The translations under genes were made by a program, and so were the position numbers. Source: Craspedostauros australis (lineage: Eukaryota; Bacillariophyta; Bacillariophyceae; Mastogloiales; Achnanthaceae). From it: a DNA stretch of 64,000 nucleotides. Of the stretch, positions 1 to 64,000 are shown piece after piece (the first letter of the stretch is position 1; each line of letters begins with the position of its first letter). Under the pieces are notes generated by a model. It saw nothing but the letters and a program-made list of their open reading frames with translations, did no database searches and had not been told where the DNA came from. The stretch covers positions 496,001-560,000 of the forward strand of contig JAMXDE010000040.1 in assembly GCA_026770025.1 (NCBI GenBank), read 5' to 3'.

Positions 1-87
1 TGCCTTATATAGGGCACCTTTTCAAAACGTGCCTTAAATAGGGCATGTTTTCAAAACGTGCCCTAAATAGGGCACCTTTTCTCCCTC
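1..87. repeat. 29-bp tandem repeat array, left block (3 copies)
   Basis: Three head-to-tail copies of a 29-bp unit start at 1, 30 and 59. Each carries a near-palindromic core (GCCTTATATAGGGC, GCCTTAAATAGGGC, GCCCTAAATAGGGC) followed by a T-rich and A-rich linker ending in AAACG. The array probably extends left of the window. It is separated from the second block (305-479) by about 215 bp of unrelated sequence. Confidence 0.9.
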
Positions 88-304
88 ATCCACACGTCGC
101 TGTTCGCAGCCGATTGGACGACAGAAAGAGCAAGAGCAAATCCCGCGCAACAACGCGACGACAGAGGATTATCAAAGTCATGTCACGCCAAGATGACGAT
201 AAGTATTAGTGTTCTGATTCGTCATTCGGTGACGTCCACATCGTTCCCCGTTGATGGTTTTGTGGAATGTGCCCATCGTGGCTGGGCTGTTGTGAAACAA
301 AACG

Positions 305-479
305 TGCCCTATTTAGGGCATCTTTTCAAAACGTGCCCTATTTAGGGCATCTTTTCAAAACGTGCCTTATATAGGGCATCTTTTCAAAACGTGCCTTAAA
401 TAGGGCATCTTTTCAAAACGTGCCCTAAATAGGGCATCTTTTCAAAACGTGCCCTATTTTAGGGCATCTTTTTTTCACT
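305..479. repeat. 29-bp tandem repeat array, right block (6 copies)
   Basis: Six copies of the same 29-bp unit start at 305, 334, 363, 392, 421 and 450. The GCCCTA and TAGGGC arms are conserved while the centre varies (TATTTAG, TAAATAG, TATATAG). The core therefore reads GCCCTATTTAGGGC in some copies and its reverse complement GCCCTAAATAGGGC in others. The last copy has an extra T in the core and a longer T run. The array lies about 140 bp upstream of the open frame of the SAPT-repeat gene. Confidence 0.92.
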
Positions 480-618
480 GCAGGCTAGAGACAATTCAAT
501 CACGGATTGATATAACCAAAAATGCCAAGTACGACATTCCAACCAGGACTAAGAATTTCGCATTCACGACTAATATGGTCCGTTAACCAAATCATGATGC
601 TGTTCGTTAGTCCGATAG

Positions 619-2910
619 TCCGTTTTACCGGAAGCCCCAGCCAGCTCCCTCATCTTGGCCCATATCGTCACCACCGCCACCGCCGACGAGAAGGTCGTCG
701 CCAACGTACGCATCCCAGCCAACAAGGAAGAAAAGGTCGCCGGAAACAGCAAGCTCTCCTGGACTTACTACGGAAACAATGAGAGAAAGATCGAGGAGGT
801 CACCAGCGTCACCAAGAAGCTCCGCCGCATCAAGGAGTACACCGCGACAAGCCCTCCTTCCGAATACGAATCCAAGTATGAAAAGGGCAAGGGCAAGGGC
901 AAAGGCGACAAACAAGTCAAAGGCGACGGAAAACCCATATGCAACGGCAAAGGCAACGGCAAAGGCGACGGCAAAGGCGACGGCAAAGGAAACGGCAAAA
1001 GCGACGGCAAAGGCGACGACAAAGGCGACGGCAAAGGCAAAGGCGGCGGCATGAAGAACACGAAGGACAATACCAATGACATGCCCGCTGCCCCAACCTG
1101 TATCTCGCCAACCAGCGCTCCGACATCGGCGCCAACCGTGATCCCAACCAGCACCCCAACTTCTGCACCAACTTTGGCGCCCACCCGTACCCCAACCAGC
1201 GCCCCGACATCGGCGCCAACCGTGATCCCAACCAGCGCCTCAACTTCTGCACCAACTTCGGTGCCCACCCGTACCCCAACCAGCGCTCCGACTTCTGCAC
1301 CAACCAGGGCCCCGACTTCTGCACCAACCAGTGCTCCGACATCGGCGCCAACCGTGAGCCCAACCAGCGCACCAACCAGCGCCCCAACTTCTGCACCAAC
1401 TTCGGTGCCCACCCGTACCCCAACCAGCGCTCCGACTTCTGCACCAACCAGGGCCCCGACTTCTGCACCAACCAGCGCCCCGACATCGGCGCCAACCGTG
1501 AGCCCAACCAGCGCACCAACCAGCGCCCCAACTTCTGCACCAACTTCGGCGCCCACCCGTACCCCAACCAGCGCTCCGACTTCTGCACCAACCAGCGCTC
1601 CGACATCGGCGCCAACCGTGAGCCCAACCAGCGCACCAACTTCTGCACCAACTTCGGCACCAACAAATGACCCAACATCCGCACCAATTGCCACGACTTC
1701 CGCGCCAACAAATGCACCAACCAGCGCCCCGACATCGGCGCCAACCGTGAGCCCAACTAGCGCACCAACCAGCGCCCCAACTTCGGCACCCACCCGTACC
1801 CCAACATCCGTACCAACTCTCACGACTTCCGCACCAACAAATGCCCCAACATCCGCACCCACCGTCACAACCTCGGCACCAACCAGCGCACCAACTGTCG
1901 ACAAAATCGGCCCCTTCGTGGATTTGATCGGCCTACTGGCCCCCGAAGACGAAGGCGCTCTCCTCGCCGCCATCGAGAGCAAGGACGACCTCGTCGGTAT
2001 TTTCGCCAACCAGGCCCCCCCTAATGGCGGTCTCGACCTCTACAACGCCATCAGCACAAAGACCGGTGTTTTCGAGGCATTCACTGCCGCACTCGCCGCT
2101 GACGGAGATATGTTCACCGGAACTGACGCCGACGCCATCGCCTGGTGCGCCGAAGGAGGACGACCCTGCTGCACTGGAACCAACGCTTGCTCTTGGGTGG
2201 GCATTGCATCCATCGCATCCAACAGCTGCATTGGAACTACGGCCTGCAGCAGCCTCGAGCCCCAGAGCATCATCTTCCAGGGATCCTGCATCAGCGGCCC
2301 CGGCCCCACTGACGACAACGCCTGTGCGTACTTCAACTTCAACTCCGGAACCTTCAAGGCCTCCGTTGTGGCTCCAGGATCATGCCAGGGAGACAATTCG
2401 TGCTACGCCTTCGCCCAGCAGTCCAATGGTGATGCCATCGTCGGCGCAGGTTCCTGCACCGGAACCGGTGCGTGTGCTGCGATGGGTGCTGGACCAACCA
2501 GCTACGCCACCGCCACACCAACCCAGGGCAACGGCACCACCGACAACAAACGTGTCTCCGACACTATCGTCGGGGCCGGATCCTGCACCAACAACAATTC
2601 GTGCTCTTACGTCAATGCCCACGTCAGCGACACTAACGTCTCCCCGGCCGTCCCATTTAACCAGTTCGAGGGATCCACCAGGATTGGCGATGGCACCTGC
2701 GTGCCAGCCAACTCTTGCCGATACTTGGGCTACCAGTTCTACTGGAGCGCCGACATCAACCTCTCCGATGGCGTGTGCAACGACACACCTGTTGTGCCCT
2801 ACTCCGGATGTAGCTACTGCTACAAGGATCTCGTGGCCCCCAATTCCTGCACTCCTCTCACTGCCTTCTTTAACATTGCGTCCGGCAGCTCCTGCCCAGC
2901 CTGCACATAA
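619..2910 (+). CDS. Secreted-type SAPT-repeat protein with Lys-Gly region and Cys-rich C-terminal repeats
   Basis: The open frame runs from 619 to the TAA at 2908-2910 but has no ATG before the Lys-Gly region, so a short first exon is probably missing and the 5' end is uncertain. The early stretch ASSLILAHIVTTATA looks like the second half of a signal peptide. It is followed by a Lys-Gly region (about 870-1050, repeated GKGDGKG) and a long run of S-A-P-T and R-T-P-T repeats (about 1093-1900). The last 320 residues hold about eight units of the type G-S-C-x-G-x3-C. The SAPT and GSCxG architecture is familiar from diatom extracellular or cell-wall-associated proteins. The Lys-Gly block recalls cationic silica-associated proteins, but that is inference. 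No enzymatic domain is seen. Confidence 0.75.
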   Translation, partial: SVLPEAPASSLILAHIVTTATADEKVVANVRIPANKEEKVAGNSKLSWTYYGNNERKIEEVTSVTKKLRRIKEYTATSPPSEYESKYEKGKGKGKGDKQVKGDGKPICNGKGNGKGDGKGDGKGNGKSDGKGDDKGDGKGKGGGMKNTKDNTNDMPAAPTCISPTSAPTSAPTVIPTSTPTSAPTLAPTRTPTSAPTSAPTVIPTSASTSAPTSVPTRTPTSAPTSAPTRAPTSAPTSAPTSAPTVSPTSAPTSAPTSAPTSVPTRTPTSAPTSAPTRAPTSAPTSAPTSAPTVSPTSAPTSAPTSAPTSAPTRTPTSAPTSAPTSAPTSAPTVSPTSAPTSAPTSAPTNDPTSAPIATTSAPTNAPTSAPTSAPTVSPTSAPTSAPTSAPTRTPTSVPTLTTSAPTNAPTSAPTVTTSAPTSAPTVDKIGPFVDLIGLLAPEDEGALLAAIESKDDLVGIFANQAPPNGGLDLYNAISTKTGVFEAFTAALAADGDMFTGTDADAIAWCAEGGRPCCTGTNACSWVGIASIASNSCIGTTACSSLEPQSIIFQGSCISGPGPTDDNACAYFNFNSGTFKASVVAPGSCQGDNSCYAFAQQSNGDAIVGAGSCTGTGACAAMGAGPTSYATATPTQGNGTTDNKRVSDTIVGAGSCTNNNSCSYVNAHVSDTNVSPAVPFNQFEGSTRIGDGTCVPANSCRYLGYQFYWSADINLSDGVCNDTPVVPYSGCSYCYKDLVAPNSCTPLTAFFNIASGSSCPACT

Positions 2911-3414
2911 GCGGCTTGTCTGCTCACCGGTGGCGGCACCAAGGGAGCGACCCATTTCTCTGATCGGATCAGCTCCACGCCAAACCCAAGTCTTGAAGGG
3001 CTTGAGCCACCGCCGGATGCTGCTCTCATCATCGTCTCCACACGACGGCTTCTACCCAACTGGAATGTCCGAAGCACATTACCTGCGAAGCAGCACCACA
3101 AACAGATGAGGAGAAAGCACAGCCAGCTGAGGATGTATCAGCGCAGCCTGCACCCGTAGAAGTGGTGGATGTGCCAACCCAAAGGACGTCGGTGATGACA
3201 ACCCCAGGACGAGGAAGCGGATCATTCCCAAATAAATAAATAAATAGCGCAAAGATTAAACCCTCAGCTGAGGCTCATCTAAGAATCGACCATTTTCCTT
3301 TTAGGGTGTCCTGTGTCGTCGCTTGAAATTGTTTTTGGCGCGCAATCGTCCAAACCCGACGACTGCCAGATCTTTCCTTGTCTTCCTTTCTTTTGAGTCA
3401 CGAACCATTCCCGA

Positions 3415-3757
3415 TTACCATGCTACGGTCCGTCTAAACCAACCAACGTATGTGGGAACTATATGCTCCCCAGATCTTACCAGATGGGCCCACCTGGATT
3501 CCCTTTTGCTGCCACGGCGTCCGCTGACTATGCCAGCTCCGCCGCGCGCAATCCACGCTGCTTCAACCACAGCAATGGAATCTTGATACAGGTCCAAGCT
3601 GCTGACTCCGGCTGCATAGCTGCCGTTGCTTCAACATCTGCTGAAGCCACAAGACCTCCTGCATGACATCGCCAGCAATCGAGAGGAGAAGGATAAAGGG
3701 TAAAGTACAGTCTCTCCTCAGCACCGAACCATGAGGATCAGTGCAGAGCCGTTCCAA
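3415..3757 (-). pseudogene. Degenerate Ty1/copia-type RNase H fragment
   Basis: Two overlapping minus-strand frames read like pieces of a copia RNase H region. One frame has GDVMQEVLWLQQMLK, matching the family pattern of a helix before the next strand (QEVLWLRQLL). The other frame continues with LYQDSIAVVEAAW, matching the family's LYQDNxxAI segment. A frameshift near 3590-3600 separates them. No LTRs or integrase are visible. This is a recognition of family pattern by eye, so it is moderately uncertain. Confidence 0.4.
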
Positions 3758-4084
3758 TGCAACGAATATCGTTTCTTCATCCTGCCTATAGCAACACTAA
3801 CTCATACTACAACAAGTTCAGATTAGTACAACACTTCTACTCTATTCATCGTATCAAGTCCTAACAGTCAACTACGTTCAAGCCCCGTGAGCTGCATCAA
3901 TCGGTCTTCATCAGAAGCCGGCAGTCCACAAGGCCTACTCCGGTTCGTCTGCAAACGCACACGAATTCCAACTTCCTCCTATGAGGCTGCGCCGGTGGCG
4001 CTTTTCTCCGCCTCCTTTCAACTTCGCGCAAGGCGCGAAGGGAGCACGGAATCCATGTGTTGCTGAATGTATATCGTTTATGTG

Positions 4085-4471
4085 CTATCCACCTTCCGTG
4101 AGGTTGCTTGCGCCATCGCCGGGGATTGGGTGAGCTTGCCGGAGGTACTTTAGGCACGTGAATAGGGCGCCAGTGGCGGCCGGTTCACGCAGTAGCATGG
4201 CCGCTTGCTCCACCCACACCGCGACCTGCGCTATGTGAGCGCCCTCTCCGGGAATTGAGAGCAGGATTCTGCTGTTGGCTGCATGGTCTTCCTCGAGGCG
4301 AAGTCGAAATGACTCTGCTCGGTCTCTGAGAGCTTGACTCATTTCGGCTTCGGCCGAGTCGTGGCTTTCAAAGAGCGCCTCGTTGCGTACTGTCCACTGT
4401 TTCCATGCAATATGCCAGATGCGCCGCACGAGTTGCTTGGTCCACGTAGCCGCAGATTTTCTGGATTGCTG
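4085..4471 (-). pseudogene. C-terminal fragment of a non-LTR-type retroelement ORF
   Basis: An open minus-strand frame without a proper ATG reads QLVRRIWHIAWKQWTVRNEA and then a Glu/Arg/Leu-rich helix. The W-x6-W-x3-W-x3-RN spacing is typical of the extreme C-terminus of reverse-transcriptase ORFs of LINE-like elements in stramenopiles and fungi. The frame is open back to a TAG near 4472, and no polymerase domain is present. I treat it as a truncated element. A small host protein remains possible. Confidence 0.42.
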
Positions 4472-5462
4472 CTGCTAATAGAGCTAAACTAGTAACTACC
4501 TTAGTGAGAGACACTACGAACCATCCAACTCATCGGCAATCCAGTAGATCGAATGCAAGCCTCATCCACACCCACGTTTGGGGACCAATCCAGATCATTG
4601 AAGCAGATCTTTGGGACCCATGTCAAGGAAACAGAAGGGTTCCAATATGTTGGCAAGTTCCGTGATTGGTAACCTACGATTGTGGAAGGTGGTGTTGGTT
4701 GATAGTCGTTCATTTGCTATTTCATTACTTGGCTACTCCAATCCTCTTGGTGTACACCAGTTCTCTTGCCCAATGCTCTTGGTGCTTCAATCTGTTTTGT
4801 AGATTTGGTCTCCAGCTATGAGTCAGTGTGCAAGATGCTCTCTTGCTGCTCTTCGTATTCTCTCTCTCTTTCTGTCTCAGCATCATGTACTTCGTGCCAT
4901 ACGATACTCCGTGTTCAATGCGTACTCTGCATTTGACACTCCGTTCATTCAGTACTGGCTCCTACTCCATGAGTACTTACCATTTGAAGTTCATCTTCAG
5001 TATCCATGATGCTGATACCTTTCGGTCATCGGATCTTTGCCTCCTGCTCTGACTTGGAGACAGATGTCGACATGATGACATGATGACATCCTGTCAACGT
5101 CAGTAGGCGTCCTTCTGCTCTCCAGATGTCACGTTCCATTGGTGATGCAGTGGCCTGTCAGATGATATCGTCATCTGAGGTTTAGTTGGGAAGTACCTCG
5201 AGATTCTCTTGGTACCATTGATGGATGGACGGATGATATTTCCAATTCTCTCAGAAATCGTCGGTTGCAAATTTCCTCCAGAAGTCTTGCTCCTTTTCGT
5301 GTGTTCCATTCCCACTGTAATTCTGATGAATCACAGCCTACTATCGACACGAATGTAGTTATACCGTCCAAGTGCGTATGAGAGAATAACGGGTGAACGA
5401 TGCACATATACACGTACATCTCGACATATACTCACATGTACATCTCGACATTTGTGTTTGTC

Positions 5463-5557
5463 GGGGTCGGAAGGTTTTGCGCCAAAAGTGGATTTCAGGC
5501 AACGACGTGGGACACAATAAGATGGAAAGCAGTCTGTCCTTAAGTGAACTTCAAGTG
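5463..5557. repeat. Dispersed repeat, copy A
   Basis: The segment begins GTCGGAAGGTTTTGCGCCA and ends with AGTCTGTCCTTAAGTGAA. A diverged copy in the same orientation and with the same spacing lies at 58272-58362. A shorter inverted match lies near 3325-3360. The ends are better conserved than the middle. No coding capacity is seen. Confidence 0.55.
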
Positions 5558-5589
5558 AGAGTACGTCCTGGATGTGACACCATTCGCAC

Positions 5590-5640
5590 ATGACTGGCTG
5601 ACTGACTGACTGACTGACTGACTGACTGAATGAATGAATG
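5590..5640. repeat. (GACT)n / (GAAT)n microsatellite
   Basis: About nine GACT units run directly into three GAAT units. It lies between a dispersed repeat and the tRNA-Asp gene. Confidence 0.9.
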
Positions 5641-6043
5641 ATGTTGCTCGTTGGTGTGTGCTGTCGGAGAAGGAGTTCTTCATCTTTCGCCTTGGCACAC
5701 AAGGTGATACTTGGCAAGATCTTTCCTTTCGACACGAAGCCAGAGTATCACATGTCAACAAGGAGGTCAGCACCGAACTCCCCGGAGAGGCGCCTCCACG
5801 TGTTGATCCAAAGCAGAAACGCTTCCAAGTCTCAACATGTGTCAACAGAACTTGATTGGTGCCATGGTGTGAATGCTCAGTCAGTTGAGCTCAGTAGGCT
5901 CTCGTCACAAGTCCTCTTTGATGGATTGCTGTCTGTGGGCGCCGCTCGGCGCAGTCAACACCAAACAGGAAAGGATGAGGCCTCTGCGTATTGTAGTGTT
6001 AGTTAATTCTACTTCGCAGCCCTCCACCACCAAGAGCGACAAA

Positions 6044-6115
6044 TCCGACATAGTATAGTGGCTAGTATCCCCGCCTGTCACGCGGGAGACCGGGGTTCGA
6101 TTCCCCGTGTCGGAG
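6044..6115 (+). tRNA. tRNA-Asp(GUC): tRNA-Asp (anticodon GTC)
   Basis: The 72-nt sequence folds as a full cloverleaf. The acceptor stem pairs TCCGACA (6044-6050) with TGTCGGA (6108-6114), followed by discriminator G at 6115. The T-arm contains GGTTCGATTCC. The anticodon loop CTGTCAC places GTC at 6077-6079 (Asp). The internal box A is TAGTATAGTGG. No intron is present and CCA is not encoded, as usual for a eukaryotic nuclear tRNA. Confidence 0.97.
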
Positions 6116-6116
6116 C

Positions 6117-6121
6117 TTTTT
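6117..6121 (+). terminator. RNA polymerase III terminator of tRNA-Asp
   Basis: A run of five T residues begins two bases after the mature tRNA 3' end, the standard Pol III stop signal. Confidence 0.85.
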
Positions 6122-6399
6122 GTTGTGTCGCATAGATAGTATTGGGAGACATGCCATTTCCAAACATGTTGTTGTTGGTGAAGTTGTTTACAATGAATGG
6201 CTTGCGTATTACCATTTAGTATGGTTTTAATTATTTTGCCCTTATCCCCAATATCGCGCAACCCAAACCACACACAATCGCCATCATGTCGATGGCTCTG
6301 CCCAGAACTCGTGCACACCGACCAACAAACCAAAGACCGCAGAGACGAGCACATCAAGCAACACCAATCAAAGCCACCATTCGTGCGATTACGGTCACA

Positions 6400-7275
6400 A
6401 TGAGTTCCGATCAAGCTGCAGGGAAGGACCCATCATCACCAAAGACGGAGGATGCCTTCCCATCATCACCGCGTCCGAACTGGGAGATCATCTATCAGGG
6501 CGCTGAGGCCAAAGTTTGGAAGATCCCAGCAGGCGGCGGACGCGATGCGATGGTGTGCAAGGAACGCTTCTCCAAGGCCTACCGTCACCCGATGCTCGAC
6601 GAGCGCTTGACCAAGAGTCGATGCAAGGCGGAAGGCAAGGCGTTGGAGAAATGCTGGAAGAGCGACGGGAAAGTCCGCGCTCCCAAGCTCATTCGGATAC
6701 AATCGCCGTTGCTGTTCCTGGAATTTCTGCATGGTCCCACCGTTAAGCAATTCCTAGCCAAGGCATTGTCGACCACATTGTCGACGGCAGCAGCAGAGAA
6801 TCCTGCAGAAGATGCCAGCACCGACGCAATGAGCACAGATCCAACAGCAACCGCAGCAACGGCGACGTTGGCGAAGCTGATCGGCATGATGCTTGGCAAT
6901 CTGCATGACTTGGGGTTGATTCATGGTGACTTAACTACTTCCAACATGATAGTTTTGGATTCGAAGCCTTCCGATGCGGCGCCCTCAACCACTGAAGAAA
7001 ATGGAGTCCGCCAGATGATCCAAGAGAGTGACACCATCGCACTGATCGACTTTGGTCTGGCAAAGAGTACGACCAGCGCGGAAGAGCAGGCCGTTGATTT
7101 GTACGTTCTGGAAAGGGCCCTGCTGTCCGCCCATCCAGAGCTGGACGGCGCATTCTTTGCTCAGATCTTGGACGTGTACAAGACGACGCGGGGGCAATCC
7201 AAATTCGCGACCAATGCACTGACTCGATTAGAGCAGGTCCGGCAGAGAGGGAGAAAGAGAGAATGCTTTGGATGA
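6400..7275 (+). CDS. BUD32: BUD32/TP53RK-type atypical kinase (KEOPS complex)
   Basis: This 291-residue protein is the small kinase/ATPase of the KEOPS complex, which makes the t6A modification of ANN-decoding tRNAs. It has the reduced kinase fold of the family: a G-x-E-A loop (QGAEAKVWK), catalytic Lys in VCKERF (residue 54), the HGDLTTSNM catalytic loop (175-183) and DFGLAK (217-222). It ends with the characteristic basic tail VRQRGRKR. An Ala/Thr-rich insertion lies after FLEFLHGPT. I chose the ATG at 6400 because it has A at -3 and begins just before the conserved part. An in-frame ATG at 6286 would add 38 Arg-rich residues that are probably 5' UTR. It is a single exon that starts 285 bp after the tRNA gene. 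Confidence 0.93.
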   Translation: MSSDQAAGKDPSSPKTEDAFPSSPRPNWEIIYQGAEAKVWKIPAGGGRDAMVCKERFSKAYRHPMLDERLTKSRCKAEGKALEKCWKSDGKVRAPKLIRIQSPLLFLEFLHGPTVKQFLAKALSTTLSTAAAENPAEDASTDAMSTDPTATAATATLAKLIGMMLGNLHDLGLIHGDLTTSNMIVLDSKPSDAAPSTTEENGVRQMIQESDTIALIDFGLAKSTTSAEEQAVDLYVLERALLSAHPELDGAFFAQILDVYKTTRGQSKFATNALTRLEQVRQRGRKRECFG

Positions 7276-9424
7276 AGCAAGACGAGGAGCCGCTGTGGTC
7301 GGCGAGAATATAAATAGAGAGAGATAGTGACGTCGCTTCGCTGTGCCCCCGTAGGCGTCGTTGCAGAAGTGTCGGGTAATCCCAATCATCAAAGAAGTAG
7401 ATATGTGCAAGCGTTGCGGGAATAGTCTTCATCGGCATCCTCTATTCTTCTAATCCAGAGATTGATTATTGTGTTTGTTCGGCCGATGTCTGTCCTACTA
7501 GTATGTAGTCGTCCAGTACGGGCACTCTACGAGTACATGACATTGCCTTTTCCATTTGGATACTGTTGTCATATTTTGCGCGTCCCGTACTCGAAGCGAA
7601 ATGCAACTTGATGCCTTTCCCACTTGACTCCAGTTGCCGTTTCGATTGGCTCCTCTCACTTTCCCAAGGTGGTGATCCTGCGTCCGCTGCTTTGCACGAC
7701 CTTGATACTCAATACGGTTGTATCTTCGTCGCACTATATCGATTCCTCGGGACCTCATCGTCGCGCGATTGTAGAATGTGGTGTGTTGAGTCTCACAGCT
7801 GCGGACAGCACTCCTGCCCGTCAGCGATGGAGCGGATGCAAAAAGAAGAAGAAAAGGAAACAACGTTGGCAGGAAGAGCAATAGCAAGAAAAATGAATTG
7901 GATGAAGTCAAATGGAATGGGGTCAGTCGCATACAGCATCTCTCATCATGCATTCCATGGAAACAACGCTTATCATGGCAGATGAGAACGGTAATCGCGC
8001 TGCGCCATTGTCCACCGATCACCTCAGCAATCCATTCGGAATGGCAAAAAGAATGTTTTCGCCTTCGTCCGCAGTAGTCGATCCGAGCCGAGCACGCGGC
8101 TCTAAGGGACATCGTGAAGTATCCATCGGAGAGATCGTTCATCGTTGACACTGTGCTCGTTAGAAGGGGGTCTCTGTAAAATGTATCGAAGCATGTCCCG
8201 AACGCAAGTTGCATCCAAATGTCTACAACTGTATGCACGGTGCTCTCTATCATTGTCGTCGCCATACACATCGCGGAATCACAGGGTCCAAGCAGGATTT
8301 CGTGATGAAATCTTGCAAGTGATTCCCAATCTCCCGATGAAAGACGTGCCCTGAATGGGATTGCGCGGGGCAACCAACTCGTAATCTAACCGCAGGGACA
8401 ACCGTCGGTTCCGTCTACGGTCACTTTGTGGCGAAGGCAAGCTCGTCTTGTGATTGGGGAACGGAACTACTGTCGTGGTGCGTGGTGTTCGCCGTGAATG
8501 GCATGTCTGGATTCCTCTTGATACTGGCCCTCTGTGCTCGGATCGCGAATGAATCCATACATGGGGGGCCGACTCCAACAGTTGCAAATCAATGCGTTGC
8601 TGGGTTGCGCACCTTGGCTCCGTACATGTGTCTAATAGCTTTGGCTGCGGAATGACGGAATGCCTTTCCTGTGCCGTGGAACGCATGACCTGGATGTGAC
8701 CGGAGCTAGGCGGTCGGCTGTGCATGAACTGTTAGGGTTAAAAGCGACCGAATTGGATGGTGGCTACGTCCAAGGACCATGCCGAAAGAACACCCAACCG
8801 GCACATCGAGGACAGTATGACCAGTTCCATGTTCCCCATCCGATCTTTGAATGCCTCTCATCATTGGTGTGGGTGGACAATTTCTCTGCACACGTGCACA
8901 ACACATTCTTTCCTCTTACCTGTGCACTCTCCTCCAACCCGCCGCACCCTGATGTGCTTGTGCTTTTGTTCATTCATTGTTTCATTTGTGTGCTTGTCGG
9001 CCTGCTTGCCTGTCGATCGTCTTGTTGGCGACTCCGAAGTCCTTTTTGACCGAGGCCTCACTTGCATCATCGTGTGCGATGCGTTTGTGATGTACCGTGT
9101 GCGGAGGATGCTCAGGCATGGTTCCAACGGTTGTTTCTGCTGCTGCATCTGTTACCGCTACAAATGATCCTATTCCCTGAATCGACGCATTTGAGTTCAG
9201 ATTGCGAGCACATGCTGGTGTTTGTAGCGGTGCATGCTTCCGCTGTAATTGGATCATTTGTTGGTGACTGATCGTGACTGGTTGTGGATGAAGCTATTGG
9301 CCGATGTTTGACAGTCCGCATCGATGTGTGAACCAAGCATGCCAACAACCGTCTCGTGATGTGGTCGACTCTCTCTCTCTCTCTCTCTCGAGACCTCTGT
9401 GGAAACCTACCCCAACGTCTGCTC
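7276..9424. other. Convergent intergenic interval
   Basis: This 2.1-kb interval separates the 3' end of BUD32 from the 3' end of the minus-strand gene at 9425-9895. The longest frame (7498-8373, minus) has no family resemblance and a composition like noncoding DNA. A CT microsatellite lies at 9368-9394, close to the neighbouring stop codon. I see nothing else. Confidence 0.6.
9368..9394. repeat. (CT)n tract with short GA complement
   Basis: About eleven CT units are followed by CGAGAC. It begins 31 bp beyond the stop codon of the minus-strand gene at 9425-9895 and resembles the (CT)n-(GA)n palindromes near other gene ends in this window. Confidence 0.85.
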
Positions 9425-9895
9425 CTATTTCGGTGGAAAGATGGGGACGAAGTAATGGCCCGGTCTGTCATCCCGCAGACGAGACAACGCGTCTCTCCAC
9501 ACGGACGCGCCACATGGAATGACCGTGCCCGATGCGATCAGTGCGGTATCCTTGGCGTACTGATTGTACTCCTGCTCGATCTTCTTGCGCAGCTTCGAGG
9601 CGGCCTCCGGATCATTTACCGAGTTGCGATCATGCTTGGAGTGGATGTTGGCATCGATGGAAGTCACATCGACAATGATCATCGGTTTGCCTTCATCTTT
9701 GCTGTCGTTGGTCGCAGTATTCCCCTTGGGTTTGGGTTTTTCTTCCGCCTTGACGGCCCAATCGTCGTCATCTTCGCCATTGTTGTTCCCATCCCCGTCT
9801 TCGCCGTTGGCTGCAGATCGAGGTGGAATGACGAGCTCCGCTTCACCCCAACCATCCGAATCGGAGTCCGAATCCTCCCATCCCATTGGAGCCAT
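9425..9895 (-). CDS. Small acidic protein, unrecognised
   Basis: The frame encodes 156 residues from the ATG at 9895 (context GCC before ATG) to the TAG at 9425-9427. It opens with MAPMGWEDSDSDSDGWGEAE, then has an Asp/Asn/Gly-rich acidic segment. The C-terminal half is more structured: PMIIVDVTSIDANIHSKHD, a charged helix with LRKKIEQEY, and ALIASGTVIPCGASVW. The acidic Trp-containing start recalls the N-terminus of eIF3j, but the C-terminal half does not match what I know of that family. The frame is open further upstream to 10078, but that part includes a translated TTGGT repeat and is more likely 5' UTR. It is head-to-head with the prolyl hydroxylase gene (570 bp between starts). Confidence 0.65.
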   Translation of the reverse strand: MAPMGWEDSDSDSDGWGEAELVIPPRSAANGEDGDGNNNGEDDDDWAVKAEEKPKPKGNTATNDSKDEGKPMIIVDVTSIDANIHSKHDRNSVNDPEAASKLRKKIEQEYNQYAKDTALIASGTVIPCGASVWRDALSRLRDDRPGHYFVPIFPPK

Positions 9896-10468
9896 CCTCT
9901 CGTCGTGCGCAATGTGGAGGTGGTGTCCTTCTTTTCTTTTCTTGTCGGGTTTGGTTTGGTTTGGTTTGGTTTGATCTGCACTGCCTTGTTGCGTTCGATC
10001 TCGCACCTGTCTCTGCCTTCGTCTCTGACAGCGAAGGGATGCGAAGTGGCGTCTGCACACAACCAACGCAACGCACACGATCCGCGTCTGCCAGTCTTGG
10101 CGCGATCGCGAACTCTAATTTGAATCCGACGAGTCGCAACAGTCACAAACAGATGGTTTGGTTCGGATGACCGTTGATCGTCACGCGCCTTTGCGTTTGC
10201 GTCGACCAACACACCACCAAAGACACGCGGTCAACACAAGAGAGAAGCAGCTCCATCCACCACCTCAACGCCTTCCGCCCAAACGCTGCCACGAGCAGGC
10301 CGCATTCCGCAAGAAGCACTTGCAACTGCATTCCCTGAAGCAACAACGACAGCGACAGCAACGATCAAGTCAGCGGCAAACGAAATCACCGACTGACTGC
10401 CATAGTTGCGACGGACTGGACAAAACGAGTCGATTAATTCAGCAACCAAGCAAGCAAGCAACGCAAAG
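9896..10468. promoter_or_regulatory. Divergent promoter region
   Basis: This 573-bp region lies between the start codons of two head-to-head genes. It contains a five-unit TTGGT repeat at about 9948-9972, probably within the 5' UTR of the minus-strand gene. No recognisable transcription-factor site is claimed. Confidence 0.45.
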
Positions 10469-12402
10469 ATGAAGGTGACAGCAATTGCACGAGCGATCAT
10501 GATGATCCGTCTGATGGCCATGCTGGCATCGGCGTTGATGCCAACGGGTGCTCAGGCCATGTTCGAAGAGGAGCGTCTGGTGGAGTACCACAAGCGCAAC
10601 TACACCTGGCCGGTGCAGAAGTTCGTCCCGGATACCGAAGGATGGAAGCAGCTCATGGAGAGTCGCTTGCGCCAGGTGCAGGAGATTGAGAACCAAAACA
10701 AGCGCTACGAGGGATACCTGCAGACCATCCAGGCCGCCGTGGTTGCGCCCAACTTCACCGAGCATGGCTTCGGTTTGGCCAGAGCCCCTGATGAACTCAT
10801 GGAGGCCCTGCGCGAGGGAATCCGCAAGGGAGTTGAGGACGGACCGGGCGTCGAAGGCGACGTGGAGGTCATTGAAGGTCTGCAGCCATGGTTCATCGAC
10901 CGTCCCGATCTCACCCAAAGAGTGCGTCAAACACCATACCGGTGCATCGTTCCTTTTGTTCGCTCCTGCGTTCGTTCATCGCGTCTTGTGGTTGCTGCGA
11001 CGCAATTGCCACTTTCCAGCTGCTGGTGCCATTCCGAGCATGCTATTGCCTTGCTTGATTTTTCCTTCAGGCGGCCGCTTTCATGGCTATCCCGGCCATT
11101 CATGTATTTGTCGATCCATGCCTTGGACAGAAACAATCGCAGAACTGCCATCAGCAGCGAACGCGCATCCTCTCGTTTGCAAGATCCAAGCATCATGAAT
11201 GCGAAAGTCCTCTATTTGCTGCCCTGCTCACTTGGTGCCATCTTCCTCCTTTGCGTTCCAATTCATTTTCCAACCCGAACCCGTCCCTTCTTCATCCATC
11301 TATTCGTCCATCTCGTCCACCTCATATCCACACCATTCATCAGGTGCTCAATGAACTGCAACACTTCCCAGAGGAGTGGGCTGGAATGGAGTTGACTCCT
11401 TTCCGTGCCTACGGATTCCGTCTGTACCGCAACCAATCCAACCTTCACATGCACATCGACAAGTCTCAAACCCACGTCATCAGCTTCATCTTGCACATCG
11501 ACTCTTCCGATGATGCCGAGCCTTGGCCGATCGTTATTGAGGATTTCGAAGGCAGTAAGTTCCCTCTGCGTGCTCGTGCATGGGGGTTGTTGTGTTGTAA
11601 ATGCACTTGCCATACTTGCGTCGGTTGGAATTAACGGCGCTGGCCCCATGACTGGCCGAGTGACTGATGAGATGGAGATCGCTATGATGCAGTTTTTCTG
11701 GAGCACTCTGCTCTGCCCTGGCCGAATCTACACGATTTGAATTTTCTCATGCTACCGCATGCTCACACTCCATTTCACACCTTTTCACACTGTACTATTC
11801 CTTGGCAATGCACGGCTGTGCCTACTTTTGGACTCAACTCAACCCGACTTTACCCAACTCTATTCCATTCATTTTCATCTTCAGAAACCCACGAGGTCGT
11901 TCTGACCAGCGGCGACATTCTGTTCTACGAATCATCCAAGTGCTTCCACGGACGCCCATCCAAATTCAACGGCAGCTGGTATTCTTCCGTCTTCGTCCAT
12001 TACTACCCCAAGGAGGGCTGGGCTGAAACTGACCACACCCTCGAGAAGAACATCGCCGTGCCTCCTATTTGGAACCAAAGCCCCACAACAAAGAACGAGA
12101 CCCCGCTGCAGATGCTGGGAACAGGCATGAAGGAACCATCATGCCCCAACGAATGGTGCCGAACACAGGACAGCATCAAATGGAGCGGCCCTGGCACGGA
12201 GGGATATTGGATCGCCCCGAACATGGAGAAGTACCCATTCCAACCCAAGGAACTCGAGTGCAAGGACTACACCGCCAGCTGCAACGACTGGGTCAAATGG
12301 GACACCGACGAATGTGAACGCAATTCCAAGTACATGAAGATTCATTGCAAGAAAAGCTGCGGTATTTGCGACCCATCCTCCACCACCGGCGACGAGTTGT
12401 AG
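10469..12402 (+). CDS. Secreted prolyl 4-hydroxylase with C-terminal ShK domain
   Basis: Three exons (10469-10921, 11344-11554, 11885-12402) join in frame to 393 residues. Donors are GTGCGT and GTAAGT and both acceptors are CAG. The N-terminus is a signal peptide (hydrophobic run LMAMLASALMPTGAQA), so the enzyme enters the secretory pathway. The 2-oxoglutarate/Fe(II) dioxygenase core carries the iron triad His188-x-Asp190 (HMHID) and distal His243 (CFHGRP). A ShKT domain with spaced Cys occupies about 347-383 and ends in CKKSCGIC. Enzymes of this family hydroxylate Pro residues, and some also Asp or Asn. The C-terminal ShK module is common in plant and algal P4Hs. The exact substrate is unknown. 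The Pro-rich SAPT protein 8 kb to the left belongs to a plausible substrate class. Confidence 0.9.
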
Positions 12403-12912
12403 ATGTTGGATACTATCGTTCTACTCGTACGAGCTACGAGTATGATACGACCCGGCATCCATTCCATTGCCTGCACACAAGGAAATTCCAAGACTTCGAC
12501 CGTGGCACTTGGACGGGAGGAGCACAAATGATACACAACTTTTAGACAAACAGAGGGAGAGCCAGAGCGAGACAATTTGACCTGCCGCACTGTGCTCCTC
12601 TACGCAATTGGTTGCATTGCAAATACCTTGACTCCTGTTGACATGCGGCCGTATATTTTAACGCACAATGCCATTGCGAACACAGAATGATCTACTCTAC
12701 GAGTACTGCGATGCAATGCCATCACATGGGCATGGTTTTTGTCGAATTTGGCAGGAGCTATGTGTGCTTGCTACTGTCATGATGTTAGTGTGGGGCTCTC
12801 TCCAGAGAGAGTGAGAGAGCGAAGTCCTTGTCCGCAAAGACTCTCCAGTCGACTGTGCTCTCTCTGGAGAGAGAGTTCTATTACTCCACTTCATCTCTTC
12901 CACTGCCCAATC
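12403..12912. other. Convergent intergenic interval with paired GA/CT hairpins
   Basis: This 510-bp interval lies between the convergent P4H and SLD5 stop codons. It holds two short palindromes of opposite polarity at 12796-12819 (CTCTCTCCAGAGAGAG) and 12858-12875 (CTCTCTCTGGAGAGAG). These are reverse complements of each other. The TACTCGTACGAG-type inverted sequence at 12422 lies in the presumed P4H 3' UTR. Confidence 0.6.
12796..12875. repeat. Pair of inverted (CT)n-(GA)n palindromes
   Basis: Each palindrome can form a hairpin alone, and the two can pair with each other. The closer one begins 38 bp beyond the SLD5 stop codon. They could form a 3' UTR or transcript-end structure, but that is inference. 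Confidence 0.8.
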
Positions 12913-13875
12913 CTACATCAGCAGCTCCACCTTGCCAGCCGTGAAGTACTTCTCCAGATTGTCGTACTTGGCCAGTATCGTCGTCCCCTTTTCGTTTTCT
13001 GTCCCGTCATCCGTCTCGATGGTCTCCCGCACGTACCAGAAATGGTACACATCGCGCCGGGGCCGATCGATCATGTTATCCTCATCCAGGCGCTGCCATG
13101 CTGTCGGCAGATGATCCAGCACAGTCTGATCCAGGTGATGCGACATCAGCTCGCCGTACTTCTGCAAGTACGCCAGCTCCGCATCGCTCATGCGGTCCAC
13201 CCGTTCTCTCATGTACAGCGGATGCTCCTCGATCTTGGACAGTCGCGACGACAGCAGATCACTCAGCACGAACTTGGTACGATCATGATCGAGCTGCACG
13301 ATGCTGGACATGACGGCATCCGCCGGCTGCGATGAGGCGTCCAGCTCATCCACCAGATCCTGCTGCTGCTCCAGCTGCCGCTGCGTGTCCTGCACCATCG
13401 TCTCCTCGTAAGCCAGCAATTCGGGACACAAATGTTCCTGCTGCCACATGGTGTGCAGCTGATCGTACAGTTGGTTCACGACGACGTCCGCAGCGCGTTT
13501 GTGTGCATCGCTCTTGTCGAGATCGAAGAACGCCCCATCGCCGGTGTCGGTCATGTTCATGTTCTCGCTGTTGCCATCCATGTCATCGTCGAAGTGGGCG
13601 TTTTGGGTTTGTCGCAGGATGTCTGGCACTTCAGCCGGATCTGCAGCCACCTCCCATTCCTGGCCTTGATTCGTTGCGCCTGCCGCGTCCGCTGCGCCCA
13701 TTCCCCGTTGTATTTGTGGTTGTGGTTGATCACCATCTTCCTGTTGCTGTCGTTGCTCTCCCTCGTTCCCGTCGTCGTTCAGATCGTCAATGCTATCGCC
13801 GTTGTCATTGTCATTGTCATTGTTGGCAATGTCAGGCTCTTGGAGGCCATCAAGGAGATTCTCGAAATCTGCCAT
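12913..13875 (-). CDS. SLD5: GINS complex subunit SLD5
   Basis: This single-exon gene encodes 320 residues. SLD5 is one of four GINS subunits that join CDC45 and MCM2-7 to form the CMG replicative helicase. The N-terminal third is an acidic Asn/Asp/Gln-rich extension. The GINS A-domain follows: a helix with MWQQEHLCPELLAYEETMV, and the signature VLSDLLSSRLSKIEEHPLY. Then come a helix pair with LDHLPTAWQRLDE and a C-terminal B-domain ending in KVELLM, matching the family's terminal strand. I chose the ATG at 13875 (GAC before ATG); the frame is open to 13998 but the extra residues look like 5' UTR. Two TTTTGGCG boxes lie 185-233 bp upstream. Confidence 0.9.
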   Translation of the reverse strand: MADFENLLDGLQEPDIANNDNDNDNGDSIDDLNDDGNEGEQRQQQEDGDQPQPQIQRGMGAADAAGATNQGQEWEVAADPAEVPDILRQTQNAHFDDDMDGNSENMNMTDTGDGAFFDLDKSDAHKRAADVVVNQLYDQLHTMWQQEHLCPELLAYEETMVQDTQRQLEQQQDLVDELDASSQPADAVMSSIVQLDHDRTKFVLSDLLSSRLSKIEEHPLYMRERVDRMSDAELAYLQKYGELMSHHLDQTVLDHLPTAWQRLDEDNMIDRPRRDVYHFWYVRETIETDDGTENEKGTTILAKYDNLEKYFTAGKVELLM

Positions 13876-14059
13876 GTCGAGATTGCAGGATTGCTCTTGT
13901 GTATTGATGTGAGATACGTGTGTGCGTTGAGTGATGTAGCGTTGCTTCCGCAAGAGGCAGAGGGAGAGACACGAGCACAGACAGGGTTGGTTGCACAATT
14001 TGTGAGTTCTGTGTGAGGACGACGCAAAGCAAACAACAACGAAAACACAGAACGAACGG

Positions 14060-14108
14060 TTTTGGCGAGACCAGCGCCGTAAGTTTCGTGTGGTTCAGTT
14101 TTGGCGCG
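14060..14108. promoter_or_regulatory. Two E2F-like sites upstream of SLD5
   Basis: TTTTGGCGA at 14060-14068 and TTTTGGCGCG at 14099-14108 match the E2F/DP consensus TTTSSCGC closely (the second exactly in its core). They lie 185 and 224 bp before the SLD5 start codon. E2F sites drive S-phase expression of GINS and MCM genes in plants and animals. No exact equivalent was seen before MCM3 or RFC1 in this window. Confidence 0.45.
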
Positions 14109-14280
14109 CATTGTGTTGTTTGACTCATTCGATCGCAATTTGAATACTGATTCCTCAGTCTACCGAATCAAATTCAAGCGAACTAGACGACGAATTGTCC
14201 GTAGAGAAACAGCACTTGATACGACTACTTGCGCCGTGATTGGAGACTTGCCTCTGGAGGACAATTGTTGGATGTGATTT

Positions 14281-14317
14281 CTCTCCTTCTCTCCAGAGAG
14301 AGAGAGAGAGAGAGAAG
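14281..14317. repeat. (CT)n-(GA)n palindrome beyond EMC2
   Basis: CTCTCCTTCTCTCCAGAGAG extends into a longer GA run. It begins 136 bp past the EMC2 stop codon. Confidence 0.85.
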
Positions 14318-14452
14318 ACAATATCCATGACGCCTAGCATCCTATGTACACTACGAGAGAGAAATACTGTAAGTAGAAGGAAACTGATGATGGAAAAACG
14401 ATTGCGACAAAGCGTTGGCGCTTTTCTCGTACGTATGCGGTAGAGTACGGAT

Positions 14453-15379
14453 CTATGAATCGTTGTCTGTGTAATCCTGCAGGACGGCCTGCACCGCCGC
14501 GAACAGATCGGTTCCCTTGTACGCCTTCGTCAGCTTCTCCGCACCGTACTTGATGAGTTCCTTGGCGACTAATTGGCTGTGCTCTGCCTCTTCGGCTGTT
14601 ACGTCGTCCATTTTCTTCTTGCTGCTGCCTCTCGACAATTCGAGGAACTGGTTGGAAGTGCTTATCAGCCCGAACATGGCCCGTCGGTTGGAGGCATCCA
14701 GCTCCAATGCCTGCGCCATGTGCTTGCGTGCCAAAGACAGCTCCTCCAACCCGCCGTAGGTCGCGTAGGCCTCTGCGAGTTCGACGTGGATGGAGGCCTC
14801 CAGCGGGTTGCCCAGCGTCACCTGCTCCAATGCGTACGCCGCCCCCTTGAAATCGCCCAGCGACTTGCGCAATGTCGCCATCTCGTACCATGCGCTAACG
14901 TCGGACATGTTCTGAGCCAGGTAGTCGTTCAAGGCGGATGCGATGACAGCGGCGTCCTTGCTGCGCGCGCGCTCGATGCAGTACTTGCGTTGCAAGGCGA
15001 CCAGATTGGCCGGGTTGTCGTTCAGCAGGGCATCGTAAATGCGCTCGGCGCCTTCCAGGTCGCCCGACGCCTCGAGGCACCGGCCGAGGAGACGGCGGAA
15101 GCGCACGGATTCGTTTCCGATGACCAGACCGAGACGTTTCATGCAGACCTCCGCGAGGTCGTGATCGGCCACATCCAGCGCGGCGAGGCAGATCTGCTCG
15201 AGCACCGCCAAGCGCGACGATTCGTTGGTGGGGGATTTGGTCAGGTGGTCACCCAGCAAGGCCTTGCCGTGCTCGATGGCGAGCTCGGGCTGGCGGAGCT
15301 GATGCGCGCGCAGGTACCGCAGCACCTCCAGGTGATCCTTGCGCTGGATCAGCGTGGGAAGATCCTCATTTGGTCCCAT
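14453..15379 (-). CDS. EMC2: ER membrane protein complex subunit 2 (TPR protein)
   Basis: This single-exon gene encodes 308 residues. EMC2 is the soluble TPR subunit on the cytosolic face of the EMC, which inserts tail-anchored and multipass membrane proteins into the ER. The protein is a run of TPR-type helical pairs. Family landmarks are visible in order: RRLLGRCLEASGDLEGAERI, a loop with LLNDNPANLVALQRKYC, LNDYLAQNMSDVSAWYEMA, and the GGLEELSLARKHMAQALELD segment followed by NRRAMFGL. Length is close to that of animal and yeast EMC2 (about 295). The start is the ATG at 15379; the upstream extension to 15385 begins with a TTG. Confidence 0.9.
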   Translation of the reverse strand: MGPNEDLPTLIQRKDHLEVLRYLRAHQLRQPELAIEHGKALLGDHLTKSPTNESSRLAVLEQICLAALDVADHDLAEVCMKRLGLVIGNESVRFRRLLGRCLEASGDLEGAERIYDALLNDNPANLVALQRKYCIERARSKDAAVIASALNDYLAQNMSDVSAWYEMATLRKSLGDFKGAAYALEQVTLGNPLEASIHVELAEAYATYGGLEELSLARKHMAQALELDASNRRAMFGLISTSNQFLELSRGSSKKKMDDVTAEEAEHSQLVAKELIKYGAEKLTKAYKGTDLFAAVQAVLQDYTDNDS

Positions 15380-16647
15380 GATCAAGATATTTTCTGGTCT
15401 ATTCGGAGTGTGATGGAGCTCTACTCTATGCTGCTAAAGGTTGCTGTCTTCTGTTCCACCGGATGTGGTTGCTTGGCCAGAATGCTCTTGGACTTGTTAC
15501 CTTGACTTGACTTGGATTGGCTTTGATCGGATTGGATTGACGATGTGGAGACGGGTACAAGCACAAGCAGACGCTTCGCGGATCAAGGGAAGTTGTTGGG
15601 GAGCTTGTTCTGTGTCTTGTCTCTTGATCTGTGTCTTGTCTCTTGGCTTTGCTTTGCTTTTGTTGCCGTTGTTTGTTTGTTGTTGAATGGTTGAATCGTG
15701 GGAGTCACAAATGGTCAGAAATGCCAAAACGCGCTCAAGAAACGGAACGAACGACACCGAACATGGCGACGAGTTTGCGTGCCACGGTTCCGCAGAAAAG
15801 GTAAAGGGCTGCAACGCTCCTCGTGTTTGCATCTGGACAAGGCCACCATTGTAGTGCAGCATTGCGGCAACGTATGCGATACACAAGGATGCGCGATATC
15901 ACATGCTCCTATGTCATGTCCTTATTCGTAATGCGATAGACATGCCACAAGGAAACTAAGGCTACACTCAACCATCTCCCGCCAACAATACTGTGCAGTT
16001 GGAGCAACATTCATGCACACGCACTAGTACATGCACATGCTGAGCGAGCAGGTGGTCGTCGAGATGGCTGATGTAGTTCTCCAAAGAATGTTTTGTATTT
16101 AGAGTAGATAGAGGGCGAGGATAGTCGATGTGCTTCATTGAGAGGCTTGCACAATTGGCGTTGTGCTTCCTCGAATCTCTTCTCATCAATTTCCTCATGG
16201 ATATTGTGTTGGTGGTTGTGCTGTTGTGGTACAATTCAGATTGGATGCTGTGCCGACACAAATGTAGTCGTCAACCCTGCTGCAAGAAAAGTGCTGGGAA
16301 GTGTTTCGGCGGGCGAAAACTGGTGCATGTTGTATGCTGGTAGAGTGTTCGATCTCCTGCCTCGCTTGGGATATGTTGATTTCCTCTGCAAGCAATTTGA
16401 CCGAGCGTTGGTGTCGGGTTTGGACATGGTCGCAGGGACGCACATGTACGAAGGTATGAATTGGAGAGGATGACACAGATATTGCATGGTGCTTGTACTC
16501 CTGTGGCTGCTCTTTTGATGCACGCAATTGCACAAAGTACGCGTGCGGCATGGGCCAGAACACTCCAACAAATTCTGCGCTTGCGTGGATGCGTGTTTCG
16601 ATGGTCTTGCGAATGGTTGCGACGATGTGCGATTGACCAGCTCTACT
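15380..16647. other. Intergenic interval, nothing recognised
   Basis: This 1.27-kb interval lies between the EMC2 start and the end of the first SKP1 gene, both on the minus strand. I see only short frames with no protein-like composition, and CTTGTCTCTTG-type short repeats near 15615-15655. Confidence 0.6.
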
Positions 16648-17516
16648 CTAGTTGTCCTCAAATATCCACTTGTGTTCCTTCTTGGCGCGATCCTCCTCTT
16701 CCGGCGTCATTTCTGGGAGGTTGAGAATTGTGCGGATCTCTTCTGCGCTCTTCCCTGTGAGCTGGAAGGTGATCTTGAGGCAGACGAGGTCCAACAAAGG
16801 CTTGATTCCCATGTAGTTGGCCGCTGTCAGCAGCTCGAACAGCATCTCGCGACTGATGGATTCATCGCTGACGAAGTTCTGGTACCATGCTTGGTCCATG
16901 ATCTAGTATTGGAAGAGCGAATGCGGCGGAGCGTGTCACATCGCCGTAGAGCACAGCGCAGTGTGGCACAGTGCAGTGTCGAGGAGTACAAGCATAGCAA
17001 CGGGAGACAGGCGAAGGCGTGTGAGGGACGGCCATGATGAGCGGCAAAGATGGTTTGGCTGTCGTGTGAAAACTGCGAAACGGAGATGGAACGAGAATCG
17101 TTGAACTGGTTTCTCTCGCGCTGAGGCAAACAGAGAAAGAAGTTTGTCGAGAGAAGGGGTTCTGTTTCGCCTGTTCTTTTCTTTGCTTGATTTGTTGGTT
17201 GACATCCTTTGATTTGATTTGGGTGTTTGGTCTTTCTTGGCACGGATGTGCTGCAATTCGCGCTTACCTCCTCAAATGTGGATCCCTTCAATGGCGTGCC
17301 GATCTCCTTCATGGCCTCGATGTCGTGGTGCTTCAAGAACTCTATGACCATCTCCAGGCAGCTGGAGTCCACTCGCAGGATGTCGACATCCACCTTGTCC
17401 GACCCCTCCAGCGTGTCCTTGGCCAAATCAGAGAGCTGCGCGGCCTTCGCTGTGATTTCGAAGTCCTTGCCGTCCTTGCTCGTCAGCTTCACGATGCGGT
17501 TGTCGTCGTCGTCCAT
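16648..17516 (-). CDS. SKP1: SKP1, copy 1 (SCF ubiquitin ligase adaptor)
   Basis: Two exons (17516-17268 and 16902-16648) join to 167 residues. The donor is GTAAGC and the acceptor TAG. SKP1 bridges cullin-1 and F-box proteins in SCF ubiquitin ligases. Exon 1 encodes the BTB/POZ-like part: VKLTSKDGKDFEITAKAAQL, then VEFLKHHDIE equivalents. Exon 2 encodes DQAWYQNFV, LFELLTAANYMGIKPLLDLVC (the F-box-binding helices) and the signature tail EEIRTILNLPEMTPEEEDRAKKEHKW. Length and order match canonical SKP1 (about 160). A second SKP1 gene lies 1.1 kb upstream in tandem with an intron at the same position. Confidence 0.94.
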
Positions 17517-18645
17517 TGTGTGGTATGTGTAATGTGTGTTGCGTGGGGCTGAGGTTGAGGTTTGTTGTGACAGGAGTCGTCGAACTATGAGATCGTCTCA
17601 CCAAAGGAAGGTGTGCGGATGTTGATGTCCATGTTTGCTGGTTCGCGTCGCGTGCGACCATCGAGAAGAGAGAGGGGGACTCGCGAAGAACCGCGACGCT
17701 TCCATGCCAGTCACAAGGGGCCTCTCCCTCCATCTCGTGCCGTGCGACCAGCACACGTTCCAGCGACGAAAGCAGCGACAGAAACGAGATCTGTTTCGCG
17801 CCGCCTGCTTCTCGACTCCATGGACCCCGCATCGACCTCGCGAAACAAACATCGACAAAAGAGAACTTGATGCCGTTGTGTCGTGATTCATTCAGTCGCA
17901 CACGTTTGACGCAGCATGGTACGACTAGTCTCTTCGAGTAGCCCACGATTGTAAGTAGTGTGCCTGCGGACACGATTTGTCCACGATGCATCATAGTGTG
18001 GTGCAGTATGGCTTGTACTACATAGTACTCGTATCATCGTGCGTACAGGAGACCATCCTCGATCGCGGATTCGCCCTCTCCAGCTTGTAGGAGCCCGTGG
18101 CGTGGGCGCAAAGACTCCGACCTCACATGCATCGGCGTCAGCACGCGCTGGCTCCACTGTCCGTACTGTCTCTCTCTGGAGAGAGAGAGAGAGAGTAAGT
18201 CTAATTTTTCACTAGCTTCTGTACTCTGCGACCTAATATATTCTACTTCAATCTTTTCTCCTGCCCTCGCGCTTTGCTGCACTCGGCTCTCCGCAACTCT
18301 TTGGCACTGGTACTTAAGGATCATCTGTTGTTGTCGGTAGGCTCTTGGCAGAGAGTCGAGTAGAGTCCAAACAAATGCTGATTTGCTACGTACGTGTGTT
18401 CTGCCAGCATTGGTCTTCTGTGAAGTACGACTTGCATGTGACTCGTATCTGGTGGGAATGCGATACACAAGAACTGATAGACAGGATAGAGCAGAGTAGG
18501 AGAGTAACCCATTCCTATGCAGGCATCACTTGTCGTCAAATCAGAACACCCACAGTCGCAATGTACGGGATGATGCATTCTATTCGGTCCTGTCCTGTTA
18601 TGCTGTGTTTGGTTTTGTTCTGTTCTGTTCCGGAGCAATCCGTCC
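17517..18645. other. Interval between tandem SKP1 genes
   Basis: These 1.13 kb form the presumed promoter of SKP1 copy 1 and the 3' region of copy 2. They contain a CT/GA palindrome at 18169-18195. No gene is recognised. Confidence 0.6.
18169..18195. repeat. (CT)n-(GA)n palindrome
   Basis: CTCTCTCTGGAGAGAGAGAG extends to about 27 bp. It lies between the two SKP1 genes, 450 bp beyond the stop codon of copy 2. Confidence 0.85.
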
Positions 18646-19457
18646 CTAATCATCGGCATACATCCAGTCATGCTCCTCGCGAGCCCGGGCCTCTTCTTCC
18701 TTCGTCATCTTTGGCAGGTGCAGATACTGTCTCATCTCCTCAGGATTCATGGCTTGAAGGATGAATGTGATCTTGCAAATCACCAAGCGAAGGAGCTCCT
18801 CAATCCCAAGGAAGTTCGCGTCCGAGATGAGCTCGAAGAGCATCTCATCGCTCAAGTTTTCCTTGTTTACAAAATCGCTGTACTCTTTCTGCGGCACGAC
18901 CTGTGGGAGATGCGGCGTGAAACATCAGGAGCACGGGGCAAGATCGACAATGTTGGATTGGGTGCGCCAGTCAGTTTGAATATTGACATCGTTATACGCG
19001 GAGCACATCAGGCAAGAGAGACGAAGGCAGAAACCGTGAGATCAAGTCAAGCCAAAAGCAAGCGAAAGTATCAACCGAGAAGGCACCATCGAGTGCATCG
19101 TACGAGGCTGCTACATTGCAGCATGCCTTGCATCCTTGCGCAACTTACATCCTCGAAAGTCTTTCCGGGAAATGGCGTTTTGATCTCCGTCATCGGTGTC
19201 TTGTTGTACATCTCCAGAAAGGCGATGTCGTTCTTGAGACTTCTCGAGGTGACGCGTGGGACATCGATGCAATCGATCGCATCGTCGCCACTCTCCATCG
19301 CATCGCTCAGGACAGTGGAGAGCTTGGCAGCGTTCGCGTCAATCTCGAGGATCTCGCCGTCCTTGGCCCGGAGCTTGAGCATGGTAGGCTTCTTGACGTC
19401 GTCGTTGTCGTTGGCATTGGCGTTTGCGCCTGTTGTCGTTGTTGCTGCGTCCTCCAT
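18646..19457 (-). CDS. SKP1-like, copy 2 (diverged, with N-terminal extension)
   Basis: Two exons (19457-19149 and 18900-18646) join to 187 residues. The donor is GTAAGT and the acceptor CAG. An Ala/Thr/Asn/Asp-rich extension of about 25 residues precedes the BTB/POZ-like part (MLKLRAKDGEILEIDANAAK). Exon 2 is exactly as long as in copy 1 (255 nt) and retains EMLFELISDANFLGIEELLRL and the tail PEEMRQYLHLPKMTKEEEAR. Copy 1's DQAWYQNF is replaced by PQKEYSDF, and several F-box-contact positions differ. The shared intron site and tandem orientation indicate an old duplication. It may serve a different F-box subset, but that is inference. Confidence 0.88.
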
Positions 19458-20587
19458 CGTTCTTGTGTTTGTGTTTGTGTTTGTGTTTGTTCTTGCTTTC
19501 GCTCTGTGCAGACGGTTTCTGTGCGTTTGCGATTTGGGGTTTTCGAAAGTTGTGAGAGATGATGGAAGGAGATCGTTGCAAAGACGCCACATCACAGATC
19601 ACCGCAGACCATCAACCTGTCCACCACGAGACTGCGAATCGATATGCAAAGCGTGTGGGAAGGATGGGCATGGCATGGTGATTGCATGACATGGTACCAT
19701 CATGAAGCGTTGTCAACAAGAAATGATAAGATCGTGTGTTGTGCAACACGATCTGATGCGATGTGTTCTGCTCTGGGCGGAGGGACGTCGCACAAGCGCG
19801 GGTCTTCATGAGCGTGGGTGTGGCAGCGTGTTTGTTGAGTTGGCACGGTGGAGGGATCGATCGTTCCGATCGTACAAGACACGATGCCCCAATGATGTCT
19901 TGTCGTGAGCGTGGATACCCTTTGTGATCGTACCAGTCAAACTTCACATTTGTCTGAATTAGGTGGTTGTGCTTCTGTAGACTTGACAAACGACCAAACG
20001 ACACAAGTGGCCTCCAGTTTTTTCCACGTGGTAATTCCAGTCATGGATGGCATGATCAACAAGATCTTGAGACGACTCACCAAACACATCACAACCAACG
20101 AACACTTGTGACAACAACACACGGCTGCCATCCACATCCGAACCGTGGACATCGAAAGATCCTCTCCGAAATTGTTGCGTTGTCAGCAATACCCAACCGA
20201 GTGGCAGCAATCGTGTACACGCATCTGCGCTGGAGCAGCCCAAGAGAGGGCAAAAGAAATCGGACCCGATCTGAAACCAATCACAACGAACGCTAAACGC
20301 GTCATCCTCAGCACCTCCACTGTTCACATCAGCATCAGCATCAGTCCCAGCATCTCCACCCACAACTGTCGAGCGAGATCAGCCCACGTGGAAGAGAACG
20401 AATGAACGAACGAACGTAGTCTGCACATCTCATCTCATCTCACCACACTCAATCAATCACAAGTCGACCGAAGGTGATCACAAATTGATCTCCAAAGCCA
20501 TCATCAAGCCAATCCAAAGCCAAACACAATCACGGAGGAACAAGGGATCTCCTCTATCGTCGTAGCAAACGCAACACTCACATCAAC
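19458..20587. promoter_or_regulatory. Divergent promoter region, SKP1 copy 2 and ClpB
   Basis: This 1.13-kb interval separates head-to-head genes. A GTGTTT repeat (about 19464-19492) lies in the SKP1-like 5' UTR. CATCAG repeats (about 20330-20352) and AACG repeats (about 20398-20415) precede ClpB. No heat-shock element is claimed. Confidence 0.5.
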
Positions 20588-23500
20588 ATGATCGTCCTTC
20601 CGAAGCACCGCAGCGCAGTCATGGCGCTCCTCCTCCTTGGGGCTTCGCAAACCAGCCCGTCGTGCGCTTTTGTGCCAGCCATTCCAACGAGATCGACCAC
20701 CAGGTCCGCCTTTGCGCCTGCCACCGACCTGGGTGGCTTTGTGCCGCGGATCTCCGCCCTCTCGGCGCGCAACGCACCGATGCGCAGCTTCAAGGCAACG
20801 CAACTGCGCATGTCATCGGTGGACTTTGACAATTCCAAGTACACCGAGGCGGCCTGGTCGACCATCACGGCGCTCTCCAAGGCTGCCGATTACTACCAGA
20901 CCTCCACCATCGAGGCACCGATCATCTTGGATGTCATCTTGAATCCGTCCAAGCATGGCTCCAGCGACGATGCCGACAGCGCCAAGCGAGCTGCCGAGCA
21001 GGTCTTTGGAAACGCCGGTGCGGACACCAAGAAGCTGCGTCAGGAGTTGGAAAACTACCTCTCCAAGCAGCCCAAGATTTCCACGCCGTCGGACCAAAAG
21101 GCGATGGGACGCAGCATGCAGCAGGTCCTCGAATCTGCTCGTGCTGGCATGTCCCTGTTGGGGGTGAGTAGCTTGTCAATGTGCTGCATGAACTTGCAAT
21201 TGGGCACAGTGTGGCATGGTATGGAACGGCATGGTCCGAGCTCTGCTGGCATCAGATGCATAGCCATCATTGTCTGCGCAATGTGTTTCATGGAATGCAT
21301 TCACATCCACAATCGCATTCATACCGACGATCAACTTGTGCTCCTACAGAGATTGCACTTGGTCCATACTCGCACGTATTGGTGCTCTGCAGAAAAAAAA
21401 TGAACTCAGGCGACTCACATTTCCGCATTGTTTGACACTCCCCGCTCCCACAAACCAAACCGCATCAACACTGGCGACGCTCAATACGCAATGCACAATG
21501 CCAACATGTGCAACAATCAACACCGCCACTTTCCGATAAAATACAGGATTCCTTCATTTCCACAGAGGGAATCATATTGGGCCTGACGAAAGAGGACGAT
21601 AAGTTCACGCGGGATGCGCTCCTGAAGCAGGGAATCAATTATGCCGACATCTTGAAGTCCGTCAAGGAGATTCGGGACAAGAACGGCCCTGTCATTTCGC
21701 GCGGCGCGGAGAACATGTACGACGCCCTGCTCAAGTACGGCATCGACTTCACGGAACGCGCTGAGCAAGGCAAGCTCGATCCCGTCATCGGCCGCGACGA
21801 TGAGATCCGACGTGCCATCCAGATCCTCAGCCGCAGAACGAAGAACAATCCGGTCCTCATCGGAGATCCTGGAGTCGGAAAGACGGCCATCGCCGAAGGC
21901 ATCGCGCAGCGCATGGTGGCGGGCGATGTTCCCGACTCGCTCCAGAATTGCCGCCTCATCGGTCTTGATCTTGCCGCGCTCGTGGCGGGAGCCAGCATGA
22001 GAGGTGAATTCGAGGAGCGTCTCAAGGCTGTCTTGGAAGAGGTCACGAACAGCAACGGCGAAATCATCCTCTTCATTGACGAGATGCACACTGTCGTCGG
22101 TGCTGGGGTACGTACCATCGTCGTCGCTCTGCATCTCACTGTACTCTTGTGTGTGTGTATGTGTGTGCGTATTGGACGCGTGTACCATCAGTTGGCTTCA
22201 ACTCCGCAATGCAATACGACGCAAATCACGGCGTACTCACCACTTTGCATCATTCATTCTGATTGCCGCACAATTGCATGCACGTGTTCAATTCTTGTAA
22301 ATCCCACCCGTCATATCAAATCAAATGATTGCTTTGCTAAACAGGCCGCCCAAGGATCGATGGATGCCAGCAACTTGCTCAAGCCTGCCTTGGCACGTGG
22401 TCAGCTCCGTTGCATTGGCGCGACAACCATCAACGAGTACCGCCAGTACATCGAAAAGGATAAGGCCCTGGAACGTCGATTCCAGCAGGTTATGATCGAA
22501 CAGCCAAGCCCCGAGGACACCGTCAGCATCCTCCGAGGATTGAAATCTCGCTACGAGACCCACCATGGAGTCCGCATTCGCGATGAAGCGCTTCTGGCCG
22601 CCGCCAAGCTGAGCCACAGATACATCCCGGACCGGTACGTTCTCTTGTTGCTGTGTTTGTGCGATGTCTGAATTTCAAGATCGGAGAATCATATCCGTCT
22701 TGGTCAGAAGCCAGAACGGACCAGGTGAAAGTGGAGATACGTATTCTCCATGATGCCCTACCAATTGCGATGGAATGCACGAGCCAGTCAGCTCGTCAGC
22801 GATCAATGTACATTCTTCGTGTCTCACACCATTCTATCCACAAAAACACAACTCTACATTGCGTCGCATTGTATTTCATGTTCCTCACTCGACTCGTATT
22901 TTACGTCGCGCAGGTTCCTTCCTGACAAGGCAATTGATCTGGTGGATGAGGCATGCGCCAAGCTGAAGAATGAGCTGACGTCCAAGCCAACCATGCTTGA
23001 TGAAATTGACAGGCGCGTCATCCAACTGGAAATGGAACGTCTCTCCTTACGTTCGGATATGGAAGGAGAAGAGAATGCGGATTCCAAGGAGGCCAAGGCA
23101 GAAGGCGAGCGCATCGATAAGCTCGACCGAGAGCTCGAAGACCTGAAGCAGCAACAGGCCGACCTGAACACGAGATGGATGGCGGAGAAGGGTGGCGTGG
23201 ATCGTCTCAAGTCGCTCAAGGAAGAAATTGCAGCCATCAAGTTGGAGATCGAAAAATCAGAGCGCGAATTCGACCTCAACAAGGCTGCGGAATTGAAGTA
23301 CTCTCAACTCCCCAATCTCGAGAAGCAGCTCGCTGCCTTGGAGGAAACATCCGACGAGGGCGAAGCCAACAACAACGGCGAACGCATGCTTCGTGATGAA
23401 GTCGTCGCAGACGACATCGCCAACGTGGTCGCCGTCTGGACAGGCATTCCGCCGGGCAAGCTGCTGGAAACGGAACGTGACCGAATCCTCCACATGGATG

Positions 23501-24702
23501 ACAAGATTCGGGAACGCGTCATCGGCCAGGACAACGCCATCCAAGTCGTCACGGAGGCAGTCCAGCGTTCCAGAGCAGGGCTGAACGACCCGACAAAGCC
23601 AATCGCCTCGTTCATCTTCCTCGGACCCACGGGCGTTGGAAAGACGGAGCTGTGCAAGGCACTTAGCGAGTTCATGTTCGATTCGGAGGATGCTCTGATC
23701 CGCATCGACATGAGCGAGTATATGGAGAAGCACACTGTGTCAAGATTGCTCGGCGCACCTCCAGGTTACGTGGGGTACGACGAGGGTGGCCAACTGACGG
23801 ATGCCGTGCGTCGCAAGCCATACTCCGTCCTGCTGTTCGACGAGATGGAGAAGGCGCATCCTGATGGTACGTTGCAGAACGTGTAGATGCACATGCACAT
23901 GCGCATGCACAAACATTCTCAGGCATCTGTGAAAGTGATGACTGCGAATGCGAACACATCCGGATTTGCATTGGTTTCCCCTTGACTTCTTGCGTGAAGC
24001 CGCAGATTTGCTTCTTCGCATGCACCAGGTCCTCGTTGTACTCACGCGCTTGCTTCTACTCTTCCACCTTCGTGTTCGTTCACATTCCTGCAAATTCCTG
24101 TTTGCTGTGTTTCTGCAGTCTTCAATGTCATGCTCCAGATGCTTGACGACGGCCGACTGACCGACAGTAAGGGCAACAGCGTCAATTTCAGGAACACCAT
24201 CTGCATCTTCACCAGCAACATTGGAAGCCAGGACATTCTCGACCTCAACGGTTCCGACGAATCGGGATCCCAGGAGATCATGCGCCAACGTGTCACGGAC
24301 GCGATGCGACAGAACTTCAAGCCAGAATTCTTGAACCGCATCGACGAGCACGTCATCTTCAACAGCCTCGGGAAGGAGAATTTGCGAGAGATTGTCAAGC
24401 TCGAAGTTCGAAGACTCGTGGATCGTCTTGCCGATCGTCAGATGGCCATGACTGTTACCAACGCTGCGCTTGACTTCCTGACGGATGTTGGCTTCGATCC
24501 AGTGTACGGTGCCAGACCATTGAAGCGCACCATCCAAAGAGAGCTGGAGACAGTCGTGGCACGTGGCATCTTGAGCGGCGACTTCAGTGATGGGGATACC
24601 ATCCTCGTCGATGTTGCCAATGAACGGATCTCTGTGCGCAAAGGGCCACCCGTCATCGATGTCCAGCCTATCCCAACAGGCCAGCCATCGACATTCGGCT
24701 AA
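20588..24702 (+). CDS. CLPB: Plastid-targeted ClpB/Hsp100 disaggregase
   Basis: Five exons (20588-21163, 21547-22107, 22345-22634, 22914-23866, 24119-24702) join in frame to 987 residues. ClpB is a hexameric AAA+ unfoldase that resolubilises aggregates with Hsp70. Domains: N-domain (about 80-230), NBD1 with Walker A GDPGVGKT (298-305) and Walker B IILFIDE (365-371), and a long coiled-coil M-domain (about 506-621) that marks ClpB rather than ClpC. NBD2 follows with Walker A GPTGVGKT (713-720) and [13 protein letters not shown]. The N-terminus has a hydrophobic signal peptide ending in SPSCAFVP and then a Ser/Thr/Arg-rich, acid-poor stretch. This is the bipartite presequence of red secondary plastids with Phe at the cleavage site. 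The last two exons are split at HPD|V. Confidence 0.95.
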
Positions 24703-25016
24703 AATGGGTCGAATACTTCAGGTTGGACACAAGCTATCAGATACGTATGTAATGGCAACTCAACAGTTCCCATCACAGAGTTTCAAGAGCTACAGACTAC
24801 TGCAGCAGCGGAGGCCACATTCAGAACCCATGCACCACAAGGATTGAGTTGAGCATAGTCGTTGTAATCCTGAAATAAAGGAGCAAGGCGTAACAGAAGG
24901 AAAGGAGACGGTTCAATCTTACTGTCTCTGTCTCTCTCGTACTTGTATTGAGCAGAGTACTCTGCGATTCCCCAGTATGGCACATTGTTGGTACCACGCC
25001 AGTACCGATCGTTTCC
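24703..25016. other. Short convergent intergenic interval
   Basis: Only 314 bp separate the ClpB and RFC1 stop codons. A short palindrome GCAGAGTACTCTGC sits at about 24952. No other signal is seen. Confidence 0.6.
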
Positions 25017-28000
25017 CTATGTCCTCTTTCTCGACCTCGGCTTGGCTGTCGCCTTCTTCGCACCAGCGGCCTTCCCTCTCTTCTTCTTTGGCTTGAACTT
25101 GGCCTGCAACTTCTTCAAATCCTCCTCCTCGTCCACATCTGATTCGTCATCGCCTCCATCTTCGTCGATTGCGTCCAGGTCTGCCGGGTCGCGTTCCTTC
25201 TTGGATCCACCCCGTCTCGTCTTCTTGTCTCTGATCTGCTCCTCTATCAGTGCCTGACTTCTGTGGCTGCCTTGATTGTACTCGCGTGTGAGCGCTGCCT
25301 TGTGCTTGGATTCGATGTTCGCAAATGCTGGCGTCTTTTCGCCAAGACGAAACTCGTCAAATTTCTCCATCACATCCTCCTTGCTGAGGCCGTAGGCATC
25401 CATCAGTTCGATCGCCTGCTGGTTGGCATTGGGTTGCTGAGATTTGAGCATGGCCATGAACCGGTCGCGGAAGACCGGGAGGTAGTTCTGTCGTAGCTGC
25501 GCTGATCCGCCATGGATCTTATAGTTCATGTGGTATTGCAGCTCCTCCAGCAGGCGCTGCTTCTTGCCCTTCGTGGAATTCTTGCCCATCCAGGCCGTGA
25601 ATTCTGGGAATCCCGGCAGCATGCCGCCGTTCTGCCCACCAGCATGGTAGCCAGTCTTGACGGTCATCGTGGCGGAGAATGGAAGCAGACCCCAATTCTG
25701 ATCACCGCCACGCACGGCCTGTTCGGCGAGAGCATAATCGGACAGACTTTCGGCAGCCTTGTGCATAGTTTCCAGGTATTCCAGTTCCTTGCTGTCGTCG
25801 CCTGATCTCTTCACTTGGCTGTATGGTCCGACCATGACCTTGAGGTAATTCTGCTGCACGAGCAGTCCCACGATGTTGTAATCAACGAAAAATGCATCCG
25901 TGCGACGAAACAGATTGTCCACTGCCGCCTTTGGAGTGGCGCCATGCAGACCTCGCCTGCCCTCCAGGACTGTCTTGGCGGCATCAAACAGGCTGACGCG
26001 AAGAATTTCATCCTTGTTGATCGAGCTCTGTCTCTCCTTGAGGCCTTTGTAGGTCAGCGATCGTTGTCCGTCCCGTTTGTTGGCCCACATCTGCAGGCAA
26101 TTGATGACCTGCCGCACATCGTTGCCACAGGACTCCGCGATGGCTTCAGCCGCATTGCGCTCCACCTCCAAGCCTTCCATCTTGGCGATGCGCATGGCGC
26201 GCATGGCCATCGTGGATTTGATGGGACGTCGGAACCGCAGATCCATGCAGTACGGCACTAAGGATTTCATTTTCTGGCTCTGCCTGTCGTTGCAAATGCA
26301 GATGATAGGGACCTTGCTCTTCTTGATCATCTGGATCAGTTCAGCCATTCCACTTCGATCGCCCGCTCCCATTCCATCCACTTCGTCCATGATGATGCAG
26401 CGGAGCTTCTTTTGGTTTCTGCCACGTCCATGGCCATATCCTGATGGTTTCTGGAAGTTGAGAGTTTGAGAACCTGTGATGTCACCCAGCGTCGTCTGCA
26501 GTGCCTTCTTGGATCGTGCGTCCGACGCATTGAATTCCAAAAGATCGCGGCCAGCCTCTTGCGCAACCAGCGTGGCGGTCGTCGTTTCTGCATCAGTGAC
26601 AGTCAGTACAATGTGTTGGTATCCATCATGGTCGTTCGATGATACGCATAGATATGTGAAGGATCCGAATAATAAGTGGAGTGGAGTAGAGTGGTGTAGT
26701 GCCATGGCATGGCATGGCGCAATAGTGCGAATCGGTGTGAGTGAAGCCGTCTGTAAATGAACCAATTGAAGCAGCGGCCGAATGACTCTCGAGTGCACCA
26801 ACGACCCAATCACGCCACGTCACGGCAACGAAAACAACACCGCATCAACAACGAACATGATGTCAATGGCAATCGCATCGACAGTGATAGAAACGGACTT
26901 ACTTCCAATTCCGGGTGGCCCAGACAAGAGCGCAGCCTTCCAAGGACCTCTTGGGTTGGAGAACGTCTTGCCAGATGCCTTGGGGTTGTTGAAGGTCCTT
27001 TCCCATGTCGTGAGCCAGGCTCTGAGCTTTTTGATGTGCTCGGAGTTGCCAATGATCTCATTGGTGCCTTTGGGTGCATGCTTGTCCACCCAGAGCTCGG
27101 CCGATCTGTCGTCGCTCTTTCCAGATGTTCGTGCTGCTGCTGATGATGATGATGTCGTCGTTGTTGAGGATGCAGTTGTTGCGAGTGAGTTGGATGCCAC
27201 CGTCGACGCGGCTGTGCCTTGCGATGACTCTGCTTCCAATGATTTCTGACGCCTTGCTGCGTACGGGTTAGACACAGCCGCTGCAGACGCCGACTTCGCG
27301 TACGGGTTGGTCGCGGCTGATTTCTTTGCGTATGGATTTACCTTGGCGGAAGACCCGGTCGCTCGCTTCGCATATGGATTGGAAGGCACGGATGACGTGG
27401 ATTGCACTGATGGCTGTCGTTTCAACGCAGAACTTGAGACAGCAGCGGCAGCAGTAGAAGACGACAACGATGGTGCTGTTGTTGAGGTTGAGATCCCCTT
27501 TGCTCGCATGGCCTTCTTTTGGTATTGGTCGCAGATGCCGTAGAGCTGCTTGTCACCTTTGGCAATCTTGACCGTGCCCAACTCTGTGGCCTTCCTGAAC
27601 TTGGACCCTTCCGTGTAGGGACGACCATCTTCGAGCACTTCTCCAGCGATCAGGTATGAAGTCTTGGAAGACACCCCGGTGGTGACACGGCCACCCAAGG
27701 TCTTCACGATGTCCATCGCCTCTTCTCTGGATAGCTCGTCCATCACTCCCGTGAAGACAAAGGTGAGACCATCCAGACATTGCGGGACCACGCAGGAATC
27801 GACGTCGAAGGTGTCAAGCTCCAATGTCGGCTCCAACACCTCCACTTTCGAAGAATTCTGCTTCCTCGTCGTCGGCTTGACAACTCTTCGCTTTGCTGTC
27901 GTTGCCGCTGCTGTTGATGATGCTGTTGGTTGGGATTTACTCGGTCTTTTCGTTGGCTTGGTGCCAGTGTCGTTATCGATCTCCACCACTTCCACATCCC

Positions 28001-28502
28001 CCAAGCCTCTCTTAGGGTTGGATCGTGCGGACGCATCTTTCTTAGTGCTCCTAGTGCTATAAGTACGACTGCCGGTGCCCGCATTCCTCGCATCCTTCCT
28101 ATCTGCACGCGTTGTCTGGTAGCGACGATCGTCTTCGGACACTTCAGTGACAGGACTGTCGTCCTGTTTGGGCTTCTTTGCTGCCTTTGGTGCCGAAGTT
28201 GGCGATGTCTGGGCTTTGCCTGTGACAGTAGTTGGCGCATCATCAATCACTCGCTTCTTCTTCGCCTTTACCTCGGAGTTGGCATTTGCATTTGTGTTGG
28301 CCGTGGCACTGGTGCTGTCGCTGTTGCCGGATTGATGGCGATTGCTGTTGGATGCAGATTTTGCCTCCGACCTCGTTTTTGGCGCTTTTGAGGCACCTGC
28401 CTTCGTTGATGGCGATGATGAAGATGATGATGCCTTTGCTTTGCCGCTGGGGCTGGCGCCATCTTTCTTCTGCGTGGCCTTGAAGAAGTTGCGGATGTCC
28501 AT
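25017..28502 (-). CDS. RFC1: Replication factor C large subunit (clamp loader)
   Basis: Two exons (28502-26903 and 26587-25017) join to 1,056 residues. RFC1 is the large subunit of the pentameric loader that opens PCNA and places it on primer-template junctions. It begins with the PCNA-binding motif MDIRNFF. A long Ser/Thr/Lys-rich disordered region follows, then a BRCT domain (about 241-325; GLTFVFTGVMDELSREEA, GGRVTTGVSSKTSYLI). Four degenerate NPYAK repeats follow, and then the AAA+ core with Walker A GPPGIGKT (528-535) and Walker B RCIIMDEVDGM. The intron splits the Walker A Lys codon. The C-terminal RFC1 domain ends in a Lys/Arg-rich nuclear localisation tail. The length is near that of animal RFC1 (about 1,150). 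Confidence 0.95.
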
Positions 28503-29059
28503 GGTGCAGTGAATAGTATTATGGACAGAAGGTGCAGCTGCTGACACGAAGTGCGACAAGTGTACCTGCCCAGAACTCTCGATTGAGGGATCAGCGGACG
28601 GATTGGTTGAAGCGATGTGTGGCGGGTTGGAGGATCCGCATTGTGTGCTTGTTGTTGGTGGCAACGACGATGGTGGTCGTGTTGGTTGGTTACCCACAAT
28701 GCTCCCTGCACCAAAGATCGTTGTCGGGTGATCCTTGCGAGGCGTCGCGTTGTGTGGCGGTTGCGCGCACCAGCTCATTTGTGCGTATTTTTGCCAACAT
28801 CAACAGCGTTTCGACTCATTCGATTAAAACAACCAAACGAGAACATGTTCCACAACGCGGAACAACACGCTCAGCAACACGAAGGGGAGGGAACAAGCGG
28901 CTTCTTGAATCGTATCGCGTTGCGCCCATCCTCCTCGATACCAACACATTCGGTTCCTCCCACCAATCCATCATTCCAAACCACTCGTATTCGTACCCTC
29001 CACAAGACGTAGCAACATATTGCAACACCGCAACGACGAAACGACGAAACGAGGCAACA
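28503..29059. promoter_or_regulatory. Divergent promoter region, RFC1 and TMEM128-like
   Basis: This 557-bp interval separates two head-to-head start codons. I looked for E2F-type boxes because RFC1 is an S-phase gene and found none with the full core. Confidence 0.45.
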
Positions 29060-29771
29060 ATGTATGACAGAGTCAATCAAAGCGACGCCGGCAGCGATGT
29101 GCACGCCGGTGCCATGAACCGGTCGCGAGGCGAACGTCTCACAGACAAACTAGTCGCATGTACGTAAGAAGAAGAAGAAGAGGCGGTCGCGCCATGGTTC
29201 TTGAAGATTCCTCTGGGTTGCTTGTTGGTTCTGGGCTTTCATGGATGTCGCCGAATCGCATACTCTATCTTTTGCAACCGTGCTTGACGATGACCGTTTC
29301 ATGTCCTCACGTACTCTTGCTGCGGTTCTTTCACACCATCTACGCTGCTTTGCTCTGCAATGTTCTCATCATCCACACATGCATACGCACGCACATGCAT
29401 CTACGCCCACAGTCGGGTGGTTGCTGATAGCCATGCTCACGGCAAGATGGACCAAGTTCTACGCACAAATCTGGAGCGGCGATGACATAAACAGAGGTTT
29501 GCTTCATTTGGGCGTCATCGGGATTGGCGTTGTTGTCAGCCTCGCGCTCTACCTCACCGTCTACCTTCCCAGAGTCAAAGGCCTCGCCGATAGTTCTGCG
29601 TGGAGCGTGTACTGTCCGTATGTCATCCCATCCATGACGGCCACAGGCATCATCACAACCCTCATCCTCATACGATCGTTCTGGGACAAGTGGGGCTTCC
29701 TGTCACCGCTCATTCTGGGCACTCAGTGCATGGGGTGCATTATGTCGCTCCATTTCATTCCAGCATTCTGA
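29060..29771 (+). CDS. TMEM128-like membrane protein
   Basis: Two exons (29060-29159 and 29413-29771) join to 152 residues. The donor is GTACGT and the acceptor CAG, and the join reads DKLVAFGWLL. A polar N-terminus precedes about four hydrophobic segments: GWLLIAMLTARW, LGVIGIGVVVSLALYLTVYL, VIPSMTATGIITTLILI, and LSPLILGTQCMGCIMSLHFI. The segment order and the F/LSPLxLxTQxMGxxM motif match animal TMEM128, a small ER-associated four-helix protein of unknown function. Assignment rests on this motif by eye. The gene is convergent with the USP gene. Confidence 0.7.
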
Positions 29772-30523
29772 GTTATTCCACCACGCTGCCAAAGATCCGC
29801 AACACATCCTCTGCCACCACCATACGTGCAAGACGATTGTCTCCATGAATGCATGGGGAGTGTCGATGCCCCGGTTGGCAATTGTCAGGTGGCAATGAAC
29901 ATTGTTGTGCTCGCGATCGATGCAATCAACGTCAACCAACCAAACAGCAAGCATACCGAAAAGAGGCTTTTTCCATTCGTCATAATGGACGATTCCGAAA
30001 AACCACAAGATGATGGTACTATTCGTACTATGCGTTCGAGTTGTATTGTCTGTTGGTCCAGCTCCGCTCCGCTGAGCTCAATTCGAACCAACCCGCGTCG
30101 CGACCTCACGATGCGTCAAGTAACTTGGTGACGAACGTGATGGGAAGACCTCATGGAGCGCCCCTTGCTTCTCAAGGAGAGCGTGCTTGCGCCATTGCTG
30201 TCAGTGCTTGGGTGGAAGCAGGACAGCTGTGGATGGATCAATTTCTCCAACATGGTCATCACCATGACCATCATTAGCAGAAGCATCACGTGCAATTTAT
30301 TGCATGCTCATAGAGTAGCGCTCTTTATCATTCGAGAGGTCTCATCATGGGCTGTTTGCGCGAATCTGCGTTGCTCTCTGAACGTCAACGTGGACGGATG
30401 AGAGTGCATGGTTGTGTTGCGCCGTGCTTGGACTGTTGTATGGGGGTAGAGCTGAAGCCGCTGCGGCGGCTGCTGCTGGTGTCGTCAGGTCGCTCATAAC
30501 GATGTCGAAGATGGGAAGATTGT
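29772..30523. other. Convergent intergenic interval
   Basis: This 752-bp interval lies between the TMEM128-like and USP stop codons. No gene or clear structure is seen. A small palindromic ATGGTCATCACCATGACCAT lies at about 30252. Confidence 0.55.
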
Positions 30524-33500
30524 TCACCGCCCCTTCTTGCGCGCCTTGGTTTTCACCTTTTTGAATCCATCTTGATCAGTCTCAAGTGCGCCATGTGGAT
30601 CAATCTCTCGGCTCGCCATGGCCTTTTCCAAGCCGGCCCAACGAGCCTCACCTTTTACTCGTTTATAGAACAGCACGTATGCCCCGCCTGTCACTGTTGC
30701 ATCCCCTGTGGTTTCTCCGACGTGAGCATCGTTGTACCGGTACCACCTGGAGTCTTTCGAGTTGCGCACCGTCGCTGTGTAATGCCCGCTGTTGGCCGTC
30801 ATACCTGCGTGTTCGCTTACTCCGAAGAGCTGTCATGATTGTGAAAAGAGTGTCGGCGACCGCGTCAGTAGCAGTAGCGACAGCACCAACAACAAGTCCA
30901 TTGATCAATCAAAAAGTTGGAGGATACGATCATCGAATGCAATGGGAGTGGACGTACAAGGAGCGTGAGATTCTTCCTTCCTTCTTTCTTTCGCATATCA
31001 GGCACACACACACACTATATGTTGTGGACGAGTCACATCATGCCCATCCGCATTTTTGTTCCACCACGCACTTTCATCGTCACGAGACATCGATCACGCC
31101 AAAATGTCGACAAGGCACGCCACGTCACGTCACATCATATCACATCAACTTACTCTGTAGATGGGCGGAGCGTCTGGATCCTTCGGACCGAGCACGTACT
31201 TGCTCATGTCGAGATGATCGATCGGGAATTTCACGGAGCTGTCAATCTTGGATCGAATGACCCTGTCGTTGACTTGGTCGTGCTCGAATGTGAAGCGCTT
31301 CAAGTGCAGGATGAGAATGTCAGGCACGGACCACAGGGCGATCATTTTGAGTGCGCAAACGTGCTTCTTGCAGCTCGGGCAGTACCACGCGTTCATCTCA
31401 TCAAGCTGTTCGCCCTCCATGAACTTCTCTATGCAGTTCTCCAGGCGGATGTCCATGTTGTTCTTCTCCGTCGAGATTGGCAGCGATATGGTTGAGAAGA
31501 CGTCGAATTTGATACTCTCCCTACCGCAAATGGGGCAGGTCAGATGGCTGCGGTGCATCCCCTGGCAGTGATCGACGACGATGCTGTCGTGCCTCAGGAG
31601 ATGCTTCCTCCAGGTCTCGATCGCCACCTTCGAATCTTCCTGCCCAAAGCCTTCCAGCTCTTCCACATACGGCTTCGATTTGACGCGGTTGCAATCCTCG
31701 TGTAATCCATCCATCAGGAACTGACAAAACTCCTGACTGTCATGCTGGTAGCAATTGTTGAATTGTGGCGCGAAGCTGGCGACCGTTTGCTTGAGCATCC
31801 GCGGAGCGAGGGCCGAGTACTTGCCGGCCCATATTTCATTCAACAAATTGGCGTACGCTATGGCCACGTGCCCGCCGCTTCCCAGAGGGTTCTTTTGATT
31901 CAGATCGGTGAGGTACTTGCCATCCAGAAAGAACTTCGTCAGCTGTTCGATGTGATTGAGACACTGCACGATGGAGTTCAGGAAGCAGGAGTTGCCCAGA
32001 TTGTGGAGACCCACAGAACCAGGAGCGGGGGGATTGCCTCGCAGCGATTCCTTCATGAAACCTCCACCGTACATGTTGTTGAACGACTTCATAATCTCCA
32101 CTGGCTTCCGGCCAGCATCATACTCGTATCGCAAAGTCGCAACATTCGCTCTGGGCTTTTCAGGTTCTATACGAACGTGTGTGCCTGCTTTGCATAGTTC
32201 TTCTCCGTACACGTTGATCCATCGCAACGATGGATGTTGCTTCTCTCTGGACGCGTTATCCGATGGGTTCGGTGCAGCCGCAGCAACCGGAACTTCCCTG
32301 CCTCGCAACTCCTCTTCGATAAACACAAACACTGCTGTCTTCCGGCCCAGAAGGAGCAAGGGTTGCGCCTTGGGAGAGTCTGACAGAGCTCCATTGTCGT
32401 CGTACTTTTCCAGCTCTGCGCCCATCGTGACGATCTGTGGTTCGGCCGTCGGGGCTTGTACTTGCCGCACCGTGCCCTTGTACCAACGCGGGCGGTTGGC
32501 CACGGAGGAGGAGTCACGGACCTCTACCAAAGACCCTTCGACCAAGGCATCTCGCCATCGTGGGGTATGCGTCCAAAGCGGGGCTGGTGGATTGAGCTTG
32601 CTGTTAATGTTGCCTGGAACATCAACCTCGTTATTGCGTTTGACCCAGGTATCCCATTTCGATGCCCATCCCATGTAATGCACCTTCACCGATGTTTCCG
32701 ACACGTCGCACACCAACGATTCGTACCATCTGCCTGTTTCGTCTTGCGCATCCACGTAGTCGCCTGGTCTGAGTCTGTTCTGCAGTTCCAGCGGTGCTCG
32801 CGGCCATTCACCTCCCGTTTTTCGTGTCTCGATGAGGACGGAGATTTCACGGCGATCGGCACCATCATCGAAGGTCCGCAACCAGTCGCCAACCAATAGT
32901 TCCGGTTTGTCCTCGCCATTCTTCTTCTGCAGCTTCCCGTCGAGGTTGCCCTGGTTGATGAGTTCGTAACCGTCACCCGACGATGTGCCGTTGACGCGCT
33001 TGCACCAAACTCGTTTGCAGCTGGTGGATGTTTTCACGGCGGCTGCTCGGAGAAGTTCATTGAGCACCTGTTGGACGCGGCTGCGTTCTGATACCAAAGC
33101 CAAGCAGCGTTGCGGCGCTGCCCGCACCGTGCCATCCGTGCCAAGGACCTTGCACTCTAGCCTCACCGGATGCACCTCAACTTTGAAGCTGGGAGTTTGC
33201 TGTTCGTGCCTCGTTCGTTCCTGATGCATGAGTTTGGCCATCGGCGATGCCGGTCCCGATCCAGCCGACGTAGTCCCAACCATCGGTGATGGCGCTGTTG
33301 AGTACAGCACCCTGCGTTTGAACTCCAGCGGTCGAGATCTCGCAGGTGAGCTGTGGTGACCGTTGCTGTAACCATTTGTTTGTGTCGAACGTGGTTGTAT
33401 GCCGATGGATTCCAATCCTGTTTGCGTTTGAGACGGAAGCGGTGACTTGGACGCTTCGAAATGCAGCAATGACGACGAATCTCCTGTATGGGCCTGGAAA

Positions 33501-34535
33501 GAGATTTCGAAGCCATCCTGGCAGACCACTCCGTGTGTGCTTCGCAACATCTATTGATATGAATGCGGCGAATATGTAGCATGGTATCATGTGATGTTTG
33601 CATTGAGGAGGATGGTATTGTCGTTCATTGTCGTGGTCGTTGGTGTGCCGTGACACATCGTGAGGCGTGTGCAAGTAGTCGGTTGGATGCGAATAGACGT
33701 AGCAAAAAGTTATGCACGAGAGAACGAACACATTGTGTGAGTTGAGATCATTTCCGCATGCCTCGTTGGGACTGTTTCATTTCATTGCATTGCATTTCAT
33801 GTTCATGCACCATCACATCACATTTCATTTCATGCCATCTCAATTTCACAGAGGTTTGCAATGCGGCGATCCACAGAGCAGTGCTATGGTGGTACGCAAA
33901 TGCAATGGTCTCACCTCGTAGAATCGTTCAGGAACAGCACAGCAGACAGTGTTATCATCCTGCATGTCGAGCGTGTCATCCATGTTGGCATCTTGATCGA
34001 ATGCATCCGTCGGAAGGCTCTTGACCCTCTCCACGAGATCCGGCGTCCTTGCCCAGCTCTGCATTGCGCTGGTCGTACCATCGATGGCGATGACGTCGGG
34101 CTTGAGCAGAGACGGGTTGTCGTCCACGCAGAGGATGGAAACATCGATGGGACCTGGAGCGGTGTAATCCATGCTGGTGGTGGGTTGCAGCAGACCGAAC
34201 TTGGATGCGGCCATTTGCAGCGCTGCCTCCACCCGCGTCGATTCCATCTTGGTGACCTTCTGATGCGACGCCCAGATCAACCAGTTCTGAAGGTAGGATC
34301 TCGTGAGGAGGTAGACATCGCTTTGCGTCGTGAGCGGACAAAGCAGCTGCAACGCCGCCGCCAGAGTCATGGTTTGCGGTGGCGGATTCGACAGCTCCTC
34401 TATCTGCTGCTCGAAGCTGAGCGGCTTCTTGTCCCCATTGGCGATGGCTGCGGTCGAAACGATCGATGATCGCTTCGAATGCGAGGGTCGATGATTGGCG
34501 CTGGTGAGGACGGTGGCGTACGATGGCGTGCTCAT
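30524..34535 (-). CDS. Ubiquitin-specific protease, DUSP-UBL-Tudor-like-USP
   Basis: Three exons (34535-33915, 33550-31154, 30829-30524) join in frame to 1,107 residues. Donors are GTGAGA and GTAAGT; acceptors are TAG and CAG. It is a cysteine protease that removes ubiquitin. An N-terminal DUSP domain (about 60-215) has VYLLTRSYLQNWLIWAS and PGPIDVS, and continues across the first intron as ERFYE|MLRSTHG. A USP4/11/15-type ubiquitin-like segment ends VLIETRKTGGEWPR. A Tudor/MBT-like module (about 468-511) has GDYVDAQDETGRWYE and VKVHYMGWASKWDTW. The catalytic core has Cys729 in GLHNLGNSCFLNS, zinc-type CPICG and CPSCK, His1022 in SGHYTA and Asp1040 in YNDAHV. The first exon could be mistaken for a separate gene. 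Confidence 0.88.
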
Positions 34536-36037
34536 GATTGCTGTCGACCGTGAGGTGTGAGATCTAATAGGAATGAAATGAAATGAAGAATGAAGTACGT
34601 ATGTATCGTACAATATGTATTGAGGGGAGTGGTGCGGAGCAGACCAATGTTCACTCTCCCTGGAGAGAGAGAGAGAGAGAGAGAGTTGAGCAGTTTAGAA
34701 CTCCACCGAGCAGGATTGAATGATGCGGTTGTGTCAGCGGTTGTGAGTGCTGAACTTGTGCTGCGTTTGTGAAGTTGGTGCACTCTGCTGTCTGCACTCT
34801 GCTGTCTGCTGTGTGCTCTACTCGATGTACAAATTTGTATGTGTACGTCTGGGATGTATGACTACGAGTAGCAACAAGCTGTCGCTTTGTGATGTTGGCG
34901 ATGCTCCGTTTCAGCTTTGTTAGGGTTTGCGGCTCGTCAACTCGACGTTTGGGCAAGCAACGAACGGCAAAGGAAGGGAGGAACCGATGGTCACCACGGA
35001 CAACAGGGAAGCGCCAGAGAGAGCCGTTGTTGCGCACAAGGGCGGTGACGCGGAGAGGCAATACTTGCTCACGTTCCCACCACAAAACACAAGTTTTCCT
35101 TCGTTTGCGCATGAACCAATGATGCTTGAGTCGCCAAAATACGTGATTCAACTTGATTTATAACACATCATATGTACAGTCTGCAGTATGTCCTGCGGCC
35201 AAAGTCCAGAAAGTGCCCAGTCGCGATTCTTCCATTTCCGCAGAGGGAAGAACGCCAAAATAGGAGGAGAACCACTTTGGTACTTCGAACACCTTTTGCT
35301 TCCATCACGTCACTCTTGCGACGTCCGATGCGACATTTAGTGCGACAATATTTGAGTGGAATCAGAAGGTGCGACACAAACTTGGCGAAAAAGAGATGCG
35401 TTGGTGGTCCTCCCTCTTCTTGTGCACATCTGCCCACTTTGCCCGGTTCATTCGTGCTCTGTCTTCCTGTCTCGTCATTCGCGCGTTTTGTGATTTACCG
35501 TTATTTTTAGCGTTAACGACGAAGAGACATCTGGTGGACTGGTAACGAAGATGGGCAATGCGCGCGCTCGGGAGAAAGCCATCCAACGCGCAAAAGCAAC
35601 GAATCGAGCGCGAAGAGAGAAGAACAAGTCCACGAAACAAACACGGAACTGAATTAGAGGATCGTGAAATTGCCGTAGTCGTGCAACAGAAAAAGACGTT
35701 GTGGCGGCAATTGGGTGACAAGGAGGGCGACATCAGCGTTTTGGACGCACGACTGTCCACACAAAAACGAAGTTCGGCGAAAAGCCAAAAAAACAAAGCG
35801 AAGCGAACGAGTGAGGACACAGAGCCGAAGAGAGAGGACAACATCAGCAACAACATCAACAACAGGACATCACAGAGCGCCCCAAAGAAGCCTTGCCTCC
35901 ACATCGCATCTACTCCATTCATCCTTTCGTCCATTCATTCATCCACCCATCTATCTTCATCAATCTCTGCACACAAGTGTACCGATACTCTCCAGTTGCG
36001 TTGGCACAGATCCGCACAAGGTCGCAACAGATTGAAG
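34536..36037. promoter_or_regulatory. Divergent region, USP and TMEM184
   Basis: These 1.5 kb lie between head-to-head genes. A CT/GA palindrome lies at 34654-34685, about 120 bp upstream of the USP start. The frame of TMEM184 is open upstream to 35558, but the residues there are low-complexity and basic and look like 5' UTR. Confidence 0.5.
34654..34685. repeat. (CT)n-(GA)n palindrome
   Basis: CTCTCCCTGGAGAGAGAGAG continues as a GA run to 34685. Unlike most others in the window, it lies upstream of a start codon rather than beyond a stop codon. Confidence 0.85.
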
Positions 36038-38883
36038 ATGGCGACGAGCAGCGAATGCTCCCCGCTGATCGGAGGGAGCGAGAGCGGACAAGTCCCCGTG
36101 CGGAATCGAATTGATGCCGTGAAGAAGGCAATTAATTGCAACCGTGTGATCATCGTGATGCTCCTGGCGGCGATCTCCGCAGTTGCGATTGTGTTCCAGC
36201 AACGCATCGTCAACCTCTCCATGCAGCTGACGACGGAAGAGAATAAGATCACAGATCTGGAGGGAGTCGTGAAGTCCCAGGCCAAAGTCATTAAAAGATT
36301 CAACGAGTCCGTATCCAATGCCGACGTCCTGCAGAAGCTGCAGGCCTTGGAGCAGAGCCTGTACAAGACGCAGAGCGATCTGGAGACCGAGATCCATGAC
36401 TTCACGGATACCGTTGGCGCCAAACTCAATAACACCATGAAGGAGCTCGACGATACAGTCAAAAAGGCGGAAGGCGAGATCACACACGAGGTCGACATCG
36501 TCAAGACTGATTTCCAGAAGTACATGGTCGATACGCAGGCGCAATTCAGCATGGAGAACTCCTTCATGGTCTACCAGATCGCCGGGACGCTCGTGCTGCT
36601 CAGCTGCCTCATCTCCAGTTGGCACATGTCCAGCCATTTGCGGAAGTTCCGCCAGCCTGCGATCCAGCGCAAGATCCTTGCAATTCTGTGGATGTCACCC
36701 ATCTACGCCATCACGTCCTGGTTCAGTCTGGTCTTCACTTCGGCAGAAGGTTACCTGGCCATCATCAAGGATGCCTACGAAGCATACATCATCTATCAGG
36801 TACGGCAAAGCAAGTTGCAATGCGCTGCAGTGGAGTACTGTCGAGCAGTCTGCTCTCCTCTTGAGCGCAATGCATTGCTCTCCTCAATAGTCGACTACTG
36901 CGCAAACGCATGACGCACGCGGAGAGGACAACGAGACCAACAACCTGGCAATGGCGTCAACGACCTTGTCGAGACGCTCTTGATGATGGGCCAGTTCGCT
37001 GCTCAAACTTGAAGACGCACCATGAATTGATGAATGCATAAATGTGCGGCCGTCTCATTTTTCTATCGCGAGTCGTGTCATGCAATGGCATGTCATTGCT
37101 CTGCACCGCATTGCTTTATTTTCCATTCAACCATGCTCACAGTCCCATCCTTCCTTGCGCTCTCTACCTTGTGTCCACCATCTCATCTCATTCTCTGTAT
37201 TCATCATGTCGCCTCTGGCACTTTCACCGCTGTGCCAATGACGCTGTTCCAACGACACGCCTCGCATACTCCTGCACTCTGTGCGCCTTGCAGTTCTTGT
37301 CGTTCTGCATTGCCGTGCTCGGCAAAGGCGATCGCGATGTAGTCGTTGATCTGTTGGCGCAAAGAGCGGATCATCTCTCTCCGCCTTTCCGAATTTGCGG
37401 CCTTTGCTGCAAGGAAAAGCCATTTGAAAGCAACCGCCAACTTGCCGACGCTGTGCTCTTGCAATGCCAATTCTTTGCGCTACAGTTCGTCTTCTTCCGA
37501 CCATTGACGACAATCGCCACCGTCTTCCTCAACAAGTACCACTGCTACGGGCCATTTGGCGCAACATCAGCCAACGACTACCGCGCCCCGCAGATGTACA
37601 TTACCATGATTCAGAACATCAGCATCTTCACCGCCTTCACAGGTCTGCTCAAGTTCTATCACGCCGTGGACAAGGATCTCTCTTGGTAAGTGCAGCAGTG
37701 CTGACGATGATATTCAAAGTATACCAATACCAATACCACTATGGTATTGCTTGGGTTGTGGACGGCTGCTGGAATGAACAGCATCATGGTCACAGTCATG
37801 TTTTGCAGAAGACGCTGGAGCAACTGCCCCGCAAAATATGATCGTTCCCAACTCTCACACTCTCTGTACTCGCACGTACCTACTAATACATGCTTCAAAC
37901 AATTGTTCCCACTTCGAACCCGCAACCACAGGTGCCGACCATTCGCGAAGTTCCTTTGCATCAAGGGTGTCGTCTTCATGACCTTCTGGCAGGGGTTGGC
38001 GATCGCCATCCTTGCAGAGACCACGGAGGTCGGAGGTCCGGATACCGAACAGTGGGCCAAATCGTCACAGAACTTCCTCATCTGCTTGGAGATGCTTATC
38101 TTCAGCATTGCGCACTTCTACTGCTTCCCCGTCGAGGAATGGGAGCCGAACTACAGAGCGGACTTCAACAAGGGCAAGTTCAGCGAATCGTTGGCTCTCG
38201 GTGATTTCATGGCGGACCTCAAGCTGGTCATGCGATCCAGCCGCCGAGGTGGGAAGAAGCGTAAGAACAAGACCGACCTCTCCAAATCATCTATCCCCGA
38301 AGAGACGAGCGAGGATGTGGAGAGCAATGACGCGGAGATCACGCAACGCGATGACAGCAACGTGGACAATAATGACGGCAACCTCGACAATGATGACACC
38401 GATGAAACCGACGAGGACGACGATGCGACGGCAGCCTCCACCATCATTCACACGGACTCCACGGATGATGGCAGCGTCATGAGCGAAACGAACGATATCG
38501 AACACGCAATTTCATCGGCCATATCGAAGCAGGCGCAGGACACACGGAACCCAGAGGTCAAGGTTGCAGCGAGACGGATTCTGAAGCAGCTGTCCACCAG
38601 ATTGCCCAAGAAGGAGACCCCACAAGAGGTAGACGGTCTGGACAACATTGAATCCACCCACAGCGACAATGACGCTCAAGCGCCGAAGCAGGATGATCCC
38701 GAGCAAGTCTCCGAAACCACGAGCTTGCTCGGCAGTCCCAGAGATGACAAGCCAGCTGCCGTCTTCGCCGCCACCACCCCCACCTTGTCGCAGCATGACA
38801 GGGTGTTGCGGCCGAGCATCTTCACAACCATTGCTGACATCGCAGCGGACGAAGATGCAAGCGAGTCAGCAGGAGGCCCTTAG
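36038..38883 (+). CDS. TMEM184/OST-alpha family membrane protein with N-terminal coiled coil
   Basis: Three exons (36038-36799, 37294-37685, 37932-38883) join to 701 residues. The family is of multipass organic-solute-transporter-like proteins (SLC51A/TMEM184). Family landmarks: SSWHMSSHLRKFRQPAIQRKI, ILWMSPIYAITSWFSL, KDAYEAYIIY, then FLSFCIAVLGKGDRD, a segment ending YHAVDKDLSW, and KFLCIKGVVFMTFWQG. Two features are unusual: an extra N-terminal membrane segment (VIIVMLLAAISAVAIVF) followed by about 110 residues of coiled coil before the family's first helix, and a long acidic Asp/Asn/Glu-rich tail of over 200 residues. The start ATG at 36038 follows an in-frame open stretch and opens the first recognisable sequence. 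The substrate is unknown. Confidence 0.88.
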
Positions 38884-39576
38884 CGGCCTGTGGACTCTCC
38901 ACCCGTATGTTGGTGACATGAGACGGTGGCAATCCAAAAACCATCATTTCTCGTCGATGTAGTTACACATACATTATACGTAGTACCAATCAGGGTGAAA
39001 AGGTAAAGTGTCTGCACGATGTGATGCGAAAACGCAATGATGTTGGCTCAAGCTTCGGCTTGATGCCATTGTATCCTATTCTATGGTGTGGCGTGGGGTC
39101 CGGTGTTCTCAGACAACAGTGGAGTATTCAAGCAGAACTCTGTTGAGTAATATTCTGTTAGCAATCATCGATACCATAGTCAACATCAACGTCTATAATC
39201 CCACGAGATTCTGTATTCTGAAGACGCGGCAGGGACGATAGTCATCCTTGCCTTCACTTGGCCTGTTGATGGCCAACACTCTGGAGCTAGTTGTCTGGTT
39301 TGTATTCAGGACCGAATCGAAATGGAGAAGCATGCTTTTGCAAGCTCAATTTCAACCTGGTGTGTGTAACCGTGCTGCGTATTAGTACACGTTCACGCTC
39401 CAGGAGAAGTCATCTACTCCATGCCCTTCGGATGCCGCAACGGCGCACACAAAGGAAGTCCATCGCAACCGCTTACGGAATGAAAAATAGTCGCTGCTGG
39501 TGGGGGGTTGTATCGGTTGGTGCGTTTATGATTGTTTCATTTTAGAGGGGTTGTTTCTTTGCTCGCAAATCAACGT
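38884..39576. other. Convergent intergenic interval
   Basis: This 693-bp interval lies between the TMEM184 and RPL28 stop codons. No gene or notable repeat is recognised. Confidence 0.55.
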
Positions 39577-40029
39577 TTAGTTGTTGCCGCGTCCCTTCTT
39601 TGTTGGAACAACTGGCTTGGTGCCCTTGGCGCGTCTGTTGGCCTGGTACACCTTGGTCCACTTTCCGAGGATGGCAGCCTCGACATCACGGCGGTAGAAG
39701 TTGTCCTGGGTGTGCTTTCGGATGGCGCTCTCGACACGTCGGAAGTCCTTGTTCATTGGGATGGTGGCCTTGGCCTTCTTGGGCTGTGTGTGGCACTTGG
39801 ACGCAGTCTTGACGAACAGGGAGGCGCGGTTGTCATCTGTGCAGCTGATGTTGGCGGCCTTCGAGTTGGCGACGGAAGAGTACTTGAACAGGTTCAGGGA
39901 CGTGATGTTGCCTGGCTCTGAGCTGAAGCTGATCTTTCCTGATCGCTTCGTCTTGCCATTCTTGGCCTTGACGAAGCAAGAGTTCTTCTTGGTGAGTTCC
40001 CAAACGAGAGAGTCGGAGCAGGCAACCAT
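39577..40029 (-). CDS. RPL28: 60S ribosomal protein L28 (eL28)
   Basis: This single-exon gene encodes 150 residues. eL28 is a eukaryote-specific protein of the large ribosomal subunit. The start MVACSDSLVWELTKKNSCFV matches the family, including the W and the KNNSFL-like turn. It continues with SFSSEPGNITSLNLFKYSSV, a lysine-rich middle and a basic C-terminus (KWTKVYQANRRAKG). Codon use is strongly C-ending, like that of RPL15. It is head-to-head with RPL15 (870 bp apart). Confidence 0.94.
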   Translation of the reverse strand: MVACSDSLVWELTKKNSCFVKAKNGKTKRSGKISFSSEPGNITSLNLFKYSSVANSKAANISCTDDNRASLFVKTASKCHTQPKKAKATIPMNKDFRRVESAIRKHTQDNFYRRDVEAAILGKWTKVYQANRRAKGTKPVVPTKKGRGNN

Positions 40030-40898
40030 CTTTCAATTGTATTGTCTGCGTATGTGTGTGTACTAGTTGGTGCGAGAAGCTATTTGTTTGCGTGTTGGTA
40101 TGGCGAGATGACAAGTCACGTGGTCAAAGCAAGAGGAAAGGGATGGAACGGAATGCTGTGAGATAAAGCTTATTTCGATGTTGCTTCAACGTTGCGTTGC
40201 ATGTCCACACGAGAATGCTTGCGGCTTCCTTGATGCCTCCATCTTGATCGCCATCGCGTCCTCCAAACGCCGTCCTGGCACTCACTTCCCGAGATTTCGT
40301 TGATGTAGTCTGTCGTTGGCTTGCGGCGTCTTGATCAGGGTTGCTTGGCCATGGAGCGAGGGGCTGGTGGTGGTGATGGTGGTAACGTCGGTGCTGCACT
40401 CGTTGCACGGTTGATGGTGCTGTCCTCCTCAGCTCCCTCTTGTTTCCGCTTTGTTTTGAAATGAAGAACTTGACTCGTACGAATCAAACAAGAATTAGTA
40501 CGGCGAAAAGTGGTATCCGCCGAAGTGGCACAACACCGCGCAATGCGCACATCAGGCGTCCACCACCAACAACGACAGCTACAACGACAACCAACACCAA
40601 CCAAGAAATCTCGCCTCCGCACCAACAAGCACAAACCTACGGAGGGTAAGTTTCACCATCACCAACCGAGAGCGATGACCACGACGATGATGGAGGCAGC
40701 AACCACGGCGGATGCAGCAAACTGGGGTCCCCCTGATGTCTCCTGAACGCTGCTTCCTCTGTACTTGTAGGCAGACTTCTCACCTCTCGTTTCGTCACTC
40801 CGTTTTCCAACTTGCTCGATTCGCATTACCAACTGCCACCACCACGCATCCCAAATCGCAACAGCAGAACACACACAACAAAACAAAACACTGCCAAG
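40030..40898. promoter_or_regulatory. Bidirectional ribosomal-protein promoter region
   Basis: This 869-bp interval separates RPL28 and RPL15, which diverge. A likely 5' UTR intron of RPL15 runs from the donor GTAAGT at 40646 to the acceptor TTGTAG at 40770. No TATA box or named ribosomal-gene element is claimed. Confidence 0.5.
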
Positions 40899-41516
40899 AT
40901 GGGAGCCTACAAGTACATGGAAGAGATGTGGCGTCACAAGCAGAGTGACGCCATGCGCTTTTTGCTGCGCGTGCGTGCCTGGGAGTACCGCCAGCGCCCA
41001 AACATCCTGACATGCAACCAGCCATGCCGCACCACCAAGGCCCACCGCCTCGGATACAAGGCCAAGCAGGGATACGTCATCGTCCGTGCCGGTGTCCGCC
41101 GCGGAGGACGCAAGCGTCAGAATCACCGTGGTATGGTCTTCGGTAAGCCAAAGCACCAGGGTATCAACCACCTCAAGTTCGAGCGCAACCTCCAGTCCGT
41201 CGCCGAGGAGAAGGCGGGACGCCGCTACTCCAACCTCCGCGTGCTCAACTCGTACTGGGTCAACCAGGACTCCACCATGAAGTACTACGAGATCATCATG
41301 GTCGATCCTTCCCACGAGAAGATCCGCAACGACCCACGCATCAACTGGATCGTCAACCCAGTCCACAAGCACCGCGAGTGCCGTGGACTCACCAGCGCCG
41401 GACGCAAGGGCCGCGGACTCCGCAAGAAGGGACACCGTGCCAATGGTACCATTGGAGGTTCCTACCGTGCTGCCTGGCTCAGACGCAACACCCAGCGTCT
41501 CAAGCGTTACCGTTAA
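40899..41516 (+). CDS. RPL15: 60S ribosomal protein L15 (eL15)
   Basis: The coding sequence is a single exon of 205 residues, essentially the family length (204). eL15 lies at the core of the large subunit. The protein begins [20 protein letters not shown], has the family's [20 protein letters not shown]-like region, and contains [12 protein letters not shown] and [19 protein letters not shown]. It ends [18 protein letters not shown]. The start is preceded by CCAAG (A at -2 and -3). Codons are nearly all C- or G-ending, as in highly expressed genes. This also creates a long spurious antisense frame. Confidence 0.98.
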
Positions 41517-41931
41517 ACAAACAGTAGTGCTGGAACAAAAGCAAGCCGCTCTTCTGGTGACAATTTCTAGATTTCGGGTTACTGCGCTGCTCGATACAGT
41601 TACAGATTCACACAAACACACACCCACACATCTTTGTTCAAGGATTACTCTGCGTACTCTAGTTTGCTTGTTCGTTGGTTCATTGGCACTGTTGAGTAGA
41701 CTATGAGTAGTTGCAACACGCAAGTGAAGCGATAGTATGGATACGCAAAGGCATGCGCATGGAGATGCTTGAAGATGATCACTCCTGACTGTTCCCAGAC
41801 TGAAGAGTGTTGCGCCGTGCTGGTGGGAGATCGACATGATTGAAAATAGATCAGATTGGAGTGGGACAACACACCTCTGTTCGTGCATAGAATACTCCAC
41901 AACATTTATTATACGTGCTACACGACTACTG
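41517..41931. other. Convergent intergenic interval
   Basis: This 415-bp interval lies between the RPL15 and glycosyltransferase stop codons. ACACAC-rich sequence lies around 41610-41625. Nothing else is recognised. Confidence 0.55.
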
Positions 41932-43080
41932 TCAAGAAAGGAAGAAATCTATTGGAGGATCATCTTTCCACAGCCCCACCTTCCGCGCTCGATCCGGTTT
42001 GGAGCATCCCGTCCCACAGTAGTTGTTGTGCAGCACGACGAGATCCTTGCCCAGCGTGCCTTCGTTCAATGAAGCTTCATCGAGATCCAAGAGCACCCTA
42101 CCGACGGGGAACTCTGTCTTATCCAACAACCGATGCGTGATGGTGTCGTTCATCCGCCGGACGATGTTGTTGAACGTCTTCTGGTTGTACTTGGCCTTGA
42201 CCTGCTTCTCCATGAAGGTCCTCCATCTCTGAATGCAGCTCACAGAGGCGGGAGTCGGTCGCATTGCCAGCAATCCGGCGTTGTACGGTCCCGACCAGTC
42301 GTTCATGGCATCGGCAGCCCAGAAGTCATACTCACCCGTAAAGTACGGGCGAGGATCCTTCGCGATGATCGTGTCCAGATCCATGAACAGCACGTACATG
42401 GGGTCTGCGCTGTTCCAGGTCGCATCGTCATGGGGCGTGGTGGTGCCCGCGGCATCCTCAAGCTCCAGCAGCAGGATGGAAGGACGCCGGCTCATCATGT
42501 GGCGGAATCGCGCTTGATCGGAATACGTGAATCGTCCGTTGCCTGTGATCTTGGTGTTGTTGAACTTGGAACCAACCTCCCACGCTTTCTTGACGTCGAT
42601 CAGTCTCGAGGTGTGGTACTTTTCGTACAGCGGGACATCCTCCGCATACAGGACGACCTCGGCATGCCGCAAAGGAGGGCAGGCATTGGAGGTGTCACCA
42701 TTGTATTCACCATTGCCATCCTCTTTTGTGCCTGCAGCTTGCCTTCTTGGTCCCAGCTGATGCGGTTGCCGCCGTTGTTCTGGCGTGGCCGGACAAAGTC
42801 CCGCCTTGATGCAATGGTAGTACCAATTCAGAAAGTCGTTCTCGTATCCCAGATTGCCGGTCAGGACGATGCGCCATCGGATATTCGGATTGGCGCATCT
42901 CTCATCCGACTCCCTTGGCTGCTGCTGCTGCCCCTCAAGCGATGAGAACAAGTCGCTCGACTTCATCGTCACTGAGAAAGTGAAGTATTGGAAAGTCACG
43001 ATGAAGAATGTCGGCAGTAGCATGCTCAGCACAACGCTGCATCCTTTCTGCGACTTCTTGGGCCGTTGCCGTTGCATCAT
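41932..43080 (-). CDS. Type II membrane glycosyltransferase (DxD, GT77-like)
   Basis: This single-exon gene encodes 382 residues from the ATG at 43080. A short basic cytosolic tail (MMQRQRPKKS) precedes one membrane anchor (about 15-35), typical of Golgi glycosyltransferases. The lumenal part holds the nucleotide-sugar and metal site in VLFMDLDTIIAKDP (DLD at 234-236). It is followed by YDFWAADAMNDWSGPYNAGLLAMRPT, the pattern of nucleotide-diphospho-sugar transferases of the GT77-like group (given here as two overlapping parts: YDFWAADAMNDW and PYNAGLLAMRP). A late Cys pair lies in NYCGTGC. The donor sugar and acceptor cannot be read from sequence. Its start faces the TrmH gene across the inserted element. 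Confidence 0.78.
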   Translation of the reverse strand: MMQRQRPKKSQKGCSVVLSMLLPTFFIVTFQYFTFSVTMKSSDLFSSLEGQQQQPRESDERCANPNIRWRIVLTGNLGYENDFLNWYYHCIKAGLCPATPEQRRQPHQLGPRRQAAGTKEDGNGEYNGDTSNACPPLRHAEVVLYAEDVPLYEKYHTSRLIDVKKAWEVGSKFNNTKITGNGRFTYSDQARFRHMMSRRPSILLLELEDAAGTTTPHDDATWNSADPMYVLFMDLDTIIAKDPRPYFTGEYDFWAADAMNDWSGPYNAGLLAMRPTPASVSCIQRWRTFMEKQVKAKYNQKTFNNIVRRMNDTITHRLLDKTEFPVGRVLLDLDEASLNEGTLGKDLVVLHNNYCGTGCSKPDRARKVGLWKDDPPIDFFLS

Positions 43081-43626
43081 GCTGCCGTTGCGACGTTCTG
43101 CGCAGTGTACTATGTATAGTAGCACAGTGGAGGCTCTACTCCACTATACCTCTTGTGCGTGTTGGTATTCGTACAACAACAAGGTTTGTTGGCGCGAATT
43201 TCAATGGGATTGCTTGCTGCAGAGTGCCCTCGAGTGTTCTTGGTTGTTGTTTGTTGATTCTTGGTTGGTCAATACGATACTACTGAATTCTCACTACTTC
43301 TGGATGCTCAGTTTGGATGATCGCTATTCTTCAGCGTGCTCGTCATTCCTCATCTTCTTGCCTTCGTCTTTCTGCCTTCAGCTTCTGCTTCGTCGGTCTT
43401 TGGTGTTGTCTCTCTCTTGGTTCTTGGTGGTTGGTACACGACGAGTGGGTCTGTCGTGAAGTTCCTTCTTGGCTTGTTTGGGATGAAAGGACGTTCGCTC
43501 AACTCTGTTCTACCTTGGTTGCAGATTTGTGACCTTGTCGAATCCTGTGTTAGAAGTTGAGTCACGAATTAAGACAAACCAAAGAACAACAACCAATCAG
43601 TGACAACGTCACACAAGAAAGAAGCA
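43081..43626. promoter_or_regulatory. Upstream region of the glycosyltransferase gene
   Basis: These 546 bp run from the glycosyltransferase start to the left target duplication of the foldback element. No gene is seen. Before the insertion this sequence and 45919-46150 would have been one divergent promoter of about 780 bp. Confidence 0.5.
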
Positions 43627-43636
43627 GAAGAAGAAC
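43627..43636 (+). repeat. Target site duplication, left
   Basis: GAAGAAGAAC stands directly before the element terminus GAGGAAATTC. The identical 10-mer follows the right terminus at 45909-45918. Confidence 0.85.
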
Positions 43637-44020
43637 GAGGAAATTCATTAACCAGCCCTTTTGAAGTGCCGATTTGCATCAACCAGCCTGTTTTGTGTTT
43701 CTTAGCGACCCAAAACGTCCAAATGTCCATACGACGTCCCGTGGACACAAAATCTCACATCGACTCGCAAGTTTAGGTATAAATGTAGACTACCTGCACT
43801 ACACACGAAAAGTATAAGCCACATCATACATGTTTAGCATAATCGCCCTAGAATGCAATCAAATAGTCCATTAAAATTTAATGCATCTAGTAAAAGGAAT
43901 AAGTGCCTACCTTAGTTGTAGATGTGTACATCATCCATCTGTTTGCTCCAATTCCTTGAGATGCGGATCGTATTCTGACGACACGTTCAATGGAAAGGAC
44001 AAAAATATTACATTCTAACA
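43637..44020 (+). repeat. Left terminal inverted repeat
   Basis: It starts GAGGAAATTCATTAACCAGC and includes TTGAAGTGCCGATTTGCATC, GCCACATCAT and TTAGTTGTAGATGTGTACAT. Each of these has an inverted counterpart in the right arm. Small indels separate the two arms around 43830-43920. Confidence 0.8.
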
Positions 44021-44054
44021 AGCTAAGAGCATGGAGAGCATTCCAATGGGTATA

Positions 44055-45490
44055 TTATTAGCTTGTGGGTATCTAAATCCATCTGGAAGAGATGCTGGCA
44101 TCCAAATCTGTGAATCGTGTGATACTGTGTGGTGCGCATCGCGCTGTACAGTCTTCTGCATATCTATGCATTCGGCAGGCCATTTTGAGAGATCCGATCA
44201 GCCACATCACTCCAAGAACACTCGAAAGAGTAAGGACATGAAGTTTGAAGTCTTTGATCCATCAGGAAGGGATCCAATTCTATGGATGCTGATATCACGC
44301 GGTTCTGAACAGTACGCGTCACGCTGTACAGCGTTCTGAGAATATGTGCATAGACATTGGCGGTCATATTCAACTCCAACACTTTGGTGAATCCGAACGC
44401 ATTCCACAGAGCACAGACATGGGGTTTGAAGCCATGAATCCTCCAGGAAGACATATCGGTATGCACCCAGGTGATCCACATGTCATGACGCCGCTCAGTG
44501 ACACTCCACTTCAGCATCCGTAGAAATGGACCCCTTCCAAACGGATATGGGACTTCAACCTCCATGGCCACAGCCTTCGGAGTCTACTTGACGCAACGCG
44601 GTTGGTCGGATCTCTCAAGCCAGCCGGCCGAATGAATATATCCGCAGAAGGCTGCACAGCACAATGCGCATCGTAAAGCCCCCTCCCAAACAGCGTCACC
44701 AGATATCCTTATCCCCAGCTTTGGATCGCTTCCAGATGGATCCAATACTTCAAACTTCATGGCCGTACCCATTGGAGTGCGGTCAGAGTCATCCAAGCAT
44801 TGGATTACACTATGGCCAGCATTTTATATGCACGTATTCTCAGAACGCCATACAGCATGGCGCGGACGGTTCAGTACAGAGTGACATCAGCATCCATAGA
44901 TTGCGATCCCTTCCAAACGGATAAAGAACTTCAAACTTCATTTCATACTCTTTGGCGTATGATTGGTGTGGTCGGAGCGTTGGATTGGAATACGATTGCC
45001 AGTTCCTATGTACAACCATCCAAATTAATGTACAGCGCGATGCGTACCAATCACTACTGTGTGATATCTGCATCCATAGAATTGGATCCGTTCCTGATGG
45101 ATCAAAGACTTCAAAATTCATGTCCGTACTCTCTGGAGCATGATTGGAGTAGTGAGGTTGGTTGGACCTCTCAAAACGGCCTGCCGAATGCATAGATATG
45201 CGGAGTAGAGTACAGCGCCATGCGTACCGCACAGTATCACAAGATTCATAGATTTGGGTGCCAGCACTCCTTCCAGAAGGACCCAGATCCTCGCAAGCCA
45301 CCCCCATACCCATAGAAGCGCTGTTGCTATGATGGCATTGGTGGAATGGTATATGTTGAGTCTTTCATATGAAGGTTTGGTCAACACCCTGCACACCGCA
45401 CACAGCCACCGTGCGGTATCCCGTGATTTGGCCGCGTACAATCCGCAACACCTTCTAGATGGATCCAGTCACTCACAAGCTAAATGAATA
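44055..45490. repeat. Internal ~180-bp repeat units in both orientations
   Basis: A unit with landmark TTTGAAGTC or TTTGAAGCC followed by GATCCATCAGGAAGG recurs on the plus strand at about 44243 and 44424. The same landmark is inverted (ACTTCAA) at about 44552, 44747, 44928 and 45108. Spacing is 180-196 bp. Each unit also carries a GCTGTACAG-type segment and a GGATGCTGATATCAC-type segment. Units differ from each other by many substitutions, so the array is not recent. Confidence 0.75.
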
Positions 45491-45519
45491 CTCACTGGAA
45501 TGCCTTCGATGCGCTGATT

Positions 45520-45908
45520 TTGTTAAACTGTACTATTTTTGTTCTTTGCAATGAAGATGTCGTCAGAATACAATCCACAACGCAAGAAATTGGAGCAAAC
45601 AGATGGATGATGTACATATCTACAACTAAAGTAGTCACGTATCCCCCTCATTGGATGGTGTACATTCGTGTGGACTATACTGGCAATATGAAGATGATGA
45701 TGAACATGTATAATATGATGTGGCTTGAACTTTTCCTGTGTGGTACAGGTAGTCTATATTTATACACTAACCATGGCAGTCGATGCGAAATCCCTGTGTC
45801 CATGGGATGTCGCATGGACAATTGGACGTTTTGTGCCACTAAGTGTTGTAAAAACAGGCTGGTTGATGCAAATCGGCACTTCAAAAGGGCTGGTTAATGA
45901 ATTTCCTC
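45520..45908 (-). repeat. Right terminal inverted repeat
   Basis: Read on the minus strand from 45908 it gives GAGGAAATTCATTAACCAGC and then TTGAAGTGCCGATTTGCATC, the same order as the left arm. It continues through GCCACATCAT and TTAGTTGTAGATATGTACAT. Confidence 0.8.
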
Positions 45909-45918
45909 GAAGAAGAAC
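45909..45918 (+). repeat. Target site duplication, right
   Basis: GAAGAAGAAC directly follows the terminal CCTC of the element and matches the left copy at 43627-43636 without mismatch. Confidence 0.85.
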
Positions 45919-46150
45919 AAACAACCCATCAACCCATCAACCCATCGGCGCGTCGGCGCATGGTGACTGATGCCAATGATGCTGGATTGCAATACCCCAA
46001 GCAAACGAGATTGATCATTCATTCCACGGTGACTCGCATCGAACGTTCAAGAAACGTCGAAGATCTGCAAACAAGCCACTATTCCGGACAAAGACAACAG
46101 CAGAGACAACAGCAGAGACCACCGCAAAGACCAAGACAACAGTGCATGCG

Positions 46151-47287
46151 ATGAAAGACCGAGTGCTTCCGACGATGTTGATCATCATGATGAACGGGAG
46201 GAGGTTGATATCTGCTTTCTCCCCCGCAGCCAGGTCGGCACTGCCAAAGGCGTGGCTGTCGTGTGAATATGCGTGCGGTGGTGCCAGCACGAGGCTCTAC
46301 AACACATCCAAACCCAAGGCACGCCAACGCCGCAAGATCACGAAGGAGATCAAAGAATCGGAGGCGATCTCAGCCCCCACGTTGGAATGGGAGACGTTCG
46401 ATTTCAGCACATCCCCCAAATGGGACAAGCGATTCGAGGATGGCATCCACCTCGCATCGAGCCACGGCGATTGGAAGGAGATCGAGAAGCACGAGACGCA
46501 GCAAGACAAGGCATTGCACGACAGGTTCGCCAAGACGCACAGCGCGTGGGATGGTCTCGACATGCAGCTCGTGCAACGCGCCATCGACGTGCTGCGTCCC
46601 TTCATCAGCGACGAACGGTGGGAGCGCGTGGACTCCATATTGCGGCAGCGCACATCGAACGTGAAGTTCCTGTTTGAGAATCCATCGAACCCTTCCAACG
46701 TGTGGGCCTGCCTGAGGACGCTGGACTCGTTCGGCATCCAGGATGTGGACGTCGTGATTCAGAGCGGCATGTTCAAAGGCAAGGCGGCGTTGTCGCAGAA
46801 GCGCGGCATGCGCACGGCGATGGGATCGGCCCAATGGCTGACGCTGAAGAACCACCTGTCCATCGAGAACGCGCTGGAGGTGTCGAGAGAGGAGTACCAC
46901 ATCATCTGCACGGACGTGAATCCGAGTTCGAAGGACATCCGGGAGGTCGATTGGGATGCGTCCGGCAAGAAGATCTGCATCGTGATGGGGAACGAGGACC
47001 GCGGCGTTTCCGACGAGGCCAAGGCCATGGCGGATGAATACATCTACCTGCCCATGTCCGGCTTTGCCGAGTCCTTTAACTTGGGCGCCGCCACCGCCAT
47101 CACTTGCGCGCATCTATCGGCGGCGAGCAACAAGGACGGGCAAGGGCCGTTGCGACCCGGCGATCTGACGGAACGCGAGCACAAGACGTTGCAGCTGAAG
47201 GGCGCGATGAACAGCGTCAACCGCAAGACGGCAAGAGCGTTGTTCAAGAAGGAGGGCGTTGTGTTTCCGAAGGAGATTCCCTTGTAG
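46151..47287 (+). CDS. TrmH/SpoU-family RNA 2'-O-methyltransferase
   Basis: This single-exon gene encodes 378 residues. SPOUT methyltransferases of this group methylate a ribose 2'-OH in tRNA or rRNA using S-adenosylmethionine. The C-terminal half carries the trefoil-knot motifs: VKFLFENPSNPSNVWACLRT (motif 1), ICIVMGNEDRGVSDEA (motif 2) and YLPMSGFAESFNLGAATAIT (motif 3, with the SLN-like FN). A basic C-terminal tail follows. The first ATG in frame is at 46151; the codons before it start with GTG. The N-terminus has a hydrophobic stretch (PTMLIIMM) and then LISAFSPAARSA, which resembles the plastid ASAFAP site, so organelle targeting is likely. The foldback element ends 232 bp upstream. Confidence 0.88.
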   Translation: MKDRVLPTMLIIMMNGRRLISAFSPAARSALPKAWLSCEYACGGASTRLYNTSKPKARQRRKITKEIKESEAISAPTLEWETFDFSTSPKWDKRFEDGIHLASSHGDWKEIEKHETQQDKALHDRFAKTHSAWDGLDMQLVQRAIDVLRPFISDERWERVDSILRQRTSNVKFLFENPSNPSNVWACLRTLDSFGIQDVDVVIQSGMFKGKAALSQKRGMRTAMGSAQWLTLKNHLSIENALEVSREEYHIICTDVNPSSKDIREVDWDASGKKICIVMGNEDRGVSDEAKAMADEYIYLPMSGFAESFNLGAATAITCAHLSAASNKDGQGPLRPGDLTEREHKTLQLKGAMNSVNRKTARALFKKEGVVFPKEIPL

Positions 47288-47355
47288 GATTTCATATCAC
47301 GCAAACGGGTACTCATACTCATGGCTTGATTGATCTTGCTACAACTCTTCTCTCT

Positions 47356-47390
<35 letters not shown>

Positions 47391-48349
47391 GAAAAGGCAT
47401 GCTGGAGACCACAATAGAAATACTATTTATCCACCATCCGTAGCAGGTGACACAATCATTGTCCACCAATGCTCTGGTGCTATCTTCTCAATAATGTATA
47501 TCGTATTATATGGTATAAGAAGAGGGCTTCGTTCAGATCGTTCTGTTCCATGTAGTACACTTGTAAAATAATAGTACATTCTCCACTCTTCTCTTCGTTC
47601 GTGTGAATGGCGTCAGTGATGCTCACATCGCAAAAGGGACTTCGGTGAGGCCGTTCAACCGACGTTGTCGTGTCATGTGGCGACTCGCAAAATGGTCGTG
47701 GAAGAAGAGAAGGAAAATGAGTTTTCGTGGGTGGAACGAAAAAATGACCAATTTGCAATCCGCGCCACTTTTTCTACGAGCATCCTACGTGTGAAACCGT
47801 ACTGGATGGAAATGAGCCAATCAGAACTCATCATTCGACACCAGCGAGTTTCAAGCACAAACGCCAGTTTGGAGAGGTTGGCCTCAGCGACCACCGTAGC
47901 GAAACGAAGTGTTGGTTGCAAGCGAGGCGTTGCGCGCAACTGTGCACAGGCGAGGAACCACCCAGGCGAGGATCTGTACCCAGGTGAGGCGTCCCACTAA
48001 ACCAAACACCACAGTGAAAGAACCAACCATTGGCAACTTGACGGAGTTTGTCTCAGATACACCGGAGGTCTCGTAATACTCCACCGAGACAGTGCATCAG
48101 ACCAGCGACAGAACCATTTACTCCACTCGACTCCAGCCTCCTCTCTCTCTTCCTCATCGTTGCGTGGAGGAACAGCCGTGTGGACGTCGATACCGGGCAA
48201 CTTGAGAAGAAGGCATCGGACAGCACAAGACAGAACGCAACGTGGCGCAACGTGACGGCTTCGGAGTGTGTTGGGTTGGGTGCTCGTGAACGGCGGTTCT
48301 TCATTCTTCCTCTCTCTCTCGTTGAGTGGGGGTAGCAAGCACAGCAACC
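47288..48349. promoter_or_regulatory. TrmH 3' region and MCM3 promoter
   Basis: This 1.06-kb interval lies between two plus-strand genes. A CT/GA palindrome begins 59 bp after the TrmH stop (47346-47388). No gene is recognised. No exact E2F box was found in front of MCM3. Confidence 0.5.
47346..47388. repeat. (CT)n-(GA)n palindrome beyond TrmH
   Basis: CTCTTCTCTCTCTTGAGAGA is followed by a further GA run to 47388, about 43 bp in total. It is the longest of the palindromes of this type in the window. Confidence 0.85.
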
Positions 48350-51286
48350 ATGATGTCCTTCAATGAGCTCAAGGAGGATTACGATGCCTTTCTTCGGTCG
48401 GAGGTATGTTCCATTCCAACAGATCGACTGTGCGGGATCTACTTGCGACAACAGTATCAGTATCGGGATCGGAATGAGCTCCGAAGACACGGCGGCTGTT
48501 GTGTGTTGCGTGTTGTTCGTTGGATGACCATGACGATGACGATGCTGGTCATGCAGTCAAGACCTATGGATTGCACTCAGTTGGTGTTCAACGACATTGT
48601 GACATAGCAGTACAGCTCACCAAATCGCCATGTGACCTTGCCTTGCCATTCATTCATCCATTAACTCGTTCACTCATTCAATGGCCACCACCACCGCCGC
48701 CGCAACTGCAGAGATTCAACCACGTGGATAGGATAGCGACGGCGATCGATGACTTTGCGCATTCCTCGAAGGGCAGATCTGTGGCAGGATGGGGCTGTCC
48801 CAGAGTGGAGATTGGCATGTCGGAGCTGCGGTCGAGAGACGGCGGGACACTCAGTCAGAGCTTGAGAATGGACCCTTTGCGTCATCTGCGGGCCCTGGAG
48901 GCGGCATGTCACAGCATCGCATCGGAAGAACGACCGGGATACGACAAGGAAGGTACGTGCAACTTGCTGTAGGTCATCGACTTCTTTCGAGAATGTCAAC
49001 TATTTACGTATGCTTCAGGCGAACTGGATGTGTGAACACACTACAATACCATGGTGCCATCCTGTACCGTATCGTATCGTACAGTTCACGTGTACATGCC
49101 TGCGATGTGCCTGCTCAATGATGGGGCCTTGGAAGTTTTGAGGCATGGGGATCCGCCGTTGACTTCTGTCTCACCGTTCTCGTACAACGAACGGATATCA
49201 ACACATCACGCCACGCCAACACTTTACCACATTGCCATATGTCTACAACTATGTCTTGCACTTCTCCTATCTTTCAGGCACCCGGGTGAAGGTTGCTCTC
49301 TCCGGGCCTGTCGGTGCAGCACCATCCAGCCCACGTGACCTGACCTCCTCGGCTCTCAGACAACTGGTATGTGTGGAGGGCGTCGCCACGAAAGTGTCTG
49401 CCATCAAACCAAAGGTCATCAAATCCGTGCACTACTGTGCCAAAACCAAACAGCATTCCAGCCGGAATTACATCGACGCCACGGACCCGCAGCTTGGCCT
49501 GCAGCAGGTGGACAATGACGGGCGCGAGATGGATCGCATGATCAATATCACAGAAACCGTGTATCCCACGAAGGACAAAGATGGAAACCCGCTCGAAACT
49601 GAATACGGTCTGTCACAGTACAAGGATCACCAGACGATCACGTTGCAGGAGATGCCAGAACGGGCCCCCATGGGCCAGCTTCCAAGGTCGGTGGAGCTCG
49701 TGCTGGATCACGACTTGGTGGACAAAATTAAGCCAGGCGACAGAGTCATGATCGTGGGAGTGTACAGAGCGTTGGCGACTGCCGCCACGCAATCAACATC
49801 GGGAGTGTTCAAGACGGTGGTCCTGGTCAACAACGTCCACATCCTGGGCCGCGACACCACCCGGCTCACATTCTCACCGCAAGATGTGCGAACCATCAAA
49901 GCACTCGGCAAGGAGGACGGCATCCTGTCCATCCTCGGCAGGAGTCTGGCACCATCCATCCATGGCCACGAAATGATCAAGAAGGCGTTGGTACTGCAGC
50001 TACTTTCCGGCTGCGAGAAGAATCTGAAAAACGGCACGCATTTGCGCGGTGACATCAACGTGCTCATGGTTGGCGATCCATCCACGGCGAAGAGCCAGCT
50101 GCTTCGATCCGTCATGATGATCGCGCCTTTAGCCGTCTCCACCACAGGCAAAGGATCCTCTGGTGTCGGTCTCACAGCAGCCGTCACTTCGGACGCAGAG
50201 ACGAGGGAACGCCGTCTGGAGGCCGGTGCCATGGTCCTTGCGGACAGAGGGATTGTATGCGTGGACGAATTCGACAAGATGGGAGAGAATGACAGAGTTG
50301 CCATCCACGAGGCCATGGAGCAGCAGACGGTGACCATCGCGAAGGCGGGCATGCACGCCAGCCTGAATGCCCGATGCTCCGTGCTTGCGGCTGCCAATCC
50401 TGTGTTCGGGCAGTACGACAAGAACAAGCGAGTGCAGGAGAACATCGGCCTGCCGGACTCACTCCTGAGTCGATTCGACCTTCTCTTCATCGTCTTGGAT
50501 CTCGTGGATCCAGAGACAGACAGGATGATTGCCAACCACGTAATTCGCAGCCATCAATACCGACCTGGTCGCGGCGACGACAAGAATGACAGCGATGATG
50601 ACATGGACGACTCCGACGATGAATTCGAGGATGGCGCTCAACGCAACCAATCGATTTGGCAAAAGGGCCGGCTTGCCGGTGATGACAGTCACAGATCATC
50701 CACAGCGCATGACACCCTGCAGCACGATTTCCTGCGGAAGTACCTGCACTTCGCGAAGCGCTTGGAGCCGGAGCTTTCCGAAGAGGCCACGGAGTTCATT
50801 GCCAACGAGTACGCGGAGATGCGATGTCGGCAGGATGAACGCACGTTGCCAGTCACCGCGCGTACGTTGGAGACGGTGATCCGATTGGCGACGGCGCACG
50901 CCAAGCTCCGCCTGAGCCACATCGTGGAACCGACTCCGGATTGCGAGATCGCGATGGAGATCCTCAGCTTCGCCCTGTACAATGCCAACCAAAGTCCGTT
51001 GCCGCAGAGGGAGAAGCCCTCCGCGGAGGTTTCCGACGACGGAGAAGCTTCTGACGCCGAAGCTGAAGAATCGGCACCGAAGCGGCGCAAGGTCGCATCG
51101 AACAGCGCAACAGATGCGGAACTCATCGCGAGAATCAGCCAGGAGCTGGACGACAATGATGGTCAGATGGAGCTGTCAGAACTCTGCAGCGACATCCAAG
51201 ACCGAGACCAGATAGAGCAGATAGTCGAACGGATGGAGCAAGATGATAAAGTGATGGTGAGCGAAGGGACTGTCATGAAGATCTGA
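48350..51286 (+). CDS. MCM3: DNA replication licensing factor MCM3
   Basis: Three exons (48350-48403, 48712-48952, 49278-51286) join in frame to 767 residues. Donors are GTATGT and GTACGT and both acceptors are CAG. MCM3 is one of six subunits of the replicative helicase. MCM3-specific stretches include VCVEGVATKVSAIKPKVIKS, HYCAKTK, NPLETEYGLSQYKDHQ and MPERAPMGQLPRSVE. The AAA+ core has Walker A GDPSTAKS (364-371), the segment GKGSSGVGLTAAVTSDAETR, Walker B GIVCVDEFDKM, and the arginine finger in LPDSLLSRFDLLF. An acidic insertion (NDSDDDMDDSDDEFEDG) precedes the winged-helix C-terminus. The first exon encodes only 18 residues. Length agrees with animal MCM3 (about 808). Confidence 0.95.
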
Positions 51287-51695
51287 TGAGTGTGGGGCCA
51301 CCAATCAGCAGTGTACTAGTACCTTTACTGTATTCTATTCTACCATACTATAAGAGTTAAAGTGTCCGTCCATCATGACACTGTCATACTTCGAGTATGC
51401 TTGCCAAGGATACTCTCGTGAGCCCAAGCGCGTGGTTGTCCCTTGCCTGCATACAATACTGGAGGACTGTTTTTTCGTGTCTTTCGATCTATCGTAATGT
51501 GCGAGGATCTATGTTATGCAAGTGCGGTATCTATCTATGGTTGGACTGATGGATGAGAGAGTGCGTGAGTGGTCGTTGTGATTTATGTTGTTCCGCCATC
51601 GCCACCAAACTCTTGAGGATGATGTGTATTCTATCCAACTCGGCAGTCGCAGCCGCTTGGACAGCAGGTATGGCCTCATTCGCTCGCAGAAGAGC
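51287..51695. other. Convergent intergenic interval
   Basis: This 409-bp interval lies between the MCM3 and membrane-protein stop codons. No gene or notable repeat is recognised. Confidence 0.55.
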
Positions 51696-52637
51696 TCACA
51701 CCTGCTCCTGCTCCTCATCCATGGAATCGTTGCGATCGTCCTTCGATGGATCGGTCTGATCCAAACCGTAGTAGTCCGCCGGGACGCTCTCCGGAGTGCT
51801 GCGCATCTTGAAGTCCAAGTACGCAGGCAAGAAGTTCAATCCCAACGTCAGCATCGTCGCGGATGGGGCGCGTGGAGCAGCCATGCCCGCAGGTGCGTAC
51901 GCCACCTGGACCATGATCTGGAACGTGATGACCATCAGCCATTGGACGAACAGCGTTGCCTGGAACGTGTGGTTGTCCTTGCCGTTCCACAATCCAAATC
52001 CACGGGCAAAACCGAAGATGGCATTGAGCACCTGCACCAACCCGACGGCGATGGCAATCTCTGGGAAGTTGATGAAGTACATGGCGACAGCGACTGGGCC
52101 ATTCTCAAGAGGTCCGCTTCCGAAGCGATCCAGCAGGAACGATCCCAGCAGCAGCTGGCTCAACCCTGCCAGCAGGATGGTGAAGGAGTAGAAGTGCAGT
52201 CTGCCTCTGTAGTAGCTGCCTGGTCGGGCCTGCGGCTGACCGGATTGGAAGCTGTACAACGCAAACGCGATGAATGCCAGACTGCCAAGGAGCGCCGTGC
52301 CGTAACCCAAGACACCCATCATGCCCATCGCACCGACGAAGCGAACATCCCCTTCATTATGGTCGTAGCTTGGAGGGAAGAAGGCATCGCCGCTGCGAGC
52401 ATCGCGTCCCACGGCCGTCAGATCAGTGATGAAGGGCACGTAGGCCAGCTGGATGAAGAGGATGCAGAATCCTGTGAGGTACTTGTGGCCAAAGTCGTGG
52501 ACCGTTTGGAGATATCCGAGGGTGACCCCCATGACTCCCATGAGGATGGTGAAGACGGAACCGACCAAGGAGGAGAGGGGGATGCCTTCGGAGGCCGTGG
52601 TGCCATCGGGACCGACGAGGGTGGCGAGGTTGGCCAT
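51696..52637 (-). CDS. Seven-helix membrane protein, unrecognised
   Basis: This single-exon gene encodes 313 residues. About seven hydrophobic segments are visible: SLVGSVFTILMGVMGVTLGYL, FCILFIQLAYVPFI, GMMGVLGYGTALLGSLAFIA, FTILLAGLSQLLLGSFLL, NFPEIAIAVGLVQVLNAIFG, FVQWLMVITFQIMVQVAY, and a last one around TLGLNFLPAYL. Conserved-looking loops include GSYYRGRLHFYS and GFGLWNGKDNHTFQATLF. No signal peptide or catalytic motif is seen, and the C-terminus is acidic. I do not recognise the family. The composition and the clean frame argue for a real gene, possibly specific to algal stramenopiles. It is convergent with MCM3. Confidence 0.75.
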   Translation of the reverse strand: MANLATLVGPDGTTASEGIPLSSLVGSVFTILMGVMGVTLGYLQTVHDFGHKYLTGFCILFIQLAYVPFITDLTAVGRDARSGDAFFPPSYDHNEGDVRFVGAMGMMGVLGYGTALLGSLAFIAFALYSFQSGQPQARPGSYYRGRLHFYSFTILLAGLSQLLLGSFLLDRFGSGPLENGPVAVAMYFINFPEIAIAVGLVQVLNAIFGFARGFGLWNGKDNHTFQATLFVQWLMVITFQIMVQVAYAPAGMAAPRAPSATMLTLGLNFLPAYLDFKMRSTPESVPADYYGLDQTDPSKDDRNDSMDEEQEQV

Positions 52638-55600
52638 GGTGGAGCATGAGGAGTCCGCCGAGCTGACGCTTGTCGCTCTTGAATCGTTCTTGGCCGATCA
52701 TGTTGTTGCTGCTGTTGTTGTTGGTATTGCTTTTGTTCATGTTGCTGGTGGTGGTGTTATCGATGATGATATCCGTTGCTTTGCTTTGCTAGTTGCTGAG
52801 TTGCTTGCTTTTTAGTTGTTGCTGTTGCTGATTTGTGAGATGAGGAGTGGCAGATACGAAGACACTTGAGAATCTCACACGATGGAGATGCCACAAGATG
52901 AATGAGGATTCATTGTCAATGCAGAGAGTGGCACCCTCTTGCAAGTAGAGAGTGGGTGCTGCAATCTCTCGCACTCGTAGTTGTACGAGTATGTTACGGT
53001 AGTCGACCAAGGATCAGCAAGGAACAACGCACCATGCACCATTCACAATCCAAGACACAAGATGCTCCTGATGCATGTGAAGCATGATGCACATGTGCAT
53101 GATGTATCTGTATATGTATGATAGATCGCATTATATGTTCATGGGAGCACCTTGGCACGATCGTTTTTGATACTGCGCAGGCATTCGACAAGAGGGATCG
53201 GCTTTGTTCGGCATCTTCAGGAATGTCGCGGGTTCTCAAATCACCGTTTCCCCTTGGCGGAGGGATCTTTGCGGTCTTCGAAGTATCCACAGGTATTGGT
53301 CCTCTCGTTCATCGATGATTCATGGTGCAACCACCGCAGCCATGATGATCACGATGGTCAAGAGGGAGAATCGGAGTTGACCCGAGCATGATGGCGATGT
53401 GTGTGTGGTGATGTGCGTGCGGCGATGTTGTTGTTGATGACATCTTGCCCTCTTCCTGCTTCTCTCTGTTGTTCTTGCAAACTCTATTTGCGGGGAAAGG
53501 CATAGAATCGAAGGGAAACTGATTGATTATGACCCCGGTATGTGAAAATAGTACACCTTTCTCGGGAAGTCCTCTCAGATTTCCCTATAAATTCAATACG
53601 ATGTTCCTCTATATGAGGAAGTGACGGATTGACTTTCCTAGAATTGTTACACTTTATATTTTATAAGTTATGAGGGCTTGAGTTGAGAAATTCCCCGCAG
53701 TAGCCCGTGCTTTAGGTTTTTAGCTTTCGATCGGACATGGATGCGACTCGTCATTGTCTTCAAGTTGGACGTCGGCGAGCGGCGAAAATGTTCTTTTTTC
53801 CTCTCTCAGACGGACTCACAGCAAGGCACTCGAAGCTGAACTCAGACGTGTCTACAGTCGTGCGAACGGATCAACACTTCGACTGTTTTTGGCCCCAATT
53901 GATTGCACGCAGTTTCTCGCGGTGGACTTGGAACAGGCGTGGAGGAGCAAAACTGCATCAGAATGCGATGGAACGTACGCGCACTGCGCTGTACCATACG
54001 ACATTAGGATGGGATGAAGGTGCAGAGCTATCAGCATATTCCACCAGGTATAGTGGGATGCTACTTTTGCCTTTGCTGATGCTGGTAGTACTTCGTGAGC
54101 GCGGGAACTGTGATCACTGCCGGGTTCGTCGCACCATGATCTTGGGCGTTCCACGTGTGGCCTCTCATTTCATACAAGGGGCACGAGACTCTGTGACAAG
54201 ATAGGTGCAGGAGGATAACGTTCCCATCCTGCGAATCAAAGTCGACCGGTGGCAACTAGGCACATTCCTGATGTACGCTGCTGTGCTCTTCTCGAGTTGC
54301 TGAGTCGCCGAGTCGCCGCGCGTTGCGCCTCTCAGGATTTCGGTGTTTCGTTGTTGTTGTTGTGGAAGTTTGTGAGTTCATTTTGCTCTTTTCTTGATCA
54401 CGTTTCATTCCTTTTCCTGGTTCTTTTCGATGTCGCACCCAAAGAATCGCTCCGTACTTTTTCAGATGTCGGTGGACAGACAGACGTGAGATGTGGTGTT
54501 TTGGTAGAAACATGCGTGGAACAAAACCAATCAGATACTGCGCTCGCGAATTCTGGACTGCTTTGTGCCTGTTGATACACATTCCCAGAAGAATCGGTTC
54601 TGGTGCGCCACAAAACTGCGGAGTGGCTCTGCGAGAACAGAATGATGTACCGCACTGAACACAAGAAGGGGAGTACAGCAGTATCGCATATAATACATCT
54701 GTTTTATCGTAGAATACATGCCCACGTTTGTATTATTTGCACATCGGAGGCTGATCAGGTTAGATCTTGTGATGGATCGGTTGACTTCCGCAGAATCAAC
54801 ATTCCACCGTCAATTCCAACCGTCAACGATGGTGTTGCATCCACAAGGCGCGCTTGGTGGTCAGCGGCGCAGGCAGACTTGGAGCGCGAGGATTGTCAGC
54901 ATTGTTATCATCATAAGATAGGTATGACGATCAGTTCCATGGTGCGTTATCGTCTCCAGAGTTGTTGTGGATCAAAGACGAAGAACAACGATGTGCTGAC
55001 CATCTGGACGCCATATTGTGGATTGAGTTTAGGGTAATTGTATTGATTTGACAGCAGCGATGCATAGAATAACAATTCTTCTTGGCGCTGCGGCAATACG
55101 ACGACAATTTTGCTCCAGGCGAAGACATCGATACCATCATGCGTTTTTTTTTTGCGCCCATGGATTTGGTAACATCACTCGCTCTCGCTGATCGTCGTTA
55201 TTCTCTGTTGTCTGCTGGGGCCGTTCGTGGCAGTCTGGATAGTCACAGAGCAAGCAACAGCCGGCGCCAACCATGAATGGCACCGGCGGTTGATGATTGG
55301 TGAACGCTGTTCCACAGGCGGATGCGATTTGTTGTCTCCCCCAGCGGTTGTTGGATTAGCGATAGACGAGAAGCTGGTGGTGATCATCTGTACGGAAAGC
55401 GTCAGGGCAGATGGGTGGGATGTTCTGAGCAATGAAACAATAGTGCCATACTAATGGATGAGGTAGTGTGGATGAGGCTGAGAGCTTGTTCCGATTTCCT
55501 CGCAAGCACAAACATATTCGAATTGATGGCGTATGCTCGTCCTCTCGCCGCGATTGACTTGTGTTCGCGTGAGAGCAAAATGTGAGCCACTGCTTCACGC

Positions 55601-56643
55601 CGGAAACTGGTGTCCATTTGCAAGAGAACTGCGCATCCCGATTCACAAGTCGAGCGACAAATCGCGCACACTCCAAACTACATTCGTGACTTTCCGATAC
55701 GACACGACACGACACGACATGCTACTGATACCAGTACCATACGTATTGGATAGATTGACGAATGGATGGATGGAGCGAGCTGTGATCATCCCAAGGATAC
55801 CGTATCGACACACTTGGCGACGAACCGTAGTCGCCGTATTGGTACCATCGCAGGACATGGTGCAGATACGCGGAGCAAACGCCGGTACGTGCAGCCACAA
55901 ATTGCTACACGCAACTGTGAAAGGGAATGGCGCAAGTCACTGATTAGCTCATGGGCAGAAGTCAGCACATTTGCTCTTGGAGTCAGTCCATTTGTACCAG
56001 ACAATGTTACCAGCATCATGGAGATTGCGTTGTACTTGGAGCAGAGCATTTGGGATCGATCATTCAAGAATCTCATTCCATTCGGCATGGCGCTTGGTGT
56101 CGGCGGCGATGGTGTCGTCGGAGCATTCTGTGGCAATGCTGCAGGTGCCCACCTTGTACCTACTCTAGCAATCCACTGATTAGATTCTTATCATTGAAAG
56201 ACAGGTGTGCTCATACACTAGACAGCGTACGACAGCACCATCATACCCACTCTGGCTTGCGCAGGAGTGTGAGAGCCGCAACCTGGAGTTGTGCCGTGCC
56301 AACTCCTTGTTTGTCTTGAGTCCTCTGTATCCAATTTCTGGTTCCCCGATTTTCTCCCAAATCAATCTACTGAATTTTTCAATAGTGGTATACGATGTTG
56401 TTGCGTGGGTAGCACATTTGCAAACATTACTGCATTCATCCTTTGCACGATCCTCTCCGTTGGATGAACTCCATACCTTGATTTCAACGCTGCGGACACA
56501 CCCACCCACCAATACGATGCATGCGATTCACACTGTGCTATTTTTAGTTCGGCGCGTTGTGTTGCCGGATTCTCGTTCTCTCTGGTGTTATTTCTCACGA
56601 TAAAGTTGCAATATCTTCCCCTTTCCGCTGCGTTCACGGACTC

Positions 56644-56973
56644 CATCGGTTTCGACAGCCACATGCCCGGACTGCCGTCGTCTTCTTCGCCTTGTCGTCT
56701 ACTTTGTAGTCGTTCAATTTTATTTCGCAATTCCGCCTGGTGCTATTCCTATGCCAACAAAAGCATACCTATGTAGGGACCCCGTGTTATTCTTCGCACT
56801 AACATTTTTGCACCCTCACCTGAACGTTTCCATCACGCATTCTATCAGTTTCGACGTCTGGAGGGACGAATCACTCTCGTCCCCTCCGTCTCATTGTTTA
56901 CTTCGTAGTCGTCCAATATTTATTTCGCAATTACGTCTGGTGCTATTTCTATCCCACCAAATCCATACCCATG
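56644..56973 (+). repeat. Diverged tandem duplication, period 200 bp
   Basis: Positions 56706-56773 and 56906-56973 align without a gap at an offset of exactly 200 bp. Shared landmarks are TAGTCGT, TTATTTCGCAATT, CTGGTGCTATT and the final CCTATG or CCCATG. The first parts of the two copies share TTTCGAC but are otherwise weak. Confidence 0.65.
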
Positions 56974-58271
56974 CAAATTCCGCTCCGTCGACATGCACCT
57001 TCTGGAGGGCATCGTCAGTGTCATGCACGATTGCCACGATTGAGGTGAGTCTATGCCATTCCAGTTGCATCAACCATTCATATTCCTCAATACTGTATGG
57101 TGTCCGGCTGATGGGAAAGGGGAAGTTGTGCCTGAACGATCTACACGCTCCGAATTGATGTTGCTCGCAATCCTCTTGCGAGGGCTCCGGGCTCCGGCAG
57201 ACTGTGTGTTGACTTTCAATTGCTCGCGGATCCGTGTGGTGTTGCCCTTTTCGAATTCCACCAATGGAAGGAGATGAACATGGCATTGATACAGATGGTT
57301 ACGCAGGTTTGCGGATGACCCGGATGCTGGAGATGGTGCGGGGCATGATTTCCTACCGCTTTGCATCACGAGGCCAACGACTCAAGCAACAGAATTGACG
57401 ATCAGCGACGGCAGTGGACAAATTGCAGCGGCTCCTGAAAGATGTGGAACTACGGACGCGCTTCTGCACCATTGTAATCGCTGCGCTTTTGCGGTTCCAT
57501 CATGGTTCGAAGATCGACTTGGCGTCTTCTACTTGTCTCATACTCGACAATACACTGCATGCCATGGTCGATGCCTGATCCGGTTTTGTTGTCTTGATCG
57601 AAAATGTGGGTGTGGTGTGGGAGTTGTTGTTGTGAATTTGGCGCACCTCGGTCAAATCTGATTGGATGGGAATAGTTAGGATTCGGGCGTAGGCGACGCG
57701 AATCGGTGGAGAATGTCTCGTGAATCTGCCAGCTTCGGGATAGCCGTGTGATGCAGTTCAAGAGAGGTGTGCTGTTTGAATAGTTATAACTTGTAACGAT
57801 GAGAAGTAGAGTGCTTTGTAGCTAATCCTTGTCTGTTATTATGAGTTAGCTTATTGGTGTTAGTAGGGTGAAGAAACGATGCCACACAACTTGGCGAGAC
57901 CCTGCACTGATGCACTTGATTCAGTGCAACAGAGTAGACAGTCAATACAGAACCTTGCTCTCCGCACATGTAGTTACACTGCAGTGTAGGTCATGACAAT
58001 CAGTGATGACGGTCATGAAGCAGTGGCTGTGGCTGAAGCTGACATTCGGATTCCATTGCTTGAGTTGAAGCAAGTTGGATACGCATGCTGAGACCACGGT
58101 GGTAGTGTGATGGTCATCAGCAATGAAGGAATCGAGGTATGTTTTAGTAAGGAGGATCTGAAGAGCATATAGTTCCCAGGTGGGGTGTGAGTCAGGTCGG
58201 TCAGGTTTGAGTCATGACGGATTCGTGAATGGAGGAGAGAAAGGAGGAGAAAAGATTTGGTGGTCAATCAA

Positions 58272-58362
58272 GTCGGAAGATTTCGCGCCAAAACAGGAAT
58301 TTCTCCCATTGGGTTGATACCGTGTTCGGTAGTAGTCTGTCCCTCATTGAATCTCAACTGGA
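58272..58362. repeat. Dispersed repeat, copy B
   Basis: It begins GTCGGAAGATTTCGCGCCA and ends with AGTCTGTCCCTCATTGAA. It matches copy A at 5463-5557 with near-identical spacing between the two conserved ends. Confidence 0.55.
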
Positions 58363-58567
58363 ATCATCAATGGTTCAGTGTAAATGTCGTTTGTTGCTCA
58401 CGAGGATGAACGACATTTAACAAATGAACAACGAAGAACCAAAGTATGTCCGAAAATCAAGAAACAACACGATGGGATCACAAATGACAGATTCATGGAC
58501 CAGCCACCCAATCCTGACGCACCAATCAAAAGCAACAGGCAGAACAGAATGTCCGCCCCCAGCAAAC

Positions 58568-58679
58568 TCACATCACACATCACACATCACACACCACACA
58601 CCACACACCACACACCACACACCACACACCACACACCACACACCACACACCACACACCACACACCACACACCACACACC
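58568..58679. repeat. (CACACCA)n heptamer array
   Basis: About sixteen heptamers form an uninterrupted array. The first three read CACATCA and the rest CACACCA. It lies about 650 bp upstream of the transposase-like gene. Confidence 0.92.
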
Positions 58680-58963
58680 CAACGACTGTACTCTTGCCCA
58701 TTCACTGCGGATACTGCAATCGTCGCATCTGAGACGATCGGAGCCGACAACCAACGCAATTCGAGATGGCAGCCAACGAAGAACAGATCGATTGTATTCA
58801 ACCGTGTTGCGTTCGGCCATCAGGGACGTAATCATGATACACACTCGATCGTCTCTCACGATGCCAACACAAATGATGAGAAATTGAGGCTACAATCGAT
58901 GAGAATAAAAAGTAAAATTCAATAGAGAATGAATGGATAGACGGATTGATGTAGCACTCGTTG

Positions 58964-58989
58964 CTCTCTCTCTCTCTCTCTCTCTCTCT
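58964..58989. repeat. (CT)n tract
   Basis: About twelve CT units. Unlike the other tracts it has no GA arm beside it. Confidence 0.9.
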
Positions 58990-59335
58990 TGCACTTGCTC
59001 TCTCGTTGTGTTGGCGCCGCGTCACACTCACTCTTTTGCCAGAATAAAAATCGCAGATGGTTCCACATACATTCTCCAATCACAACCACGTATGCACCAA
59101 TGAGCGACCGTTGAACTGTTGCTGCCGATCTCGACACAAACACATCCCTCATGCTGTTGTGAACGAATGTGCATGTGTAATTTTGGTTTGTTGTGTGTTG
59201 TTGTTGCTGTCTGCTGTGTTCTCCTATCTGCAATGTCAGCGCAACGCTCAGTGCTCCCCAACATCGAGATCATTCAGAATCATCCGTGCCTTCCCCCCAC
59301 CCACATCGTCCGTCAGCCACCATCGCTATCGCATC

Positions 59336-62300
59336 ATGACCCGTCCACGCGAGGATTCGAGCAGCGACCCCAATCCATCCCAATCAAAGGTGCAACGTCA
59401 AACAGCAACTGCTGACACATCCATCTATCCCCAACCACCTCATGGGGACTACGCATCGTACCAATACTCTGCACATGTCGGACCAAACCACCATGGCAGC
59501 GTTCACAGTCCTCCTCTCCCCATGGTTGCGAATCATCATGTCCCTCCCAACATACAACCTCCTTCCTTTTGCATCCCCAGCTACATCGGTACAGGCGTGG
59601 GTGGTCTACCATACTCTACATTCCATCCCAACAACAGCATGGCAACTCCAACATCTGACTACATGGGTCCCAACTGCTTTGGTATCATGCCTTGCAAGCA
59701 ATGTCTGACCCTGTTCTGCAGTCACTGCAGTAGGCCACCATTTTGCCCAAACTGTGCGTCATCCATCAGCAGAGGTGCACATCACACAGGTGTGAATGCC
59801 TTTGTACCACAGGCCAATTCGTTCTCCATTGGGACTTGTGGTGATGCTGCTGCGCCAACACGTCCCAAGCGCAAATCATCAGCAACCAGATGCAGGGCGC
59901 CACATCGACAGGCAGGAGATGATGTGCTCGCGCGACAAGATGTCGCTGTGTCTATGGAAGAGTGCGAGTCGGATTGTGCGAGTACAACCAGTGAGGATGA
60001 CACGGATGCTGCGTTCGTTCCAGCCAACGAGGGCAAGGTGAATCGAAGAGAAGTGCTGCAAGCCATTTTTGAAGCAGCTGGCATTAGCATCAAACCCCTC
60101 TCTCGGTTCCATGTGGATGGATTTGAACGTCTCCCACGAAAGACAGCGACTGGTCGTTGGAGTCTCATCAACCGAGTCTGGGATGGAGTTTGTGGTGGGT
60201 CAACCCAGCACATGTTTCCTGGCACAGAACCCCTCCGAACAGCTTTCAGAAGCCATGACCTTCGTGCGACATCGCAAACAGCTCCCTCCTGTGTTGCTGG
60301 AGCAGACTCTCTGTCATTTAGCCTTCTGGGGGAATAGGGACCTGTCACTGACTGCTCGTGCGGTTTTGGCGATGACCTGTGACTCCAGGCGCTGCACCCG
60401 AATCCTGGCCATCCACTACGGTAGCTTGTCGAAAGGAGACAAGGTGAGGGTCAAGCTTGGACGCCGAACCATGTCTCGTACAGGACACAGGCGACTGTCG
60501 CGCGCTGGAGGTGCGATCCTTGCTGGAGGCCAGTTCCCACACGCAGACTACAAGTACCGTGTCAAGGAATCTAGTCTCCAGGGCGTAGTCTCGTTTCTCA
60601 CCTCCATGTTCCAGTACCGGCCAGGCATCACAAGGAGCGTCAAGTTGGCTGGTGTTCTGTTCCCAGACCTGCCTATCTTCATTCGTGGATCAACATCCAT
60701 AGCAGAACTCTTTGCGAAGTACAAGAATGCAACAGATGACCCTGTTGGCAAGCCTGCCTTCAGGAGTATCCTGACATTGCTCACGCGACGTGGCAAGTGT
60801 CAAATGGGCCTGTCCTCCTTCTACGCAGACACTCTGACTGTATTCATGCACTTTCAAAGCATGATCAAGAGATTCATGGAACTGCTTCGGACTCAGAACA
60901 AGGAACATCAAGACAAAGAACTCACGTCTGAACTTCTCGATGAGGCACAGGCCATCATCACGGACAGTGATTCTGTTCTTTCATTTGCGAAATGGGAATA
61001 CGCGAACAAGCACATCCAGGTGAAGACAACCACGGATAATCTACATTCTGCAGAGTTCGCACTGACAAATGGCTCCCTCCCATTTGTGAACCAAGCATGC
61101 AAGCAATGTGCAGATGTCATGACGTTTTTCCCGATTCGTGTTCGCAACTTCATGAAAACTGCCACCAACAGCATCACTGGCAACACGTTTGAATTGGATC
61201 GCATGGCTGCAGCAATTAACCTGTGTGATGACGCGCTGCGCCAGTACATGGCCCACCAAGTGAGACGAAAGGTGCAAGTGCAGAAGATCAAGGAGGAAAA
61301 GGAGCGCCTCAAGGACCATCCAGATCGCATCATTGCCGTGCTCGATCACAAGCAACGCATCCTCCCAACGGAGAATCAGGAAGCTCAGAAAGCGTTCTTC
61401 GGAAAAACGGAATGTCTCTCCTTGGTGTCATGACAATCCAATACAAGAACGGTAAGTTCGAGTACCGATTCATTGACATGGTGATGAAGGGGCGGAACAA
61501 GCAGGATCATGTCCAAGTTGCTGGCGCCATCAAGATTCTACATTCTACCGTGCTTCCAAAGCTTCACAAGGGGGTCAAAGAGGTCGTATTCCAAAGTGAC
61601 AATGCCAGTTGTTTTGCGAGTCCGGCACTGATGAGGTACATGCATGGACTAAACCAGGGACAGGTTGAAGTTGAATACATGATGCCGGAGAAGAAGAAGA
61701 AGCGGAAGACAACAGCCAAGAACAAGGGCAAGCACAAGGACAAGGCTAAGTATCCACCTCCCCCCAAAATCAACACAGAACAGTCATCTTATCATGACGC
61801 GAAGACTGCATCATCCGCGAAGGCAAATGCACAGCAAGACGCCGGAACCTGCCCTCCCAAACCACGACTCCAAATCATCCAATGGCTGTACACTGAGGCA
61901 CAAGCTGGCAAGAGTGCTTTGGACGGACACTTCGGTTTTGTCTCACGTCAACTCAGGTTGTATGTGGACAGTGCCAGGGACGCAAAGATTGCCACCGAAG
62001 GCGATGTTTTCAAAGTGCTGAAAGCTGCCAACATCAAGGGGACAACAACGCTTCTGTTGGATCTGAGCAGATTGGGACATGCCATCATCTGCGATGTGGA
62101 CGGAAAGGAAAAAGCATTTGCGACCAACCGAGTTTCCGTTCGCGCCACCCATCAAATTGATCTGATTGATGACAAAATTCAGGTCACAGCATCATCGGGA
62201 TTGACGCATCCAGAGACCATCACTCAGGGCAAGATCGACAAATTTGACATTCTCCATCTCGATGTCACTTGCAATGATGAGGACATCACCGAGGTCCCAC

Positions 62301-62980
62301 CGGCATTTGTGATGGATCCACAGAATATCCGCGGCTCACAACCGACTGAGCGACGACACGCAACAACAACAAACAAGAGCACCACCAAGACCGACATGTT
62401 CAAACGTGTTCTCACTTCGCGTGTTCTGGAACCAGCAACAGCAGCAGCAGAAACGGCAAATTGTGAACGAAATGCCAAAGTGGACTTCCCTCAATCCATC
62501 AGGCAGGGATGGGCGATCTGCCACCCAGACAAAGCCACCTCACGAAAGAAGGATCCATCAGCACCTCCGGCAACCAAGGTACCGTCCATGTCAAAACAAG
62601 TGGCGCAGATTGTGTGCGATGCTGCGATTGCTTGCAGGAACCCAGACACGAGGAGGAGCGCCCATGTGCTTCACGAAGAGCTGATGGCCGGGCCTTTCAT
62701 GCTTGATTGGGAGCAGAGGATCAAGGTGGACATAACGTACCTGAAATGCTTCCTGGCAGCTCCTGACGGTCGAGCGGAGAGATACCTTGAGAACAATGGC
62801 TACTTGGATGACGAGGAGTGCGAAGAGTGCCTGAACGAGATGCATGAACTGCGGATCATGGCATCCAAGGAGAACACTCAAAGCGAAGAAGCGCACGAAG
62901 AGCAGGTTCTGGATGATCGCCCATACGATGGGCAGGACGCTGATGTGATTGATGGCAACCTGCTACCTTCCGATGATTGA
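59336..62980 (+). pseudogene. DDE-like transposase-type gene with two single-base frame breaks
   Basis: Three overlapping frames form one protein-like product of about 1,214 residues: 59336-60233 (frame 2), about 60234-61405 (frame 3) and about 61406-62980 (frame 2). The breaks fall in CCCC at 60230-60233 (one C too many) and AAAAA at 61403-61407 (one A too few). The N-terminal part has a Cys-rich zinc-type knot (PCKQCLTLFCSHCSRPPFC). The core has three spaced acidic positions in the pattern of a DDE enzyme: Asp in VLDHKQRILP (codon 61344), Asp in FQSDNASCF (codon 61598) and Asp in AQAGKSALDGHFG (codon 61922). The same DxK / SDNAxC / QaGKgxxD layout is known to me from uncharacterised transposase-like proteins of marine animals and fungi. 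It could be a decaying element, a domesticated gene, or a gene with sequencing errors in homopolymers. Confidence 0.65.
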
Positions 62981-63294
62981 TCCTGACGACCGCCGCGAGT
63001 ATGCCAACATTATTATATTGCATTCTATTCTACGATACTATACTCTGTGTCACATTGATACTATCAACTTGCAGCATGGCGATATCAACTGCAGTAACTG
63101 CGTGTCCACAGGGATTACGAGAGGACGCTGTTGTTGGTATGTATAGAGTGGCTCTGATGTTATCGGTTGCTATGATCTTGACATGCACAATGGAACCACC
63201 ATCGCCGTGCATCTACTCAATTCGCACATGTGCTTGCTATGTATGGTATAATACACGATTAGAACACTGCGTGCATCAATCCAAATCCAGTCCA
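62981..63294. other. Interval beyond the transposase-like gene
   Basis: These 314 bp lie between the transposase-like stop codon and a possible minus-strand stop codon. No inverted repeat matching the upstream side was recognised by eye. Confidence 0.45.
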
Positions 63295-63417
63295 TTACTC
63301 GTCAGCTGACTTTTTGGCATTCTTCGACAACGTCATGAACATGAAATCGTACGCCAGCGCAGTCATGAAGGCGTCCTGCTTCGGCGTTGCATGAAGATCG
63401 TTCCCGCCCTCCACATT
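63295..63417 (-). CDS. Possible last exon of a minus-strand gene
   Basis: On the minus strand, after a possible acceptor GATGAG, 40 codons read NVEGGNDLHATPKQDAFMTA and then a Phe/Met-rich helix with LSKNAKKSADE before TAA (63295-63297). Composition is protein-like and no other frame here is. I do not recognise the family, and the upstream joins are unresolved. Confidence 0.3.
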   Translation of the reverse strand, partial: NVEGGNDLHATPKQDAFMTALAYDFMFMTLSKNAKKSADE

Positions 63418-63582
63418 CTCATCGTATTATGACAGCCATCGTTTTCCCTGAACCAGGCTCCACAGCTTCTTCACCATCTTGCGTGCATGCGCTGGGTTAT
63501 CCGATCATCGTTCGTGCGGCAGTGAATAGGATTGGTAGAAAATTTGGATCCTATTTGATGTTGTGGTACGGCGACATCTACT

Positions 63583-63805
63583 TCATGAACACCTCCAATC
63601 GGACGCGTCCGGATCCAAATTCGTCGCGCATATCGGTGCATCGTCCGAATGCAGATCTTTGACCGCTTGATGACATGGGTCGACTGCCCAACGCACCGCG
63701 CTGAACAGTTCAGGAGCATCACGAAAGCATCCGCACCACCAATCCTCCGCCGGATCCGCCGTGGATGACCAATGTTTTGGCTTTTCATTTTTCCGACCAA
63801 ATCAA
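63583..63805 (-). other. Coding-like minus-strand stretch near the window edge
   Basis: One minus-strand frame reads KPKHWSSTADPAEDWWCGCF, then ELFSAVRWAVDP and ICATNLDPDASDW, before a TGA at 63583-63585. A different frame at 63862-63976 gives MCLNFCNIISLEGAVREKR. These may be exons of the same gene as 63295-63417, or pieces of a broken gene that continues past the window. Confidence 0.3.
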
Positions 63806-64000
63806 ATCCTCAGCGACTGCGATGAAGTCTTCGGGTGGTTTGGTGCGCTTTTCGCGCACCGCGCCCTCCAGCGAGATGATATTGCAGAAATTCAGACACA
63901 TGGTTGGAGTGGAGTCCATCATTCGGGATGAGAGTGTGTGCGAGCAGTACCACAGAATGGGCGCAGTTCGTATCATATCATATCATGCCAACCAATGAGA

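Follow-up and report, generated by a model that had tools for sequence, protein, structure and literature searches.

A foldback Mutator-like transposon family with transposase-bearing relatives in an ochrophyte genome

What is a 2,272-bp unit with mirrored ends and an interior of satellite-like repeats, and which enzyme could have moved it? An earlier note had singled out such a unit in a 64-kb window (the whole stretch of DNA analysed here). We conclude, with a probability of about 95%, that it belongs to the Mutator (MULE) superfamily of DNA transposons, as a non-autonomous member built on a foldback plan. The family is new but its kind is not: tandem-repeat foldback MULEs have been described before (Tm1, Muta1 and probably Tetris), and the note's word 'unusual' for the architecture was therefore too strong. 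The host is an ochrophyte, probably a diatom, and its genome holds a nearly complete foldback MULE system: copies that are non-autonomous, relatives that combine matching ends with an intact transposase frame, and sites that are empty.

Architecture and setting of the window element

The element is bounded by a perfect 10-bp duplication, GAAGAAGAAC, which is read at both edges of the 2,272-bp unit, as the earlier note had it (Table 1). Its inverted ends, also reported there, are indeed identical: the perfect terminal inverted match within the element is 58 bp, and a repeat search returned an inverted terminal pair of 59 nt at 100% (43636-43694 / 45851-45909) that reaches one base into each duplication. 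Within the left terminal core, CANNAACCAG occurs twice, at element positions 10 and 41. The inverted similarity, which had been put at about 390 bp, is present and longer than that: the arms form a single BLAST alignment of 461 bp at 78.5%, with additional inverted units beyond it.

Table 1 Features of the window element and of the two adjoining open frames (window positions)
Feature	Position	Strand	Basis
Left target site duplication copy, 10 bp, GAAGAAGAAC	43627..43636	.	read directly
Right target site duplication copy, GAAGAAGAAC	45909..45918	.	read directly
Non-autonomous foldback Mutator-like element, subfamily A, 2,272 bp	43637..45908	.	
Left terminal core, 58 bp identical to opposite end, putative transposase-binding region	43637..43694	+	
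Right terminal core, inverted, same as left over 58 bp	45851..45908	-	
Left arm, long imperfect inverted repeat (461-bp alignment, 78.5%)	43637..44089	+	
Right arm, long imperfect inverted repeat	45452..45908	-	
Satellite-like units, + orientation: partial 43966-44053; 44077-44253; 44257-44433	43966..44433	+	unit profile
Axis of unit orientation flip	44434..44490	.	unit profile
Satellite-like units, - orientation: partial 44491-44546; 44551-44741; 44747-44922; 44928-45102; 45106-45281; 45304-45464; partial 45488-45582	44491..45582	-	unit profile
Neighbouring open frame, nucleotide-diphospho-sugar transferase domain (PF03407), outside element	41932..43125	-	
Neighbouring open frame, SpoU rRNA methylase domain (PF00588), outside element	46142..47287	+	

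The interior consists, as first described, of inverted satellite-like units, which the unit profile detects on the + and then on the - strand; in the element copies that were self-aligned, repeats are spaced 181 and 195-196 bp apart or at multiples (376, 361). Its long inverted arms, built partly of tandem repeats, place the element among foldback-type (FB-like) MULEs. A Pack-MULE would carry a captured fragment of a host gene; in the window copy almost all of the sequence falls into arms and array units.

The window copy has no convincing or conserved reading frame, in line with the first description. Its longest stop-to-stop stretch is 174 aa, a length reached by 9 of 200 approximate dinucleotide shuffles (the null used for each copy), and the longest stretches in three related copies are 91 (177/200), 147 (L043; 11/200) and 95 aa (136/200). 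Two of these four values lie close to the top of the shuffle distribution; frame length is not conserved among the four copies. A search with the transposase protein described below gave no match on the window's contig, C38. The window copy, being without a transposase of its own, is classed as non-autonomous.

The two flanking frames are divergent, and the window copy sits between them, probably in their common upstream region. Ordinary eukaryotic genes surround the element, among them open frames with MCM (49232-51286), RFC1/BRCT (25017-28778) and Clp-type AAA (21508-23886) domains. A dispersed repeat at window positions 4648-5402 has further copies in L003, L024 and L028 and inside element L042, and another element, L010, is inserted into one of its copies.

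Dispersed copies, target sites and empty sites

We searched the genome (74.8 Mb, 90 contigs) with the terminal 21-mer, allowing at most 2 mismatches. It occurs 106 times and a reversed control pattern not at all, so the matches are not due to chance; the outcome that would have counted against the note, arms confined to this locus, was not what we saw. Among 100 listed places, 32 convergent neighbour pairs lie within 15 kb of each other and 36 ends are unpaired. The 32 pairs, only part of which were inspected, delimit elements of 1,661 to 13,926 bp. A query made of the element's initial 200 bp brought up 113 candidates, 40 of which are scored matches.

Perfect duplications of 9-10 bp flank 23 of the 29 copies examined, namely those with both ends inside one fetched stretch (about nine single-end loci, such as L013, L023, L028, L033, L034, L036 to L041 and L050, are left out of the duplication counts), and they fall within the 9-11 bp expected of MULE target site duplications. 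The 22 that were tabulated are all different (9 bp, n = 15; 10 bp, n = 7; A+T 70%), bearing out the predicted copies with the same ends and differing flanks; the 23rd is that of L021, TTTTAGATC. Duplications of hAT and P elements are 8 bp. The six copies without a perfect duplication are L011, L012, L018, L020, L026 and L051: L011 and L012 belong to the putative composite described below, L018 and L026 have an imperfect one, the left end of L020 is mismatched, and L051, whose left edge is altered, lies in a duplicated region, since its flanks are 97-99.7% identical to those of L043. The copies fall into subfamilies A to D; pairwise identity among seven full-length A copies is 94.3-97.0% (21 pairs).

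Empty sites were sought by joining the flanks of 20 elements through one duplication copy, and 17 of these queries were searched. Among the best 40 of 103 and 40 of 90 candidates scored, paralogous places spanning the empty junction were found for six elements (L014, L019, L035, L042, L049 and L052) and for the other 11 there was none. The seven aligned empty places of the six elements are identical at 87-99 of 100 positions over ±50 bp, and each has one duplication copy, that of L042 with one of nine bases changed. The least clean is that of L019, where the duplication, GTTGTTGTT, adjoins a short length difference. The search for the window copy returned just its own two flanks, which are single-copy and so offer no paralogous empty site. 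A paralogous L010 site lacks the element and also lacks the duplicated bases, and is therefore unclean as an empty site, and L017 lies inside a tandem repeat or minisatellite of about 40 bp (period judged by eye), of which neighbouring units are nearly identical and without the element.

A satellite or inverted duplication made by local rearrangement, with no transposon involved, would suit an interior of tandem and inverted satellite-like units, but it is refuted by the empty sites and has next to no chance given also the dispersed copies with the same boundaries and distinct duplications, the absence of unit-profile matches (E ≤ 1e-3) in the 64-kb window outside the element's + and - unit stretches, and the location of the 40 unit matches scored of 111 candidates (26 enclosed by the two ends of a listed pair, 7 adjacent to just one listed end and 7 elsewhere). 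The last seven comprise three equally spaced inverted pairs and one place on C64, and none of the 40 scored places is a long unit array without element ends, although rare arrays of that sort may lie among the remaining candidates. The three inverted pairs, each 2,896 bp across with no listed terminal 21-mer nearby (C77:10150-13045, C29:7136-10031 and C9:73036-75931), may represent an additional subfamily whose ends are different.

Several long copies owe their length to nested inserts. L010 (9.5 kb), considered as an autonomous parent, is an A-type copy with a nested insert of about 7.2 kb. The ends of this insert are repeated and it contains a stop-to-stop frame of 1,912 aa; it is probably a retrotransposon. 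L052 (7.2 kb) is a C-type copy with an insert of about 5.1 kb some 20 bp inside its left end. Inserts of about 2.7 kb lengthen the A-type copies L011 and L012 (4,980 bp), and one of about 3.6 kb lengthens the A-type copy L016 (5,903 bp). Two 4,980-bp copies, 99.96% identical and in the same orientation, bracket about 24 kb (C59:320282-352393, with L012 and L013; C70:1-29268, with L011). Their outer flanks carry a common 10-bp duplication, GAAATCGTGT, and their inner flanks are unmatched. C59 terminates within the second copy, and C70 overlaps it, with 251 of 251 bases identical mid-way and 98.3% at the very start. This arrangement looks like a composite moved as a unit or a recombination product; a misassembly is possible.

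Transposase-bearing relatives and known systems

Two longer copies, L027 (7,106 bp) and L026 (4,762 bp), have the same ends as the window element, with a perfect 9-bp duplication in L027 and an imperfect one in L026. Both contain a 662-codon open stretch, the translations of which match PF10551 (MULE; about 3e-10) and PF00872 (Transposase_mut; 2.7e-06), both above the curated cut-off, and SWIM at 4e-04 (above the cut-off) and 8e-04 (just below it). The translation also shows a CCHC-like cluster near its C-terminus. No FLYWCH match was found in L026 or L027 at E ≤ 1, and the N-terminal finger of Phantom transposases (Tm1, Muta1) is thus not seen here. By these domain matches, relatives with the same ends encode a MULE-type transposase. 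The term 'Mutator-like', which the earlier note had used, is upheld by PF10551 and PF00872, and is domain-supported rather than a guess from duplication length, because the same-ended relatives carry the Pfam MULE domain. A foldback element of another superfamily (for example of P type, as in Galileo), MULE-like just in duplication length, is conceivable in that foldback architecture occurs in several superfamilies and the Galileo transposase is described as P-type (PMC3573991), but the MULE domain in same-ended relatives and the 9-10-bp duplications make it very improbable.

The transposase protein has 12 genomic matches: five full-length ones at ≥96% identity, among them one with a stop; two more at 62-64%, also full-length, of which one contains two stops; and five that are partial. 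All six pairs among the four intact frames (L026, L027, L035 and L036) have a dN/dS of 0.121-0.184; the transposase was thus under purifying selection until recently. The similarity of L026 and L027 to the window element is confined to parts, at 73.6-79.4%, and neither stands out as its exact parent. Between the frame and the right end, the array of L027 comprises 4.3 and 14.5 units of opposite orientation, and that of L035 5.3 and 8.5; both arrays are detected with the window's own unit profile. About 3.4 kb at the right of L035 matches none of the sequences compared.

A second transposase lineage is present. The C5 transposase, which has a MULE domain, is 64% identical to the first lineage, and the C12 transposase 62%. 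Both are flanked by D-type ends, GAGCAAATTCACTAACCAGG, in which the two motifs have the same 31-bp spacing. The C5 end aligns over 158 bp with one arm of each of the four non-autonomous D copies compared, at 88-90%, and reaches about 75% with the opposite arm. It has no match in the A and C copies compared (the window copy, L027, L043 and L035) and only short ones in the B copy L022. The interior units of D resemble both transposase lineages about equally. The arm matches suggest that D elements belong to the C5 lineage. In a locus of the second lineage, L041 (G000:C5:1944500-1951500), a unit array lies upstream of the frame, in the first ~600 bp of the locus, whereas it lies downstream in L027.

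Several known systems resemble this family in part. Tm1 of root-knot nematodes is described as a Mutator/Foldback family with composite inverted ends that contain internal repeats, 9-bp duplications, and transposase-bearing and non-autonomous members with common ends; as described, its repeats are about 14 bp, its end motifs are asymmetric and 7 bp long, and its transposase is of Phantom type with FLYWCH (PMC3169594). In contrast, the present family has units of about 180-196 bp, ends mirrored over about 58 bp, and a SWIM match with no FLYWCH match. Tetris of Drosophila virilis is reported as a foldback element with tandem units of about 220 bp in each arm, 8-10-bp duplications and no coding capacity, for which its authors suggest the Mutator superfamily; according to the same account, no transposase-bearing relative was found and the units form long satellite-like arrays (PMC4079207). 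The present family has such a relative, and its units formed no free array at any of the 40 scored places. Muta1 of Aedes aegypti, presented as a MULE of the type-2 foldback class whose tandem repeats are subterminal and whose non-autonomous derivatives are numerous, differs by its 12-bp repeats, 145-bp ends and FLYWCH finger, and its excision was measured in yeast (PMC5225508).

In Rehavkus and aphid Phantom elements, as tabulated, a minisatellite lies between the transposase frame and the 3′ inverted repeat, an arrangement also seen in L027 and L035; Rehavkus is listed with a PHD finger and Phantom with none, FLYWCH or SWIM, both mainly from animals (PMC6446971), whereas the array of the present family flips orientation within the element. 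The MULE-Diatoms group 37 shares stramenopile hosts, a SWIM finger and a single frame, but its entry gives no duplication or indicates none, and inverted repeats of 123-124 bp (PMC6446971, Table 1); by that tabulated description the present family, with duplications of 9-10 bp and a 461-bp arm alignment, stands apart from it. In a search of openly licensed papers for foldback transposons of diatoms, no paper returned deals with such an element, judged by title and the opening of the abstract.

Terminal cores and the repeat array

The two ends of a copy agree closely over the terminal core and much less beyond it. In 26 of 28 copies the first 58 positions show 0-2 end-to-end differences (the exceptions are L051, with 6, and L052, with 26 and a nested insert), and in 26 of 28 copies positions 59-260 diverge by 15-37% between the two ends (54% in L035 and 68% in L052). 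The CANNAACCAG motif is found at positions 10 and 41, 31 bp apart, in 55 of 58 ends.

Core differences between subfamilies are mirrored at both ends in 18 of 18 cases for A versus D, 4 of 4 for A versus C and 4 of 5 for A versus B (L051 and L052 are excluded). Beyond the core, at positions 59-260, subfamilies A, B and C differ from one another mostly without mirroring (A versus B: 59 unmirrored differences against 6 mirrored). Against D, roughly half of the differences in this stretch recur at both ends (55 mirrored and 64 unmirrored for A versus D; 67 and 53 for transposase-bearing A versus D), and the contrast between the core and the adjacent stretch is therefore weaker for D.

Matching cores may be kept by strong selection or by end-to-end copying, both of which are possible. 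All six private core variants in subfamilies A to D (two of which represent one change common to the near-identical L011 and L012) are one-sided, favouring selection for matching ends. L026 and L027 differ at position 35 at both ends, and this mirrored change favours end-to-end copying. We tentatively suggest, as a reading that we hold to be less likely than not, that the two ends evolve as a unit, with the core of about 58 bp being copied from end to end, for instance by repair off the other end during transposition; changes in recognition would then appear at both ends simultaneously, and two transposase-end specificities, an A/B/C type and a D type, would have split within one genome. Together with the two enzyme-end pairs, the mirrored core provides a natural example of a transposase co-evolving with the sequence it recognizes.

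In the mechanism that we propose, the transposase of the longer relatives would act in trans on the non-autonomous copies. It would recognize the terminal core of about 58 bp through the two CANNAACCAG motifs 31 bp apart, excise the element and reinsert it at a staggered cut of 9-10 bp. A motif of about 32 bp in the Mu inverted repeats is bound by MURA, as cited in PMC3310237.

The inverted units of about 180-196 bp would, most likely, be an array derived from the autonomous parent, the copy number of which has been drifting. Alternatively, they might be functional secondary transposase-binding sites or form a required hairpin, such that the array itself is selected. A unit array was indeed found in all seven copies searched by profile (2/2 transposase-bearing and 5/5 non-autonomous), and a Galileo element is reported to have repeats that contain secondary binding sites (PMC3573991). 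However, AACCAG in the window element is confined to both cores and absent from the units; L027 is longer than L026 by 2,344 bp, or about 12 units if, as appears, array length accounts for the difference; and positions 59-260 have diverged between the ends while the core stayed near-identical, a point weakened by the fact that this stretch falls mostly outside the units. We therefore regard a selected array as unlikely, and favour a drifting array inherited from the autonomous parent. With the enzyme, the ends and the repeat array all in hand, the role of the array is directly testable here, whereas some foldback elements (for example Tetris) have been described without an enzyme.

Our reading of the host as an ochrophyte, in all likelihood a diatom, draws on two gene families elsewhere in the genome. 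The silicon transporter family PF03842 has 88 genome matches, of which 32 are nearly full length and 28 of these 32 are without in-frame stops; silicon transporter counts in diatoms are far lower than 88. The light-harvesting family PF00504 has 61 genome matches, and one of its proteins, compared with the PDB, has four longer LHCI chains of 9vfj as its top matches, followed by an LI818-clade fucoxanthin chlorophyll a/c protein.
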